Assembly (NCBI RefSeq): GCF_007874125.1
Contig: NZ_CP040128.1
Span: 1,798,001-1,862,000, forward strand
Direction of reading: 5' to 3'
DNA: 64,000 nt
Source: Noviherbaspirillum sp. UKPF54
GTDB lineage: Bacteria; Pseudomonadota; Gammaproteobacteria; Burkholderiales; Burkholderiaceae_D
Shown: one piece after another, positions 1 to 64,000 of the stretch
How the letters are laid out: each line of letters starts with the position of its first letter
Position numbering within the stretch: the first letter of the stretch is position 1
Program-made: the position numbers and the translations under genes
Notes under the pieces: generated by a model
What the model saw: only the letters and a program-made list of their open reading frames with translations
Databases searched by the model: none
Told to the model about the DNA's origin: nothing

Positions 1-189
1 GTCGACAGTTTTCCGGCGCTGGTCGCCGCCACCGTACAGGGCAGCACCGAAACTACGTTCTACGTGCTGGCCGTGTATTTCGGCGCGGTTGGCATCCAGC
101 GCGCACGCCATGCGGTCGGCTGCGCGCTGGCAGCCGACATCGCCGGCGTGATCGCGTCGATCGCGGTTTGTTACTGGTTCTTCGGCTAA
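1..189 (+). CDS. Nucleoside-recognition (SpmA/SpmB-like) membrane protein, C-terminal fragment
   Basis: The first 62 codons of the window read through in frame 1 to TAA, and the start lies outside the window. The fragment carries GSTETTFYVLAVYFGAVGI, then a short basic stretch (QRARHA) and a hydrophobic end (ADIAGVIASIAV), the pattern that ends nucleoside-recognition/spore-maturation family membrane proteins. In non-sporulating proteobacteria these are inner-membrane proteins of unproven function. It converges with mnmH, leaving 26 bp between the stops. The family call rests on the GSTETTFY signature only, because the rest of the protein is not visible. Confidence 0.75.
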   Translation, partial: VDSFPALVAATVQGSTETTFYVLAVYFGAVGIQRARHAVGCALAADIAGVIASIAVCYWFFG

Positions 190-215
190 ATGGCTGAAAA
201 AGGCTGGGCCGATGC

Positions 216-1271
216 TCAGCCGAATCGCGCCTGCAATGTCTCCGCCACCGGCAACAAACCCTGGTGCGACAAGTCGTCGAGCATGAGCTTGGGCGAGGCG
301 TCGATTTCCGGGTAATTGCGCACGATGGAACGGCGGTAGCTCGGATCGTAATGATTACGCATCAGCCGCTCGAACAGTTCCGGCACCCGCTTCTGCCCGG
401 CCAACACCTGCCATTCCTCGAACTCCGCGCCGCCCACCAGAGCGCGCAGATGCGACAGCCGTTCGATCAGCGCAGCCGGATCCTGCTCGAAGTGATGGTA
501 GTCTTCGCGCAGCAGTTGCACCCGTTGCGGCATGGCGGCTTCGACAGCGATGGTCGTTCCCTTTCGCATGGTTGCCAGCAGCAATTCCGGCAACTGCACC
601 TGGCCGACTTTCTTGCTTTCGGCTTCCACCCACACCGGGCGCGCAGGATCGAGTTCGGACAGGCGGCGCAGGAGCAGGCTGTCGAACATCTTTTGCGTCG
701 GTTGCGACTTGCCAGGGACGGCGCCGATGATGGAGCCGCGATGGACGGCAATCCCTTCCAGGTCGAGCACTTGCGCGCCGCGCTCGTGCAATGCATGCAG
801 CAGGCGCGTCTTGCCGCATCCGGTCGATCCCGACAGCACGATGTAACGATAACTGGCGGGCAGGCTTGCGAGCTGTTCGTTGACCCAGCGCCGGTACGTC
901 TTCCAACCTCCCTTGAGCTTTTCGACGCGGTAGCCGATGGTGTCGAGCACGTCGAACCAGACCTTGCTGCGCTTGCCGCCCCGGAAGCAGTAGACCAGGA
1001 TCCTGCTTTTGGCCGGATAGCTGGAGATATGCGTTTCAATATGGCGCGCGATGTTCATCAGCGAATAGCGCGCGCCGAGCCGGTAGGCACCTATCGCGTC
1101 GGTGCGATGCAGCGTGCCGACCTCGGCAAACTCGGCATCGTTGACGACAGGCAGGTTGACGGCGCCGGGGATGTGGTCTTCATCGAATTCGTGCGGGCTG
1201 CGCGCGTCGATGATCAGGTCATAAGATTGGAAATCGAGCATCCCGCCATTGTACGTTTTCTGACGGAACAT
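216..1271 (-). CDS. mnmH: tRNA 2-selenouridine synthase
   Basis: A 351-aa protein of usual family length. It replaces the sulfur of 2-thiouridine at the wobble position (U34) of some tRNAs with selenium, through a geranylated intermediate, using selenophosphate. The N-terminal rhodanese domain has its catalytic Cys95 in YCFRGGKRS. A P-loop (GSTGCGKT, residues 148-155) begins the C-terminal nucleotide-binding half. The start is uncertain: Met11 (position 1241) sits just before the rhodanese strand IDARSPHEF and is also possible, and neither start has a strong Shine-Dalgarno sequence. No selD (selenophosphate synthase) is in this window. Confidence 0.93.
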   Translation of the reverse strand: MFRQKTYNGGMLDFQSYDLIIDARSPHEFDEDHIPGAVNLPVVNDAEFAEVGTLHRTDAIGAYRLGARYSLMNIARHIETHISSYPAKSRILVYCFRGGKRSKVWFDVLDTIGYRVEKLKGGWKTYRRWVNEQLASLPASYRYIVLSGSTGCGKTRLLHALHERGAQVLDLEGIAVHRGSIIGAVPGKSQPTQKMFDSLLLRRLSELDPARPVWVEAESKKVGQVQLPELLLATMRKGTTIAVEAAMPQRVQLLREDYHHFEQDPAALIERLSHLRALVGGAEFEEWQVLAGQKRVPELFERLMRNHYDPSYRRSIVRNYPEIDASPKLMLDDLSHQGLLPVAETLQARFG

Positions 1272-1309
1272 TTCGCATGTTTATGGCAGCGTCCGACGCT
1301 GCGGCGATG

Positions 1310-1561
1310 CTATTTCAGCAACTCGTCGACCATGGCATAACCTTTTTCGAACCCGGCCTGCACCGCCTCCTCGCGGCTCGGGTAATCGCCATTGTCGCCC
1401 GATTCTCCTGTCAGCTCGCTCTCCGATCCGGCGTCTTCGCCGGGCTGGGTAATGCGGACCGTGAAATCCCAGCGCGCCGGAACGTCCGAATGGCGCAACG
1501 CGCTCACGTGCACCTCCATGCCCTTGTACGATTCGGTGCGCCAATCCTGCTTCAGAGCCAT
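1310..1561 (-). CDS. Small conserved-type hypothetical protein (83 aa)
   Basis: Soluble, acidic 83-aa protein starting MALKQDWRTESYKGMEV. The reading frame extends further upstream, but I chose the ATG at 1561 because GGAGGGCG lies 4-11 bases before it. The sequence reads like a small beta-rich domain (VHVSALRH, WDFTVRITQPG) followed by a helix ending in MVDELLK. I do not recognise the family. It lies between mnmH and the acyl-CoA dehydrogenase, on the same strand as both, and may be co-transcribed with the dehydrogenase. Confidence 0.7.
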   Translation of the reverse strand: MALKQDWRTESYKGMEVHVSALRHSDVPARWDFTVRITQPGEDAGSESELTGESGDNGDYPSREEAVQAGFEKGYAMVDELLK

Positions 1562-1645
1562 CGCTCGCCCTCCGGTATGGACAGGTTGAAATCCTAACGC
1601 CGCCGCGCGCTGCGGCATTGAGCCCGCGCACTGGCGGTCGCGCGT

Positions 1646-2896
1646 TCAGGCCAGTTCGGGTGTATTCATGTATGGTAGCGTGGATCCGCGACGTTCGCCG
1701 GCCGCAGCCATTTCCAGCTTCGCCACGGTGCGCAGGTGCACTTCGTCCGGCCCGTCGGCGATGCGCAATACCCGTCCCCAGGTCCACAATTCCGCCAGCG
1801 GCGTATCCGGGCTCATGCCCATCGCGCCGAAGGTTTGCATCGCACGCTCGCAGATGGCGGTCTGCATGCGCGGCACGATGGCCTTGATCATCGCTATTTC
1901 GCGCAACGCCCCCTTGGCGCCGTGGCGGTCGATCAGCCAGGCGGTTTTCAGCACCAGCAGCCGAGCCTGCTCGATTTCCATGCGCGACTGGGCTATCCAG
2001 TCGCCGACCGCGCCGTGCTGGTGCAGGTAGCGCCCGAAGGTGCGGCGCTCGGCGGCCCGCTCGCACATCAGTTCCAGCGCCAGCTCCGCCTGGCCGATGG
2101 AGCGCATGCAGTGATGAATCCGGCCCGGGCCCAGGCGCGCCTGGGCGATCGCGAAACCGGCGCCCTCCTCCCGGATCAGGCTGGAACGCGGCACCCGCGC
2201 GTCGCGAAACACCAGTTCGCAATGGCCGCCCGGAAAATGATGGTTCATCACCGGGATGTCGCGCACCACCTTCAAGCCGGGCGTGTCGAAGGGCACGATC
2301 ACCATGCTCTGGCGACGGTGCGTGTCGGCATCCGGATCGGTCACGCCCATGACGATCGCGAACCGGCACAGCGGATGAGAGGCGCCGGAAATGAACCACT
2401 TGCGGCCGTTGATCACATAGTCGTCGCCGACGCGCCGGATCGATATCTGGATATTGTTCGCATCCGATGACGCCACGTCCGGTTCGCTCATCGCGAAGCA
2501 GGAGCGGATCGTGCCGTCCAGCAGCGGCGCAAGCCATTGCCGGCGCTGCTCAGCGCTGCCGAACATGTGCAGCAGCTCAATATTGCCGGAATCCGGGGCG
2601 CTGCAATTGAAGATCTCGGCGGCCCAGTGCACGCGGCCCATGATTTCCGCCAGCGGCGCATATTCCAGGTTCGTCAACCCCTGCCCGGGCGCATCCGCGT
2701 CCAGCGAAGGCAGGAACAGGTTCCACAAGCCTTCCGATTTCGCGAGTTCCTTCAAGTCTTCCATGCAGGGTGGATGCATATGGCCGGCCTCGACTTCCCG
2801 CCGCCACAGAGGGATGTTCGGCACCACATAGTTATCCATGAAGTCGAGCAGCTTGCGCTGCAATTGCTGCACTTTCGGGGAGTATTCAAAATCCAT
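1646..2896 (-). CDS. Acyl-CoA dehydrogenase (ACAD10/11-like)
   Basis: A 416-aa FAD enzyme that oxidises an acyl-CoA to the 2-enoyl-CoA and passes electrons to electron-transfer flavoprotein. The start at 2896 (MDFEYSPKVQQLQ) gives the usual N-terminus; 30 further codons upstream are open but look non-coding. Visible family blocks are CFAMSEPDVASSDANNI (FAD/substrate loop), INGRKWFISGA in mid-barrel, and the C-terminal helical half with RTFGRYLHQHGAVGDWIAQ and QTFGAMGMSPDTPLAELW. These blocks match the long dehydrogenases related to ACAD11. The substrate chain length cannot be read from sequence. No ETF or thiolase gene is nearby. Confidence 0.9.
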   Translation of the reverse strand: MDFEYSPKVQQLQRKLLDFMDNYVVPNIPLWRREVEAGHMHPPCMEDLKELAKSEGLWNLFLPSLDADAPGQGLTNLEYAPLAEIMGRVHWAAEIFNCSAPDSGNIELLHMFGSAEQRRQWLAPLLDGTIRSCFAMSEPDVASSDANNIQISIRRVGDDYVINGRKWFISGASHPLCRFAIVMGVTDPDADTHRRQSMVIVPFDTPGLKVVRDIPVMNHHFPGGHCELVFRDARVPRSSLIREEGAGFAIAQARLGPGRIHHCMRSIGQAELALELMCERAAERRTFGRYLHQHGAVGDWIAQSRMEIEQARLLVLKTAWLIDRHGAKGALREIAMIKAIVPRMQTAICERAMQTFGAMGMSPDTPLAELWTWGRVLRIADGPDEVHLRTVAKLEMAAAGERRGSTLPYMNTPELA

Positions 2897-3278
2897 GATG
2901 ATCTTTCGCTGTCCGCTCAAAGTCGGGGCCTGAACTGGCGGCCCCGGGGGATTACAGGGAAATCGTATGGCGATCCGTTCCATCATTCAAATGAATAGTT
3001 GTGATTGCATTCGATAAAATTTGCGCATACTATTCAGCTCGCCTCAGGCAAGCCGGCGCCGGCCCGCGCCATGACAGGCTTCGCGCTCCATCCCGGATGG
3101 CGGCAGGCAAGCGAACAGCGTTCGGCGCCCGCTATCGGTCTTTGGATATCATTGACCCAGGTCAATTTTCAGAATGCGCCGTCTGGGCTAAGCTGGCACC
3201 CCATCGAGCCCGGCCTTGCCCATCAGGCATGCCTTTGACGTATCCGGACGCGCTCCACGAGGGCGCTGCAGGACAGGA
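2897..3278. other. Intergenic region between the divergent acyl-CoA dehydrogenase and YitT gene
   Basis: 382 bp holding the promoters of two divergent genes. The YitT-proximal half contains the FNR-type palindrome annotated separately at 3152-3165. Nearer the dehydrogenase is a near-palindrome ATTCAAATGAAT (about 2985-2996) in an AT-rich stretch. It could be an operator for a fatty-acid-type regulator, but I cannot name one. The short open frames here have no homology-like features and I do not call them genes. Confidence 0.5.
3152..3165 (+). promoter_or_regulatory. FNR-type box upstream of the YitT gene
   Basis: TTGACCCAGGTCAA is a perfect inverted repeat of the form TTGAC-N4-GTCAA, close to the FNR/Anr consensus TTGAT-N4-ATCAA. 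It ends 113 bp before the YitT start codon. The window encodes an FNR protein with all four cluster cysteines, so a cognate regulator exists. Activation under oxygen limitation is inferred. Confidence 0.6.
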
Positions 3279-3956
3279 ATGAACATGACATCTGGAACAT
3301 CCGATATGAACGCATCCACGACAGCTGACGCCGTCCCGCAGGGAGCGGCTACTCCCGCCGCCTTGGCCCGCCACACCTTGTTCGAAGACGCCCAGGCGCT
3401 GCTGTCCGGGACGCTGCTTGTTTCGCTCGGGGTTGCCATGCTGGGCAAGGCGCACCTGATTACGGGCGGGACGGTTGGCCTGGCCTTCCTGCTGCACTAT
3501 GTCACCGGCATCAGCTTCGGCAAGCTGTTTTTCGCTCTCAACCTGCCGTTCTACTATCTCGCCGTGAAGAAGATGGGCTGGAAATTCACCATCAAGACCT
3601 TCACTGCGATCCTGCTGCTATCTGGCATGTCGGAAGTGCTGCCGGCAGTGTTCAATATGGACACTATTCACCCGGCGTATGCCGCGACGATGGGAGGCCT
3701 GCTGTGCGGAGTCGGGCTGCTCGTGCTGTTCCGCCACAAGGCCAGCCTGGGTGGCTTCAACGTGATGGTGCTGTATCTGCAGGAACGTTACGGACTGCGC
3801 GCCGGCGTGGTGCAGCTCGTGCTCGACGGCGCCATCATGCTCGCCTCGCTGCCGATGATTTCTCCCGGCGCGGTCGCCATCTCGCTGATCGGCGCCGCAG
3901 TCCTGAACATGACGCTGGCGGTCAACCATCGGCCGGGCCGTTACATGGCGATCTGA
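3279..3956 (+). CDS. YitT family membrane protein (DUF161)
   Basis: A 225-aa integral membrane protein with about five hydrophobic segments, including the family block GKAHLITGGTVGLAFLLHYVTGISFGK and a central glycine-rich membrane segment GLLCGVGLLVLF followed by RHKASLGGFN. The start at 3279 is preceded by AGGACAGG; Met codons at 3285 and 3306 are alternatives. YitT proteins are predicted transporters of unknown substrate. An FNR-type palindrome 113 bp upstream suggests low-oxygen induction. A hairpin terminator follows the stop, so the gene is probably monocistronic. Confidence 0.85.
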   Translation: MNMTSGTSDMNASTTADAVPQGAATPAALARHTLFEDAQALLSGTLLVSLGVAMLGKAHLITGGTVGLAFLLHYVTGISFGKLFFALNLPFYYLAVKKMGWKFTIKTFTAILLLSGMSEVLPAVFNMDTIHPAYAATMGGLLCGVGLLVLFRHKASLGGFNVMVLYLQERYGLRAGVVQLVLDGAIMLASLPMISPGAVAISLIGAAVLNMTLAVNHRPGRYMAI

Positions 3957-4008
3957 CCATCACCGGTTGCCGGACTTGTGCCGGCCGCCGCCATCGATTT
4001 TCCTCGTT

Positions 4009-4041
4009 GCGCCGGGCTGATACCCCGGCGCTTCTGTTTTT
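4009..4041 (+). terminator. Rho-independent terminator after the YitT gene
   Basis: GCGCCGGG pairs with CCCGGCGC around a 7-nt loop and is followed by TTCTGTTTTT. It lies 53 bp after the YitT stop codon and isolates that gene from the lipoprotein gene downstream. Confidence 0.8.
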
Positions 4042-4214
4042 GCCGATGCAAAAACGTGACCGCTCCCCGCTTCAATGAATTTGAAGGAAAACGCGATACC
4101 AGGGCCTGCTTCATATTGTCTATTTATTTGATTTAGGGCAATATGTTCGTCCGAATATATTTTCCGTTACATTTTCCGGCACCCGCAGCCGGCTTCATTT
4201 TTTAGGAGAATTAG

Positions 4215-4736
4215 ATGCGTACATTGAAGACCCTTCCCCTGCTGGTGTCGAGCATCTGCCTGCTGGCAGCCTGCAGCACCGCGACCAAGGTCAGCGAACC
4301 GACCACTGCCGCCGCTCCGGCAGCACCGGCAACCGATTCCCGCACCGTTGCCACCGTCAACGCCGGTACCGTCGATCCGCTGAACGATCCGAAGGGCGCG
4401 CTGGCCAAGCGTAGCGTGTATTTCGATTTCGATCAGTACACCGTCAAGGACCAGTTCAAGCCCGTGGTGACCGCGCACGCCGGCTACCTGACGAACAACA
4501 AGACCCGCAAGATCGTCATCCAGGGTAACACCGACGAGCGCGGCAGCAGCGAGTACAACCTGGCGCTGGGCCAGAAGCGCGCCGAAGCTGTGCGCAAGTC
4601 GCTCGCCGCGATGGGCGTGACTGATGCACAGATGGAAGCCGTTTCCTTTGGTAAGGAAAAGCCGAAGGCAACCGGCAGCGATGAAGCCGCGTGGGCTGAG
4701 AACCGCCGCGCCGATATCGTGTACGGCGCAAAGTAA
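4215..4736 (+). CDS. OmpA-domain lipoprotein, Pal-like
   Basis: A 173-aa outer-membrane lipoprotein. The signal peptide ends in lipobox LAAC (residues 17-20), followed by an Ala/Pro/Thr linker (about 21-60) and an OmpA-like peptidoglycan-binding domain. The domain has YFDFDQYTV, the Asp of GNTDERGSSEYNLALGQKRA that contacts diaminopimelate, and the terminal NRRADIVY. AGGAGA sits 7 bases before ATG. Length and domain order match Pal, but Pal genes normally follow tolB, and here there are no tol genes. This may be a second Pal paralogue, or a tol-unlinked pal. The function, tethering the outer membrane to peptidoglycan, is inferred from the family. Confidence 0.88.
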   Translation: MRTLKTLPLLVSSICLLAACSTATKVSEPTTAAAPAAPATDSRTVATVNAGTVDPLNDPKGALAKRSVYFDFDQYTVKDQFKPVVTAHAGYLTNNKTRKIVIQGNTDERGSSEYNLALGQKRAEAVRKSLAAMGVTDAQMEAVSFGKEKPKATGSDEAAWAENRRADIVYGAK

Positions 4737-4750
4737 TCTGCTGTAGCGCG

Positions 4751-5968
4751 TCAATGAGCCTGCGTCTGAATTTTCAGGCGCAGGCGATGCCTGAAGTTGA
4801 GCGCCACCGCCAGCACGCCGACGGCGCCGCTGGAAATAGCCGCCGCGGTCCCGGACCGCATCACCAGCCAGCCGGCGCACGCCACGCCCGTCGACTGTCC
4901 CAGAAAAAAGCACGACGCAAACGCCGACACCGCCGCGCCCCTGCGCTCCGGCGCCATCTGGGTCGCGTTGATCTGCAGCGTATTGTGCAGCATGTAAAAG
5001 CCTAGCCCGCAGCAGAAACATCCCGGCACGGCCCACCACCACACCGGCGCCAGCCCGATCGCCAGCAGCGACAGCGCGATCAGGATCCCGCCCCATAGCG
5101 ACAACCCTGTTTCGCCCAGCCTGTTGACGAGCAGGCGCGAGCTGACGGCGAACAGCAGGCCGCCGAATCCGAACAGCATAACCAGCGCGCCGGCCGCGGA
5201 AAGCGCGAGTCCGAATACATGGTGCAGATGGGATGCAATGAAGGCGAACGCGCCATACAGAAAGCCTCCCTCCAGAAACACGGTGACCAGCACCACGCGC
5301 GCCCACGGCCGCGCCAGCACTTGGCGAAACTCGGAAACCACGCGCGCGGCAGGCGAGCCTTCGGCCTTGTGCGTGACGCGCGCGTGCGCCGGCAGGCGCC
5401 GGTTCAGCCGCAGCAGCCCGACGCTCACGGCCAGGAAAATGGCGGCAATCACGAAAAACGGCAGGCGCCAATTCCGGTGATCGGCGGCGATCCCGCCGCC
5501 CAGCACGCCGGTGGAAAGCCCGAGGATCTGCCCGATCAGGAAGCGCGCCAGCACCGGCTGGCGCTCATGATACGGCACCACGTCGCCGATCCATGCCATG
5601 GACAAGGGAATGATGGCGGCGGCGGTGGCCCCGGCCAGCAGGCGCGCCGCCAACAGCAGAGGAAAGCCGGGCGCCAGCCCGCACAGCACGGCGGTCAGTG
5701 CGCAGGCGGCACTGCCGCAGCCCACCACGAAATACTTGCCGTAGCGGTCGCCGACCGGCCCGAAGAATAATTGCGACAAGCCGTAGGCAACGGCGAAAAA
5801 CGTGATGACGTAGGAGGCAGCGCCGAGAGACACGCCGAACTCGCCGGCCAAATGGGGCAGCAAGGGATCGGTCACGCGCAGCGAGATGCCGCTGGCGAAT
5901 GCAGCGAGTGACAGCAGAGGAACGGCGGTGACGGGAATGGACTGGGCGGAGGCGGATTCCGTATGCAT
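4751..5968 (-). CDS. MFS transporter (drug/sugar efflux type)
   Basis: A 405-aa major facilitator with about 12 hydrophobic segments. The motif-A loop is GPVGDRYGKYFVV between TM2 and TM3, and ARLLAGATAAAIIPLSMAWIGDVVP corresponds to TM4-5. The start at 5968 (MHTESASAQ) puts a short polar N-terminus ahead of TM1; the frame is open to 6040, but that extension is low-complexity and no start has a clear ribosome site. The substrate is not predictable. It converges with the Pal-like gene, with 14 bp between the stops, and lies downstream of pirin on the same strand. Confidence 0.87.
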   Translation of the reverse strand: MHTESASAQSIPVTAVPLLSLAAFASGISLRVTDPLLPHLAGEFGVSLGAASYVITFFAVAYGLSQLFFGPVGDRYGKYFVVGCGSAACALTAVLCGLAPGFPLLLAARLLAGATAAAIIPLSMAWIGDVVPYHERQPVLARFLIGQILGLSTGVLGGGIAADHRNWRLPFFVIAAIFLAVSVGLLRLNRRLPAHARVTHKAEGSPAARVVSEFRQVLARPWARVVLVTVFLEGGFLYGAFAFIASHLHHVFGLALSAAGALVMLFGFGGLLFAVSSRLLVNRLGETGLSLWGGILIALSLLAIGLAPVWWWAVPGCFCCGLGFYMLHNTLQINATQMAPERRGAAVSAFASCFFLGQSTGVACAGWLVMRSGTAAAISSGAVGVLAVALNFRHRLRLKIQTQAH

Positions 5969-6107
5969 CGGGGGATGGTGGCTATGGCGGTTCGGGAGGT
6001 GCGCCGTTGCGGCGAACGCGGCTGCCGCCATTGTAGCCAATGTGCCGCTGGCATGCCGGCGGCCGGAACGGGAAAGGCCGCCGATTCACCAGAACCGCCG
6101 GCTGGCG

Positions 6108-6983
6108 TCACATGGCGGGCTGTACGAACTTCCCGCTCTGGAAATCGACAATCGCCTGTTCGATTTCCGCGCTGGTATTCATTACAAACGGGCCGTACTG
6201 GGCGATCGGTTCGTTCAACGGCCGCCCCGCCAGCAGGAGAAAACGAGCGCCATCCGGGCCGGCGCCGACCTCGATGCCGGAACCGGGCGACAGCACGCCC
6301 ACCTGATGGGTGCCGAGCGCACGCGGCGCATCCGCCCCCACCTGCAGACTGCCTTCGTACAGGTAGACGAAAGCGTGATAATCGTGGCGCACCGGATGGC
6401 TGAACCGCGCACCGGGAGCCAGTTCGATATCGAGATACAGCGGATCGGTCGACAAGCCCTGGATCGGCCCCGCCACCTGCCGTTCGCCGGCGTGCAAGGT
6501 TCCGGCGATGACCTTGGCGCGTCCGCCCTCGAATTCGACTAACGGGATCTGGTCCGGCTGGATGTCACGATAGCCGGCCGCCTTCATCTTTTCCTTCGCG
6601 GGCAGATTGATCCAAAGCTGGAAGCCGCGCATGCGCCCCTGTTCCTGCTGCGGCATTTCCGAATGGATGATGCCGCGCCCCGCCGTCATCCACTGCACGC
6701 CGCCGCCCTTCAGGTCGCCCTGGTTGCCGAGATGGTCTTCATGGCGCATGTGCCCGTCCAGCATGTAGGTCACGGTTTCGAAACCGCGGTGCGGATGGGC
6801 CGGGAAGCCGGCGATGTAGTCGCCCGGATTATCGGATGAAAATTCGTCAAGCATCAGGAACGGGTCCAGGCGCGTGCCCTGCCCGCGTCCAAGGCTGCGG
6901 CGCAGCTTGACTCCGGCGCCGTCGGAGGTGGCGATCGCTTCGATGATACGTTGCAAGGTGCGAACCTGGTTAGTCGTTTCCAT
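6108..6983 (-). CDS. Pirin family protein
   Basis: A 291-aa bicupin. The N-terminal cupin has the metal-site signature PHPHRGFETVTYMLDGHMRHEDH and then GGGVQWMTAGRGIIHSEMP, which supplies the further metal ligands. The C-terminal cupin is HDYHAFVYLYEGSLQVG. Bacterial pirins bind Fe(II); some have quercetin 2,3-dioxygenase activity and others act as redox cofactors. GAAAGA precedes the ATG. It is 36 bp downstream of azoR on the same strand, so the two are probably one unit, divergent from a LysR gene. The pairing suggests a role in quinone or electrophile stress (inference). Confidence 0.92.
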   Translation of the reverse strand: METTNQVRTLQRIIEAIATSDGAGVKLRRSLGRGQGTRLDPFLMLDEFSSDNPGDYIAGFPAHPHRGFETVTYMLDGHMRHEDHLGNQGDLKGGGVQWMTAGRGIIHSEMPQQEQGRMRGFQLWINLPAKEKMKAAGYRDIQPDQIPLVEFEGGRAKVIAGTLHAGERQVAGPIQGLSTDPLYLDIELAPGARFSHPVRHDYHAFVYLYEGSLQVGADAPRALGTHQVGVLSPGSGIEVGAGPDGARFLLLAGRPLNEPIAQYGPFVMNTSAEIEQAIVDFQSGKFVQPAM

Positions 6984-7019
6984 GATGCTCTTTCTTCGTT
7001 CGATACAAGATCTCGTTTT

Positions 7020-7640
7020 TCAGGCAGCCGCGCGCATCGGTTCCGCCAGTTGCCGGATCGATGCCGATGCGGCGTTCAGCGCAGACTGCTTGCTCTCTTC
7101 GCCCATGTTCAACCCTTCTGCGTACACGAATTCCACGTCGGTGATACCGATGAAGCGCAGGAAATCGCGCACATAGCCGGTCTGCGTGTCGAGCGCGCTA
7201 CCAGCATACAGGCCGCCGCGCGTGGCGAAGACATAGACCTTCTTGCCAGTCAGCAAACCCACCGGGCCGGTCTCGGTATACCGGAACGTGACGCCCGCAC
7301 GCGCTACATGGTCGAAATAGGCTTTGAGCGTGGACGGCACGCCGAAGTTGTACATCGGCAGTCCGAGCGCGATCACGTCGGCCTGGCGCAATTCTTCGAT
7401 CAGCGTATCCGAAAAATCGACCACCGCCTGCTGCTGCGCGGTGCGCTCTTCCGGCTTGGCCAGGAAGGCGCCGAAGCGTTGCGCATCGAGGTGCGGCACC
7501 GGCGCGGCCGCAAGATCGCGCGTCACCACCGTTCCTTGCGGATTAGCCTCGCGCCAGGCGGCGACGAATTGATCGGACAGGCGGCTCGACTGACCGTTAT
7601 TGGAAAACAGGCTGGCGTTGATTTGAAGCAATGTCGTCAT
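7020..7640 (-). CDS. azoR: FMN-dependent NADH-azoreductase
   Basis: A 206-aa flavodoxin-fold enzyme that reduces quinones and azo dyes by two-electron transfer from NAD(P)H, lowering quinone stress. Family blocks are INASLFSNNGQSSRLSDQF (phosphate-binding loop of FMN), GLPMYNFGVPSTLKAYFDHV and ATRGGLYAG. GAGGAGTATTCAA precedes the ATG at 7640. It is transcribed divergently from a LysR regulator, with a perfect T-N11-A palindrome in the shared region, and is followed by pirin. This arrangement indicates LysR control. Confidence 0.95.
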   Translation of the reverse strand: MTTLLQINASLFSNNGQSSRLSDQFVAAWREANPQGTVVTRDLAAAPVPHLDAQRFGAFLAKPEERTAQQQAVVDFSDTLIEELRQADVIALGLPMYNFGVPSTLKAYFDHVARAGVTFRYTETGPVGLLTGKKVYVFATRGGLYAGSALDTQTGYVRDFLRFIGITDVEFVYAEGLNMGEESKQSALNAASASIRQLAEPMRAAA

Positions 7641-7723
7641 TTGAATACTCCTCGAGTTGGTTCGGTAAGTCCATTAAACTATTTATTCAGTCGATAAAAA
7701 AGTAGAATATTTAGCGTTAATCA

Positions 7724-7738
7724 ATCTATTTAATAGAT
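7724..7738. promoter_or_regulatory. Candidate LysR operator in the azoR/LysR divergent promoter
   Basis: ATCTATTTAATAGAT is a perfect palindrome of seven-base arms around one base and contains the LysR-type T-N11-A form. It ends 17 bp before the LysR start codon. A related half-site (CTATTTA) lies about 45 bp away towards azoR. The assignment to this LysR protein is inferred from position. Confidence 0.55.
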
Positions 7739-7755
7739 AATTAAAGCGAAAGAGC

Positions 7756-8688
7756 ATGATCGAGAGTAACTACATCACCCTGGAGCAATGGCGCACCCTG
7801 ATCACCGTGGTCGACACCGGCGGCTATGCGCAGGCGGCCGAAGTCCTGCACAAGAGCCAGTCGTCGGTGACCTATGCGGTTCAGAAAATCGAGTCGCTGC
7901 TGGGAGTGAAGGCATTCGAGATACAGGGGCGCAAAGCTATCCTCACGCCAACCGGGCAGTTCCTGTACCGCCGGGCCAAGGCCTTGCTGGAAGAATCGCG
8001 TTCGCTGGAGCGGGCGGCCAGCCGGCTGTCCGCCGGCTGGGAAGCGGAAATCCGCATCGCCGTCGAAATCCTGTTTCCGACGTGGCTGGTGCTCGGCTGC
8101 CTGAACCAGCTCGGTGCGGAAAGCCCGCACACGCGCGTTGAAATGATCGAATCGGTATTGGGCGGCACCACCGAGGCGCTGCTGCACGGGCAAGCCGATC
8201 TGGCGATCGCCAACCAGGTGCCGCCCGGCTTTCTCGGCACGCCGCTGATCCGCTTGCGCGCAGTCCCGGTTGCCAGCCCGGACCATCCGCTGCATCGTCT
8301 CGGGCGCGACCTGACCCTGCAGGATTTGCGCGCCTACCGTCACATCGTCGTGCGCGAATCGGGCAGCAAGCGCAGCAGCAACGTGCTCAGCGTGGACGTG
8401 ACCCAGCGCTGGACCGTCAGCCACAGCGCTACCCAGATCGAGGCGTTGCGCATGGGATATGGCTTTTCCTGGCTGCCGGAGGAAAAGATCCGCGCCGAGC
8501 TTGCCGATGGCAGCCTCAAGCCGCTGGCCCTGAAGGATGGCGGCGAGCGCTTCGCCCAGCTGTACCTGATCCTGGCCGACCCGGACGCCGCCGGACCCGG
8601 CACCTTGCGCCTGGCGCAGATCATCCGCGAAACGACAGGCAAGGAATGCGCGGCGAGGGTCGCCGCGGGCCAGGACGACGCGCCCTAG
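7756..8688 (+). CDS. LysR-family transcriptional regulator
   Basis: A 310-aa regulator. The N-terminal winged helix (residues about 5-65) reads LEQWRTLITVVDTGGYAQAAEVLHKSQSSVTYAVQKIESLLGVKAF, typical of LysR proteins, and is followed by a substrate-binding domain that includes VASPDHPLHRLGRDLTLQDL. It is divergent from azoR-pirin, which are the likely targets. The inducer is unknown; quinones or electrophiles would fit the target genes. Few bases separate it from the convergent serine hydrolase at its 3' end. Confidence 0.92.
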   Translation: MIESNYITLEQWRTLITVVDTGGYAQAAEVLHKSQSSVTYAVQKIESLLGVKAFEIQGRKAILTPTGQFLYRRAKALLEESRSLERAASRLSAGWEAEIRIAVEILFPTWLVLGCLNQLGAESPHTRVEMIESVLGGTTEALLHGQADLAIANQVPPGFLGTPLIRLRAVPVASPDHPLHRLGRDLTLQDLRAYRHIVVRESGSKRSSNVLSVDVTQRWTVSHSATQIEALRMGYGFSWLPEEKIRAELADGSLKPLALKDGGERFAQLYLILADPDAAGPGTLRLAQIIRETTGKECAARVAAGQDDAP

Positions 8689-8691
8689 ACT

Positions 8692-9876
8692 TCACTCCAG
8701 CGCTGCATAGACCAGGTTGCGGAACAGCTGGCGGTAATGGTTGCGCTGCTCCGGCGCCTGCATCATGTAAATCGCCAGCAGGTTTTCCTCGGGGTCGATC
8801 CAGAAATAGGTGCCGGCCAGGCCACTCCAGGTATAGTCGCCCCGGCTGCCGGGCGTGATCGCGCAGCCGGCATCGGTGCGTACCGCGAAGCCGAGGCCGA
8901 AGCCATATCCCGCGCCCGGCAGGTAGCCTCCTCCCGTTTTCGCCCCTGGCAGGTGCGCCAGGTGGTCGCTCGCCATGAAGCGCAGCGTCTTGCGCGCGAC
9001 GATGCGCACGCCGTCCAGCTCGCCTTCGTTGAGCAGCATCTGCGCAAAACGCAGGTAGTCGTGCAGCGTCGAGACCATGCCGCCGCCGCCGGACAGAAAG
9101 GCGGGCCGCTGCGCGAGCTGGGGCAGCTTCACTTCGGCGCCGGTCACGGAGTCGACGCCGAATGCCTGGGCCATGCGGTGCTGGCGCGCCGGCTCCACCC
9201 AGAAGCCGATTTCATGCATGCCCAGCGGCTTGAGAATGCGCTCTTCCAGAAACTGGTCGAGCGGCTTGCCGGAGACGCGCTCCAGGATCACGCCGAGCAC
9301 ATCAGTGGAGTGGCTGTACTCCCAGGTGGTGCCAGGCTGGTAAGCCAGTGGAACCTGGGCCAGTGCGCGGATGAACTCGTCGCTGCTCGCCTTCGCGCTG
9401 CCGACGCGGGCTTCGCGATAGGCCGCCTTCACCAGCGAATCGCCGAAAATGCCATACGTGAAACCCGAGGTATGCCGCAGCAAGTCCTGCAGCGTGATCG
9501 CCTGCCGGGTCGGCTCCAACGCCAGCGCGGGACGGCCGGCCGCATCGAGCCTTTCGACGCCGACCTGCAGCTGCCTGAGTTCCGGCAGATAGCGCGAGAT
9601 CGGATCGCTGATGAACAGTTTCCCCTCTTCGGCCAGCATCATCACGGCTATCGAGACGATCGGCTTGGTCATCGAATAGATGCGGAAGATGCTGTCGAGC
9701 GCCATTGGGGTGCCGGCCGCCGCGTCCTGCCAGCCTAAAGCCTGCTCATAGGCGACGCGGCCGCTCCGGGCGATCAGCATGGCCGCGCCAGGAATCCGAC
9801 CGGCGTCGATATCGGCCTGCATGCGCACAGTCAGCGTCTCCAGCCGGCGGGCTGAAAAGCCCTGTGGATGAACCAT
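8692..9876 (-). CDS. Serine hydrolase, class C beta-lactamase/esterase family
   Basis: A 394-aa protein of the beta-lactamase-like (PBP4b/EstB) family. The nucleophile motif is S68-M-T-K71 in FRIYSMTKPIVS, and the second motif is Y187-S-H in TTWEYSHSTDVLG. There is no signal peptide, so it is probably cytoplasmic and more likely an esterase or transesterase than a resistance enzyme. AGGAGCTACC precedes the ATG. The upstream region contains GAACGGTCGTT, a TetR-operator-like sequence, but there is no regulator gene next to it. Confidence 0.88.
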   Translation of the reverse strand: MVHPQGFSARRLETLTVRMQADIDAGRIPGAAMLIARSGRVAYEQALGWQDAAAGTPMALDSIFRIYSMTKPIVSIAVMMLAEEGKLFISDPISRYLPELRQLQVGVERLDAAGRPALALEPTRQAITLQDLLRHTSGFTYGIFGDSLVKAAYREARVGSAKASSDEFIRALAQVPLAYQPGTTWEYSHSTDVLGVILERVSGKPLDQFLEERILKPLGMHEIGFWVEPARQHRMAQAFGVDSVTGAEVKLPQLAQRPAFLSGGGGMVSTLHDYLRFAQMLLNEGELDGVRIVARKTLRFMASDHLAHLPGAKTGGGYLPGAGYGFGLGFAVRTDAGCAITPGSRGDYTWSGLAGTYFWIDPEENLLAIYMMQAPEQRNHYRQLFRNLVYAALE

Positions 9877-10045
9877 GGTAGCTCCTTGATCAACGTGAAC
9901 GGCAAATAAGCGAACGGTCGTTTTATTCGCTGTCGATCATACAGGCGCGCCGCGATGGCGGTCAATGAAACGAAAGTGCGGGAAAGAATGCGACGGGAGG
10001 GAATGCAAGGCGGCGAGTACGCCCGCCTTGCATGGTAGCGACGAC

Positions 10046-10978
10046 TCAGACGGTGCGGCGCTTCTTGTGAATCTTCGGCTGGGTATGGGCGTGGGCACGC
10101 GATTTCGACTTCACCAGGACGATGCCGCCGCGGTGTCCCCGCGCCTTGCGCGACGCGCTGTGCGACGGTGCGCGTGCCGCCAGCATCGGCTCGCCGCTCA
10201 CGTAGCGCCGGACGTTTTCAGCATCCATCAGGCGCTGCGCGCTTTCCTGCGCGTTGAGCAGCACCATCACCACGTGCTTGCCGGCGGATTGCATGCGCAT
10301 GATCAGGCAGCGGCCCGCTTCATGGGTGAAACCGGTCTTCGACAGCAGGATGTCCCAGCCGTCGCGCCCCACCAGGCGGTTGGTGTTGCGGTATTGGGTC
10401 GGCCGGCCGTTAATGTCGATCAGGTCGCCGCTATTGGTAGTGATGCGGGTAATTTCCGGGTAATACGAGGCGGCCGTCGCCATCTTGAGCAGGTCGGCGG
10501 CGCTGGAGCGGTTGTGCGGCGACAGGCCGGTCGGCTCCTCGATCACGGTATCGTGCATGCCGAGTGTGTTGAGCTTTTCGCGGACCGCAGCGACGAAGGC
10601 CGGCTTGCCGCCCGGGTAAGTGCGCGCCAGCGCGGCGGCGGCCCGGTTATCGGAGGACATCAGCGCCAGCTGCAGTACTGTCGAACGGGAGAGAACCGCG
10701 CCGACCGGCACGCGCGACGAGCTGTGCTTGAGCGTATCGACATCGCTTTCGTCGATGCCGATCTGTTCATTCATGTCCTGTTTCGCGTCCAGCACCACCA
10801 TGGCCGTCATCAGCTTGGTGAGCGAGGCAATCGGGACTACCGCATGAGCGTCTTTTTCGAGCAGGACCTTGCCGGATTCCTCTTCGAACACCAATGCGTG
10901 CTGCGAGCTGAACGGCATGGCGGAGGCGGTGGCGGCTGCGTAGCTCATCAGCAGCGCCAGTATCGTTTTCTTGAACAT
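10046..10978 (-). CDS. pbpG: D-alanyl-D-alanine endopeptidase (PBP7 type)
   Basis: A 310-aa S11-family periplasmic peptidase that cleaves peptidoglycan cross-links. The signal peptide is MFKKTILALLMSYAAATASA. Active-site motifs are S52-L-T-K55 (ASLTKLMTAM), S-D-N (SSDNRAAAAL) and K-T-G (SKTGFTHEAG). The C-terminus is very basic (KARGHRGG through KKRRTV), suggesting cell-wall or membrane binding. I chose the start at 10978 because the signal peptide begins there; an upstream ATG at 11020 lies inside the loop of a large inverted repeat. Confidence 0.92.
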   Translation of the reverse strand: MFKKTILALLMSYAAATASAMPFSSQHALVFEEESGKVLLEKDAHAVVPIASLTKLMTAMVVLDAKQDMNEQIGIDESDVDTLKHSSSRVPVGAVLSRSTVLQLALMSSDNRAAAALARTYPGGKPAFVAAVREKLNTLGMHDTVIEEPTGLSPHNRSSAADLLKMATAASYYPEITRITTNSGDLIDINGRPTQYRNTNRLVGRDGWDILLSKTGFTHEAGRCLIMRMQSAGKHVVMVLLNAQESAQRLMDAENVRRYVSGEPMLAARAPSHSASRKARGHRGGIVLVKSKSRAHAHTQPKIHKKRRTV

Positions 10979-10998
10979 ACGGGGGAGAAGATCTAAGA

Positions 10999-11041
10999 GT
11001 TGTTCTGCGGCATTAATCATATCGTGTTAACGCAGAACAAC
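10999..11041. repeat. 11-bp inverted repeat over the 5' leader of pbpG
   Basis: GTTGTTCTGCG at 10999-11009 is exactly repeated in inverse as CGCAGAACAAC at 11031-11041, with a 21-nt spacer. In pbpG mRNA this would be a stem just upstream of the start codon, with the alternative ATG at 11020 in its loop. It may be an operator or a translation-control hairpin. Confidence 0.7.
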
Positions 11042-11042
11042 G

Positions 11043-11462
11043 TTGCACTAGATCTACCCGATGACAAAAAAATTTTCCATTTTGTTGCGAACACGTCTTG
11101 ACCTGTTTTCAAGCGCCCCGCTGGAGGGGCGACCGACGCGCAATACGGGATCGGACTTGGGATGCGCTCGTGAGCGGTTCCACGGTCCCGCTTCGGCTTG
11201 GCTGGAGCGATCGGGAAAGAAGGCAAGCCGCCATAGTGCTATATCAAGGGCCATGTCGCGCCTGCGCGGGGCCGGTTCCCCGCCTCCGCGTGTCGCTTGT
11301 GCTTGAACAATAATGCACGCGGCAATCCTGCATCCGATGAACTTTTCACAACACTGCCATTCAACATACACAAGCAACGGCGCCCAAGCCGACTACCTGC
11401 CGGATACGGCTCCCGTCGAGCGCCCGCCGGCCTGTCAAGCTTCAATCACAGAGGAAAGTTGA
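11043..11462. other. Intergenic region without a recognised gene
   Basis: 420 bp between divergent pbpG and the GNAT/FemAB-like gene. It contains a small GC hairpin (CGCCCC-6-GGGGCG, 11114-11131) with no T-run and several short overlapping open frames whose products look like random high-GC translation. A ribosome site (GAGGAAAG) lies at its right end for the downstream gene. No further feature is supported. Confidence 0.6.
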
Positions 11463-12590
11463 ATGATGAGACACCCAGAGGCGGCCTCTGCCTTCCGGTT
11501 CGTCCCGCCGCATGAAGCAGTAAAGGAAGGGCTCACGGAGGAATTCCATCCGGACCATATTCCTTCCTTTGCCGAACCCGAACTGAAACGCCTATACGGC
11601 AGCATCTTTTCGTCGCTTGAACATTTCCGCATCTATGGCGGCACGGAACGGATCAGCACCTATGTCGCGCGTCGCGAAGGCAAGGTGGTCAGCCTCATGC
11701 TGTTCCGTATCGAACGGCGCACCGCCCACGTGCTCAACGAATTCATCCGGCTCGGACAGCGCGAGATCGTCCGCTTCACCGACACCGTCTTTGCGGCCTA
11801 CCCGGCACTGCGCGCCGTAAGCTTCAACGCGGTCGAGCTGCAGCTGGAACGGCTGCCGTATCCCACACAACGCTTCAACTGCACCGAAGACATCGCGCTG
11901 ACGCTGCCGGCCACGCCGGAGGCCTATCTCGCGCGTCTGGGCAAGGCGACGCGCAAGAACATCAAGCACCACCTTAGCCGCCTGAAGCGGCACCATCCGA
12001 CGTTGCGCCTCGAGGTGTGCGAGACCGGAAGCATCAATGCCTCAGAAGTGAACGACATCATTGCCCTCAACCATATGCGGATGGCCGGCAAGCAGAAAAC
12101 ATCCTACCTGGACGATGCCGAATCACAGCGCCTGCTGCAGCTGGCCAAAACCTGCGGCATGGTTGCGCTGATGCGCATCGACGGGCGCATCTGCGCGGGG
12201 GCTATCTGCGCTCGTGTCGGCGACAACTATTTTTCCTATGTCACCGCGCACGACCCGGCCTACGACGACTACCGCCTGGGGACGCTGTGCTGCTACCTGA
12301 CCATCTGCGAGGCGATCGCGCGCGGCGGACGCGAGTTCCACCTGCTGTGGGGACGCTACCAATACAAGTACTTGCTGGACGGCGTGCAGCGCGACCTGGA
12401 TCACCTGGATATCTACCGCTCGCGCGCCGATTACCTCCTGCACGGCGCGACGATCCTGGCAAACGCGTGGCATGCCTGGCAGCGGCGGGCGAAATCCTGG
12501 CTGCTCGATCCGCGGCGGCAGGATCGGCCGGCATTGCGTGCCGCAATCACATGGCTGCGCCACAAGCACCGCCTTCCGCAGGGCGGATAA
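11463..12590 (+). CDS. GNAT/FemAB-like acyltransferase (BioF2-like domain)
   Basis: A 375-aa protein with the double-GNAT layout of FemAB/CelD-like acyltransferases. KATRKNIKHHLSRLKRHHP around residue 160-180 is typical of the domain entry, followed by ALNHMRMAGKQKTSYLD and the CoA-site half with AGAICARVGDNYFSYV and LGTLCCYLTICEAIARGGREFHLLWG. GAGGAAAG precedes ATG-ATG. Such enzymes modify cell-surface sugars or lipids. A GT4 glycosyltransferase begins 50 bp downstream, so the pair probably makes or decorates a surface glycan. The acyl donor and acceptor are unknown. Confidence 0.75.
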   Translation: MMRHPEAASAFRFVPPHEAVKEGLTEEFHPDHIPSFAEPELKRLYGSIFSSLEHFRIYGGTERISTYVARREGKVVSLMLFRIERRTAHVLNEFIRLGQREIVRFTDTVFAAYPALRAVSFNAVELQLERLPYPTQRFNCTEDIALTLPATPEAYLARLGKATRKNIKHHLSRLKRHHPTLRLEVCETGSINASEVNDIIALNHMRMAGKQKTSYLDDAESQRLLQLAKTCGMVALMRIDGRICAGAICARVGDNYFSYVTAHDPAYDDYRLGTLCCYLTICEAIARGGREFHLLWGRYQYKYLLDGVQRDLDHLDIYRSRADYLLHGATILANAWHAWQRRAKSWLLDPRRQDRPALRAAITWLRHKHRLPQGG

Positions 12591-12640
12591 CACGACCGCC
12601 TTTCCGACGCTACGTTCCATGCCGACACGGGAGCCGATCC

Positions 12641-13765
12641 ATGCTTAGACTTGCCATCGTATCCAATGAACTGCCGCCTTACCGCGTACCCTTATTCCGA
12701 CGTCTTGCGCAGATGCCTGACGTCGTGCCGCATGTCATCTTCTGCACCCAGCGCGAACCGAACCGGCAGTGGGAACTGCCGCCGCTGGAATTCGACCACA
12801 CCTTTCTCAGCGAGCAGTTCGTCACGATCCGCGGCCGCTACATCCACTACACGCCGGGCGTCGTTCGCCGCCTGGCGGCGGTTGCGCCGGACGTCATCAT
12901 CACCGGCGGCTTCAATCCGACCCATCTGTACGCATTCGGCTATGCCATGATGAAAGGCATACCGCATGTCGCCATGACCGACGGCACCTATGCATCGGAA
13001 CAGTCGCTCAGCCGGCTGCACAAGGCCGTGCGCCGCTTCGTGTACGGACGCACCAGCGTCTTCGTTTCCGCCAGCATGGGGGGGCAGCGCCTGTACGAGA
13101 GCTACGGCATCCCGGCCGACCGCTGCTTCCGCTCCTGCCTGTGCGTGGACAACGACGCATTCTCGCCAGTCGGGAAGCGGGAAGAAAAGCGCTTCGATTT
13201 TCTCTTCTGCGGGCGCATGGAAGCGGTGAAAAACCCCTTCTTCGCGCTCAACGTCGCACAGGAAACCGCGCGCCGGTTGCAGCGCCGAGTGAGCATCCTG
13301 TTTGTCGGCGCCGGCAGCGAGGAAGAAAAGCTGCGCAGCGCCGCACAGCGCCGCTCCGAGTTCATCGACGCCGAGTTCAACGGTTTTGCCGCCCACGACA
13401 GCCTGCCGTCGCTGTACCGCTCGGCGCGCATCTTCCTGTTCCCGACCTTGTGGGATCCGTGGGGCGTCGTGGCCAACGAGGCATGCGCGTCCGGCCTGCC
13501 GGTGCTGGTCACTCCCGACGCGGGAGTCGCCGGCGAACTGGTGCGCGACGGAGAAAACGGGTTCATCTGCGATTTGAACGTCAACCAGTGGGCCAAGCGC
13601 GCGACCATGTTGCTCAGCAATCAGAACGTGTGGGACAACTTTTCCGCGCGCAGCCTGTGGCTGGTCAGGGAATACAGCTACGAAAACGCAGCCAACGGCA
13701 TACTCGAAGCGTGCCGGCAGGCGCTGTTGCCGATGGCGGGAGGCAAGCTGCGCAAGCCGATCTGA
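12641..13765 (+). CDS. GT4-family glycosyltransferase
   Basis: A 374-aa GT-B fold enzyme. The N-terminal half starts LRLAIVSNELPPYRVPLFRR and contains DVIITGGFNPTHLYAFGYAM. The C-terminal donor-binding half has FCGRMEAVKNPFFALNVA and ILFVGAGSEEEKL. The E-x7-E-like block ANEACASGLPVLVTPDAGVAGELV identifies family 4 retaining transferases. The open frame extends 208 codons upstream over the previous gene in another frame; the ATG at 12641 with GGGAG upstream is the real start. It lies 50 bp after the acyltransferase gene. The sugar donor is not predictable. Confidence 0.9.
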   Translation: MLRLAIVSNELPPYRVPLFRRLAQMPDVVPHVIFCTQREPNRQWELPPLEFDHTFLSEQFVTIRGRYIHYTPGVVRRLAAVAPDVIITGGFNPTHLYAFGYAMMKGIPHVAMTDGTYASEQSLSRLHKAVRRFVYGRTSVFVSASMGGQRLYESYGIPADRCFRSCLCVDNDAFSPVGKREEKRFDFLFCGRMEAVKNPFFALNVAQETARRLQRRVSILFVGAGSEEEKLRSAAQRRSEFIDAEFNGFAAHDSLPSLYRSARIFLFPTLWDPWGVVANEACASGLPVLVTPDAGVAGELVRDGENGFICDLNVNQWAKRATMLLSNQNVWDNFSARSLWLVREYSYENAANGILEACRQALLPMAGGKLRKPI

Positions 13766-13772
13766 CCGCCGT

Positions 13773-15340
13773 TCAGCGTCGCCGGCCTAAGGCGATGCGC
13801 TCGCACAGCGCCTGTACGCCGCACAGGTCGAGGCCCGATTCGGCATCGACTGGAACGGTGTGCTGCAATTCGACGTCCGACAGGGGATCGTGGTGGCCCA
13901 GCTGATGCAGCAAGACCTCGACTCCCGCATCCGACGCGTCTTCGCCCTGCGCCTTGCGCAGCGCCACGCGCGCGCGCATGGTCGCCTCGCTTGCGCGAAG
14001 GTCCACGATGAAGAACGGCACGTTCAGCTCGTCGGCCAGCGTCATGAAACCGGCGCGCTGCTCCTGCTTCAGGAAAGCCGCATCGACCACCACCGGCACC
14101 CCCTCTTCCGCCAGCACGCGCGTCAGCGCCAGCAGACGCGCATAGGTGCGCCGGGTCGCATCCTCGGCGTACAGGCCGGCCGCAAGCGGCTGCTCCTGTC
14201 CCGAGCACGTATCGCCATGCAGGCGCTTGCGCTCCACGTCCGAACGCAACTGCAGCGCGCCGGCGCACTCGACGACATGGCGCGCAAACACCGACTTGCC
14301 GCTACCTGAAAAACCGTGCGTGATCATGATGGCGGCTGGAGCGGTGGAAATCTCCCGCGCCGCGTATTCCAGGTAGGCAAATCCTTCGCGTTCGTGCATC
14401 TGTGCTTCCCGGCGGGAAATGCCCGGCTGCGCCGCGTACAGCAGCGCAATCTTGCTGCGCACCAGTGCACGCTGCACTTGGTAGTAGCGTAGCAGGCGCA
14501 CGCCTTCGTAATCGCCGGTGGTTTCCAGGTAGCGATTCAGGCAGCGTGCCGCCAGACCTTCGCATCCCTGGAAACGCAAGTCCATGTAGACGAAAGCGAT
14601 GTCGTTGATGACGTCGATCCAGCGCAGGTCTTCGTTAAATTCGATGCAGTCGAACGCCTGTGCCTTGCCATCGAGCGTGACGATATTCCCGCCATGCAGG
14701 TCGCCGTGCCCTTCCCTGACGTATCCGGCGCGCTTGCGCATGGCAAACAGCGCATCCAGGCGCAGCAGTTGCTGCGGCACCCAGGCCTGGATCTCGGGCG
14801 CCGCTCCGGGTATCGACGCGGCGATCTGCGCCAGGTTGTCGTGCGCGACTTGCCGAAGCTGCGCCGTGTCGCCCCATGGCGTCACGACTGGCGCGCGCGC
14901 GGCAGCGAGGTGAAATTGCCCGACGCGCAACGCGAGATCGTCGACTTCCTCTCCCGTCAGGAGCTGGCGCCGCAGGCGCGAGGCCCATAGCGCATCCTGC
15001 GGAAAAGCGCGCATCCGGACGCAATATTCGATCGCCTCGCCTTGGCCGAGAAGCGGATGCTGCGCCGTGCCGCCGACGGCGAGCACGCCGAGGTAAATCT
15101 CCGGCGCCAGCCGGCTGTTGAGCCGGACTTCTTCCCGGCAGTAGAAGTGGCGCGCGTCCAGCGTCGAAAAATCGAGAAAGTCGAAGCGCAGCGCCTTCTT
15201 GAACTTGTACGCGAATTCCCCGGCCACCAGCACCCAGGAGATATGCGTCTCGAAGCGCTCGACGCGTCCGTGCTCGCGTTCGAGCGCAGCGGCCAGCGCC
15301 GCCACCAGGATGCGCTGCCGCTCCAGATCCGCGCCCTCGC

Positions 15341-15344
<4 letters not shown>
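13773..15344 (-). CDS. Two-domain kinase: aminoglycoside-phosphotransferase-like + P-loop ATPase
   Basis: A 523-aa protein. The N-terminal domain is APH/choline-kinase-like, with catalytic loop HGDLHGGN (213-220) and metal-binding FDCIEFNEDLRWIDVINDIAF. The C-terminal domain is a zeta-toxin/gluconate-kinase-like P-loop module, with Walker A GFSGSGKS at 344-351. The substrate of either half is unknown. Its ATG overlaps the stop of the upstream P-type ATPase (ATGA), so translation is coupled. An FNR box precedes the ATPase, so the kinase is probably in the same low-oxygen regulon. Confidence 0.85.
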
Positions 15345-17875
<2,531 letters not shown>

Positions 17876-17910
17876 GGAGTCATCATACGGCGGCGGCGCC
17901 GCGCGTTTGT

Positions 17911-17924
17911 TTGACTCACATCAA
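17911..17924 (-). promoter_or_regulatory. FNR-type box upstream of the P-type ATPase/kinase operon
   Basis: TTGACTCACATCAA matches TTGAY-N4-ATCAA at nine of the ten conserved bases of TTGAT-N4-ATCAA. Its centre is about 42 bp before the ATPase start codon. This is close for a -41.5 activator site, and would require a very short leader. Confidence 0.6.
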
Positions 17925-18064
17925 GAATACCTGGCCATATCAAAGCGTGCAGTGAGGCACGCAGCGGCCGGCGGCAGACGCCCGCGCCTCCCGCCATGAT
18001 CGGCATGGACAGCTATCGTGCCATCATGCCGGACAAGCCATGTTCAGCCGCAATACGGCGCGCT

Positions 18065-18913
18065 TTAGACGTAAGCGCGCTCGCGCAGCCACTTGGTTGC
18101 GATCACTTTGCGTCCGGCAACGACCGGTTCGCCGGCATGGAGGGTTTGCTGATCCGGCGTGCCGTAGGCATCAACGTTGGCAAAAAATACGGCGCATCCC
18201 TTTTTCGGCTGCACCTCCAGCCCGATGTTCGGAAACGAGGTGGCGCCGCCCCGCTCCACATCGCTCAGGTACATGACGATGGTCGCAACCCGCTGGCCGC
18301 CGCGTTCCAGGTGCTTGCGCGGTCCCGGCAGGCCGGGGTCGAACCAGTCGTAGTGCGGCCGGTATTCGTTGCCGGATTCGTAACGCAGCACCTGCAAGCC
18401 CTCGCCGCGCTCGGCCGGCCAGCGCGTAAGCGCCGCCAGCCGCGCCTCGATGCGCCCGACCAGCTCGCTTTCGCCCCGCTGCAGCATGGCGCCGCGGCTG
18501 GTGCGGTAGGCATGGATTTCATTCTTGCCTTCGGCGTCGCCCACGACCGGCGAGCGCAGCATGCGCTGCTCGCTGTAGGCGACCAGCGCGTCGCACTCCT
18601 CGTCGCTCAGGACATTGCCGAGCAAGACGATGCGCGGCGCCTTCAGCGTGAGCAGGACGTTCACGGTCCGGTCCGGCGTGGTGATGGTGTTGGCCGAAGT
18701 GTTCACTTCCGGCCTGGCTTGCAAACCCGGCATGTCAGGGAAGCGAGCGCGCCTGGCTTCCTCGATGGCTGCATGCGCCAGCCGCTGGTCGAACCTGCCG
18801 TCGCGCGTCATGACTTCAGCCATGCTGCGCGGGGTGCAGGCGCGCGCGAGGTTCTGGTTGATCCAGAGTTGCCATTCCTGAGGCAAGGAAGCGAGGGCGG
18901 ACAGCGTCGTCAT
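18065..18913 (-). CDS. 2-oxoglutarate/Fe(II) oxygenase, prolyl 4-hydroxylase type
   Basis: A 282-aa cytosolic dioxygenase. The C-terminal double-stranded beta-helix carries iron ligands H187-x-D189 (RPHYDWF) and H259 (TLHAGEPV), and the 2-oxoglutarate-binding K269 ten residues after it. All catalytic residues of the prolyl hydroxylase family are present. AAAGGCCC precedes the ATG. Bacterial members hydroxylate proline in target proteins such as EF-Tu, or are uncharacterised. The substrate here is unknown. It may be the last gene of the trehalose cluster strand, but 121 bp separate it from the ROK gene. Confidence 0.9.
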   Translation of the reverse strand: MTTLSALASLPQEWQLWINQNLARACTPRSMAEVMTRDGRFDQRLAHAAIEEARRARFPDMPGLQARPEVNTSANTITTPDRTVNVLLTLKAPRIVLLGNVLSDEECDALVAYSEQRMLRSPVVGDAEGKNEIHAYRTSRGAMLQRGESELVGRIEARLAALTRWPAERGEGLQVLRYESGNEYRPHYDWFDPGLPGPRKHLERGGQRVATIVMYLSDVERGGATSFPNIGLEVQPKKGCAVFFANVDAYGTPDQQTLHAGEPVVAGRKVIATKWLRERAYV

Positions 18914-19034
18914 CTTGGGCCTTTCATCGGTTCAGTCTGCGCCCATGTGATTGGCGCGCCGCTTGAAAGTTCCACGAGACAACAGTAATGAAGGCCGCCG
19001 GCGACTTGCTAATTTGGCCAGGCCGGCTGCCGTG

Positions 19035-20030
19035 CTACGGCACCGGCGGCGCGTCCCTGAGTTTTTCCCAGGGCGAAGTGATGCGCCATTGCGCGATCCA
19101 GTCGGCCGGCAGCACCAGACTCAGGGCACCGACATCGGCCACCAGCGGGCCAAGCGCAGCCGGCACCAGCTTCACGTCCTGAGTGAGGGCGGGCAGATGG
19201 CTGGCGATTTCCTGCTCCACCACGGGCGCCAGCCACTCGCCGTGATGCTGCCAGACCGTGCCGCCGATGACGAAGACGCGCGTGTCAAGCGTCGCGACGA
19301 TGTTGTACAGCGCACGCCCGAACCACCGCGCCGCTTCGAACACGGCCGCGCGCGAGGCCTCGTCGCCATCGCGCGCGGCAGCAAACAGCTTCGATGCGCT
19401 CGTGTGCAGGCGAGCGCCTATGTTACGTCCCGATGTGAGCGATTCGACATCGCCGCGATTGCCGCAGCCGCACAGCGTATCGCGTTCGCTCACCAGCATG
19501 TGGCCGGCGTGACCGGCGTTGCCGTTCTTGCCATTCAGGATATGGCCGTCGACACACAGGCCGAATCCGATGCCGGTGCTCCAGGTGACGTAGGCGCAGT
19601 CGGGTTCGTCGATGACGGCGCCGAAGGTGCGCTCCGCGATCAGCGCACCGACGCAGTCGTTTTCCAGCCGCACATGGTCGAAATGCTCGCGCAGCACATG
19701 TTCCAGCGGGATCGCGGTCCAGTCATTGGGCAAATCGGAGCCCGCCGTGAGCCCGCCGCAGATGTTCGGCGTAGACAGGCTGGTCAGGCCGTCGGCGCGC
19801 ACGAACGGGCCGCAGGAACTCACGCCCAGCTCGCGCACCGCCGTCAGTTCGACGCCAGCCATGCGGCATGCCTGTTCCAGCAAGGCGATCGCCTGTTCCG
19901 GCAAGGCGCGCTCGGTCCCGGACTTGACCGTCGGCTGTACGACCCGGGCAAGCGGCCCGTCGTTATTGCAAACCATGGCGGCAATCTTGGTGCCGCCGAT
20001 ATCGATGGCGCCGATGTAGCGGGTTTCCAT
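19035..20030 (-). CDS. ROK-family sugar kinase with altered zinc site
   Basis: A 331-aa cytosolic kinase. It has the N-terminal phosphate loop AIDIGGTKIA (8-17), the catalytic Asp125 in LENDCVG, and WSTGIGFGLCVDG. The ROK zinc motif is normally C-x-C-G-x-x-G-C; here it reads C187-G-C-G-N-R-G-D194, so the last Cys is replaced by Asp, while the upstream His (GHAGHM) is kept. It lies 21 bp downstream of the GH15 gene. A glucokinase that captures the glucose released there is the likely role (inference); fructokinase is the alternative. Confidence 0.87.
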   Translation of the reverse strand: METRYIGAIDIGGTKIAAMVCNNDGPLARVVQPTVKSGTERALPEQAIALLEQACRMAGVELTAVRELGVSSCGPFVRADGLTSLSTPNICGGLTAGSDLPNDWTAIPLEHVLREHFDHVRLENDCVGALIAERTFGAVIDEPDCAYVTWSTGIGFGLCVDGHILNGKNGNAGHAGHMLVSERDTLCGCGNRGDVESLTSGRNIGARLHTSASKLFAAARDGDEASRAAVFEAARWFGRALYNIVATLDTRVFVIGGTVWQHHGEWLAPVVEQEIASHLPALTQDVKLVPAALGPLVADVGALSLVLPADWIAQWRITSPWEKLRDAPPVP

Positions 20031-20051
20031 AATAGAACTCTTCTCGTTTCG

Positions 20052-21839
20052 TCAATACGCCTTGTCCCACGGGATGCTGAGCCGCGCCGCGCAATGGATC
20101 AGTCCCACCATGCTGTATGTCTGCGGAAAATTGCCCCACAGCTCGCCGCTGTCCGTTGCCACGTCTTCCGACAGCAGGCCGAGGTGGTTGCATCTGGAAA
20201 GGACATTGGCGAACAATTCGCGCGCGCGCTCCTTGCGCCCGATCTGCGCCAGCGCCAGTATCCACCACATGGTGCACACCAGGAATGCCGTTTCGGGACG
20301 CCCGAAATCGTCTTCCTCGTCATAACGCAGCATGAAGTCGCCGCGCCGCAGATGCCGTTCGGCGGCTTCGACGGTGGCGACGAAACGCTCGTCGCGCGGG
20401 TCGAGGAACTGGAACTCGGCCATCAGCAGCAGGCTCGCGTCGAGCTTGTCGCCTCCGAAGGTCGAGACAAAGCTGCCGAGCTGCGCATTCCATGCGCGCT
20501 CGCAGATTTCGCGGTGTATTTTCCCGGCGTGCTCGCTCCAGAGCCTTTCTCGCTCCGGCAAGCCGAGCTTGCGCGCGATGATGGCCAGGCGGTGGCAGGC
20601 GGCCCAGCACATGATGCTGGAAAAAGTGTGCACCCGGGTCGCGCGGCGCAGCTCCCACAGCCCGGCGTCAGGCACGTTGTACTGGCGCACCGCCTGCTCG
20701 CCGAGCCGCTCCAGGTCGTTGAACATCTGGCGCCCGGCGGGCCGGTCCAGCCGGGTGTCGAAAAAGGCATGGGTGCTAGCCAGCACTGCCGCGCCGAAGA
20801 CATCGTTTTGCACCTGGAAATACGCCAGGTTACCGACCCGCACGGGCCCCATGCCGCGATAGCCGGCCAGTGCCGGCGCGATCCGCTCGTCGAGCACCGC
20901 CTCGCGCCGGATGCCGTATACCGGCTGCAACGGCCGGTCGCGGGTGTCGGCGATGATGTTCAGGATGTAATCGAGGTAGTGCTCCATGGTGCCGGTGGCG
21001 CCCAGGCTATTGAGCGCGTTGACCACGAAATAAGCGTCGCGCAGCCAGCAGTAGCGGTAATCCCAGTTGCGTCCGCTGCCCGGTGCTTCCGGGATCGAGG
21101 TGGTCACGGCGGCGACGATGGCGCCGGTGTCGTCGTACGCATTGAGCTTGAGCGTGATCGCCGCGCGGATCACCACCTCCTGCCATTCGAAAGGAATGGC
21201 GAGATTGCGCACCCACTGGTGCCAATATGCCTGGGTCTTTTCGTAGAATGTGCGCCCGACTTCGTGCGGGGCGCCATCCACCGTTTCGTCCGGCCCCATG
21301 AGCAGCGTCACGCTGTCGTGCAGGAAGAAAGGCCGCTCGTCGAGCACCGACGACACCGAGGCATCGGTGGTCAGCCGCATCGGCTGCGACATGCCGTGGT
21401 AGGAAATATGGTGCGCGCCGCAGCGCACTTCGGCGCGCGCGCTACCGTAATTCAGCGCCGGGCGCACGCGCAGCGCCACGCGCGGACGCCCCGCGACACG
21501 CCGCACCACCCGCACCAGCATCGCCGGCGCAAACATGCGGCCATGCAGGTAGAAGCGCGGCGCAAAATCGATCACCTCGATGCCGTTGCCGGCCACATCG
21601 CGAAAGCGCGTGATCAGGATCGCGGAATTGCGTTCGTAAAACTGCTCGGACTCGGCGCAGCCATCGAGTTCCACGTCGATCTGGCCAAAGCCGGCATCCT
21701 GCGCATCCGACTGCAGCAGCGAACAGCATATCGGGTCGCAGTCCAGGCAGGGATAGCACCACCAGACGATCGATGCGCGGCGATCCACCAGCGCGCAGGT
21801 GCGTGCATTACCGATAAGCCCAAGGTCAAGAGTTTTCAT
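20052..21839 (-). CDS. Glycoside hydrolase family 15 (glucoamylase/trehalase)
   Basis: A 595-aa protein. It has the bacterial GH15 N-terminal beta-sandwich domain (residues about 1-210) and an (alpha/alpha)6 barrel with the acid-site signature GRNWDYRYCWLRDAYF. Near the C-terminus is the base-site region SGELWGNFPQTYSMVGLIHCA. No signal peptide is present, so it acts in the cytosol. The start at 21839 (MKTLDLGLIGNARTCAL) fits the family; the frame is open 34 codons further. Next to otsAB, trehalase activity is more plausible than starch hydrolysis, but the motifs do not separate the two. Confidence 0.9.
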   Translation of the reverse strand: MKTLDLGLIGNARTCALVDRRASIVWWCYPCLDCDPICCSLLQSDAQDAGFGQIDVELDGCAESEQFYERNSAILITRFRDVAGNGIEVIDFAPRFYLHGRMFAPAMLVRVVRRVAGRPRVALRVRPALNYGSARAEVRCGAHHISYHGMSQPMRLTTDASVSSVLDERPFFLHDSVTLLMGPDETVDGAPHEVGRTFYEKTQAYWHQWVRNLAIPFEWQEVVIRAAITLKLNAYDDTGAIVAAVTTSIPEAPGSGRNWDYRYCWLRDAYFVVNALNSLGATGTMEHYLDYILNIIADTRDRPLQPVYGIRREAVLDERIAPALAGYRGMGPVRVGNLAYFQVQNDVFGAAVLASTHAFFDTRLDRPAGRQMFNDLERLGEQAVRQYNVPDAGLWELRRATRVHTFSSIMCWAACHRLAIIARKLGLPERERLWSEHAGKIHREICERAWNAQLGSFVSTFGGDKLDASLLLMAEFQFLDPRDERFVATVEAAERHLRRGDFMLRYDEEDDFGRPETAFLVCTMWWILALAQIGRKERARELFANVLSRCNHLGLLSEDVATDSGELWGNFPQTYSMVGLIHCAARLSIPWDKAY

Positions 21840-21937
21840 GCGCAATCGTTTGCCGGCAACGGCAAATTCAGGATACTCCAAATCGGTGTGGCCCGCGAGG
21901 TTCGACCGACTGCCGGTACGCCATGCCCCGCCGCAAA

Positions 21938-22738
21938 TCACGCAGCGCCGGCGATTTCTCCCCGCGTCCGGCTGGGCGCGCCCGCGCGTCGTAGGCGCTG
22001 CACCAGATCATCCAGCAAGGGCGCGACGTCTTCCAGTTGCGGCAGAAAAAATTCGGCCGCGCTGCGCGCCGCGTACTCAATGCGGATCGCCAAGATCGTG
22101 TGGCGCGGCAGGCGGAACACGTCCTCGTCAGTCACGTCGTCGCCGGCATACAGCGCACGCGGCGCTCCGGTCATGCTCATCAACTGCCTTAGCGCATCTC
22201 CCTTGTGCGCCGCGTCCGGCGGCACCAGGTTGAACACATGCTTGCCCGCCACTACGCGCGGCGCAGGCACGAGTTGCTCGAACAGCTCGTCCAGCCTGCG
22301 TGCCGCCTGCGGCTCCCGCGCATGACGATAATGCAGCGACAGCGAATAACGCTTGTCTTCCATCACGATGCCGGGATCTCCCATGGCGCGCAAGGCCGGC
22401 TCCAGTTGCGCGCGCCATTGAGCGCACAGCGCCCGGTGGCGCGCCGCGTTGGTTTCCCAGCCCGGTACGCCTTCCAGCCCATGATTGCCAATAATAAAAT
22501 CCGGCTCAAACCCGAGCCGGTCGCGGATATCGTCCACCGAACGGCCTGTAATGATGGCGATCGGCGCAAACTCCGCCAGCGCCGCTAGCCGCTGACGGAT
22601 GCCTGCCGGCAGCCGCGCCTGGTCCGGGTGCGGCACGATCGGCGCCAGCGTGCCGTCGAAATCGAACGCGCACAGCAGGCCCGGCCTGACATATTCATCG
22701 AGGCGTCTTCGCCCCTTCTCCGAGTGCAGCGCCATCAT
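21938..22738 (-). CDS. otsB: Trehalose-6-phosphate phosphatase
   Basis: A 266-aa HAD-superfamily phosphatase that converts trehalose 6-phosphate to trehalose. The catalytic aspartates are in FDFDGTLAPIV (residues about 25-35). Motif II is IIITGRSVDDI, and the metal site is ALYAGDDVTDEDVF. It starts (ATG-ATG) one base after the otsA stop codon, so the pair is translationally coupled. Length is normal for the family. Confidence 0.96.
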   Translation of the reverse strand: MMALHSEKGRRRLDEYVRPGLLCAFDFDGTLAPIVPHPDQARLPAGIRQRLAALAEFAPIAIITGRSVDDIRDRLGFEPDFIIGNHGLEGVPGWETNAARHRALCAQWRAQLEPALRAMGDPGIVMEDKRYSLSLHYRHAREPQAARRLDELFEQLVPAPRVVAGKHVFNLVPPDAAHKGDALRQLMSMTGAPRALYAGDDVTDEDVFRLPRHTILAIRIEYAARSAAEFFLPQLEDVAPLLDDLVQRLRRAGAPSRTRGEIAGAA

Positions 22739-22739
22739 G

Positions 22740-25019
22740 TCACACCACCCGCCGCAGCGGCTTGCGGCTGTGCGCCCGGATCTTGGTCATGATGCGCTCG
22801 CGCTGGCGCAGGCGCGCGGCATCGAGCAGCATGCGTCCGGCCCAGCGGTAGATATTGAAATCCTTGACCAGCGAGCGCATGCTGCGCATCCGTTCGCGCT
22901 GCTCCACTTCCGGCATGGTCAGGGCGCGGTACAGAGCGTCGGCGCCCTGTTCGATGTGATACGGATTGACGATCAGCGCCTCGTGCAGTTCCCGCGCCGC
23001 ACCGGTGAACTGCGACAGCACGAGCACGCCGCGTTCGTCGTCGCGCGCGGCGATGAATTCCTTGGCGACCAGGTTCATGCCGTCATGCAGGCTGGTGACC
23101 AGGCAAACGTCTGCCGCACGGTAATAGCGATTGACGGACTCGGCGTCGTGATGTTCGGCCTTCAGGATGATGGGCTGATAATTTCCGTTGGAGTAACGAT
23201 TGTTGATGCGTTGTACCAAGGCGCGCACGCGCGCGTCGAAGTTCTGGTACTCGTCCAGCGAGGAACGGCTGGGAGCGGCGATCTGGATCATGGTGAAGCG
23301 CCCGACCAGGTTCGGATGCAGCTCCAGCATGCGCTCCACCGCCTGGAAGCGCTCGATGATGCCCTTGGTATAGTCGAGCCGGTCGACGCCGATGCCCAGC
23401 AGATGGTCGGCCGGCATGCCATGCTCTTCGCGCACCGATGCCCGGCACTCCGCCACGCCCGGCTTGTCGCCATTGCCGTTTTCCGGCCAGGCGATCGAGA
23501 TCGGATAATGCTCGACCTGGGTCAGCTTGCCGCCATAGGAAATGGTCGAGGCTTCGTGTTCGATGCGTGTTTCGAGATACCTATCCACGGTTTCGATGAA
23601 GTTCTTGCAATGGAATTGCGTGTGGAAGCCGAGGATGGTGCTGCCGAGCAGTCCTTCCAGGATTTCCTCGCGCCACGGGCAGATGCCGAAGGATTCCGGA
23701 TTCGGCCACGGAATATGCCAGAAGGTGATGATGGTCGCCTTCGGCAGCACGTTGCGCACCATGCGCGGCAGCAGCGCAAAATGGTAATCCTGCACCAGCA
23801 CCACCGGGTCGTCGGTGCGCGCTTCCTTGATGACCGCATCGGCGAAGCGCTGGTTGACCGCGACATACTGGTCCCAGTCGGAGGAGCGGAACACCGGACG
23901 CACGTGCGCAATATGACACAACGGCCACAGCCCCTCGTTGGCGAAGCCGTAGTAATAACCCTGCTCTTCCTCCTTGGTCAGCCAGACGCGGCGCAGCGTG
24001 TAGGACGGATTGGCCGGCGGCACAGGCACGCGGTCGAAGCGGTCCACCACGTCTCGGTCGGCCGAGCCGCTGCCGTGCGCGATCCAGGTGCCGGAACAGG
24101 CGCGCATGACCGGCTCGACCGCCGTGACCAGTCCGCTTGCCGGACGCTGCACCTCGATTCCCTTGCGCGTGCGCATGTGCAGGTAGGGTTCGCGGTTGGA
24201 CACCACCAGCACCTCGTCGCCGGCCAGTTCCTCGTGCAGGAGCGTACGCAGCTTTTCCGGCGTCCACAAATGGGTGACGTCATCGCGCGTCCTGCGCTCG
24301 AGGCTGAACTCGTGCAGCAGCATGCGCAAGTCGCCTTCCAGCGGCAGCACCTCGGGCGGAGTCGACTGCTGCTGCGGCCGTGGCCCGATTTCGCCGCGCA
24401 GTATTCCCTTCATCGATGCTATCCAGTTGCGCCACGACAGGTGGGCGATGAACACCGTCACCAGCGAGATCAGCAGCGTGAGCACGGCGAACAGCGTGAT
24501 CACATAATGCTTGGTGTCGGCGCTGCGGCGCTCGATAAAGCTCATGTCGTGCGCCAGGACCAGGGTCCCGAGAAAACGTCCTTCGTTTTCCAGCGGGCTG
24601 ACCGAAACATGCAGCGCGCCTTCGGGCAGCCGTATCAGCGACTGTCGCTTGCCGTCGGTCTCCATTTTCACGTTGCAGCCGAGCGACTTGGGATAGGTGG
24701 AGGTCTTGTACAGCAGCTTGCCATCGGCATCGCAAAAGGCGATCGCATACAGCCGCTCGTCGCGCATCGCGCGGTCGAACAGCTGTGTGATTTTCTTCTC
24801 GGCACCGGCCGGCACATATTCCTGCAGTGGGTCCTGCAGCGCGTTGGCCAGGGATTGCGAACGGGTATCGAGGTCCCGCACGAACCAGCGCAGGGTAAGG
24901 TCATCGACCAGCGGGACGACGACATAGGCGGAAACGCCCAATACCAGGGCAAGCGGCAATACAAACCGCAACGAGAGACGAAGAAGCCGTGAATGCATGG
25001 TTGATTTCCGATAATTCAT
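22740..25019 (-). CDS. otsA: Trehalose-6-phosphate synthase fused to an N-terminal membrane sensor-like module
   Basis: A 759-aa protein, about 270 residues longer than ordinary OtsA. The C-terminal part (about 268-750) is a GT20 synthase making trehalose 6-phosphate from UDP-glucose and glucose 6-phosphate; it has [39 protein letters not shown] and [12 protein letters not shown]. The N-terminal part has TM1 (about 18-38), an extracytoplasmic Cache-like domain (39-170, with [16 protein letters not shown]), TM2 (171-193), then a HAMP-like connector. The enzyme is therefore predicted to be membrane-anchored and possibly gated from the periplasm. The start is 25019 or Met8 (24998). Confidence 0.93.
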
Positions 25020-25372
25020 GCGCCGCCGTCCCGCGCACTACCGGCGGGATGGCATGCATTTTCAAGCGTCGAGGCAAAGCGCCGCATATCGCGCCTGCTG
25101 CGAGCCATGGTTGATTGAGGGGGAACGTACCCGGAATGATTCGAGACATGGGAGCCCATCACCGGATTGTTGTTCTGTATATTTGAAAAAGATCATCATT
25201 TGCCCCAATAGTTCCGCCCGCGTGGCACCCGGTGCGGTACGGAGGCAAATCATGTCTTGGAGAAATAGATCGCACACGGCGCAGGGGTATATGGAAAAGG
25301 GCGGCGCCTGTCACCAGTGCGCCGCCCTTCCAATGTCAGGCGATAGGCCGCGCGATGCGGCATTACCTCGTA
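25020..25372. other. Region upstream of otsA
   Basis: 353 bp. The left part must hold the otsA promoter, but I see no clear -35/-10 or operator. The right part holds the terminator of the 74-aa gene (25295-25329). Short open frames here show no sign of being genes. Confidence 0.5.
25295..25329 (-). terminator. Rho-independent terminator after the 74-aa gene
   Basis: AAGGGCGGCGC (25297-25307) and GCGCCGCCCTT (25319-25329) form an 11-bp perfect stem with an 11-nt loop. Read on the minus strand the stem runs into TTTT. It lies 44 bp after the stop codon of the small gene. Confidence 0.75.
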
Positions 25373-25597
25373 TTAAATTCCATAGCGCTCGCGTAACAGG
25401 CGCCGCACCAGCACTTCGGTTTCCCTTCCCGTATCCATGCCCGCCTGATGCTCGAAAACCACGGTATGTTTCGAGTCGCCGCTCGCCGTCCCTTTATCAT
25501 CCGTGACCGAAATTACAGCCATCAACTTTCCAGTTTCCAATTCTTCGATATGCGCCTCGGCGCGCCATTGACCTACGGTATAACTCAGCGTCTGCAT
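25373..25597 (-). CDS. Small hypothetical protein (74 aa)
   Basis: Soluble protein beginning MQTLSYTVGQWRAEAHIEE and ending VRRLLRERYGI. The ATG at 25597 has TTGGAGA 7-13 bases upstream, and the gene has its own terminator, so it is probably real. It contains a short beta-strand pattern (LMAVISVTDD, HTVVFEH) and a C-terminal helix. I do not recognise the family. It is bracketed by the c-di-GMP protein and otsA, on the same strand as both. Confidence 0.72.
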   Translation of the reverse strand: MQTLSYTVGQWRAEAHIEELETGKLMAVISVTDDKGTASGDSKHTVVFEHQAGMDTGRETEVLVRRLLRERYGI

Positions 25598-25881
25598 CAA
25601 ATATCTCCAAAGGTTCCAATCAGGACCGCTCCTCTATATAAGCAAATTCTGGCCCGGCTGCTCTTGATGCCGGGCGGCACATAATCACATTCAAGAACAA
25701 TGCGCCGCCGCTCCGCGGCAATCCACGGAGATTCCATTTCCACCGACTATGCGATGATTCAAGTAAATATTTCACACCGCAGGGCCAGGCTCGATGATGG
25801 CGCTCAATCCCTGCGCCAAATTTATCTATCGCGGTGCACCCATGCGGCCACTCATGCCCGCGCCTTGCGCCGCCAGCTCCT

Positions 25882-28563
25882 TCAGCGTGGCGACAGCACA
25901 CGGTTTTCCTTGAGCAGCATGGTCAACTCCTCGAACGGCACCGGCCGGCTAAATAGATAGCCTTGCATTTCATCGCAGCCGTTCTCGCGCAAAAAGCTCA
26001 GTTGCTCCTGGCTGGAAACGCCTTCCGCGATCACGCTCATCCCGAGGCTATGCCCAAGGGAAATCACGGCGCGCGCGATGATCGCGTCGTTCGGATCGGC
26101 GCCGATATCTCGCACGAACGACTGGTCGATCTTCAGTCGATCCACCGGAAAGCGCTGCAGGTAGCTGAGGCTCGAATAGCCGGTACCGAAGTCGTCGATG
26201 GCCAGCCACAAGCCCATCTCCCTCAGCTCGTGCAGCAACTTGATGACTTCCTCCGGGTTGGTCATCACCAGGCTTTCGGTCAGCTCCAGCTCCAGGAACG
26301 ACGCATCCAGCCCTGTCTTCATCAGCGCCGCACGCACCACGTCGATCAGCGGCTCCGGTTCGAGCTGGCGCGCCGAGATGTTGACTGCCACCCGCAGCGG
26401 CGCCAGCCCGATTTCCTGCAGCGTCTTGATATGCGCGCAGGCGCTGCCCAGCACCCACTCCCCGATCGGCACGATCAGGCCGGTTTCCTCGGCCAGCGGG
26501 ATGAAGGTTGCCGGGCCGACCGTAGCACCGCTCGCGCATTTCCAGCGCAGCAGCGCCTCGACGCCCACGATGCGTCCGCCTGCCAGTTCGACCTTGGGCT
26601 GGTAATGCAGCGCAAACTCTTCGCGCTCCAGTGCCTGGCGCAGCTTGGCTTCCAGCGTCAGCCGCTCGTTCACCCGCTTGTTCATCGCTGGCGTATAGAA
26701 CTGGAAATTGTTGCGGCCTTTTTCCTTGGCGCGATACATGGCCGCATCGGCGTTCTTCATCAGGGTATCGGAGTCCAGACCGTCCCTCGGATAGAAGCTC
26801 ACGCCGATGCTGCAGCTGATGAAGAACTTGTGGCCTTCCACATCGAACGGCCGGTCGATAGTCTTGAGCACCCGCTCCATGAGCGCGGCGACGCTCTGCT
26901 CGTCCCTCTGCCCCACCAGCACGAACGCGAACTCGTCGCCGCCGTAGCGCGCGATCGTGTCCTGGCCGCGCAGGCAGCGCACCAGACGCTCCGCCACGCG
27001 CTTGAGCAGTTCGTCGCCAACGTTGTGGCCCAGGCTGTCGTTGATGAACTTGAAGTTGTCGAGATCGATGAAGCCGACCGTGACGAAGGTGCGCTCGCGC
27101 TGCGCGGTCGCGATGGCCTGGCGCAGTCGGTCCTTCAGCACATTGCGGTTGACCAGTTCGGTGAGAGTGTCGAAATTGGCTTGGCGCTCAAGCTGCGCTT
27201 CGTAATGCTTGATATCCGTGATGTCGTTGAGCACGCCGACGAAATGCGTGACCGTACCGTCCGGGCCGCGCACCGGCGCGACGTGCACATCGTTCCAGAA
27301 CAGCCGGCCATCCTTGCGGTAATTACGCAGGAGCACGCTCGATTCTTCGCGCTGCCGGATGGCATTGCGGATCTGTGCCACGCCCGCCTGCTCCCTGTCA
27401 TCACCCTGCAGGAAGCGGCAATTTCGGCCGACCGCTTCCGCCACGCTGTAGCCGGTAATGTTCTCGAAAGCCGGATTCGCGTATTCGATATTGCCTTCCA
27501 GGTCGGTAATGATGATGGCATTGACGCTGGCCTGGATCGCGCGATTCTTCAGCCGCAGGGTTTCTTCGGCCCGGCGGCGCTCGGTAATGTCGATGCCCAT
27601 GCCCGCGATGCAGACGTTGCCGTCCAGCTCGATTCTCCCGGCCGTGAAATAGTAAGGAATGCGAGCGCCGTTCCTGGCCTCCAGCTCGGCCTCCGCCGTG
27701 CCGCTACCGGCATCCAGCGCGTGGCGCATCATCGACTGCGCCGCCTTCTTTCCTTGAAGTGTGGCGAAAAAATCGAGCGCATGGGCGCGTGTCATCTCAT
27801 CGTTGGAATAGCCGGTGATCTGTTCAAAATTCCGGTTCCAGCGCTCGAATTTTCCGTTGCGGTCCACTATGTAGAAAATGCCGGGCAGGCTGTCGATGAT
27901 GGCCTGCGACAGCGCCGCCTCGCGCCCGCGCCGTTCAACCTCCTGCAGCAGAGAGGCATTGACCCGGTTCAGCTCGGCCGTTCGCTGCGCCACGCGCTCC
28001 TCGAGCGCACGATTGGTTTGCCGTAACTGCGCCTGCGACAAGTCCCGCTGCGCAACAGCACTTTCGAGTTGGGACAGGGTCTTGCGCAGTTCCAGCTGCG
28101 CGACGACCTCGTGCGCCAGCGTGCGCAGCGCCTGCTGCTGTTGCGGCGTCAGCTCACGCGGCACGCGGTCCATCACGCTCAGCGTGCCGAGCACATAGCC
28201 GTCGTGCGAGATCAGCGGCGCGCCCGCATAAAAGAGGATGCCCGATTCCGCGGTAACGAGGGGATTGTCCGCGAAGCGCGGGTCGCGCCGTGCATCCGGC
28301 ACGATGACCAGTTCCCGGGCCTGCATCGTGACGCTGCAGAATGCAATCTCGCGCGGCACCTCGTTGAACTCCAGGCCAACCTTCGCCTTGATCCATTGCC
28401 GCTTTTCATCCATCAGCGACACCATCGCGATCGGGGTATTGCAGATGGCGCTAGCTAGATGCGCAATGTCGTCGAACCGGGCTTCGGGCGCGGTATCCAG
28501 AATCTGGTAGCGGTCCAGCGCCTGCAGACGCATGCGCTCAGCCATGATGCCGGAGTGGCTCAT
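25882..28563 (-). CDS. GAF-PAS-LOV-GGDEF-EAL c-di-GMP photoreceptor candidate
   Basis: An 893-aa cytosolic protein. A GAF domain spans 23-160, a coiled coil 160-215, PAS 222-330 and LOV about 345-450. The LOV domain has GRNCRFLQG with adduct Cys382, Q386, N414 in RNYRKDG and N424 in FWN. GGDEF (about 465-625) has intact GGDEF at 541-545 and inhibitory-site RGQD at 532-535. EAL (about 640-885) has EALLRW, ELTES, DDFGTGYSS and KIDQSF. Both cyclase and phosphodiesterase motifs are complete. The LOV glutamine before DIT is Leu445. I chose 28563 (MSHSGIMAER) as start; the frame is open to 28722. Confidence 0.9.
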   Translation of the reverse strand: MSHSGIMAERMRLQALDRYQILDTAPEARFDDIAHLASAICNTPIAMVSLMDEKRQWIKAKVGLEFNEVPREIAFCSVTMQARELVIVPDARRDPRFADNPLVTAESGILFYAGAPLISHDGYVLGTLSVMDRVPRELTPQQQQALRTLAHEVVAQLELRKTLSQLESAVAQRDLSQAQLRQTNRALEERVAQRTAELNRVNASLLQEVERRGREAALSQAIIDSLPGIFYIVDRNGKFERWNRNFEQITGYSNDEMTRAHALDFFATLQGKKAAQSMMRHALDAGSGTAEAELEARNGARIPYYFTAGRIELDGNVCIAGMGIDITERRRAEETLRLKNRAIQASVNAIIITDLEGNIEYANPAFENITGYSVAEAVGRNCRFLQGDDREQAGVAQIRNAIRQREESSVLLRNYRKDGRLFWNDVHVAPVRGPDGTVTHFVGVLNDITDIKHYEAQLERQANFDTLTELVNRNVLKDRLRQAIATAQRERTFVTVGFIDLDNFKFINDSLGHNVGDELLKRVAERLVRCLRGQDTIARYGGDEFAFVLVGQRDEQSVAALMERVLKTIDRPFDVEGHKFFISCSIGVSFYPRDGLDSDTLMKNADAAMYRAKEKGRNNFQFYTPAMNKRVNERLTLEAKLRQALEREEFALHYQPKVELAGGRIVGVEALLRWKCASGATVGPATFIPLAEETGLIVPIGEWVLGSACAHIKTLQEIGLAPLRVAVNISARQLEPEPLIDVVRAALMKTGLDASFLELELTESLVMTNPEEVIKLLHELREMGLWLAIDDFGTGYSSLSYLQRFPVDRLKIDQSFVRDIGADPNDAIIARAVISLGHSLGMSVIAEGVSSQEQLSFLRENGCDEMQGYLFSRPVPFEELTMLLKENRVLSPR

Positions 28564-28864
28564 GACTTGGTCCCACCGTCGATCAGGATTCGCCTTCTGT
28601 CGGATGTGCCCAATTTGCGTGTCGATCTTCTTGGCCTGGATGATGTTATGACGCTTCGCTACACTAAACGTTCTCCACCTAACCTTGCCGCACATCACCG
28701 TCCGGAAGGGTGGAAAATACATGGAGCAGAAACGGAGAGGATGTTTCTGTAATCGAAACTCGATTGCGCTACGTTAAACGGTGTAGCATGGACAACACAT
28801 AAGTTGGATGGCAATGCCAGCTCACTTACCCAGGAAGCCTTATTTCACCTGATCATTCATTTCT
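28564..28864. other. Intergenic region between the LOV-GGDEF-EAL gene and ppnN
   Basis: 301 bp between divergent genes. It must contain both promoters. I see a moderately AT-rich stretch near 28740-28830 but no convincing palindrome or -35/-10 pair. The left 159 bp are an open extension of the c-di-GMP gene frame that I judge non-coding. Confidence 0.4.
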
Positions 28865-30235
28865 ATGACTCATCACGTCGTCGACGCACTCATCTCACCC
28901 GAAGGCCGCCTCGATATCCTGTCCAAGGCGGAAGTGGCAAGACTCCTCGATACCAGCCAGGGCGGCTTGTACAACATCTTCCGCAATTGCTCGCTGGCCG
29001 TCCTGAACTGCGGTAACGCACTGGACGACGGCAAGGAATTGCTGGAACGCTACAAGTCATTCGACATCAGCATCATCCAGCGTGAACGCGGCATCAAGCT
29101 CGACATCAAGGGGGCGCCGGCACGCGCCTTCGTCGATGGCGAAATGATCAAGGGCATCCACGAGCACCTGTTCGCGGTGCTGCGCGACGTCATCTATGTC
29201 AGCGACGAAATCAACGACAACCCGAAACTGGACCTGTCGACTTCGGAAGGCATCACCGACTCGGTATTCCATATCCTGCGCAATGCCAACGTCCTGCGCC
29301 CGATGACCAATCCCAACCTGGTCGTGTGCTGGGGCGGGCATTCGATTTCGCGCGAGGAATATGATTATTCGAAGGAAGTCGGCTACCAGATCGGGTTGCG
29401 CCGCATGGATATCTGCACAGGCTGCGGGCCGGGCGCGATGAAGGGGCCGATGAAGGGCGCCGCAATCTCGCACGCCAAGCAACGCATCCGCGACGGCCGC
29501 TACCTCGGCATTACCGAGCCGGGCATCATCGCCGCCGAATCGCCCAACCCGATCGTCAACGACCTGGTGATCATGCCGGACATCGAAAAGCGGCTGGAAG
29601 CCTTCGTGCGCACCGGCCACGGCATCGTTGTCTTCCCGGGCGGCGCCGGCACCGCCGAAGAGATCCTCTATATCCTCGGCATCCTGCTCCATCCCGACAA
29701 CGCCAACATCCCCTTCCCGCTGATTTTCACCGGGCCGGAAAATTCGCGTGAATACTTCAGCCAGATCGATCACTTCATCGGCGAAACCCTGGGCAGCATC
29801 GCCCAGCGCCGCTACAAAATCATCGTCAACGATCCCGAGCGCGTCGCCCAGGAAATGCAGGCAGGAATCAAGGAAGTGCGCCAGTTCCGCAAGGAGAGAA
29901 GCGACGCCTATTACTTCAACTGGCTGCTCAGGATCGCCCACGACTTCCAGGTCCCCTTCCAGCCGACCCATGAAAACATGCGCAACCTGCACCTGCACGG
30001 GAATCAGGAAAAGCACGTGCTGGCCGCCAACCTGCGGCGCGCGTTTTCGGGCATCGTCGCCGGCAATGTGAAGGATCAGGGAATTCGCGCCATCGAGCAG
30101 CATGGCCGCTTCGAAATCCACGGCGATGCCGCGATCATGGATCCGATGGATGCGCTGCTGGCGTCGTTCGTCGCGCAGCACCGGATGAAGCTGCCGGGCA
30201 AGAAATACAATCCCTGCTACCGGATCGTCAAGTAA
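28865..30235 (+). CDS. ppnN: Nucleotide 5'-monophosphate nucleosidase (LOG family, PpnN/YgdH)
   Basis: A 456-aa enzyme that splits purine and pyrimidine nucleoside monophosphates into base and ribose 5-phosphate; the E. coli homologue is activated by (p)ppGpp. The LOG core has CTGCGPGAMKGPMKGA and the nucleotide-site motif PGGAGTAEEILYILG. The N- and C-terminal domains of the long PpnN type are present, and length equals the E. coli protein. ATG at 28865 lacks a strong ribosome site. It converges with the DUF1631 gene, with a hairpin between them. Confidence 0.93.
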   Translation: MTHHVVDALISPEGRLDILSKAEVARLLDTSQGGLYNIFRNCSLAVLNCGNALDDGKELLERYKSFDISIIQRERGIKLDIKGAPARAFVDGEMIKGIHEHLFAVLRDVIYVSDEINDNPKLDLSTSEGITDSVFHILRNANVLRPMTNPNLVVCWGGHSISREEYDYSKEVGYQIGLRRMDICTGCGPGAMKGPMKGAAISHAKQRIRDGRYLGITEPGIIAAESPNPIVNDLVIMPDIEKRLEAFVRTGHGIVVFPGGAGTAEEILYILGILLHPDNANIPFPLIFTGPENSREYFSQIDHFIGETLGSIAQRRYKIIVNDPERVAQEMQAGIKEVRQFRKERSDAYYFNWLLRIAHDFQVPFQPTHENMRNLHLHGNQEKHVLAANLRRAFSGIVAGNVKDQGIRAIEQHGRFEIHGDAAIMDPMDALLASFVAQHRMKLPGKKYNPCYRIVK

Positions 30236-30241
30236 GGCTGT

Positions 30242-30263
30242 GCCCCGCCTGGCGCTGCGGGGC
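30242..30263. terminator. Hairpin between convergent ppnN and DUF1631 genes
   Basis: GCCCCGC and GCGGGGC form a 7-bp GC stem with an 8-nt loop in the 36-bp space between the two stop codons. There is no T-run on either side, so it is only a possible terminator or transcript-end structure. Confidence 0.4.
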
Positions 30264-30271
30264 GCAAACCG

Positions 30272-32569
30272 TCACGCCACGCCACTGCGGATCTTGTCCG
30301 CGCCAAACAGCAGCGACTCGACCGCGCGCTCGAATACCGGCGCATATTCCACCGGCACGATGGCCGCGTCGCGCAGCGCTTCGAGCAGCGCGGCGCTGGT
30401 ATAGATCGCGAGCCCGCCGTCGTCCTGGCGGAACAGGTAGAGCGAGCGGTGCGTGCTGATCCACACTAGTTGCGCCGGCATTGTCCTCTGGTCCGCGCGC
30501 ATTTCCACGCGCGTGCCGATCAGGTAGGTCTGCGCAAGGAATTCCCGGTCCGCGGCCGCCGCGGCCACGGTATTGACGCCCAAATGCAGCGCGGCGGGCA
30601 CGCCATAATGCGCCACCACTTCCTCGATCAGGTCGGGGCGCGGCTGGGGCGATTCGGCCTGAGTCCAGGCCACGCGCTCCCAGCTGATCGCAAGATGCCC
30701 GAAATCCTGCTCCAGCCTGGCGCGCGCGACCGGCTGCGCGGCATCCTTCTGCTGGCCTCGCAGCATCTGGGTATGCATCGTCACCAGTTGATCCATGATC
30801 TGGCGGCTGTCCTCTTCCGGCATCTGGATCAGGCGCATGGCCTGGTTCAGGCGCTTGACCAGATCCGGCAGCAGGCGGATCAGCGCCGCCCTGTCCTGCG
30901 GATTGTGCTTGCCCTGGATACTCCACAACAAATCGGGAAGAACCGCGCGGTAAGCCTGGAAGGCGCTGTCCGCCTGCGCGCAATCGATCTTCCTGTCGCG
31001 GTCGGCCCAGGCTGCGCGCACCAGCACCTGCGGCCAGACGTGGATGATGAAATCGGTGATGCGCTTGTCGGCATTGAGCGGCACCAGCGCGCCGCACAGC
31101 TCGCCGGTGATATTGGTCAGAAGGATGCTGATCTTTTCCGCCATCTCCACTGCCTCGACGCCTGGCGCGGTGTGGGCGTGATCCTGGCGCAAGTGCTGCG
31201 CGAGGAAGGATTCGAAACCTTTCAGGCTGGCGGCGAAGATCGCCATGTCTCGGTCGAAGCCGCGCAGGATATGATCGACGATGCGCTCGATTTCGCCGGT
31301 GAGTTCGCGCCCCTCCTTGCCCAACGGGTCGGCCGCAACCGCCGCCGACGCCAGTCGGTTCAGCAGCTGGCGCGCCGGATGGGCCTCGTCGTGCATGAGC
31401 GTAGGATCGAGCAAAGCCGCCTTGAGAATCGGGACTTGCAGGCGTCCGATACGATCCCGCAGCCGGACAGGAATCTGCTCGTCCTCCAGGATAAATTCGA
31501 ACAACATCGCAACCACTTCCATGGTCATGCGATCCTCGGCCGATACCGTCCCGGGCGCCAGCCCGTCGCGCAACACGAACAGCTGGTTGCGCTCCTGCGC
31601 CCGGCCGGCATCGATCGCTTCGCCCTGCGCCACCTTTTTCTGGTACTCGCCAAGCCGGGCCGCCAGGGAAGCTGAGCCCTGGCCCGCGGCATCGACCATG
31701 CCGCTCCGTGCCGTGCCGGCGGCGCCACGCGGCGCAGGCCGGGCGGCGCCCAGCATGGCGCGGATCATGTCATGCACGGTCTGGCCGCCGGCGATATCGT
31801 GTGCTGAGGCGTTCTGCTGCAACACCTCGACCATGCGCTGCAGCTCCGGAATGACGCGCGAGGCGAACTGCGCGGACGCGCCCGCTGCCGGCGCGCCGTA
31901 ATAGCGCTGGAAATGCGCGGCCCGCGATTGCTGGGCAATGAATTTCCCATGCACGCCGGACGATTCGAACACCTGCCTGATCGCGCCGTAATAGCCGGGC
32001 AGATGCGGAAGCAGCGCTTCGGCCAGATGCTCGAACAGCAAGCGCACCTTCGCCTCGTCTCCGACCGTATCGCGCACCGCCTCGTACAGCACGCGCGCCA
32101 GCAGGTAGGGACGGAATGGATTTTCGCGCTCCTTGGCATCGTGGTGACCATGCATCTGCGAAATGATGACATTCAGGCGGCCGATGCCTTCCGCGTCCGC
32201 GTCGCGCATGCGCTGCGCCAGGCGCCCGACCTCGATTTGGAGGTTGACCGCCTCGTCGTCGATCAGCGATAAATCGTCCGCCGTCACATTGTGCAAGCCG
32301 GGACGCAGGTCGACATACATGGTTTGCATCGCGCGGTCCAGGTAGGTGCGCAGCAAGGTCTCGACGCGCCGCAGCAAGACGCTGCTGTCCTGGCGCAAGA
32401 AATGCCGTAACGACATCAGCGCACTTTGGCTGAGGCCGGAGGCCGCCGCCTGCTGGGTGCCGGCCGCCTTGTCCGCATCCTGCATGGCACGCTGGATCAG
32501 CGCCAGAAATCCGAAAAAAGCGCGGTCCTTCGCGGAATCGAGCAGCCGTTTGTATTCAGTGTCTGCCAT
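30272..32569 (-). CDS. DUF1631 family protein
   Basis: A 765-aa, mostly helical cytosolic protein starting MADTEYKRLLDSAKDRAFFGFL. The C-terminal segment (RVEMRADQRTMPAQLVWISTHRSLYLFRQDDGG) has a small beta-barrel pattern resembling PilZ-like domains, but without the RxxxR and DxSxxG c-di-GMP motifs. The family is common in beta- and gammaproteobacteria and functionally undefined. The frame is open to 32674, but the N-terminal extension is not protein-like. It is followed by ppnN in convergent orientation and lies downstream of rsuA on the same strand. Confidence 0.8.
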   Translation of the reverse strand: MADTEYKRLLDSAKDRAFFGFLALIQRAMQDADKAAGTQQAAASGLSQSALMSLRHFLRQDSSVLLRRVETLLRTYLDRAMQTMYVDLRPGLHNVTADDLSLIDDEAVNLQIEVGRLAQRMRDADAEGIGRLNVIISQMHGHHDAKERENPFRPYLLARVLYEAVRDTVGDEAKVRLLFEHLAEALLPHLPGYYGAIRQVFESSGVHGKFIAQQSRAAHFQRYYGAPAAGASAQFASRVIPELQRMVEVLQQNASAHDIAGGQTVHDMIRAMLGAARPAPRGAAGTARSGMVDAAGQGSASLAARLGEYQKKVAQGEAIDAGRAQERNQLFVLRDGLAPGTVSAEDRMTMEVVAMLFEFILEDEQIPVRLRDRIGRLQVPILKAALLDPTLMHDEAHPARQLLNRLASAAVAADPLGKEGRELTGEIERIVDHILRGFDRDMAIFAASLKGFESFLAQHLRQDHAHTAPGVEAVEMAEKISILLTNITGELCGALVPLNADKRITDFIIHVWPQVLVRAAWADRDRKIDCAQADSAFQAYRAVLPDLLWSIQGKHNPQDRAALIRLLPDLVKRLNQAMRLIQMPEEDSRQIMDQLVTMHTQMLRGQQKDAAQPVARARLEQDFGHLAISWERVAWTQAESPQPRPDLIEEVVAHYGVPAALHLGVNTVAAAAADREFLAQTYLIGTRVEMRADQRTMPAQLVWISTHRSLYLFRQDDGGLAIYTSAALLEALRDAAIVPVEYAPVFERAVESLLFGADKIRSGVA

Positions 32570-32683
32570 GGATAAAGCCGGGGTACAAATGTTATATCTT
32601 ATGCGCAAATCATGGCGCCAAAGCAGCTTGCCACTCACGGAACAGAGACGGTTTTCGCCCCAAGTTCCGTGCATGGAATGCGT

Positions 32684-33400
32684 TTACGCAGGGGCCAGCA
32701 AGTCCATCTGCTGTGCATCGAGGTAGGTCCACTCGCCCTCCGCAAGGCCGAGCATGTCCAGCGTCAGCGTGCCGACTGCGGTGCGCTGCAGCGCCGCGCA
32801 GTGATTGCCGGCGGCGGCCAGCATGCGCTTGACCTGGTGATACTTGCCCTGTTCAAGCACGATTTCCAGCTGGTTCGGTCCCACCGCACGGCAGCTCTGC
32901 GCGGCCAGCGGCGCGGGCTCGTCATGCAGCTGCACGCCAGCCAGCAGGCGCTCGACCAGGCCCTGCGTCACCAGGTCCGCAGTCGTTGCCAGATACAGCT
33001 TGGGGACGTGGCGCTTCGGCGACGATTGCGCGTGGATGAAGGCGCCGTCGTCCGACAGCAGCAGCAAGCCGGTCGTATCGTGATCGAGCCTGCCTACCGG
33101 CTGCACGTCGCGCCAGCTGAACTGCTCCGGCAACAGCGTTAGCACGCCCGGATGATGGCTCGGCTTGCGCGAGCATTCAAAGTTGGCAGGCTTGTTCAGT
33201 GCGATATAGACGTGTTCGCGGTACTCCCAGCGTTCGCCGAATACCTCGAAATGCAGTCCGGCCGTATCGAATGCGGCACGATAATCGGTGACGGTGTTGC
33301 CGTCGACGGTCACTTCGCCGTCGGCCACCAATGCGCGGCACCATTTGCGGGTGCCGAATCCCTGCGATTGCAGGATGCGGTCCAGTGTCAGTTTACTCAT
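32684..33400 (-). CDS. rsuA: 16S rRNA pseudouridine(516) synthase
   Basis: A 238-aa RluB/RsuA-type enzyme. An N-terminal S4 RNA-binding domain (KLTLDRILQSQGFGTRKWCR) is followed by the catalytic domain with the Asp in VGRLDHDTTGLLLLSDDG. It isomerises one uridine of 16S rRNA. Length and N-terminal S4 domain favour RsuA over RluE. It is divergent from the first FMN-split-barrel gene, with 134 bp between the starts. Confidence 0.9.
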   Translation of the reverse strand: MSKLTLDRILQSQGFGTRKWCRALVADGEVTVDGNTVTDYRAAFDTAGLHFEVFGERWEYREHVYIALNKPANFECSRKPSHHPGVLTLLPEQFSWRDVQPVGRLDHDTTGLLLLSDDGAFIHAQSSPKRHVPKLYLATTADLVTQGLVERLLAGVQLHDEPAPLAAQSCRAVGPNQLEIVLEQGKYHQVKRMLAAAGNHCAALQRTAVGTLTLDMLGLAEGEWTYLDAQQMDLLAPA

Positions 33401-33534
33401 GGGCGAACTCTACCAGAAACATTCCGCGCGGATCGTCGCTGGCGGCAGATTGATGTATCCGGTGACGCTGGGCCACGCGGCAGGTATCATTTGCGAAACA
33501 CCAGAATTGTCTTTTTACTATTTTTTCCACCGCC

Positions 33535-34032
33535 ATGCCGCCTGCTCCCGCGCCGCTGATCGACGCCAGCCACGTCGCCTTCATCCAAGGTGCGGTCGGC
33601 ATTTCCGTTGCGGCCTGCGACCGCAGCGGCAAGCCAGCCCTGGTGCGCGCCATAGGCTGCCATGTAACCGAGGACCGGCCGCTGGTGACGATCTACCTTT
33701 CGGCCATCCAGGCCGCGCAATTGCTCGGCTGCGTCCGCGACAACGGCGCCGTTGCAGTGGTGTTCAGCGAGCCGTCGACGCATCGCACCGTTCAGCTCAA
33801 GGGCGCCGGTGCCATCGTCGACGGCTTGCTGGAAGGAGAATGGGAGTGTGTACAGGCCTATCGCGAAGCGTTCGTGCGCGAGCTGGCGCCGCTCGGATTC
33901 GACCCGGTGATGGTGCGCACCCTGCTGTCGCACCGGCAAGCCGATATCGTCGCGCTCAGATTCGTGCCATCGGAGGCGTATTCGCAGACACCCGGCCCGC
34001 AGGCAGGCGCACCGTTGAAGGCCGGCACATGA
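33535..34032 (+). CDS. Pyridoxamine 5'-phosphate oxidase-like FMN-split-barrel protein
   Basis: A 165-aa protein with the split-barrel pattern. It begins with LIDASHVAFIQGAVGISVAACDRSGKPALVRAIGC, then has PLVTIYLSAIQAAQLLGCVRDNGAVAVVFSEPSTHRTVQLKGAGAI. Related proteins bind FMN, haem or F420, so the ligand is open. Its stop overlaps the next start by four bases (ATGA), and that second gene begins with another split-barrel domain, suggesting that the two proteins work as a pair. Confidence 0.8.
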   Translation: MPPAPAPLIDASHVAFIQGAVGISVAACDRSGKPALVRAIGCHVTEDRPLVTIYLSAIQAAQLLGCVRDNGAVAVVFSEPSTHRTVQLKGAGAIVDGLLEGEWECVQAYREAFVRELAPLGFDPVMVRTLLSHRQADIVALRFVPSEAYSQTPGPQAGAPLKAGT

Positions 34033-35366
34033 AGACCAAGCTCGACGCCATCCGCGAATGCCTCGAAAGCGTCATCCCGGGCACGATCGCCACCGCCTCG
34101 CCGCAAGGCGTGCCCAATGTCGCCTACTTGTCGCAGGTGCAGTTCATCGACAGCGAGCACATCGCGCTCTCCTACCAGTTCTTCAACAAGACGCGGCAAA
34201 ACCTCATGGCTAACCCGCATGCCATGCTGTCGCTCATCAATCCGCTGAGCGGCGCGCAATACCGGCTGTCGATCGAATACCTGCGCACCGAAATCGCTGG
34301 CCCGCTCTTTGCCAGCATGAAGGCCAAGCTGGCCGGCATCGCCTCCCATACCGGGATGGGAGGCGTGTTCCGGCTGCTGGGAGCCGATGTCTTTCGCGTG
34401 CACGATATCGAACGCGTTCCGGGGGAAACCGTGCAGCCGCCACCGGCGCAACATAACCTGCTGGCCGCGCTGCGCGCAGCCAGCGAGCGGCTGCGTTCCT
34501 GCTGCGACCTGGAACGCCTTCTAGCAGAAACCCTGGCCTGCCTGGAGCAGCTGTTCGGCATCCGCTACACCATGATCCTGATGTTCGACGCGCCGAGCGA
34601 ACGCCTGTACACCGTCGCCAGCCGCGGCTACGAAGCATCGGGCGTTGGTTCGGAAATACCGCTCGGCCATGGCGTCATCGGCGTCGCGGCGCAGGAACGC
34701 ACGCCCATCCGGATCAGCCACATGAACGCCGAATATTCATACAGCCGCGCCATCCGCGAAAGCGCTTCCCGCAGCGACTGGGCTCACGCGCTCGACACCG
34801 AGATCCCGCTGCCGGGCCTGCGCGAATCGCGCAGCCAGCTCGCCGTGCCGGTCACGGCCGCGGAGCGCCTGCTCGGCGTGCTGTATGTCGAAAGCCCGCA
34901 CGACTTGCGCTTCACTTATGACGACGAGGATGCGCTGGTCACCCTCGCGGCCCAACTCGGCATGGCGGCGCAACTGCTGCAAAACGCCGCGGATGCCGGC
35001 GAGGACGCGCCGGCCGTCCAGCCCGCGGCCACGCCGGTCGGGGGAATGCCGCTGACGGTACGTCATTACCGTGAAAATGGCAGCGTTTTCCTGGATGACG
35101 ACTACCTGATCAAGGGTGTTGCCGGTTCGATTTTCTGGACTCTGCTGCGCGAATATGCCGACAAGAGCCGTACCGAATTCACCAATCGGGAACTGCGCCT
35201 CGATTCGCGCTTGCGGCTACCCGACATCAGCGACAACCTCGAAGCGCGCCTGATCCTGCTCAGCCGCCGCCTGACCGAGCGTGGAGCGGCGATCCGCATC
35301 GAGAAAACCGGGCGCGGACGCTTCCGGCTGTGCGTCGATCGTCCGCTCCAATTGCGGGAAGGATAG
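34029..35366 (+). CDS. Split-barrel + GAF + winged-helix-like sensor protein
   Basis: A 445-aa protein. Residues about 1-135 are a PNPOx-like split barrel (PGTIATASPQGVPNVAYLSQVQF). Residues about 140-315 are a GAF domain (LEQLFGIRYTMILMFD, LGHGVIGVAAQERTPIRI, LAVPVTAAERLLGVLYVES). The C-terminal 100 residues (from FLDDDYLIKGVAGSIFWTLL) look like a winged helix related to OmpR-type DNA-binding or a phosphatase-like output. ATG overlaps the previous stop. It ends 13 bp from the convergent hemerythrin gene. A one-component redox or gas sensor is the simplest reading (inference). Confidence 0.78.
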   Translation: MKTKLDAIRECLESVIPGTIATASPQGVPNVAYLSQVQFIDSEHIALSYQFFNKTRQNLMANPHAMLSLINPLSGAQYRLSIEYLRTEIAGPLFASMKAKLAGIASHTGMGGVFRLLGADVFRVHDIERVPGETVQPPPAQHNLLAALRAASERLRSCCDLERLLAETLACLEQLFGIRYTMILMFDAPSERLYTVASRGYEASGVGSEIPLGHGVIGVAAQERTPIRISHMNAEYSYSRAIRESASRSDWAHALDTEIPLPGLRESRSQLAVPVTAAERLLGVLYVESPHDLRFTYDDEDALVTLAAQLGMAAQLLQNAADAGEDAPAVQPAATPVGGMPLTVRHYRENGSVFLDDDYLIKGVAGSIFWTLLREYADKSRTEFTNRELRLDSRLRLPDISDNLEARLILLSRRLTERGAAIRIEKTGRGRFRLCVDRPLQLREG

Positions 35367-35379
35367 AGAGTGTTATTAA

Positions 35380-36105
35380 CTAAGCCGCCATCCGGTCCTC
35401 GATTCCCAGCGCATCTGCCAGCTTGCTCCAGTCGCGCTTGCTCAAGTTCTCACGCGCCACATCCAGCAGCGCGTCGAACGCCGGCGGCGGGACGTGACGG
35501 CGGATGAGCGCCAGTTTTTCCGCGCGCTCGCGAGCGCTCAGAGCTGGAATCATCCAGCGCATGGTGGCAAGGGACTCGTCCGGCGGGATCGAGGCGACTA
35601 GCGCCTGCTCGATGCCGATGATTTCCTCATCGCTGTGCGTTGCCCACAATACCGCGTTGTTCCCAGTTTCCTCGATATGCATGTGGGCCAGGTTGTCCGC
35701 GATGAACAGGCCGAGTTCACGATACAAGTCAGCGATCGCGCCGGAACGCACCTCGTCCTGCGCCCCCTCGACCGCGCTCGCCAGGGTGGAGAGCCTCTCC
35801 AGCGCCGATTCATGATGCACGTGCTCCGACGAGATCGTGCACGCCGAACCGGGCTGGCGCGCTTCCATCGCGGTATGGATGAACTGGTTTTCATGCTGCA
35901 AATGCCTGCCGCAGAAAACAATCAATGCGCGGACCTGCCCCAGGACGCAGGCCACTTCCCCACCGTCGGAGCCATCCATGGCGCCGACCGCTTGAAGCGT
36001 ATCGCTCATGAAAAGGCGCAAGGCCTTGTGAATGTGGGCATAAATATCGAAACGCTGAACAACACCTGTGGCGTGCGACTGGGAAGGGGAAATGGCCTGT
36101 TCCAT
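35380..36105 (-). CDS. Hemerythrin-domain protein
   Basis: A 241-aa helical protein. Candidate di-iron ligands sit in a four-helix arrangement: H24/H26 in YAHIHKALR, H68-x2-H71-E72 in HLQHENQFIH, H95/H97/H98 in SEHVHHESALE, and H141-x-H143-x-E145 in HMHIEETGN. Family members bind O2 or NO or act in iron-sulfur repair. GGAGACC precedes the ATG. The C-terminal 80 residues (from PDESLATMRWMIPALS) are an added helical region. It sits between the FMN/GAF sensor and fnr, fitting an oxygen or NO theme. Confidence 0.88.
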   Translation of the reverse strand: MEQAISPSQSHATGVVQRFDIYAHIHKALRLFMSDTLQAVGAMDGSDGGEVACVLGQVRALIVFCGRHLQHENQFIHTAMEARQPGSACTISSEHVHHESALERLSTLASAVEGAQDEVRSGAIADLYRELGLFIADNLAHMHIEETGNNAVLWATHSDEEIIGIEQALVASIPPDESLATMRWMIPALSARERAEKLALIRRHVPPPAFDALLDVARENLSKRDWSKLADALGIEDRMAA

Positions 36106-36663
36106 GAAGGTCTCCGATCGTTTGGCGGTTGCAAAAGAAGTTCAATTGACGACAGGCCTAGATTACGGACTTATCCGGACCCGTTTTCTTAAAACTTCAT
36201 TCAATAAACCTTAAAAAAACCTTAAGTTCGGAAGCACGCCTTGTGGCCGTCGCGCGCCAAAGACCATACCGATCACAAGTGATATTTCAACCACACGACC
36301 TACGAGAGGAGCGGTAAAATATTGCGATGCGTCAAAAGAGACTGATAAGCTTCGTCCTTCCCGGGCTCGACCTGATCCGGGATCGCGTCGGCTCGCTCGG
36401 CGTTGACTTCCCGATTTTGGGAACAAAAGGAGCGTCGAACGCTGCTCCTGTTTTTGACAGTTGTAGCAGCAACGAACATCCATTGCGGCCGCATTCTGGC
36501 TTGGCGCCTTGATGTTCAGGGTTCACCGCATGATTTGCCTTGGTATGGCACCGGTTAATCCACGATTTTGCTTGCTTGGTACGGGATTTGCATTAGGATT
36601 CTTGACCTGGCTCAATTTTGACCCGAACCCCAAAACGCCTAAAAACCTACAGCGAGCGCGAAC
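36106..36663. other. Intergenic region between the hemerythrin gene and fnr
   Basis: 558 bp with lower GC than the flanking genes. It holds the divergent promoters and the FNR-like site at 36602-36615. Open frames of about 60-90 codons occur on both strands around 36211-36526. They have no ribosome sites, overlap one another, and do not look protein-like. The stretch could be the remains of an older insertion, but no terminal repeats are visible. Confidence 0.5.
36602..36615 (+). promoter_or_regulatory. FNR-like site upstream of fnr
   Basis: TTGACCTGGCTCAA keeps the essential TTGA-N6-TCAA core, but its inner bases (C and C) are off consensus. Its centre is 55 bp before the fnr start codon. 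Autoregulation by FNR is inferred; a site this near the start could repress as well as activate. Confidence 0.45.
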
Positions 36664-37455
36664 ATGATTCTGCATAGAATGAATTCTGCCGATATGACTC
36701 ATCCCGCCTATTCTTCCAATGCATCGGGTGCCGCGAGCGCGCAAGACTTGCGAGCACGCTGTTCCGCCTGTGGCATGCACCAGCTCTGCCTCCCTACGGG
36801 GCTCGGCTCGACCGAAATGGACAAGCTGGAAAAGATCATTGGGCGCCGTCGCCGCATCCCGCGCGATGGCCACCTGTATCGCGTCGGCGACCCCTTTACC
36901 AACCTGTACGCGATCCGCCTCGGCCATTTCAAGACACACCAAATCAATCCCAGCGGCGACCAGCAGATCACCGGCTTTCAGATGGCCGGGGAACTGTTAG
37001 GAATGGATGCCATCAGCACCGATCGTCACCACTGCAACGCCGTGGCGCTGGAAGACAGCGAGGTGTGCGAGATCCCGTTCGCGCGGCTGGAAAGCCTGTT
37101 TGCCGAAATTCCGACGCTGCTGCATCACTTTCACCGGATGATGAGCCAGGAAATTACGCGTGAACAAAGCGTCATGCTTTTGCTGGGCAACATGCGGGCG
37201 GAACAACGCTTCGCCGCCTTCCTCAGCAATCTGTCATCACGTTATTCCGCACGCGGCTATTCTTCCACCAGCTTCCAGTTGCGCATGACACGCGAGGAAA
37301 TCGGCAATTATCTCGGCCTGACCATCGAAAGCATCAGCCGATTGTTATCTAAATTCAAGAAGCGCGGCTGGATCAAGGTCAGCAACCGTGAACTGGAACT
37401 GCTCGAACCGAACACGCTAAAGGCAGTCGCCGCCGGCACCCTGAGCTGCGCATGA
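36664..37455 (+). CDS. fnr: FNR-type oxygen-sensing transcriptional regulator
   Basis: A 263-aa Crp/Fnr regulator. The N-terminal cluster cysteines are C33, C36 and C42, with the fourth at C124, the spacing of E. coli FNR, so it should carry an O2-labile 4Fe-4S cluster. It has a cNMP-fold sensor domain, a dimer helix, and a C-terminal helix-turn-helix with recognition helix TIESISRLLSKFKKRG. The E-x2-SR pattern reads TTGAT half-sites. Many such sites lie in this window. A strong terminator follows. ATG codons at 36679 and 36694 are alternative starts. Confidence 0.96.
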   Translation: MILHRMNSADMTHPAYSSNASGAASAQDLRARCSACGMHQLCLPTGLGSTEMDKLEKIIGRRRRIPRDGHLYRVGDPFTNLYAIRLGHFKTHQINPSGDQQITGFQMAGELLGMDAISTDRHHCNAVALEDSEVCEIPFARLESLFAEIPTLLHHFHRMMSQEITREQSVMLLLGNMRAEQRFAAFLSNLSSRYSARGYSSTSFQLRMTREEIGNYLGLTIESISRLLSKFKKRGWIKVSNRELELLEPNTLKAVAAGTLSCA

Positions 37456-37487
37456 TGCGCTTGGGCCTGCGGACAACGCTTAGAGAT

Positions 37488-37518
37488 AAAAAAACCGGGC
37501 GCAAGGCCCGGTTTTTTT
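37488..37518. terminator. Bidirectional terminator after fnr
   Basis: A7-CCGGGC-GCAAG-GCCCGG-T7 is a symmetric hairpin with A-run and T-run. It terminates fnr transcripts on the plus strand and, read in reverse, transcripts from the minus-strand cbb3 gene cluster ending at 37526. Confidence 0.92.
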
Positions 37519-37525
37519 AGAAACA

Positions 37526-37765
37526 TCAGAAGGGTGGTCGGCGTTCACTCGGCACACCGACCAGATAACAAGTCAGCATGCTGGCCAGTGCACAAAACAT
37601 CCAGAAACAGAAAAATCCTACGGTATACGCTGCCATCGGACTTACGTCTAGATGAACTCCGAGCATTCCCAGGTCACGCGGATCAAATAGCGAAAAGAAA
37701 AAACCTTCCGCGACAATCGCGACCAAAAAAGACGGCCACAAGACGACCATCATCAACCGCGCCAT
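37526..37765 (-). CDS. Small membrane protein at the end of the cbb3 cluster (79 aa)
   Basis: Protein with two hydrophobic segments (about 3-25 and 44-68), starting MARLMMVVLWPSFLVAIVAEG. AGGAGGG sits 7 bases before the ATG at 37765, a strong ribosome site. It lies 158 bp after ccoH, immediately before the shared terminator, so it may be the last gene of the oxidase unit or have its own promoter. I do not recognise the family; a small oxidase-associated subunit is a guess from context. Confidence 0.75.
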   Translation of the reverse strand: MARLMMVVLWPSFLVAIVAEGFFFSLFDPRDLGMLGVHLDVSPMAAYTVGFFCFWMFCALASMLTCYLVGVPSERRPPF

Positions 37766-37842
37766 CAAACCACCCTCCTTTCGGCTTCGTCTTTATAAAA
37801 CGCCATATCAGACTGGCATTCTCGCGTCTCTTTTCTCATTAT

Positions 37843-37865
37843 TGAGAATCGATTTTGATAATCGA
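37843..37865. repeat. Direct repeat between ccoH and the 79-aa gene
   Basis: TGAGAATCGA and TGATAATCGA are separated by TTT, a 10-bp direct repeat with one mismatch and a 13-bp period. It lies 78 bp upstream of the 79-aa gene in an AT-rich stretch. It may be a regulator site; no known consensus was recognised with confidence. Confidence 0.5.
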
Positions 37866-37923
37866 GAACGCTCCCTGATACGATATTCGATTTCAAGCCG
37901 ATCTGCACGCGGCGCGCCAATCC

Positions 37924-38463
37924 TCATCCTTCGGCGGGCGCGAGGTCAGGCGACAACACGACATCATGCTGTTTTGGCCATGTCCAGACGCCGGTCAGGC
38001 GCCAGTCGCGCGCCTGATCTTCCACCTGCACTTGCCAGTTCGCCTGCTCGAGGAAAGCCAAGTCGATCGAGAAATTCCCATTACTATCCGGCCACGCCTC
38101 GCGCACGATGTCTTTTTCCGGCAGGGTCGAATGCACCAGGCGGATGGATATCTTGCCGGTCACCGGACGCTGCGGGCTGTCGATATGGCCGATCAGTTTG
38201 CCGGCCGCCGGATCGAAGCGCACATTCAATTTCAAGTGCAAATTCGCCGCTACACGGTCGCGCCGCAAGTCTTGGTTGATCGCCTTGCCCTGCTTGTAGT
38301 AGTCGTCTACCACCAGGGCATCCGGGCGACTTACCGCGAGCCAGGCGGTGAAGCAGCCTGCCACGACCACCAGGAACGGACCCAGCATCAGAAACCACGG
38401 CCAGCGGTTCGCATACCAGGGCGAACCATCGTCCGTCTTCAAACTCGGATCAGCGCTTTGCAT
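37924..38463 (-). CDS. ccoH: cbb3 oxidase assembly protein CcoH/FixH
   Basis: A 179-aa protein with one N-terminal membrane anchor (WFLMLGPFLVVVAGCFTAWLAV) and a periplasmic beta domain (VDDYYKQGKAINQDLRRD is the FixH signature). It is required for assembly of cbb3-type cytochrome oxidase. AAGGAG lies 6 bases before the ATG at 38463; a GTG at 38466 is also in frame. It follows ccoG by 16 bp. Confidence 0.92.
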   Translation of the reverse strand: MQSADPSLKTDDGSPWYANRWPWFLMLGPFLVVVAGCFTAWLAVSRPDALVVDDYYKQGKAINQDLRRDRVAANLHLKLNVRFDPAAGKLIGHIDSPQRPVTGKISIRLVHSTLPEKDIVREAWPDSNGNFSIDLAFLEQANWQVQVEDQARDWRLTGVWTWPKQHDVVLSPDLAPAEG

Positions 38464-38479
38464 CACAATCTCCTTGCAT

Positions 38480-39874
38480 TTAACGCGGTACGAAAAATAC
38501 CGCCTTTTCCTTCACTTCGACATCCGAACCGTCGGTCGACTCGACTTCGAACATGATCTTGTTCGAACCGGGTTGCCCCTTGCCGTGGGCGATCCGCACG
38601 CGCACCGGTACGGCCCGCGAACCGGTCGCGGGCAACGCCACTTCTTCCGCGCCCGCCAGAGCGATGGTCTCGATGCCGGAAACCTTGATCTTATACTTGT
38701 GCGGGAATTCGTCAGTGTTCATGATCTGCAGGCGATACACGTTCTCGATCATGCCGTCCTCCACCTCACGCCCCATCGCACCACGGTCGCGGATCACGTC
38801 CAGTTTGAGCGGCGTGCGTGTGAGCAGCGAACCCAGGAAGCCTGCCACGATCAGCACCAGGATGCCCGTATAGATGAGCACGCGCGGGCGCATCGTGCGC
38901 TGCCGGATCTGCTGCGGGGTGAAATGGTTTTTTAATGCGTTTTCGGTGGTATAGCGGATCAGCCCACGCGGCGAGCCGACCTTGTCCATTACCGAGTCGC
39001 AGGCGTCGACGCAGGCGGCGCAGCCGATGCAGTCGTACTGCAGGCCGTTGCGGATATCGATGCCGGTCGGACATACCTGCACGCACATCGAACAGTCGAT
39101 GCAGTCGCCCAGGTTCGACTTGGCAGCCGACTTGCTGCGCGCGCCGCGCGGATCGCCGCGTTCCTTGTCATAGGTGACGGTGAGCGTGTCCTTGTCGAAC
39201 ATCGAGCTCTGGAAGCGCGCATACGGGCACATGTATTTGCATACCTGCTCGCGCATCCAGCCGGCATTGCCATAGGTGGCAAAGCCGTAAAACAAAACCC
39301 AGAACCATTCCCACGGGCCGAGGCCGAGGGTTTTCACTTCGCCCAGCAGTTCGTGCATAGGGGTGAAATAGCCGACGAAGGTAAAGCCGGTCCATAGCGC
39401 GATGGCGCCCCAGATCAGGTGCTTCGCCGATTTCTTGGCGACCTTTTCGGCCGTCCATGGCTGCTTGTCCAGCCGCATGCGAGCGCTGCGCGTCCCCTCG
39501 ATCTTGCGCTCGACCCACATGAAGATTTCGGTATATACGGTCTGCGGACAGGAGAACCCGCACCATAGCCGTCCGGCGACGGCGGTAAACAGAAAGAGCG
39601 CATACGCGCAAATGATCAGCAGCAGCGCCAGATAGATGAAATCCTGCGGCCACAACACCACGCCGAAGATATAGAACTTACGCGCGCCAAGGTCGAACAG
39701 CACTGCCTGCCGACCGTTCCAGGAAAGCCACGGGAATCCATAGAACACCAGCTGGGTCAGCCATACGCAAATCCAGCGCCAATTGGCATACCAGCCCTTG
39801 ACCTCGCGCGGATAGATTTCCTCGCGAGCGGCGTACATCTTGATCACCGATACCTTTGGAGCAGCGTCACTCAT
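38480..39874 (-). CDS. ccoG: cbb3 oxidase accessory iron-sulfur protein CcoG (RdxA/FixG)
   Basis: A 464-aa membrane protein proposed to reduce copper for the oxidase. It has several N-terminal membrane segments including RLWCGFSCPQTVYTEIF, and two ferredoxin clusters CIDCSMCVQVCPTGID and CIGCAACVDACDSVM. The C-terminal periplasmic domain is Ig-like (from NVYRLQIMNTD). The ATG at 39874 (MSDAAPKVSVIKMYAAR) is the most family-like start; 39910 and 39949 are also open. It follows ccoP by 145 bp. Confidence 0.94.
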   Translation of the reverse strand: MSDAAPKVSVIKMYAAREEIYPREVKGWYANWRWICVWLTQLVFYGFPWLSWNGRQAVLFDLGARKFYIFGVVLWPQDFIYLALLLIICAYALFLFTAVAGRLWCGFSCPQTVYTEIFMWVERKIEGTRSARMRLDKQPWTAEKVAKKSAKHLIWGAIALWTGFTFVGYFTPMHELLGEVKTLGLGPWEWFWVLFYGFATYGNAGWMREQVCKYMCPYARFQSSMFDKDTLTVTYDKERGDPRGARSKSAAKSNLGDCIDCSMCVQVCPTGIDIRNGLQYDCIGCAACVDACDSVMDKVGSPRGLIRYTTENALKNHFTPQQIRQRTMRPRVLIYTGILVLIVAGFLGSLLTRTPLKLDVIRDRGAMGREVEDGMIENVYRLQIMNTDEFPHKYKIKVSGIETIALAGAEEVALPATGSRAVPVRVRIAHGKGQPGSNKIMFEVESTDGSDVEVKEKAVFFVPR

Positions 39875-40019
39875 TACAGACTCACAACGATTGATTTTTT
39901 CGGGCTTCATACTAAGCGATTGAGCAGCCGGGACCGCGCTGCGGCGCATATCGTATCACTTACGAACGCACCTCGTGACGCGGTCAACGGCTGCTCTCTC
40001 TTTCTACTGCTAGGCGCCC

Positions 40020-40952
40020 TTACTTCTGCGCGACAGCGCCAGTGTCGTTGGACAGACTCCAGACATAAGCCGCCAGCAGATGGACCTTCGCTTCGCCCAA
40101 GAAGTCCTTGAACGCGGGCATGGTGTTGTCGCGGCCCTTGCGAATGGTCTCCATGATGGTGTCAGCGCTGCCGCCATACAACCAGATCTTGTCGGTCAGG
40201 TTGGCAGAACCGAGGGCCTGGTTGCCCTTGCCGTCAGCGCCGTGGCAGGCTGCGCAGGCGCCGAACTTCTCCTTGCCGAAGGCTGCCTTGATCGGATCAT
40301 GCGCGGAACCGGACAGGCTCAGCACGTAGTGCGCGACATTCTCGACTTCCTTGTCGCCGCCGATCGCCGCCGCCATCGACGGCATCATGCCGTGACGACC
40401 GTTCATGATGGTGGTCTTGATCACGTCCGGCTCGCCGCCGTGGAGCCAGTCCTTGTCGGTGAGGTTCGGGAAGCCCTTGTTGCCGCGTGCATCGGAGCCG
40501 TGGCACTGTGCGCAGTAGGTCAGGAACAGGCGTTCGCCGATGGCATGCGCCTGCGGATCGGCGGCCACCGCCTTCAGGTCCTGCTGCTGGTACTTTGCGA
40601 AGATTGGGCCGAATTCGGCGTCCGCCTTCTTCAGCTCTTCCTCGTAAGCGCCGGTCGACTTCCAGCCCAGCTTGCCGGCGTACGTGCCCAGGCCCGGATA
40701 CAGGAACAGGTAGGCAAGCGCAAACACGATGGTGATATAGAACAGCCACATCCACCAGCGCGGCATCGGGGTGTCCAGCTCCTGCAGGTTTTCATCCCAG
40801 CTATGGCCGGTGGTTTGCGTCACCTTGCCGTCCGGCCCCACCTCGACCTTGGCCTTGGATTGCGCCCAAAGCAAGATCGCGCAGCCGGCGATACCCAGCA
40901 GGGTCAGGAGCGCAATGTAGACGCTCCAAAAGCTATTTGTAAAATCAGACAT
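40020..40952 (-). CDS. ccoP: cbb3-type cytochrome c oxidase subunit III (dihaem)
   Basis: A 310-aa membrane-anchored dihaem cytochrome c that passes electrons to CcoO/CcoN. Two N-terminal TM segments (about 9-30 and 68-88) are followed by haem sites CAQCH (147-151) and CAACH (233-237). GGAGAAAC precedes the ATG at 40952, which overlaps the end of ccoQ by 8 bp. Two-TM CcoP is the longer type common in betaproteobacteria. Confidence 0.97.
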   Translation of the reverse strand: MSDFTNSFWSVYIALLTLLGIAGCAILLWAQSKAKVEVGPDGKVTQTTGHSWDENLQELDTPMPRWWMWLFYITIVFALAYLFLYPGLGTYAGKLGWKSTGAYEEELKKADAEFGPIFAKYQQQDLKAVAADPQAHAIGERLFLTYCAQCHGSDARGNKGFPNLTDKDWLHGGEPDVIKTTIMNGRHGMMPSMAAAIGGDKEVENVAHYVLSLSGSAHDPIKAAFGKEKFGACAACHGADGKGNQALGSANLTDKIWLYGGSADTIMETIRKGRDNTMPAFKDFLGEAKVHLLAAYVWSLSNDTGAVAQK

Positions 40953-41127
40953 GTTGTTTCTCCGCAGCTTGCGTATCGAATTCGTCGGCGAATGGCAGGT
41001 TGGCTGCCACTTCGAAGTCTGCGCGGCGACGCGCACTGTAGGCCCACAGGATGATCCCGATGAAGGTCAGGAAGCTCACCACCGTAAACAGGATGCGCGT
41101 ATCCATGATCATTTGTTCGAATGTCAT
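40945..41127 (-). CDS. ccoQ: cbb3-type oxidase subunit IV (CcoQ/FixQ)
   Basis: A 60-aa single-TM protein (MTFEQMIMDTRILFTVVSFL, then an Arg-rich cytosolic start of the tail). GAGGTAATC precedes the ATG at 41127. Size, position between ccoO and ccoP and the TM followed by YSARRR match CcoQ, which stabilises the complex. The open frame extends upstream across ccoO in another frame, so the true gene is only its last 61 codons. Confidence 0.93.
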   Translation of the reverse strand: MTFEQMIMDTRILFTVVSFLTFIGIILWAYSARRRADFEVAANLPFADEFDTQAAEKQHV

Positions 41128-41129
41128 GA

Positions 41130-41741
41130 TTACCTCGCCTTGATGAGGGTTCCCATGCCTTGCAGGTAGGCGACCAGCGCATCCTGCTCGGTCTTGTCGG
41201 CCAGAGCCTTCGGCGCTTCGGCAATCTCCTGGTCGGTATACGGCACGCCCAACCTCTTGAGAGCGCGCATCTTCGGACCGATATCTTCCGGATCCAACTT
41301 GGTCTTGGCCAGCCACGGATAGCCCGGCATGTTCGACTCGGGAACCACGTCGCGCGGATTGTTCAGGTGGGTGCGGTGCCACTCGTCGCTGTAGCGGCCG
41401 CCGACGCGCGCCAGGTCCGGACCGGTACGCTTGGAGCCCCACTGGAACGGGTGGTCATAAACGAACTCGCCGGCCACCGAGTAGTGGCCATAGCGCTCGG
41501 TCTCGGCGCGGAACGGGCGAATCATCTGCGAGTGGCAGTTGTAGCAGCCTTCGCGCAGGTAGATGTCGCGGCCGGCCAGGCGCAGCGGGGAGTACGGCTG
41601 CAGTCCCGCCACAGGCTCCGTCGTCGACTTCTGGAAGAACAGCGGCACGATCTCGACCAGGCCGCCGAAGCTCACCACGATCAGCACCAGCACAACCAGC
41701 AGGATCGGGCTCTTCTCAATCCATTCGTGTTTGAATTTCAT
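41130..41741 (-). CDS. ccoO: cbb3-type cytochrome c oxidase subunit II (monohaem)
   Basis: A 203-aa protein with one N-terminal TM anchor (about 11-35) and a periplasmic cytochrome c domain with CYNCH at 66-70 and the likely axial Met138 in [20 protein letters not shown] precedes the ATG at 41741. It follows ccoN by 16 bp and is followed by ccoQ after 2 bp. Confidence 0.97.
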
Positions 41742-41757
41742 TCGTAACTCCTCATTC

Positions 41758-43182
41758 TCAAGCGTGGGCCGCGACTGCCGGGATGCGTGCATTCACCGGT
41801 TGCGCGTCGCGCATCGTCATGACCGCGTTGTAAGCCATCATCACCATGCCGCTCAGGTACAGCAGGCCGCCGGTGAAGCGGATCACGTAATATGGGAAGG
41901 TTGCTTTCACGGCTTCCACGAAGGTGTAGGTCAGCGTGCCGTCAGCATTGACCGCGCGCCACATCAGACCTTGCATCACGCCGGCGATCCACATCGAAGC
42001 GATGTACAGCACGATGCCGATGGTCGCCACCCAGAAGTGCACTTCGATCAGGCGCTTGCTCCACATTTCGGTCTTGCCGAACAGGCGCGGCAGCAGGTAG
42101 TAGATCGAGCCCATGGTAATGAAGCCGACCCAGCCGAGGGCGCCAGCGTGCACGTGGCCGACGGTCCAGTCGGTGTAGTGCGACAGCGAATTGACGGTCT
42201 TGATGGACATCATCGGGCCTTCGAAGGTCGACATGCCGTAGAACGACAGCGAAACGATCAGGAACTTCAGGATCGGATCGGTGCGCAGCTTGTTCCAGGC
42301 GCCGGACAAGGTCATCATGCCGTTGATCATGCCGCCCCAAGACGGCGCCAGCAGGATCAGAGAGAACACCATGCCGATCGACTGGGTCCAGTCAGGCAGC
42401 GCGGTGTAATGCAGGTGGTGCGGACCCGCCCACATGTAGGTGAAGATCAGTGCCCAGAAGTGCACGATCGACAAACGATACGAATACACCGGCTTTTCGG
42501 CCTGCTTCGGAATGAAGTAGTACATCATGCCGAGGAAGCCCGCGGTCAGGAAGAAGCCCACCGCGTTGTGTCCATACCACCATTGCACCATCGCGTCCTG
42601 CACGCCGGCATAGGCCGAATAGGACTTGGTGAGCGATGCCGGCATCTCGGCGCTGTTGACGATGTGCAGCAGAGCCACGGCGAGGATGAAGCCGCCGTAG
42701 AACCAGTTGGCGACATAGATGTGCGGCACCTTGCGCTTCAAGAGCGTGCCGAAGAACACCAGCGCGTACGCTACCCAGACTAGCGCGATCAGGATGTCGA
42801 TCGGCCATTCCAGTTCGGCGTACTCCTTGCCGGTGGTCATACCCAGCGGCAGCGTAATTGCGGCCGCAACGATGACGAGTTGCCAACCCCAGAAGGTGAA
42901 GGCTGACAGCGCATCGGAAAACAGGCGCACCTGGCAGGTACGCTGAACGACGTAGTAAGAAGTGGCGAACAGTGCGCAGCCGCCGAACGCAAAAATCACC
43001 GCATTGGTATGCAATGGGCGCAGGCGTCCGTAAGTGAGCCACGGTATGTCGAAATTAAGGGCGGGCCAGGCAAGCTGAGCGGCGATAAAAACGCCGACCA
43101 GCATGCCCACCACGCCCCACACTACAGTAGCGATCGCGAACTGCCTGACGACCTTGTAGTTGTAGTTGAGTGCTGTATCCAC
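41758..43182 (-). CDS. ccoN: cbb3-type cytochrome c oxidase subunit I
   Basis: A 474-aa, 12-TM catalytic subunit of the high-affinity oxidase that reduces O2 to water and pumps protons. Conserved haem/copper ligands are visible: [10 protein letters not shown] (low-spin haem), [12 protein letters not shown] (CuB, with cross-linked-Tyr context nearby), [13 protein letters not shown], and [16 protein letters not shown]. It starts with GTG (GGGAGATC upstream). Two FNR boxes lie 64-92 bp upstream. Its operon is ccoNOQP followed by ccoGH. Confidence 0.97.
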
Positions 43183-43245
43183 GTACGATCTCCCAGGGTT
43201 GGTAATACGATGTGGGGAGGGTACGGTTTTGGGTACTCAAAAACT

Positions 43246-43259
43246 TTGATTTGAGTCAA
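43246..43259 (-). promoter_or_regulatory. Promoter-proximal FNR box of ccoNOQP
   Basis: TTGATTTGAGTCAA (TTGAT-N4-GTCAA) matches the FNR consensus at nine of ten conserved bases. It is one base from a second, perfect box and centred 70 bp before the ccoN GTG. Confidence 0.7.
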
Positions 43260-43260
43260 A

Positions 43261-43274
43261 TTGATCCGAATCAA
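43261..43274 (-). promoter_or_regulatory. Perfect FNR box of ccoNOQP
   Basis: TTGATCCGAATCAA is an exact TTGAT-N4-ATCAA site. With the neighbouring box the two centres are 15 bp apart, so two FNR dimers could not easily bind as classical class II plus class I activators. One may be an accessory or alternative site. Confidence 0.82.
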
Positions 43275-43317
43275 AAAACCGAGTGATTTACTCTGGCTTT
43301 TTCTCACTTTAGAGAAT

Positions 43318-43536
43318 TTAATCTTGCCTGTCAGATGCTTTTTTTACATCACTTGCCTCGCGGGCGCCATCCGCCAAGCGCGTGTCGTCGGCGGCGCGAT
43401 CGTCGTCAAGCACCACGCGCATTGCCGGCCCAACCATGTCGTCGAACTGCCCGCCGTCGGACATGCGCAGGAATACCCAGATCGCGATGAAAACCAGCAC
43501 GACACTGAGCGGCACGAGGATGTAGAGAGCTTCCAT
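43318..43536 (-). CDS. ccoS: cbb3 oxidase maturation protein CcoS
   Basis: A 72-aa protein with one N-terminal TM (MEALYILVPLSVVLVFIAIWVFL) and the family motif MSDGGQFDDMVGPAMRVVLDDD. CcoS is needed to insert haem and copper cofactors into the oxidase. It starts 17 bp after the ccoI stop, so ccoI-ccoS are one unit upstream of the FNR-controlled ccoN promoter. Confidence 0.93.
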   Translation of the reverse strand: MEALYILVPLSVVLVFIAIWVFLRMSDGGQFDDMVGPAMRVVLDDDRAADDTRLADGAREASDVKKASDRQD

Positions 43537-43553
43537 GATGTCAATCCGTCTGG

Positions 43554-46094
43554 TTATGCTGACCGTTGGCGCGCCTGCGCCGCTCGCGCGCCCTGCTCGC
43601 CGCCGGCGCCGCGGCGCAGCCGCAAGGCATTCACCACCACCAGCGCGGAACTGAGCGACATGCCTATTCCCGACAGCCAAGGCGTAAGCAGGCCAAGCGC
43701 GGCGGCGGGGATCGCCAGCGCATTATAGAGAGTTGCCCACGCAAGATTCTGCCGTATCACCTTCATGGTCCGGGCAGCCGTCTGCGCCGCCTCCCGCACT
43801 GACGACAGCCGCCCCGACAGCAGCACCGTATCTGCGTGGGACTGCGCCAGCGCCGCACCGCTCCCCATCGCGAAGGATACGTCCGCGGCGCGCAGCACGG
43901 CGGCATCGTTGACGCCGTCTCCGACCATGGCCACCACGGAACCCTCGGCCTGCAGGCGTCGCACGAACTCGAGTTTCTGCTCCGGCAGGAATTCGCCATG
44001 GGCCGCGGGAATGCCAAGCTCCGCAGCGACGGCTTGGGCGACGCTGCGCTGGTCGCCGCTGAGCAGAACGACATGCTTGCCGATCGCTTTGAAATAATCG
44101 ACCACCTCGCGCGCGTCGCCGCGTACGGCGTCGGCCAGTTCGAACCGCGCCAGCACGCCTTGTTCGGAGCCGAGATAGACCGCAGTCACGTTGCCGTCGT
44201 CATGTTCCGTGATCGTGGAATGCGTCAGCCCGGACACGAAGGCGGCGCGGCCAAGGCGAAGACGGATACTATCGACAACGCCTTCCAGCCCCTGACCTGC
44301 CGTGTACGCCACGTCGCGCGCCGCCTGCCGCCCTTCCAGCCGCCCGGCCGCCTCGACAATGGCCGCGCCTAGCGGATGCGCATTCGTGGCCTCGAGGGCC
44401 GCCGCGGCCAGCAGGCACCATGACTCGTTGATGGCACCGAACGTTTCGACATGCCGCAGCGCGGGCTTTCCGACTGTGAGCGTGCCGGTCTTGTCGAAAA
44501 TGACATGCGTGGCGCGATGCAGGGTCTCCAGCACGTGCGGCTGCACCACCAGTACGCCCTGGCGCACCAGCCGGTCCGTGGCCGCCGCCAGCGCGCTGGG
44601 CATGGCCAGCGACAGCGCGCAGGGACACGATACCACCAGCACCGCGATCGCGATCGGCCATGCACGCGACGCATCCAGCCAGTGCCAGACGCCGAAAACG
44701 GCAACCGCAAACACCAGCAGGGCGCCGACGAACCATGCCGCCACCTTGTCCGCCCACAGCGCGAGTTGCGGCTTGCCCTGCCCTGCCCGCTCGATAAGCT
44801 TGACGAGCGTTGACAAGGTGCTCTCGCGCACCGGCTTGGCGACCTCTACCACGATGGCCTGCGTTGCATTGACCGCGCCGCCGGGCACGCTTTCACCCAC
44901 GGATCGCCGCACCGGCTCGCTCTCGCCTGTCAGCAGCGACAAGTCCACCGCCGTCGCTCCCTCGACGATCACGCCGTCTGCCGCGATCGCCTCGCCCGGC
45001 CTGACCAGCAACAGATCGCCCTCGACCAGCTGGCCGGCGGGCACGATTTCGGTCTCTCGGCTGGAGGGCCATGCGGTCAGGCGCGCGGCCGAGGCAGGTA
45101 GGGCGCGCTGCAGCTTTTCCAGGGCCGACGCCGCCTTGCGCCGCGCCACCAGCTCCAGATAACGACTGCACAACAGCAGGAAAATGAACATCGTGACAGA
45201 GTCGAAATAGACCTCGTCCTGCCCGTGGATGGTGGCGACTACGCTGCCACCGAATGCCGCCGCGATACCGAGCGCCACCGGCACATCCATGCCAAGCGCG
45301 CGCGCCTTCAGGTTCGACCAGGCGCCTTTGAAGAAAGGCAGCGCGGAATAGAAAACGGCCGGCACCGTCAGCCACAGGCTGGCCCAGCGCATCAGGCTTG
45401 CCATGTCGGACTCCATCGTGCCGTCGGCGGCGAGGTAGGCCGGCACCGCGTACATCATCACCTGCATCATCGACAAGCCGGCGATGAACAGTTGCCGGAA
45501 CAGGCGCTTGCCGTGACGCTGCAACTGCTCGCCGTGCCGGATCGGATCGAATGGATACGCGACATAGCCGAGCTCGCGCACCGCTTTCAGGATGTCGCTC
45601 GGCTTGCAATGCAACCGATCCCAGCGCACCTGCAGGCGCTCGGTAGCCACGTTGAGGTTCGCTTGCTGAACTCCAGGAACGCTACATAGCCGCCGCTCGA
45701 TCAGCCATACACAAGCGGCGCAGCGAATGCCGTCGATCGAAAAAACGGCATCGCAGCAGTCCTGTGCGTCGTCGGCTTGCGCTACGAATCGTTCGATTGC
45801 CTCAGGATCGTCGTACAGGCGAAGTTCCGGGGGAACCAGCGAGGCCTGGTCGGCAGTCGGGGCAAAACCGCTGCGCGAGGCGTAATAGTCGGTGAGGCCG
45901 TTGTCGACGATGGTCTGTGCCACCGCCGCGCAGCCCGGACAGCACATCGGTCGCGACGCGCCATCGATCACCACATGCCAGCTTGCACCCATCGGCACCG
46001 GAAGGCCGCAATGGAAGCAGTCGACGGCGGCTGCGACGGAAGAATCGGATGCTGCGGCGTCGATGCGCGCCGCAGCCGGCAAGGTGGCGGTCAT
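43554..46094 (-). CDS. ccoI: Copper-exporting P1B-type ATPase for cbb3 assembly (CcoI/FixI)
   Basis: An 846-aa pump that delivers Cu(I) to the periplasm for the oxidase. The N-terminal metal-binding region has CFHC (26-29) and CCPGC (51-55), followed by an HMA domain with CAAC (125-128). It has actuator TGES (389-392), the membrane copper-site motif C490-P-C492 and phosphorylated D534 in DKTGTLT. GGGAGCGC precedes the ATG at 46094, which overlaps the preceding stop by one base (TGATG). The open frame continues 102 codons further upstream but is a shadow there. Confidence 0.95.
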   Translation of the reverse strand: MTATLPAAARIDAAASDSSVAAAVDCFHCGLPVPMGASWHVVIDGASRPMCCPGCAAVAQTIVDNGLTDYYASRSGFAPTADQASLVPPELRLYDDPEAIERFVAQADDAQDCCDAVFSIDGIRCAACVWLIERRLCSVPGVQQANLNVATERLQVRWDRLHCKPSDILKAVRELGYVAYPFDPIRHGEQLQRHGKRLFRQLFIAGLSMMQVMMYAVPAYLAADGTMESDMASLMRWASLWLTVPAVFYSALPFFKGAWSNLKARALGMDVPVALGIAAAFGGSVVATIHGQDEVYFDSVTMFIFLLLCSRYLELVARRKAASALEKLQRALPASAARLTAWPSSRETEIVPAGQLVEGDLLLVRPGEAIAADGVIVEGATAVDLSLLTGESEPVRRSVGESVPGGAVNATQAIVVEVAKPVRESTLSTLVKLIERAGQGKPQLALWADKVAAWFVGALLVFAVAVFGVWHWLDASRAWPIAIAVLVVSCPCALSLAMPSALAAATDRLVRQGVLVVQPHVLETLHRATHVIFDKTGTLTVGKPALRHVETFGAINESWCLLAAAALEATNAHPLGAAIVEAAGRLEGRQAARDVAYTAGQGLEGVVDSIRLRLGRAAFVSGLTHSTITEHDDGNVTAVYLGSEQGVLARFELADAVRGDAREVVDYFKAIGKHVVLLSGDQRSVAQAVAAELGIPAAHGEFLPEQKLEFVRRLQAEGSVVAMVGDGVNDAAVLRAADVSFAMGSGAALAQSHADTVLLSGRLSSVREAAQTAARTMKVIRQNLAWATLYNALAIPAAALGLLTPWLSGIGMSLSSALVVVNALRLRRGAGGEQGARAAQARQRSA

Positions 46095-46879
46095 CAATGC
46101 GCTCCCTGGTGCGCCGCCGGTGTCACACAGAATGTGTCGAGCCAGCCAAGCGACAAGCCATTCACCGCCCGCACCAATCCGAGCAGGCCGAATGCAAGCA
46201 CCAGCAGGCCGCTCGCGAGGCGCACCCTGCGCTGCCGGGTCCATGACTGCAGGCGGGTGCCGAGCAGTCCCATGGTCAGCAACACCGGCAAAGTGCCGAG
46301 CCCGAACGCGAACATCACCGCCGCGCCCGATGTAGCGGAACCGCTCAGCATCGCGGTCAGCAGTACGCTGTACACCATGCCGCACGGGACCCAGCCCCAC
46401 AGGGCTCCCAGAACGAACGCTTTCGGCACGCTGTCCATGGGAAGAAAATGCTTAATGAGCGGCTGCACGCGCCGCCAGACCACCTGCCCCGCGGACTCCA
46501 GCCGCGCCAGTCCGCGCCAGGCATCCATCAGGTATAGGCCAAGGGCCACCAGCATCAGGTTGGCGGCCCAGTAGCCGCCGATCTGCAGGGATGAGACGAA
46601 AGACAGGGTGCGTGCGCCCTGCGCGACACCGCCGGCGATGGCGCCGGCGATCATGTAACTGGTGATGCGGCCGCCGTTATAGGCAGCGACGCGCAACACG
46701 TTGTCGAAGACGGCGATCTGGGGCTGCGCCACCGCGGCAGTGTTCACCGCCACCGGGAAGGGCCGCTTGCTGCGCGATGCGACCGACAATGCCCCAACGA
46801 TGCCCCCGCACATGCCGACGCAATGCACCCCGCCCAGCAAGCCAATCAGAAAAACGGAAATGAGGTGCAGGTCGGTCAC
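46094..46879 (-). CDS. SafE/UreH-type membrane protein next to ccoI
   Basis: A 261-aa protein with about six hydrophobic segments and the family signature GGVHCVGMCGG near the N-terminus, common to SafE/UreH-like transporters. It starts with GTG two bases after the hemN stop and overlaps ccoI by one base, indicating tight co-translation hemN-safE-ccoI-ccoS. The His/Cys/Met motif and its position favour a role in metal (copper or nickel-like) supply to the oxidase rather than sulfite export; this is inference. No clear ribosome site is seen at the GTG, consistent with coupling. Confidence 0.85.
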   Translation of the reverse strand: MTDLHLISVFLIGLLGGVHCVGMCGGIVGALSVASRSKRPFPVAVNTAAVAQPQIAVFDNVLRVAAYNGGRITSYMIAGAIAGGVAQGARTLSFVSSLQIGGYWAANLMLVALGLYLMDAWRGLARLESAGQVVWRRVQPLIKHFLPMDSVPKAFVLGALWGWVPCGMVYSVLLTAMLSGSATSGAAVMFAFGLGTLPVLLTMGLLGTRLQSWTRQRRVRLASGLLVLAFGLLGLVRAVNGLSLGWLDTFCVTPAAHQGAH

Positions 46880-46881
46880 TT

Positions 46882-48315
46882 TTAAATGGTTTTCGAATAC
46901 TTCAGTCGTTCCAGCTTGGCCTCGCGCGGCGAATTCAGGTAGCGGTCGAACACCATGCAGATGTTACGGATCAGCAGGCGCCCCTTCGGCGTCACGGTGA
47001 GCCATTCACTGTCGATCTTCAGCAATCCATCCGCTTCAAGCGCATGCAGCTTCTCCAGCTCGGCCGCGAAATAGTTCGCGAACGTGATCGGATAGGCCAT
47101 CTCCAGCGACTTGATGGACAATTCGAAATTACACATCAACATCTGGATGATGATGCGGCGCAGGAGATCGTCCACGCTGAGTTTGATGCCGCGCGCAATA
47201 GGCAGTTCACCCTGCTCGATGCGCTCGTAATACGCCTCCAGCGTCTTTTCATTCTGGCTATAGCTCGACCCGACCGCGCTGATGGCAGACACGCCGCAGG
47301 ACACCATTTCCGCTTCCGCGTGGGTCGAATACCCCTGGAAGTTGCGGTGCAGGCGGCCCTGGCGCTGCGCGACGGCGAGGTCATCGTCCGGCTTGGCAAA
47401 ATGATCCATGCCGATATATACATAGCCGGCGTCGGTCAGGCGCTTGATGCATAGCGAAAGCATGTCGAGCTTGGTCTCTCCGCTCGGCAGGTCCTCTTCC
47501 GCGATGCGACGCTGCGACTTGAACAAGGCCGGCATGTGCGCGTAATTGTAAATCGAAATGCGATCCGGGTTGGCCGCGACCACCTTGGTCAGGGTCTGCC
47601 CCATCGTGATCAGGTTCTGCTTCGGCAGGCCGTAGATCAGGTCGATGGAAATCGAGCGGAAACCGGCATCGCGCGCCGCCTGCATCACGCCGAGCGTGAG
47701 GTCTTCCGGCTGGATGCGGTTGACCGCCTTCTGCACTTCGGGGTCGAAATCCTGCACGCCGAAGCTGATGCGGTTGAAGCCTTGCGCCCGCAACGTGTGC
47801 ACGCGCTCCGGCGACACGGTGCGAGGATCGATCTCGATCGAATACTCGCCCGCGTCATCGGTGGCGAAACGGAACCACTTGCGCATGTGCGCGAGCAGGT
47901 CGGCCATTTGCGCATCGTTGAGATAAGTCGGCGTGCCGCCGCCGAAATGCAGCTGCTCGACCTGGTTCATCTCGGCGAACAGCTTGCCCTGCATTTCTAT
48001 CTCGCGCTTCAGGTAGGTCAGGTAGATTTCGGCCTTGCTGCGATTCTTGGTGATGATCTTATTGCACGCGCAGTAGTAGCACAGCTTGTCGCAGAACGGG
48101 ATATGGATATACAACGACAAGGGATTGCGTGCCCCCATCGCCCTTACGCTGTTGACGGCCTGCAGATAATCGCCCATGCCGAACTGGTCCGTGAAGCGGT
48201 CGGCAGTCGGATACGAGGTGTAGCGAGGGCCTTGCTGGCTGAGCTTGCGAATCAGCGCTGCATCGAATTGGACTGCCGAGACGTGGGATGCGTGGGCGGC
48301 GGGAACAGCCATCAT
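46882..48315 (-). CDS. hemN: Oxygen-independent coproporphyrinogen III oxidase
   Basis: A 477-aa radical-SAM enzyme of anaerobic haem synthesis that decarboxylates coproporphyrinogen III to protoporphyrinogen IX. The cluster motif C75-x3-C79-x2-C82 plus C84 reads CDKLCYYCAC. The HemN N-terminal trip-wire region (RYTSYPTADRF) and C-terminal domain are present, which separates it from HemW. AGGAGTTAATA precedes ATG-ATG. An FNR box lies 83-96 bp upstream. Confidence 0.96.
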   Translation of the reverse strand: MMAVPAAHASHVSAVQFDAALIRKLSQQGPRYTSYPTADRFTDQFGMGDYLQAVNSVRAMGARNPLSLYIHIPFCDKLCYYCACNKIITKNRSKAEIYLTYLKREIEMQGKLFAEMNQVEQLHFGGGTPTYLNDAQMADLLAHMRKWFRFATDDAGEYSIEIDPRTVSPERVHTLRAQGFNRISFGVQDFDPEVQKAVNRIQPEDLTLGVMQAARDAGFRSISIDLIYGLPKQNLITMGQTLTKVVAANPDRISIYNYAHMPALFKSQRRIAEEDLPSGETKLDMLSLCIKRLTDAGYVYIGMDHFAKPDDDLAVAQRQGRLHRNFQGYSTHAEAEMVSCGVSAISAVGSSYSQNEKTLEAYYERIEQGELPIARGIKLSVDDLLRRIIIQMLMCNFELSIKSLEMAYPITFANYFAAELEKLHALEADGLLKIDSEWLTVTPKGRLLIRNICMVFDRYLNSPREAKLERLKYSKTI

Positions 48316-48397
48316 TATTAACTCCTGGGGTCGTTGTTCCGGGTCCGGAACGCTTTACGACTGCGGTGCAGTGTACGAATCGGGCCAAACAGGGGCC

Positions 48398-48411
48398 TTG
48401 ATCCAAGTCAA
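48398..48411 (-). promoter_or_regulatory. FNR box upstream of hemN
   Basis: TTGATCCAAGTCAA matches the FNR consensus at nine of ten conserved bases and is centred about 89 bp before the hemN start codon, as expected for an anaerobically induced haem gene. Confidence 0.72.
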
Positions 48412-48472
48412 AAATGCCGGAACTGGTTAGTGTAGGCAAAATGCCATCATGGCGCAGGAACAGCGCGGCGCG

Positions 48473-48519
48473 CATGAGCGGCGCCAGAGCCGCAAATCAG
48501 CGCCGGCGTGCGCCGCTCA
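48473..48519. repeat. GC-rich inverted repeat between nnrS and hemN
   Basis: ATGAGCGGCGC and GCGCCGCTCAT are an 11-bp perfect inverted repeat with a 25-nt spacer, between the nnrS stop and the hemN promoter. It may end nnrS transcripts, although no T-run follows. Confidence 0.4.
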
Positions 48520-48564
48520 TCACGATCATGCGCGCCGCGCTGGGCGCTATTTCTTATTTTTGCG

Positions 48565-49764
48565 TCAGCCTTCCCGGCCGTCGATGCGCGGGCTGACGAG
48601 GTAACGCCCGTAGACCGCGACGTAGAGCAGGAATGCCGCAGCCCAGCTGACGGCGGCGCAGGCGAGCGCATGGTCGCGCCAGGCAGATGTGCTGACCGCC
48701 GCGACGAAACGTGCGATCACGCCAAGCTGCACCAGCGCGTACATAGCCAGTTCGGCATACCCCGCCTTCAACGGTCTCCCGGTATGCCCCAGCGCCGTGC
48801 GCGTGATCATGCCGATGATCAAGCCGGCCATTGAGCCGACGGCGAGAATATGGAAGGCCGTGCTGGCGGAGACGATCTGCAGGGATGCGGCCGCCAGGGC
48901 GAAGAAGCCGAGCGGAATCCACGCATACGAGACATGCAGTATCCATAACAGAGGATTGCTCAAGGTCGCTGGCAGCTTCCATCCCGCCAGCCTCACCGCT
49001 TGGCTGCAGGCTGCGGCAAATGCCAGCGAGGCGCTGAATGGAGGCAGGATGCGCACGATCCATGCCACGCAGGCAAGCGCCGTGAGCGTCAGGCAGATCT
49101 TGTCCAGCTTCGGGTTCGTGACCGTCCTGACGCCAGTCGCATTGGTAGTAAAGCCGGGAATGACGCGCCCGCCGATGACCGACTCGATCATCACGATCAT
49201 CAGGATGGCCGCATGGATCGGAGATACGGAAGAAATGCCGATCCAGCCCAGTCGCGCAGCGTGAAACAGCACGTTTGCCAGCGTGAGCAGGCTCAACAAC
49301 AGGACCAGGAACATGTTGCGCTTGTTGCCGGATCGCTTCAGCACGCTATAGATCGGCCATGCGGCGAAAGGCAGGAACAGCACATCAATCAGGGCTGCCA
49401 GCACCGGCGGCGCGGCGACCATCGCCACGCGCCCCGCCAGCCAGAGGCCAGCCAGCGCGGCGAGATGCTTGCCGCGCGGCGTCCACAATCCGGTCCAGTT
49501 GCGCCCGGCGGTGAATACGAATCCGATAATTACCGCAATCGCAAACCCGAATACCATTTCGTGCATGTGCCAGCTCACATCCACGTTGGTCAATGCTTGG
49601 CCCCAACCGAAGTAGCGCGCGACCCACACCGGGACGCTGATCGCTGCAAACGCAGCGGCCAGCAGGTAGAAGGGACGAAAGCCGAGGCGGAACAATGGAT
49701 GCCCTCCGCCCGCCTGTCCCGCCTTGCCCGGCACGCGCGGCTCATCAATGATCATTAGCGCCAT
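48565..49764 (-). CDS. nnrS: NnrS haem-copper membrane protein (NO stress)
   Basis: A 399-aa protein with about 12 hydrophobic segments. Signature blocks are LFRLGFRPFYLLAAAFAAIS at the N-terminus, DVSWHMHEMVFGFAIAVIIGFVFTAGRNWTG, and GSMAGLIIGMITRTALGHTGRPL. NnrS protects against nitric oxide, possibly by limiting iron-thiol adducts, and is induced by NO. A near-exact NsrR operator lies 14 bp upstream of the ATG. There is no nor or nir gene beside it. Confidence 0.94.
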   Translation of the reverse strand: MALMIIDEPRVPGKAGQAGGGHPLFRLGFRPFYLLAAAFAAISVPVWVARYFGWGQALTNVDVSWHMHEMVFGFAIAVIIGFVFTAGRNWTGLWTPRGKHLAALAGLWLAGRVAMVAAPPVLAALIDVLFLPFAAWPIYSVLKRSGNKRNMFLVLLLSLLTLANVLFHAARLGWIGISSVSPIHAAILMIVMIESVIGGRVIPGFTTNATGVRTVTNPKLDKICLTLTALACVAWIVRILPPFSASLAFAAACSQAVRLAGWKLPATLSNPLLWILHVSYAWIPLGFFALAAASLQIVSASTAFHILAVGSMAGLIIGMITRTALGHTGRPLKAGYAELAMYALVQLGVIARFVAAVSTSAWRDHALACAAVSWAAAFLLYVAVYGRYLVSPRIDGREG

Positions 49765-49777
49765 TTTTCACCCCACA

Positions 49778-49800
49778 AAGATTCATTTTGAATGAATCTT
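49778..49800. promoter_or_regulatory. NsrR-type operator of nnrS
   Basis: AAGATTCAT-TTTGA-ATGAATCTT is a perfect 9-bp inverted repeat with a 5-bp centre. It has the length and end sequences of the NsrR consensus (AAGATGCAT-N5-ATGCATCTT), with one changed base in each half. Its place just before nnrS fits NO-relieved repression. Confidence 0.8.
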
Positions 49801-49889
49801 ATATCGCAACGCCACCGAACGCAATGCTGTATTCACATCTTTCCGGAAACAACCAGCAATTCGGCCAAGCGCACGACTTAGCGCATCGT

Positions 49890-52589
49890 CTAGGAAGCGT
49901 CCCCGGAGCCCTCCGCCCTCAGCCTCAGGCGCAATCCGATCGTATCGCTGCCGCCTCCGGGGCAGGTGACAAAACCGAATTTCTTGGCGAGCATGAGCAA
50001 GCCGTGGTTATGGCTGATCGTTTCTCCCACGATTTCATGGGTGCCGCGCGCACGGCAATAGGCGATCAGTTTACTCAGCAACAATGCCCCCAGCCCCTTG
50101 CCCTTCAAGTCTGACCGCACGATGATCGCAAACTCCGCACTGATGTTGTCCGGATCGGCGATCACGCGTGCCACGCCGAGCGTTTCGGCCTTGCCGTCTT
50201 CGCCCGCCCGGGTGGCGATGAACGCCATCTCACGGTCATAGTCGATCTGCGTGAAGCGCGCCAGGTCCGACTTCGACAGCTGGCGCATGCTGATGAACAT
50301 CCGGTAGCGTATATCGTCCGGTTCGAGCATGGCGAAGAATTCGACATGCTGCGGGCCATCCTCCGGCCGGATCGGGCGCAATACCAGCGGCGCACCCTGC
50401 CATTCGATCTGCTCCTCCAGCTCACCGGGGTAAGGCCGGATAGCCAGCCGGTCGACGCCGCTGCCGCGCGCCTGCACCACGCGGATGCGGGCGTCGAGCG
50501 CAATGACGCCGTTGCGGTCCGCCAGCAGAGGATTGATATCGAGTTCGGCGATTTCCGGAATATCCACAACCAGGTCGGAAATCTGGATCAGGGTGCGGCA
50601 CACCGCGTCGACGTCGGCCGCCTCCAGGTTGCGGTATGCTGCCAGCAGGCGAGAGATGCGCGTGCGGGCGATGAGATCGCGGGCCAGCACCATGTTCAGC
50701 GGCGGCAGCGCAACGGCATGATCGGCCGTCACCTCCACCGCGATGCCGCCCTGCCCGAACAGGATCACCGGCCCGAACACCGCGTCGGTGGTGACGCCGA
50801 CGATCAGCTCGCGCGCTTCCGGGCGGCGCACCATCGATTGGACCGAGAAGCCTTGCAGCTGCGCGCGCGGGCGCAATTCGCGCAGCCGCCTGTGCATCGC
50901 GACAGCCGCCGCCGCCACCGACGTTTCGTCCGCCAGGTCGAGCACCACGCCGCCGACGTCCGACTTGTGCGTGATGTCGGCGGAAATGATCTTCAGCGCC
51001 ACGGGAAAGCCAATCTCCGCGGCATGCTGCACCGCTTCCTCAACGCTGCGTGCCGAACGCGTCTGCACCACCGGAATGCCGTAGGCGGCCAGCACCTGCT
51101 TGGCCTCCGGTTCGGACAGCATGTTCCTTCCCGCGGCCAGCACGCGCTGCACCACCGCGCGCGCCTCCTCCCGCTCGCCCGGCTGCGCGTGCGTGACCGA
51201 CGGAGGAACTTCCATCAGCAGCGCCTGGTTGCGATGGTATTCAGCGATCTGCATGAAACCGCGCACAGCCTCTTCCGGCGTGTCGTAGGTGGCGATCCCG
51301 GCGTCCGAAAAGATGGCGCGCGCCCTGGCCACCGATTCGCCGCCCAACCAGCAGGCGAGCACGTTGCGCGGCGCGCCCTTAATGACCGGCGCCACCGCCT
51401 GGGCGATCTCGTCGCTGGGGACGATGGCGGTGGGTGCGTGAATGAACAGCGTGGCGTCGGCTTCCGGTTCCTGCAAGAGAGCGCGCAGGGTATTGATATA
51501 GCGCTGCGCTGGCGCGTCGCCGATGATGTCGACCGGATTGCCGTGCGACCAGGTCCCGGGCAGTATTTCATCGAGCTTTGCCAGCGCCTGCTCCGACAGG
51601 CTCGCCAACCGCCCCTGCTGGGCGATCAGCGCATCGGTGGCCATGACACCTGGGCCGCCGCCGTTGGTCATGATGGCCAGGCGATCCCCTTTCATTGGCC
51701 GGGCGTGGGCCAGCGTTTCCGCAGCATCGAACAGGTCTGTCGTGCTGTATACGCGCAGCATCCCTGCACGCCGGATCGCGGCGTCGTACACGTCGTCGGC
51801 GCCTGCCAGCGCGCCGGTGTGCGAGGCGGCGGCCTTGGCGCCTTCGGGCGCGCGCCCGGCCTTGATCACCAGCGTCGGCTTGGCGCGCGCCGCGGCGCGG
51901 GCGGCCGACATGAATTTGCGCGCGGCGCTGGCCGCTTCCATGTACATCAGGATCGCCTGGGTGTCGCTGTCGCTGGCCAGGTAGTCGAGCACGTCACCGA
52001 AATCGATGTCGGCGCTATCGCCGAGCGAAATGAACTTTGAAAAGCCGATGCCGCGCGACCTGGCCCAGTCCAGCACGCCGGTCACCATCGCGCCCGACTG
52101 CGACACGAAGGCAATCTTGCCGGGCAGCGCCGAGATGTGGGCGAAGCTCGCATTCAGCCCGATCTTCGGCACCAGAAGGCCCACGCAGTTCGGCCCGAGG
52201 ATGCGCAGAAGATACGGCTTGGCAGCCGCCAGCATCAGGTCTTTCATGGTGCGTCCACGCAAATCCTTGATCGCCCCCATCCCGGCCGTCAGCACGATCG
52301 CGGCCCGGGTGCCGCGCTCACCGAGATCGTGGATGATCTCGGGCACGCTCGACGGCGGCGTGCAAATGATCGCAAGATCGGGCACCGTCGGCAGGCGCGC
52401 AACGCTGGAATACACCTTCAGGCCCGCCAGGCTGTCATATTTCGGATTAACCGGGATGATCTCGCCCTCGAAACCGCCGGACACCAGGTTCTGCAGTACG
52501 GTGGCGCCGACGCTGTGCGCCCGCAGCGATGCGCCGATTACCGCGATGGAGCGAGGCTCGAACAGAGACTTCAGATTTCTGACGCTCAT
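49890..52589 (-). CDS. ADP-forming acyl-CoA synthetase-like protein fused to a GNAT acetyltransferase
   Basis: An 899-aa fusion. A CoA-binding domain (SLFEPRSIAVIGAS), a ligase domain with the phospho-His candidate in ASHTGALAG, and an ATP-grasp domain (FPVALKIISADITHKSDVGGV) make up residues 1-700. A C-terminal GNAT domain (about 730-890) has VRSDLKGKGLGALLLSKLI for acetyl-CoA. This is the layout of Pat/PatZ protein-lysine acetyltransferases, where the synthetase part is often regulatory. All ligase motifs look intact, so enzymatic ligase activity cannot be excluded. AAGGACG precedes the ATG. Confidence 0.92.
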   Translation of the reverse strand: MSVRNLKSLFEPRSIAVIGASLRAHSVGATVLQNLVSGGFEGEIIPVNPKYDSLAGLKVYSSVARLPTVPDLAIICTPPSSVPEIIHDLGERGTRAAIVLTAGMGAIKDLRGRTMKDLMLAAAKPYLLRILGPNCVGLLVPKIGLNASFAHISALPGKIAFVSQSGAMVTGVLDWARSRGIGFSKFISLGDSADIDFGDVLDYLASDSDTQAILMYMEAASAARKFMSAARAAARAKPTLVIKAGRAPEGAKAAASHTGALAGADDVYDAAIRRAGMLRVYSTTDLFDAAETLAHARPMKGDRLAIMTNGGGPGVMATDALIAQQGRLASLSEQALAKLDEILPGTWSHGNPVDIIGDAPAQRYINTLRALLQEPEADATLFIHAPTAIVPSDEIAQAVAPVIKGAPRNVLACWLGGESVARARAIFSDAGIATYDTPEEAVRGFMQIAEYHRNQALLMEVPPSVTHAQPGEREEARAVVQRVLAAGRNMLSEPEAKQVLAAYGIPVVQTRSARSVEEAVQHAAEIGFPVALKIISADITHKSDVGGVVLDLADETSVAAAAVAMHRRLRELRPRAQLQGFSVQSMVRRPEARELIVGVTTDAVFGPVILFGQGGIAVEVTADHAVALPPLNMVLARDLIARTRISRLLAAYRNLEAADVDAVCRTLIQISDLVVDIPEIAELDINPLLADRNGVIALDARIRVVQARGSGVDRLAIRPYPGELEEQIEWQGAPLVLRPIRPEDGPQHVEFFAMLEPDDIRYRMFISMRQLSKSDLARFTQIDYDREMAFIATRAGEDGKAETLGVARVIADPDNISAEFAIIVRSDLKGKGLGALLLSKLIAYCRARGTHEIVGETISHNHGLLMLAKKFGFVTCPGGGSDTIGLRLRLRAEGSGDAS

Positions 52590-53008
52590 GGGTATCGTCC
52601 TTGGAAATGCTTTCTTTTGTGGATTGCGCCTGACCGACTGCGGCGCCTTGCCGCATTATGCGCACGATTGTAGCGTCAGTTCTTGCCGCTACCGAAAACG
52701 GCGGAGACCGAGAGGCCGGCGGCATTGCCCCTCCCGGACAAAGACGCAGCGACATGCATTCTCGCCGATGCGAGAAGCTGCATCTTGATGCGCGACCGAT
52801 GTTACAAATCGCCTCCCCGAAAAATTTTGACTTGAGTCAAATTTGACAAAACTATTCTTTGATCGGCATGCATTTTCTCTGGACTGGCTTTTGCCTTCGC
52901 CCTACGCTAATGAAGCTGGGTCGTCGAGCGAGGAAAGCGCCCGCCGCAACTGAAATCCAACAAGAACAGACAATCCTGACAACGAGCCGAACCTGAAAGG
53001 GGTACCAC
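52590..53008. other. Divergent promoter region between the CoA-ligase/GNAT and stress-protein genes
   Basis: 419 bp between divergent starts. The only strong element is the FNR box at 52827-52840, nearer the stress-protein gene (centre 175 bp from its ATG, 244 bp from the other). A TATTCT (52853-52858) lies just downstream of the box on the plus strand. No other feature was supported. Confidence 0.5.
52827..52840 (+). promoter_or_regulatory. FNR box in the CoA-ligase/stress-protein divergent region
   Basis: TTGACTTGAGTCAA is a perfect TTGAC-N4-GTCAA palindrome. It probably serves the universal stress protein gene on the plus strand and could also serve the divergent acetyltransferase fusion. 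Confidence 0.65.
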
Positions 53009-53857
53009 ATGTCGTACAAGACCATTCTCGTGCACGTAGATAAATCAAAGCACTCCGCCGAGCGCGTCAAGCTTGCGGCGTCCATCGCACTCAATGAAGA
53101 CGCGCACTTGATCGGCGCAGCCCCGACTGGCGTGTCGCGTTACATTTACCAGGCCGGCATGCTGGGCGACGGCGCAGGATTCACCGCGCATCTTGAGGCG
53201 CACATGGAAGTGTTGCGGCAGCAGGGCAAGGAAGCGCTCCAGGAGTTCGAAGCCGCGGCGCGGCGTATGGGCGTCAGCTCGATCGAATCGCACATGGTGG
53301 ACGACGAAGCCGGCGCGGGCATCAGCCTGCAGGCGCGCTACAGCGACCTGGTGGTGATCGGCCAGACGGACTTGGAAGACCCGTCGCCCGCCACCCTGCC
53401 CGACTTTCCCGAATACGTGGTGCTCAATTCCGGCCGCCCGGTAATGATCGTGCCCTACGCCGGCCGCTTCGACACGGTCGGCAAGCGCGTGCTGGTGGCG
53501 TGGGATGCGAGCACCAGCGCAACGCGCGCCGTGACTGCCGCCATCCCGCTGCTCAAGCGAGCCGACATCGTCGAGGTCCTGGTGTTCAACGCCGACGACC
53601 AGGGCGACGCGCACGGCGAGCAGCCGGGCGCGGACATCGCTCTGTACCAGGCGCGCCACAATATCCGCGTCAACGTGGTGCGTCAAAAGAGCAAGATCGA
53701 CATCGGCAATGCGCTGCTGTCGGCCGCGACCGACTTCGCGTCCGACCTGATCGTCATGGGAGGCTACGGGCATACCCGCTTCCGCGAAATCCTGCTGGGC
53801 GGCGTCACCCGCACGGTGCTCGAATCGATGACGGTGCCGGTATTGATGTCGCACTGA
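53009..53857 (+). CDS. Universal stress protein, tandem-domain
   Basis: A 282-aa protein with two Usp folds (about 1-145 and 150-282). Domain 1 begins YKTILVHVDKSKHSAERVKLA. Domain 2 begins KRVLVAWDASTSATRAVTAA and has the ATP-binding loop MGGYGHTRFREILLGGVTRTVL; the equivalent loop in domain 1 is degenerate. GAAAGGGG precedes the ATG. An FNR box upstream indicates low-oxygen induction, as known for many proteobacterial Usp genes. Confidence 0.93.
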   Translation: MSYKTILVHVDKSKHSAERVKLAASIALNEDAHLIGAAPTGVSRYIYQAGMLGDGAGFTAHLEAHMEVLRQQGKEALQEFEAAARRMGVSSIESHMVDDEAGAGISLQARYSDLVVIGQTDLEDPSPATLPDFPEYVVLNSGRPVMIVPYAGRFDTVGKRVLVAWDASTSATRAVTAAIPLLKRADIVEVLVFNADDQGDAHGEQPGADIALYQARHNIRVNVVRQKSKIDIGNALLSAATDFASDLIVMGGYGHTRFREILLGGVTRTVLESMTVPVLMSH

Positions 53858-53936
53858 CACCATACTTCTCGCGGTCGCCACGGCGGCTGTCGCTGCGCGG
53901 CGGCCGCTTTTTTATATCCGTGCCACGCACGAAACT

Positions 53937-53950
53937 TTGATCTCGGTCAT
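53937..53950 (+). promoter_or_regulatory. Imperfect FNR-like site upstream of the HMA-like gene
   Basis: TTGATCTCGGTCAT has one perfect half-site (TTGAT), while the other ends T instead of A. It is centred about 95 bp before the HMA-like start. Weak evidence on its own, but its neighbours are FNR-controlled. Confidence 0.35.
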
Positions 53951-54038
53951 TTATCCCAATCGAGCCACTCCAGTAGTATCGCCTCACGCCGCGCCCAAGC
54001 GGCTTGCGCAACCGATCAATTCACACATCGATATCAGA

Positions 54039-54311
54039 ATGCAAACCGAGACCCTGAAACTTACCGGCATGTCGTCCGACGCCTGCGGCGAAAACGTCAA
54101 GCGCGCCCTGGAATCCCTCGACGGCGTGGCCAGCGCCAGCGTATCCGTCTCCTGCAACAAGGTGGTAGTCCAGTTCGATGAAGATCGTCTGGCCAAGCAA
54201 CAACTGCATGCCGCCATCAAGCAGGCCGGCTACGGCGTGGTCAGCGTCAGAGCGGTCGACCTGAGCGGCAATGGCGGCGGCAGCTGCTGTGGCGGCTGCG
54301 GCTGCGGCTGA
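54039..54311 (+). CDS. Small HMA-like protein with single-Cys site and Cys-rich tail
   Basis: A 90-aa protein. Residues 1-75 follow the heavy-metal-associated fold (LKLTGMSSDACGENVKRALESLDGV, and later VVVQFDEDRLAKQQLHAAIKQAGYGV). The usual GMTCxxC loop reads GMSSDAC, so only the second Cys (C16) remains. The last ten residues are Gly/Cys-rich, with C83, C84, C87 and C89. A copper, iron or zinc carrier is possible, using the tail as the metal site. It lies 181 bp after the stress protein and converges with narL. Start 54039; the frame is open to 53937. Confidence 0.82.
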   Translation: MQTETLKLTGMSSDACGENVKRALESLDGVASASVSVSCNKVVVQFDEDRLAKQQLHAAIKQAGYGVVSVRAVDLSGNGGGSCCGGCGCG

Positions 54312-54346
54312 AAAACGCGGGCCACATACCCGCCGGCGGAAACCTC

Positions 54347-54391
54347 GCGCCGCTGCCCGTGACCTTCGTCACGGGCAGCGGCGCTTCTTTT
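54347..54391. terminator. Strong hairpin between the HMA-like gene and narL
   Basis: A 16-bp perfect stem (54347-54362 with 54369-54384) and a 6-nt loop are followed by TTCTTTT on the plus strand. It terminates the HMA-like transcript and, through the same hairpin, may end narXL transcripts. Confidence 0.85.
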
Positions 54392-54398
54392 CGTCCGT

Positions 54399-55079
54399 TC
54401 AATTCGTCTTGTCCGGGGCGCCCGCCATGCCGTGCCCGACCGCAAACACCGCCGCCTGGACACGGCTGGTCAGGTTGAGCTTCTTGAGGATGTTCTGCAC
54501 GTGGATCTTGACCGTGCTTTCAGCCACGTCGAGCGTGCGCGCAATGATCTTGTTGCTTTCGCCACGCGCCAGGCAGGCCAGGATTTCCTTTTCGCGCGGC
54601 GTCAGCTTGTCGAGCTCGGACGGCGCCGCCGGCTTCGGTGCTCCGCCCTGCAGATGTGCCACCAGCTTGGTGGTCATGGCTTCCGCCAGCACCGGCTCGC
54701 CATCCGCCGCGCGGCGGATGGCGCGCACCAGATAGTCCGCGTCGATGTTCTTGATCAGGTAGCCGCGCGCGCCGGATGCCAGCGCCGCCGTCAGGTCCTC
54801 CGCCTCCTCGGACACGGTGAGCATGATGACCGCGATGTCCGGGCAATCCTGCAACAGCAGCTGCAGCGTTTCCAGGCCCGACATGCCCGGCATGTTCAGG
54901 TCGAGCAGGACCACGTCCGGACGCAGCTGCTTGGCGCGCTTGATGCCCTCGACGCCGTCGGCTGCCTCGCCCACCACGGAAAAATCGGAGTGGCGCTGCA
55001 GCAGCGAGCGTATCCCGCTGCGGAACAGGGTGTGATCGTCGACCAGCAGGACGGAAATCGGTTTGGATGCGGCATTCAT
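54399..55079 (-). CDS. narL: Nitrate/nitrite response regulator (NarL family)
   Basis: A 226-aa two-component regulator. Receiver acidic pair VDDH (13-16), phosphorylated Asp60 in VVLLDLNMPG, and Lys110. The C-terminal LuxR-type helix-turn-helix (about 160-222) reads LTPREKEILACLARGESNKIIARTLDVAESTVKIHV. Start 55079 is the most family-like; an ATG at 55112 overlaps the narX stop (ATGA) and is also possible. It is co-transcribed with narX. Confidence 0.93.
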   Translation of the reverse strand: MNAASKPISVLLVDDHTLFRSGIRSLLQRHSDFSVVGEAADGVEGIKRAKQLRPDVVLLDLNMPGMSGLETLQLLLQDCPDIAVIMLTVSEEAEDLTAALASGARGYLIKNIDADYLVRAIRRAADGEPVLAEAMTTKLVAHLQGGAPKPAAPSELDKLTPREKEILACLARGESNKIIARTLDVAESTVKIHVQNILKKLNLTSRVQAAVFAVGHGMAGAPDKTN

Positions 55080-55108
55080 ATTGTGCTCTTGTCCGTTAAG
55101 TGTGGGAG

Positions 55109-57052
55109 TCATGCGGCGCGCCGGTGTTCCTGCGCCAGATACAGGGCGACGGTGGTGCCCTGGCCGGGTTGCGAACTGATGTCGAGCGACGCGTGGATGC
55201 GCTGCGCCCGCTCGCGCATGATATTGATGCCGACGTGCGAATCGCCCTTTTGCAGCAGCGTGCCGGCGTCGAATCCGACGCCGTCGTCGCGTATCGTCAG
55301 CGTGAAATCATGGCTGTCGTCGAGCCGGATTTCGACCTTTTTCGCCATCGCATGCTTGCGGATGTTCGACAGTGCTTCCTGCACGATGAACAGCATCTGC
55401 AGCTGCTGCTCGCGCCCGAACGGCGCGCCGGCGCCGGCGTGGACGAGGTCGACCGCGATGCCGGTCTGGCGCCGGAATTTTTCGACAGTCGTCTTCAGCG
55501 CGCCGATCAGGTCGTCCTCGGCCAGCTTGCTACGGAAATTGAGCAGCAGTTCGCGCACATCTTCATAGCTTTCCTGTACGCCGGCCCGCAGCGCCGGAAC
55601 GATCGCAGCGGCGTCTTCGATTTTTCCGCCGCGCAGCGAGTCGTCCAGCATCTGCACCTGAATGTTCAAAAAAGTCAGCCCTTGCGCGATGCTGTCGTGC
55701 AGGCCCTGCGCCACCAGGTTACGCTCTTCGGAAATCGCCATCTCCTTCTCGCGCGCCGCCAGCCGCAGGTTTTCGATGGCGATGCCGAGCAACTGGCCGA
55801 GCGTTTCGAGCAAGGCCCGTTCGCGTTCGGTGAAGCTCCTCGCCTTGCGGAAGTGCAAGTTGAAGAAACCGACGTGCTGCTGATGCACCAGGATGTGGAA
55901 GACCGATACCGTCGCAAACCCCTCCCGGTGGCACTGCAAGTCGTTCGAGCGGTCCATCTGCCGCAAGTCGTGCACCACCGAGACCCTGGTGGCCACGGCC
56001 TGGCCGCACAAGCATTCCCCCACCTTCAGGCATTTCTCGTCTTCAGCCAGGGCTGGCGACACCCCCTGGTGCGCAACCATGAAAAGATTGCCGCGCCGCT
56101 CGTCGAGCACCCGCACCGCGCCGCCGTCGGCATTGAAATACTGGCTGATGCGCAGCAAAAAGCCCTGGCACATTGCTTCCACGCCCTGCGGGCGCTGCAG
56201 GAAGGCGGCGCTATCGTACAACAGCGCCAGTTCACGGTTTTGGTCTTCCAGCGCGGCGGTTTTCACCTTGACGCGGTCTTCCAGGCTGGTGTAGAGATCT
56301 TCGAGCCGGTCAGCCATCTGGTTGAAACCCAGCGCCAGCTGGCCGAATTCATCCTTGCTTTCCACGGGCAAGCGCACCGTGAAATCCTTCTGGGTCATGC
56401 GCTGTATGCCGCCTTGCAGGCGCGACACCGGGGTGACGATGACCAGGAACATGAAGTAGATCATGACCACGGTGCCGCCCACCGCCAGCGCCACCAGCGC
56501 CATCTGCGACGAGCGCAGCCAGGCGGTGCGCAATTCGCTGTCGCGTTCGATCAGTTGCACCACCGCATCGACTTCGGCGACAAACGGCGCAACCTGCGGC
56601 TGGTAGCGCCTCCACGCTGCGTCCCGCTCCGAGCCCTCGCTTGCGAGGATGGCTTCCGCCATCGGGCGCATGGACTGCCGCCAGTGCAGGTACACCTGCT
56701 CGAATTCCACCTGGATCCGCTCTGTCGGCGGCAGGAAGAGCGGACGTTGCGGATTGCCTCTGCGCACGGCCTCGAAGGCGGCTCCAATCGTATTTACTTC
56801 GGCGGAGGTCTCGGCGCGCGCCGCCGCACTCTCCGGTTCGTTGACGATGCGCGCCAGCAGCGTGGTCAACCGGTAGCTGCGCATGCGCAGGCTGCCGGTC
56901 TCGTTGATCGCAGCGGAACTTCCCTCCAGCTGCCACGACAGGAACAGCGTAGTGCCGATCGCGAACAGCGCGAGCACGAAAAAGCCCAGCAGCATGCCGA
57001 CGATTTTCGTCGAAAGCCGTTGCCGGATCGGCAGTAGAGTGTCTAGTTTCAT
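55109..57052 (-). CDS. narX: Nitrate/nitrite sensor histidine kinase
   Basis: A 647-aa membrane kinase. TM1 is about 17-39. The nitrate-binding P-box ETGSLRMRSYRL (51-62) is just outside it, and TM2 is about 184-206. HAMP follows, then a GAF-like central module with Cys341, Cys347 and Cys349 (the NarX/NarQ cysteine cluster), and HisKA_3 with H452 in LHDSIAQGL. A C-terminal HATPase domain (DDGVGFDAG) completes the protein. The ligand-binding helices between the TMs are present. It likely controls nitrate-respiration genes with NarL. Confidence 0.94.
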   Translation of the reverse strand: MKLDTLLPIRQRLSTKIVGMLLGFFVLALFAIGTTLFLSWQLEGSSAAINETGSLRMRSYRLTTLLARIVNEPESAAARAETSAEVNTIGAAFEAVRRGNPQRPLFLPPTERIQVEFEQVYLHWRQSMRPMAEAILASEGSERDAAWRRYQPQVAPFVAEVDAVVQLIERDSELRTAWLRSSQMALVALAVGGTVVMIYFMFLVIVTPVSRLQGGIQRMTQKDFTVRLPVESKDEFGQLALGFNQMADRLEDLYTSLEDRVKVKTAALEDQNRELALLYDSAAFLQRPQGVEAMCQGFLLRISQYFNADGGAVRVLDERRGNLFMVAHQGVSPALAEDEKCLKVGECLCGQAVATRVSVVHDLRQMDRSNDLQCHREGFATVSVFHILVHQQHVGFFNLHFRKARSFTERERALLETLGQLLGIAIENLRLAAREKEMAISEERNLVAQGLHDSIAQGLTFLNIQVQMLDDSLRGGKIEDAAAIVPALRAGVQESYEDVRELLLNFRSKLAEDDLIGALKTTVEKFRRQTGIAVDLVHAGAGAPFGREQQLQMLFIVQEALSNIRKHAMAKKVEIRLDDSHDFTLTIRDDGVGFDAGTLLQKGDSHVGINIMRERAQRIHASLDISSQPGQGTTVALYLAQEHRRAA

Positions 57053-57166
57053 TGAGGGGATAATGGTCCGTTCGAGCCCGATAGCCGGCCCATCCCCGAA
57101 TCATACGGGATTGCGGTCGCATTGCGCCAGCCGATATGGCGTAGCGGATCATGCCCGTGGCTTCGC

Positions 57167-57832
57167 TCAGGCACGCCGTCTGGCCGGCTCATGTTTTTCC
57201 AACGGACAAACCAGCGGCAAGAATTCCTGCTGGCGGGCCGAGTACGCCAGCAGTGCGCCGGAATCGATGTCGAAATACCATCCATGCAGGTGCAGCCGGC
57301 CCTCCTCCACGCGCCGCTCGATCCAGGGATAGGTCAGCAGGTTATCGAGGGAATGCAGGATGCTGGCCATCTCGCAGCCCTTGTGCTGCTCGTCGCTCGT
57401 CTTGTGCGCCAGTTCGCGCAGCACGCGCTGCCGCACCGGTTCCGCGTGCTGCATCCAGCGGTCGACAAAATCCGTTTCCTGGGCCAGGCGGCGCGGCGCC
57501 ATCAGTGCCCGGATGCCGCCGCAGCGCGCGTGGCCGAGCACGATCACGCGCTCCACTTCCAGGCCGCACACCGCGAACTCGATGGCCGATGCCACGCCCG
57601 GCGGCGCGTCCGGCGTGCAGGGAGGAACCAGGTTGGCGACGTTGCGCACCACGAACATGTCGCCGGGGTCGCTGCCGGTCAGCAGCGCCGGGTCGACGCG
57701 CGAATCGCAGCAGCCGATCACCAGGGTGCCGGGGCGCTGCGCTTCGCGCAGGCTGCTGAACAGGCAGTGTTCGCCGAGATATTGCTGCTGGAAGCGGGAA
57801 AAGCCGTGGATGAATTTTTCGATGTCTTCCAT
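57167..57832 (-). CDS. Beta-carbonic anhydrase
   Basis: A 221-aa zinc enzyme that hydrates CO2 to bicarbonate. Zinc ligands are C42 (CCDSRVDP, with D43/R45 dyad), H101 and C104 (GHARCGG). The start at 57832 is 11 bp after the moaA stop, so the two form an operon; the longer upstream frame lies over moaA in another register. There is no signal peptide, so it is cytosolic. A role in bicarbonate supply is inferred. Confidence 0.95.
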   Translation of the reverse strand: MEDIEKFIHGFSRFQQQYLGEHCLFSSLREAQRPGTLVIGCCDSRVDPALLTGSDPGDMFVVRNVANLVPPCTPDAPPGVASAIEFAVCGLEVERVIVLGHARCGGIRALMAPRRLAQETDFVDRWMQHAEPVRQRVLRELAHKTSDEQHKGCEMASILHSLDNLLTYPWIERRVEEGRLHLHGWYFDIDSGALLAYSARQQEFLPLVCPLEKHEPARRRA

Positions 57833-57843
57833 GATCTTCGCGC

Positions 57844-58818
57844 TCAGCCGCCGGTCTGTGCCATGAAGCGAATGACCTTGTCCGGCCGTTCGCGGAATTC
57901 GTGTTTCTGCGGCTTGAGCTCGATCGCGTCCCGGATCGCCTGCTCCAGATCGGCATCGCTCGCGTTTGCGCGCAGCAACGGCCGGAACTCGAATTTCTCT
58001 TCCTGTCCGAGACACAGGTACAAGGTGCCGTCGACGGCCAGCCGCACCCGGTTGCAGGTGGCGCAGAAATGCTGCGACATCGGCGTGATGAAGCCGACGC
58101 TGGCCCGGCCGTCGGCGGTGGACAGATAGCGCGCCGGGCCGCCGCCCAGCTCTGCCGCCTGCGGCAGCAGGCCGAATTTTTTCTGCAGGCGCGCCTGGAT
58201 CGGCCCGAGTTCGAGGAACGCCGCGTCGCGCCCGGTCGCTCCCATCGGCATCGCCTCGATCAGCCGCAGGATAAAGCCGTGCTCGATGCAGAACGCCGCC
58301 ATCGCATCGATTTCAGTCTCGTTAATGCCGCGCATGGCGACCATGTTGATCTTGATCGGGTCAAATCCGGCGGCCTTGCCGGCCATGATTCCTTCGAGGA
58401 TTTGCGCCAGGCTGTCGCGGCCGGTGATTTTTTCCATGCATTCGCGGTCGAGCGAATCCAGGCTGACGTTGATGCGCGATACGCCGGCTGCCTTCAGTTC
58501 TTCGGCCTGGCGGCTCAGGCGCGTGGCATTGGTCGACAGCGAAAGATCGCGCATGCCCGGCAGGCGCGCGATGCGCCTCGCCAGTTCCGGCAGATTGCGC
58601 CGCAACAGCGGCTCGCCGCCGGTGAGCCTGACGCGCGAAGTGCCGAGACGGGCGAATGCGCCGATCAGGCGCTCGAGTTCATCGAAGGTCAGCCAGTGCT
58701 GCGGCTCTTCGAATCCCTTGAAGCCTTTCGGAAGGCAATAGGTGCAGCGCAAATCGCAGCGGTCGGTCACCGACAGGCGCAGATAGTCGATGGACCGGCC
58801 AAACCGATCGCTTAACAT
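57844..58818 (-). CDS. moaA: GTP 3',8-cyclase, molybdopterin biosynthesis
   Basis: A 324-aa radical-SAM enzyme making the first intermediate of molybdopterin, the cofactor of nitrate reductase. The N-terminal cluster is C21-x3-C25-x2-C28 (CDLRCTYC). The C-terminal cluster is in HFCATCNRVRL with a further Cys in LYLCL. It ends with the conserved Gly-Gly tail (MAQTGG). GGGAGTGACG precedes the ATG at 58818. Its place beside narXL and nar genes is consistent with nitrate respiration. Confidence 0.96.
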   Translation of the reverse strand: MLSDRFGRSIDYLRLSVTDRCDLRCTYCLPKGFKGFEEPQHWLTFDELERLIGAFARLGTSRVRLTGGEPLLRRNLPELARRIARLPGMRDLSLSTNATRLSRQAEELKAAGVSRINVSLDSLDRECMEKITGRDSLAQILEGIMAGKAAGFDPIKINMVAMRGINETEIDAMAAFCIEHGFILRLIEAMPMGATGRDAAFLELGPIQARLQKKFGLLPQAAELGGGPARYLSTADGRASVGFITPMSQHFCATCNRVRLAVDGTLYLCLGQEEKFEFRPLLRANASDADLEQAIRDAIELKPQKHEFRERPDKVIRFMAQTGG

Positions 58819-58980
58819 CGTCACTCCCGATGATGGTGGATGCACTCATTGTATTGAGAGGACCGGCGCTTGGCAGTTGGCACGAGGAGCTAACGACGGT
58901 AGTTCTTTGGTAGTAGTGGAAAAAGGGGCGACAGAGTCGGGGCGTCGCTGAAAAATCTCCCCCGATCCGAAAAATTCTGC

Positions 58981-60117
58981 TCAGCTCAGATTCCGAACGA
59001 AGCGATCGCCGCCGCGCGCCTCGGCCAGCTCGATGCGGTTACGTCCATTCTGCTTGGCCTGGTATAGAGCGGTATCGGCATCCTTGAGCAAGGCCTCCCA
59101 ATTTTTATGCGCAATGCCACGCAGCGCAATGCCGATGCTGACAGTGAAACGCACCCCACCCTTGGCGCATTCGACGCACAGCGCCTCCACGGCAGCCCGC
59201 AAGCGCTCCGCGCAGGCCAGTGCCGCGTCCCGGTCGGTCTCGGGCAGGATGCAGACAAACTCTTCGCCGCCGAACCGGCCGACATGATCGATTTCCCGCA
59301 ATTGCTCGCGGCAGACATCCGCCAGCCTGATGATGACCCGGTCGCCGACATCGTGGCCGTAAGTATCGTTTACAAGTTTGAAATGATCGATGTCGAGCAT
59401 CAGGATCGCCAGCGGCCGGGAATGCCGTTCCGCCAATGCCATTTCGCGCACGGCCAGTTCGTTCAGACGCGCACGGTTTAACAACCCGGTCAGGCTGTCA
59501 TGGGACGCCTGGCGCCTCAACTCCTCTTCCAGCAGAGCCGCCTTGCGGCGCAGGAATCTGATCATTGCCATGAGCACGAACGCAATGATGGCGGAAAGCA
59601 GGTAGGACACGATGCCATTGGCAAACTCGAAGAGCGGCGCGGTGAACGCCGAGAGCGCCACAAACAAGGCGAACGGCAGGCTGACGGTCACCAGGAATGT
59701 CCTGTTGCTCATCAGGATGACGGAAACGAAAAACAGGCCCGCCACCACCCCGACGAGCCCGTAAAGGAAACCATCGCGGAGAATGAAATTGCACAGGATG
59801 ACGGTACAACTGAACAGCCAGTACACGTAGATGCAACGCTGCTCCGAACTCCATCGCAGGCGCCCCGGACGGAAGGCGATGGAGCCGAGCACGACGGCTC
59901 CGGCCCGCACCAGTAGTGTCCACGGCGCGTTGGCCGGGTCAGTGACGTAATCCCAGAAGCCGAACAGGAAAACGGCTGCCGCAATCAACGGGCCGAGCGC
60001 GGCCAGCAGTTCATTCATCGTCGCCTCGTGAGTCTGGCGAAGATGTCGTTCGGCGTCTTGCGGCAAGGCCTCGGGATTCAGAATGGCTGGCAACAACTGG
60101 AGACTCCTGTTCAGCAC
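58981..60117 (-). CDS. Membrane diguanylate cyclase
   Basis: A 378-aa protein. A short cytosolic start (about 1-33) is followed by six hydrophobic segments (about 36-190) and a GGDEF domain. The active-site motif is GGEEF in GRFGGEEFVCIL, with inhibitory-site REID five residues before it, so it should make c-di-GMP and be product-inhibited. I use the GTG at 60117 because the N-terminal helix (ALPQDAERHLRQTHEATMNE) resembles that of related membrane cyclases. An ATG at 60018 with GAGG upstream is the alternative start. Confidence 0.85.
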   Translation of the reverse strand: MLNRSLQLLPAILNPEALPQDAERHLRQTHEATMNELLAALGPLIAAAVFLFGFWDYVTDPANAPWTLLVRAGAVVLGSIAFRPGRLRWSSEQRCIYVYWLFSCTVILCNFILRDGFLYGLVGVVAGLFFVSVILMSNRTFLVTVSLPFALFVALSAFTAPLFEFANGIVSYLLSAIIAFVLMAMIRFLRRKAALLEEELRRQASHDSLTGLLNRARLNELAVREMALAERHSRPLAILMLDIDHFKLVNDTYGHDVGDRVIIRLADVCREQLREIDHVGRFGGEEFVCILPETDRDAALACAERLRAAVEALCVECAKGGVRFTVSIGIALRGIAHKNWEALLKDADTALYQAKQNGRNRIELAEARGGDRFVRNLS

Positions 60118-60290
60118 GATACCGCGCGGCGGCGAGAGATTCTGGCTCGGCGACGGCCGCCGCGATGCCGTCTATCGTTCAGATTATCGGCAATGCGGAT
60201 ATCAGGCAATCGCCTCGCTGCGCCCATCAAGCAAAAAGCCAAGCTGGATCAAGAACGCCACAAGGCCGAACGGCATGCGCTGCCACGCAC

Positions 60291-62153
60291 TCAATATTCC
60301 TTTTCGTCGCTCCACATATCGCGCTTGAAGCGCAGCCAGCGGTTGCGCCCGGTTTCCTTGGCCTGGTAGAGCGCCACGTCGGCGTATTTCACCGCCTGCC
60401 AGAAGGTTTCGCTGTCGTTCGGGAAGTCGGCGATGCCGATAGAGATCGTCTTTTGCAGCGTGGTGCCGGCGACCGGTATCTTCATCGCCTCGACAGCCGT
60501 GCGGATCTTTTCGGCGACCATGTCGGCCGCATCGCCGCTGCTGTTCTGCAGCAGGATCAGGAATTCCTCGCCGCCGTAGCGGATCACGATATCGGATGCG
60601 CGCACCGACTGCTTCAGCACCTTGGCAAGCGATTTGAGCACGGTGTCGCCGGCGTCATGGCCGTAGGTATCGTTGACCATCTTGAAGTAGTCGAGGTCGA
60701 GCATCAGGATCGATATGTTGGCCTTCTGACGCTGCGCGGTCGCCACCAGCGTATCGACGTACTCTTCGAGGAAGCGACGGTTCTTGAGTCCGGTCATCGC
60801 GTCCTGCAGCGTCGATTCGCGCAGCGTATCCATCAGGCGCTTGGTTTCCAGCACCGGCGCGGCTTCCCTCAGGTAAGCGCTGATGTAGGGCGTGATGTCC
60901 TGCACGCGTTCCGTCTCCAACGGCGAAACCACGATCTGCACCACGCTGCCGACCACGCCGGACTGGATCACCGGCAGACAGACATGGCTGTAGCCCTCGA
61001 ATTCCTTTTGCGGCTGGAACGCGTAGCAGATGCCGGGCGATTCGACGGCATCGATGACGTGTCCAGTGCGGCGCGCGCGGCAGGCTTCGGGGCGCACCAG
61101 GATCTGCGGATCGCACCATTTGCACTCCCCGCCGACCGCGCCGTCCACCACGATCGGGATGATCTGGCTCTTGTTGGTGGCCACTTCGTAGACCGAGAAA
61201 TGATGAACGTCGAAATTATCCTCGATCACATTCGACAGGCGCTGGTAGATTTCATGCCTGGTTTCATCCTCTTCGATCGATTTCTTGAACTGCGCCGCGT
61301 TTTTCAGGGTTTCCACCATGTCGACGGTATTGGTCAGCAGGTTGCGGTCCTTGGTCGGCTTCTGACTGATGAGCAGCGCGACATTGCTGCCGATCGCATG
61401 CAAGCCTTTTTGCAAAAAGCCCATCAGCCGGTTCAAGTCTTCCGCGATCTGGCCGATCTCGTCATTGGTCTTGCGTTCTATGTTCACCGTAAAGTCGCCG
61501 TGCACCGCGCGCTGCACCGCGTACGCGACGTTGTCGGCGGTACCAACCAGCGGCCGCACCAGGCGCCGCAGGAACAGGTAGGCGATCAGCGAAAAGAACG
61601 CGAGCGCGGCCACGATCAGTGCCACTGTGGTCAACGCCATCTGCTTCAACGGGGAGATCGACATGGTCAGCGTTACCGCGCCGAGCACATTGCCTTCGCT
61701 CACCTTGTGGCATTGCAGACAATTGGGCGTGCCATGCGCGGTCGCCGTGAACGGGATGGTGCCGCGGTAAACCACGCTCATTCCTTCCTCGGTCAGTTCG
61801 TAGCGCGCCTTACCGTCTTTCAGCACCAGCTGTTCGATCTCGTCCGCCGGTTGTTCCCTGCTCAATCCTGCACCGAACTGGCTTTGAACGTTCTCGCCTC
61901 GCACCACGCGGGCCGACTGCAGGCCTTGCACCTCGGTCAGACGCTGCAGGAAATTTTCGCGCTTGCCGATGACGCCGTTGATCATCGAATCGGTCAGATG
62001 GGCGCGAACGATTTCCGCCGCAGTGCGCATGTGCTCACGTGACGAGGCGATGGAAAATTCGCGGAACGAATACAGGCTGATTGCGGTGACCACCACAAAC
62101 ATGCCGACAGCAAGGATGGAGAAAAAGGAGAAAATCTTCGAATTCAGTTTCAT
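60291..62153 (-). CDS. Haem c-binding (CXXCH) membrane diguanylate cyclase
   Basis: A 620-aa protein. TM1 is 10-29. A periplasmic domain (30-171) contains C145-L-Q-C-H149, the c-type haem attachment motif, and TM2 is 172-196. Then HAMP (196-250), a GAF-like domain (about 300-440) with C344, C347, C358, C376 and C392, and GGDEF. The last has GGEEF at 527-531 and inhibitory-site RASD at 518-521. It should sense a haem ligand or redox state in the periplasm and set c-di-GMP. It is next to nar genes and a second cyclase. Confidence 0.9.
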   Translation of the reverse strand: MKLNSKIFSFFSILAVGMFVVVTAISLYSFREFSIASSREHMRTAAEIVRAHLTDSMINGVIGKRENFLQRLTEVQGLQSARVVRGENVQSQFGAGLSREQPADEIEQLVLKDGKARYELTEEGMSVVYRGTIPFTATAHGTPNCLQCHKVSEGNVLGAVTLTMSISPLKQMALTTVALIVAALAFFSLIAYLFLRRLVRPLVGTADNVAYAVQRAVHGDFTVNIERKTNDEIGQIAEDLNRLMGFLQKGLHAIGSNVALLISQKPTKDRNLLTNTVDMVETLKNAAQFKKSIEEDETRHEIYQRLSNVIEDNFDVHHFSVYEVATNKSQIIPIVVDGAVGGECKWCDPQILVRPEACRARRTGHVIDAVESPGICYAFQPQKEFEGYSHVCLPVIQSGVVGSVVQIVVSPLETERVQDITPYISAYLREAAPVLETKRLMDTLRESTLQDAMTGLKNRRFLEEYVDTLVATAQRQKANISILMLDLDYFKMVNDTYGHDAGDTVLKSLAKVLKQSVRASDIVIRYGGEEFLILLQNSSGDAADMVAEKIRTAVEAMKIPVAGTTLQKTISIGIADFPNDSETFWQAVKYADVALYQAKETGRNRWLRFKRDMWSDEKEY

Positions 62154-62601
62154 GGCGGGTCGTTTTTATAGTATTGATGATGCATGAATTGCAGAATCGG
62201 CAAGGCCGCCGCGGCCGCAAGGAATGCTTTGCGTCGTTGCCATAAAGCAAATTTCGAGCCAGACGAATTGTGCTGCCCGGCGCTTGCTGCCCTTCGACGG
62301 GAAGGCGCCATGATGTCCCGAACGAGCCTGGCGGCTCCCGAAAACAGGAAGCCATTCCAGCCACGGAGAAAATGCCAGAGATAGGTTTGCCGGCGTGGCG
62401 GATCAACGTCGGGCGGAGTGGAAGAAAGTCAGGGAGGGAAAAAAAACGCCCCCGCAGGGGCGCAAGCCATCGCTGCGGTGCAGCCAACAGGATGACGGAG
62501 GTACCAGCGGCGCAAATCCGTGGCGCCTCCCTGGCAGGTGTCGGATGTGGGTTGCCGCTCGCGCGGCAGCGAGGACGCTGCCGCACGGCGTATTCGAGGA
62601 T
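62154..62601. other. Region between the nar-operon parvulin gene and the haem cyclase
   Basis: 448 bp downstream of the nar-operon end and upstream of the cyclase gene. It contains the terminator at 62439-62462. Left of that is a possible promoter (TATAAA about 15 bp before the cyclase ATG, minus strand). The remaining short frames are not convincing genes. Confidence 0.5.
62439..62462 (-). terminator. Terminator at the end of the nar operon
   Basis: On the minus strand CGCCCC-TGCG-GGGGCG is followed by eight T. It is 140 bp after the parvulin stop codon and ends transcription coming from narI. Confidence 0.85.
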
Positions 62602-63348
62602 TTACTGCACCAGCGGGCTTTCCGCTCCTTCCAGGGTCACGCCCTGGATGTCTGCCCGTCCCACCAGGATCCGCAGGTACTGATGCACGCCGCGTTGCCA
62701 AGCCTGCCGCGACAGCGTTTCGGCAATCTGCGCTTTCACCGCGTCGAAAGGCAGCAGCTTGCCCTCGATCCTGCGCAGTACTTGCACGATATGCAGGCCG
62801 AAACGGGTTTCCAGCAAACGGCTCGCCAGTTCGCCCTCTTCCAACCGGAACACGAATTTCTCGAATTCCGGCACGGTCTGGCCGCGCGTGAGCTGTCCCA
62901 GGCTGCCGCCAACTGCGCCGGACGGGCAGTTGGAATACTGTTTCGCCAGCTCCTCGAAGCGTTCGGGGTGCGCGCGCAGCGCGGCGAGCACGGCCTCCCC
63001 GGTTTCACGCAGCAGGTCGAGCGGCACGGTCGGCGTGACCTGGAACAGAATGTGGCGCGCTTCCACCATTTCACCGCTGGAAAACAGTTCCGGGCGATTG
63101 CGGTAGAAGGTGTCGCAGGCCGCCTCGTCGGCTTCCGGAACCCGCACTTCCCGGGCGAACAGCGCCTCGATGCGGGCATCGTCATCTTCTCCCGCCACCC
63201 CGAGGCGCTCCGCTTCCTGCAGCAGCAGCGTGCGCAGAACCAGCTCATGCACGGCTTCCTTCAACGGATTGCCCGCTTTCTGATGATGCGAAAGCTCGTG
63301 CTCGACGGCCTGGTCGGTGATCTCGACGCCATTGACGGAAATACCCAT
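62602..63348 (-). CDS. Parvulin-type peptidyl-prolyl isomerase of the nar operon
   Basis: A 248-aa protein with an N-terminal helical chaperone region and a PpiC rotamase domain (about 95-190: EARHILFQVTP, QYSNCPSGAVGGSLGQLTRGQTVPEFEKFVF, TRFGLHIVQV). GGAGACAGC precedes the ATG. It lies 22 bp after narI, the usual place of a parvulin gene at the end of betaproteobacterial nar operons, and probably helps fold or mature nitrate reductase. No signal peptide, so it is cytosolic. Confidence 0.92.
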   Translation of the reverse strand: MGISVNGVEITDQAVEHELSHHQKAGNPLKEAVHELVLRTLLLQEAERLGVAGEDDDARIEALFAREVRVPEADEAACDTFYRNRPELFSSGEMVEARHILFQVTPTVPLDLLRETGEAVLAALRAHPERFEELAKQYSNCPSGAVGGSLGQLTRGQTVPEFEKFVFRLEEGELASRLLETRFGLHIVQVLRRIEGKLLPFDAVKAQIAETLSRQAWQRGVHQYLRILVGRADIQGVTLEGAESPLVQ

Positions 63349-63370
63349 GATGCTGTCTCCTGTCGGATTG

Positions 63371-64000
63371 TTAGCGGGGACGAACCAGCTGGTAGGCGCG
63401 GCCGAGGTAGCTGACCGAGCCGAAGCCGCTCCACACGTGCACCAGGCGGGTGAACGGGAAGATCACGAACAGCGACATTCCCATGAACAGGTGCAGCTTG
63501 AACAGCAGCGGCGCCTCGTCGATGAATTGCGCCGCGTCGCTGCGGAAGGTCACGACATGCTGGGCCCAGCTCATGAACTGCACCATCAGGTGGCCGTCGG
63601 TATGCGATGCGGACAGGACGATCGAATACAGCCCGAGCGACAGCGTGGCCAGGATCCACAGCATCACGACCTTGTCCTTGATGGTCGTCACTGCGCGCAA
63701 GCGGTCGTTCGAGAAGCGACGAGCCAGCAGGATCAGCAAGCCGATCATGCACAGCGATCCCATCACGCCGCCGGCCGCCATCGCGAAAATCTGCTTGGTG
63801 CCATGTTCCACGCCCAGCGTATCCCAGACCCAGACCGGCGTAAGCAGGCCGACGGCATGGCCGAAGAACAGCCCGATGATGCCGACGTGGAACAGGATGC
63901 TGCCGGCGCGCAGGCTGCCGCGATGCAGCAGCTGGCTCGAGTCGGACTTCCACGTATATTGCTCGCGGTCGAAGCGGATCAGGCTGCCGAGCAGGAAGAT
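63371..64000 (-). CDS. narI: Respiratory nitrate reductase gamma subunit, partial
   Basis: C-terminal 209 residues; the start is beyond the window edge. The membrane protein carries haem-ligand contexts in GIIGLFFGHAVGLLTPVWVW and LFKLHLFMGMSLFVIFPFTRLVHVWSGFG, which is the NarI signature. NarI is the dihaem cytochrome b that passes quinol electrons to NarH/NarG. narGHJ should lie just right of the window on the minus strand. The gene is followed by the parvulin gene after 22 bp. Confidence 0.95.
   Translation of the reverse strand: MFLLGSLIRFDREQYTWKSDSSQLLHRGSLRAGSILFHVGIIGLFFGHAVGLLTPVWVWDTLGVEHGTKQIFAMAAGGVMGSLCMIGLLILLARRFSNDRLRAVTTIKDKVVMLWILATLSLGLYSIVLSASHTDGHLMVQFMSWAQHVVTFRSDAAQFIDEAPLLFKLHLFMGMSLFVIFPFTRLVHVWSGFGSVSYLGRAYQLVRPR

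Follow-up and report, generated by a model that had tools for sequence, protein, structure and literature searches.

A trehalose-6-phosphate synthase with a conserved receptor-like membrane module at its N-terminus in Noviherbaspirillum and other bacteria

Control of trehalose synthesis by OtsA is usually ascribed to gene expression, to the supply of substrates and to effectors in the cytoplasm. The locus described here raises the question of whether a trehalose-6-phosphate synthase may be set directly from outside the cell. The window, a stretch of 64,000 nucleotides from Noviherbaspirillum sp. UKPF54, contains a gene whose product had been described in a preliminary description as OtsA joined to a two-helix, sensor-like module. 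All parts of this arrangement were found: receptor-OtsA consists of a first transmembrane helix (TM1), a periplasmic domain, a second transmembrane helix (TM2), a helix-loop-helix linker and a GT20 domain, in that order. The fusion gene is located on the minus strand in an open frame of 759 codons, which spans positions 22740-25019 of the window. The second ATG, at 24998, is the likelier start, because homologues start with MRLSLRF and the length of close relatives is about 750 amino acids; unless stated otherwise, residue numbers refer to the resulting form of 752 amino acids. The gene and its parts are as follows:

22740..24998, minus strand: receptor-OtsA fusion gene, 752 aa (start ATG 24998 picked from homologues; the 759-aa frame starts at 25019)
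24906..24962, minus strand: TM1, about residues 13-31 (hydropathy; within a long predicted helix, 2-64)
24510..24905, minus strand: periplasmic sCache/PDC-like domain, residues 32-163 (predicted fold)
24732..24734, minus strand: codon of Cys89, first invariant periplasmic cysteine (Cys in 104/104)
24675..24677, minus strand: codon of Cys108, second invariant periplasmic cysteine (Cys in 104/104)
24447..24503, minus strand: TM2, about residues 166-184 (hydropathy; predicted helix 153-201)
24267..24446, minus strand: cytoplasmic linker (helix-loop-helix), residues 185-244, resembling HAMP only by its layout
24225..24266, minus strand: Trp-helix, W245 to L258 (helix 247-257), which runs directly into the first GT20 strand
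22821..24215, minus strand: GT20 (OtsA) domain, residues 262-726 (Pfam 3.8e-122; Foldseek 5jio 5.1e-39)
24075-24077, minus strand: codon of His308 of GT20 (alignment to E. coli OtsA)

The nearest named relative is a protein of Noviherbaspirillum autotrophicum (96%), and the database entries seen name the relatives plainly trehalose-6-phosphate synthase. A genome search identified the fusion gene as the only GT20 gene of the 4.72-Mb Noviherbaspirillum-like genome. A plus-strand frame of 797 amino acids (22599-24992) was interpreted as a shadow frame opposite the GC-rich receptor-OtsA gene. No Rfam elements were found at gathering threshold between 19000 and 29000, and a scan upstream of the gene yielded two promoter-like sites, neither on the gene's strand, and two terminators, near chance compared with a shuffle mean of 0.9 for each.

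Is the N-terminal part a genuine component of the protein? Conservation was assessed in 104 two-TM proteins, namely the window protein, 80 named loci and 23 proteins from genome surveys. TM2 was recognized by hydropathy in all 104 and TM1 in 100, and the remaining four regained TM1 once the frame was extended upstream of the chosen start. Residues W38, D42, R46, C89, C108, R158 and W245 are invariant throughout the set. Median identity of the other 103 fusions to the window protein is 65% for residues 9-31, which include TM1, 42% for the periplasmic part, 46% for TM2, 59% for the Trp-helix and 70% for GT20; the linker is, with 35%, less conserved than TM1, the periplasmic part, TM2 or GT20. 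In six pairs, dN/dS ranged from 0.24 to 0.37 for the periplasmic part and from 0.08 to 0.16 for GT20, rough values as many dS are near or above 1; the ratio of the sensor thus exceeds that of GT20 by a factor of about two to four. Since the layout is common to the 104 collected homologues and the periplasmic part is under purifying selection, it is not due to chance, and the view of the protein as a receptor layout with a sugar synthase as output is borne out. Homologues starting near residue 250 without a conserved upstream part were looked for among the 80 named loci and did not occur. Furthermore, pairwise identities of the N-terminus correlate with those of GT20 (0.79) as the two halves of GT20 do with each other (0.68), a pattern that fits a single fusion event whose parts have stayed together.

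Residues 32-163 are predicted to lie in the periplasm. The fold predicted for this region (residues 34-164) is that of an sCache/PDC domain, resembling the sensors of WalK, CitA, DcuS and CusS, with its hallmarks: a long N-terminal helix continuing from TM1, an antiparallel sheet and a last strand leading into TM2. The motif quoted in the preliminary description (16 residues, 84-99) is located on the first two strands. The Cache-like character proposed for the domain is therefore supported by predicted structure, although none of the Pfam Cache/CHASE models exceeded its cut-off among the 69 N-termini of the window protein and clade members. CHASE4 reached 18.2 bits on the window protein, compared with a cut-off of 26.2, and was found at E<=0.1 in six of the 69 (best 0.0027), dCache_3 in one (0.022); a sequence match to TIGR01386 was obtained in 26 of the 69. 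When the N-terminal profile was searched against PDB sequences, only two matches were returned, with E-values of 0.61 and 2.2. All 104 fusions have exactly two cysteines in the periplasmic domain, at the same positions, which would be suited to form a Cys89-Cys108 disulfide clamping the sensor. In some members (P0322, P0345), the domain is enlarged by a Pro/Ala-rich insertion several tens of residues long.

The linker had been described as HAMP-like, which stands for its layout: in the predicted model, a helix (153-201) is followed by a loop with a low-confidence stretch (200-214) and a second helix (215-242). Pfam HAMP, however, was detected at E<=0.1 in none of the 69 fusion N-termini, and none of the 64 HAMP matches of the source genome lies within the receptor-OtsA gene. 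When a profile of 27 of the genome's HAMP domains was compared with the linker using hhalign, the two aligned in the expected register with a score of 15.2 and a probability of only 5%, which is marginal; 20 column shuffles scored 5.3-14.5, five other stretches of receptor-OtsA scored 8.1-13.9, and one half of the HAMP set scored 110 against the other half. The linker is thus HAMP-like by layout, and the comparison is too marginal to establish true HAMP membership. A match to Pfam Adeno_E3B in 31 of the 69 members (window residues 165-199) sits on TM2 and was taken as a hydrophobic-helix artefact. Contig 1 of the source genome also encodes three very long frames with arrays of many HAMP domains (1,930, 1,753 and 1,663 aa; about 2405662-2408028, 2507350-2509161 and 4023530-4025065). 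W245 of the Trp-helix, which follows the linker, is present in all 104 fusions and also in the six one-TM forms of one alignment.

The output is a GT20 domain; a histidine kinase domain was not found in receptor-OtsA. Pfam GT20 scores 408.8 bits (curated cut-off 32.5), covering residues 269-733 of the 759-aa frame. Eleven active-site positions of E. coli OtsA (mature numbering: R9, G22, Y76, W85, D130, H154, R262, K267, R300, D361 and E369), which comprise donor and acceptor residues, are all identical in the window protein and 12 other members of the clade. The list is partly matched by the acceptor contacts described for M. thermoresistibile OtsA (PMC6879718). Receptor-OtsA reaches 419.5 bits with the NCBIfam OtsA equivalog TIGR02400, which is below the cut-off of 564.85, and its GT20 therefore represents a divergent subfamily; identity of the fusion clade to ordinary OtsA is at most 38% in matches of more than 350 residues, with short pieces reaching 44%. 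A tryptophan near the acceptor site of E. coli OtsA (gene position 42) is replaced by His308 in ten aligned two-TM forms and by tyrosine in three one-TM forms, and residue 308 is a possible specificity marker. Comparison with the bifunctional TPS-TPP family (PRK14501) revealed no C-terminal phosphatase on the same chain, as the match ends at profile position 473 of 729.

Three further genes follow receptor-OtsA, all on the same strand:

21938..22738, minus strand: otsB, trehalose-6-phosphate phosphatase (PF02358 4.3e-26; over the TIGR00685 cut-off)
20052..21839, minus strand: GH15 trehalase-like hydrolase (PF00723 1.5e-47; TREH_N 6.5e-11; under the NCBIfam TreH1 cut-off)
19035..20030, minus strand: ROK-family sugar kinase, perhaps glucokinase-like (PF00480 4.2e-40; no NCBIfam cut-off reached)

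The otsB gene begins 1 nt past the stop of the synthase gene and is the sole PF02358 match of the genome; the GH15 gene, which is in an open frame from 21941, presumably starts at MKTLDLG. Synthase, OtsB, GH15 hydrolase and ROK kinase could form a closed trehalose-glucose cycle. Among the 80 fusion loci kept from a contig scan (the best 80 of 576), otsB is found nearby in 66 and a GH15 gene in 52. Gene order varies, with GH15 upstream, downstream or divergent and otsB mostly just downstream; only in two of the 80 loci (L067, L103) is it upstream. Active-site residues as well as the otsB and GH15 neighbours back the assignment of the GT20 domain as a putative producer of trehalose 6-phosphate. 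Genes for TreS and TreY are present elsewhere in the source genome, near 1.07 Mb, and receptor-OtsA is therefore not the sole trehalose route and need not be the main one. An upstream GGDEF-EAL gene was considered as a partner and rejected as genus synteny, since a match to it is near the fusion in eight of the 80 loci, but at 64-65% only in the two Noviherbaspirillum loci (L060, L061).

The fusion occurs in several phyla. The contig scan kept the best 80 of 576 loci, most of them from metagenome-assembled genomes, and all 80 match through the periplasmic part and carry the fusion; they were assigned to the Burkholderiales, Rhodocyclaceae, Geobacteraceae, Desulfuromonadaceae, Smithellaceae, Bdellovibrionota, Nitrospira, Acidobacteria, Gemmatimonadetes/Gemmatimonadota and others. 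A survey of 300 genomes of the order yielded 48 with a match, 21 of which (own genome included) encode full-length fusions, and one of these (G039) has an ordinary OtsA as well. Among 398 genomes of the phylum, 124 gave a match: four full-length fusions (own included), nine proteins of a one-TM type and otherwise other GT20 proteins or weak matches; ordinary OtsA is also present in one of the fusion genomes (G406) and in one of those with a one-TM form (G556). Two weak N-terminal matches were seen in the phylum survey (G433 and G467). When the N-terminal profile was run over the 300 genomes of the order, with at most 8 candidates scored per genome, it matched 22 genomes, the same 21 fusions and one weak partial match in a 965-aa frame (L199, G273 C50:4761-5180; 5.4e-5). 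A length-limited search of shorter proteins, in which 7998 candidates were scored, gave 225 matches to the N-terminal profile; names and Pfam labels among the 120 listed, five of which were inspected as sequences, point to this synthase. Within the order at least, the sensor module thus seems to be specific to this synthase. P0360, in which the module is joined to a starch-binding module, lies on a contig of 1,485 bases and is probably a chimera. N. massiliense (P0058, P0106) and N. cavernae (P0065, P0094) have two receptor-synthase entries each, apparently paralogues.

What could such a module do for a sugar synthase? We consider it probable that receptor-OtsA is a one-protein receptor-synthase, in which the Cache domain tunes OtsA allosterically in response to a periplasmic cue. 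The protein, whose predicted model is a monomer, would act as a homodimer in the inner membrane with the sCache/PDC sensor on the periplasmic side. A cue would alter the sensor, presumably clamped by the disulfide, and the change would be passed on via TM2, the linker and the Trp-helix to the first strand of GT20. The SNR motif of this strand carries R269, which corresponds to the arginine contacting glucose 6-phosphate. A push or twist from TM2 would thereby bias the balance between open and closed states of the GT20 site and hence the rate of trehalose 6-phosphate synthesis. In M. thermoresistibile OtsA, the site closes on glucose 6-phosphate, and helix 1 and a loop move by up to about 12 A (PMC6879718). 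OtsB would then convert the product to trehalose, which the GH15 hydrolase and the ROK kinase could return to glucose 6-phosphate. The osmolarity or sugar signal originally suggested finds no backing, since nothing points there and the most conserved residues are the cysteine pair and the juxtamembrane W, D and R. Several results argue against the receptor-synthase reading: HAMP, the usual transmitter, was not detected and the loop is of low confidence in the model; the linker is poorly conserved, the sensor has a higher dN/dS than GT20 and lacks a Cache/CHASE match over cut-off; relatives without the sensor exist; and with TreS and TreY genes present, receptor-OtsA need not be the main trehalose route. 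A bolder version, which we put forward tentatively, is that receptor-OtsA represents a class of transmembrane receptors whose direct output is a glycosyltransferase of primary metabolism: the Cys-clamped Cache domain would read a periplasmic cue and set the synthesis of trehalose 6-phosphate without kinase, second messenger or transcription, and trehalose 6-phosphate may serve as an intracellular signal while TreS and TreY make the bulk of trehalose.

The sensor-free relatives lead to another explanation. Nine genomes of one family (L035-L043, Mesorhizobium-type; close relatives of L039 are named Mesorhizobium) encode proteins of the same GT20 subfamily that have a single TM helix and lack the periplasmic domain, and soluble members of the clade are encoded by two genomes from the family to which the window belongs (L023, L024). 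The claim that the upstream part is always kept thus holds for the 80 named loci, but not for these nine one-TM genomes and two soluble relatives, which imply that the enzyme as such can do without sensor and anchor alike. In the tree, the one-TM forms nest beside two-TM forms from the window's phylum but another class (99/98), and the anchor has therefore outlived the sensor in this lineage; these forms look like cases of sensor loss. The soluble pair splits off beneath the membrane forms (99/99), consistent with the membrane module having been gained once. The one-TM forms are the strongest evidence against an essential role of the sensor and the best argument for a mere tether, in which the N-terminus mainly keeps the synthase at the inner membrane, close to glucose uptake, to OtsB or to a partner in the envelope, and the Cache domain has a structural or docking role without ligand tuning. 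The high conservation of residues 9-31 with TM1, the best conserved stretch of the N-terminus, also speaks for this explanation. A bare anchor, however, would not retain a sensor fold of 130 residues with two invariant cysteines under purifying selection, which makes the tether rather unlikely.

The invariant cysteines could alternatively be a redox switch or a metal site, so that output follows periplasmic oxidation or metal load rather than osmolarity or a sugar. This explanation overlaps with the receptor-synthase reading, to which it would supply the cue. However, a lone conserved pair of cysteines in the periplasm more often serves as a structural disulfide, and WalK, CitA and DcuS fit the fold equally well; an envelope redox or metal sensor is thus unlikely. 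Still less probable is a decayed sensor that has ceased to sense and leaves the enzyme constitutive, which would agree with the poorly conserved linker and with the one lineage that kept the enzyme without the sensor, but not with invariant residues at the same positions in all 104 proteins and a dN/dS well below 1. That GT20 makes another product, such as a different phospho-sugar osmolyte, would suit its distance from ordinary OtsA, the exchange at residue 308 and the missed NCBIfam equivalog cut-off, but is very improbable given the conserved donor and acceptor residues checked and the frequent otsB and GH15 neighbours.

The receptor-synthase reading can be compared with known systems. Receptor-OtsA shares the GT-B fold, the active-site residues and the otsB neighbour with the OtsA proteins of E. 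coli (1gz5) and M. thermoresistibile (5jio); however, those chains have about 460-490 amino acids and no such N-terminal part, whereas receptor-OtsA has about 260 additional residues with two TM helices and a periplasmic domain, and its GT20 belongs to a divergent subfamily. The sCache/PDC kinases WalK, CitA, DcuS and CusS likewise consist of TM1, a periplasmic PDC-like domain, TM2 and cytoplasmic helices, but receptor-OtsA has no kinase, cyclase, GGDEF or MCP domain and no Pfam HAMP, and its output is a metabolic glycosyltransferase. OtsA of Arthrobacter A3 is, according to the abstract, an osmotic stress sensor that is reported to self-assemble, a process promoted by trehalose 6-phosphate, and to act on cell shape; it is thus also an OtsA of osmotic signalling, but the abstract gives no receptor domain (PMC5685639). 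In Ramlibacter tataouinensis, a GH15 trehalase, OtsB and OtsA are encoded side by side (Rta_36480-36500), the same gene trio as here, but the portion of the account dealing with this cluster does not say that the synthase has a membrane or sensor part (PMC3164672); three Ramlibacter-labelled loci with the fusion (L102, L127, L136) were found in our scan. A description of an OtsA-receptor fusion was not found in searches of the open-access literature, and subscription journals may hold one.

Taken together, a committed enzyme of trehalose synthesis bears its own receptor-like module, which is conserved over several phyla, and the recurrence of this fusion in many bacteria suggests that sugar synthesis may be set directly by a cue from outside the cell. 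The two-TM sensor forms, one-TM anchor forms and soluble forms constitute a natural series that makes the coupling directly testable. Should the coupling prove real, surface stress could adjust the level of a compatible solute within a very short time, and the known outputs of Cache receptors would be extended by a biosynthetic enzyme.
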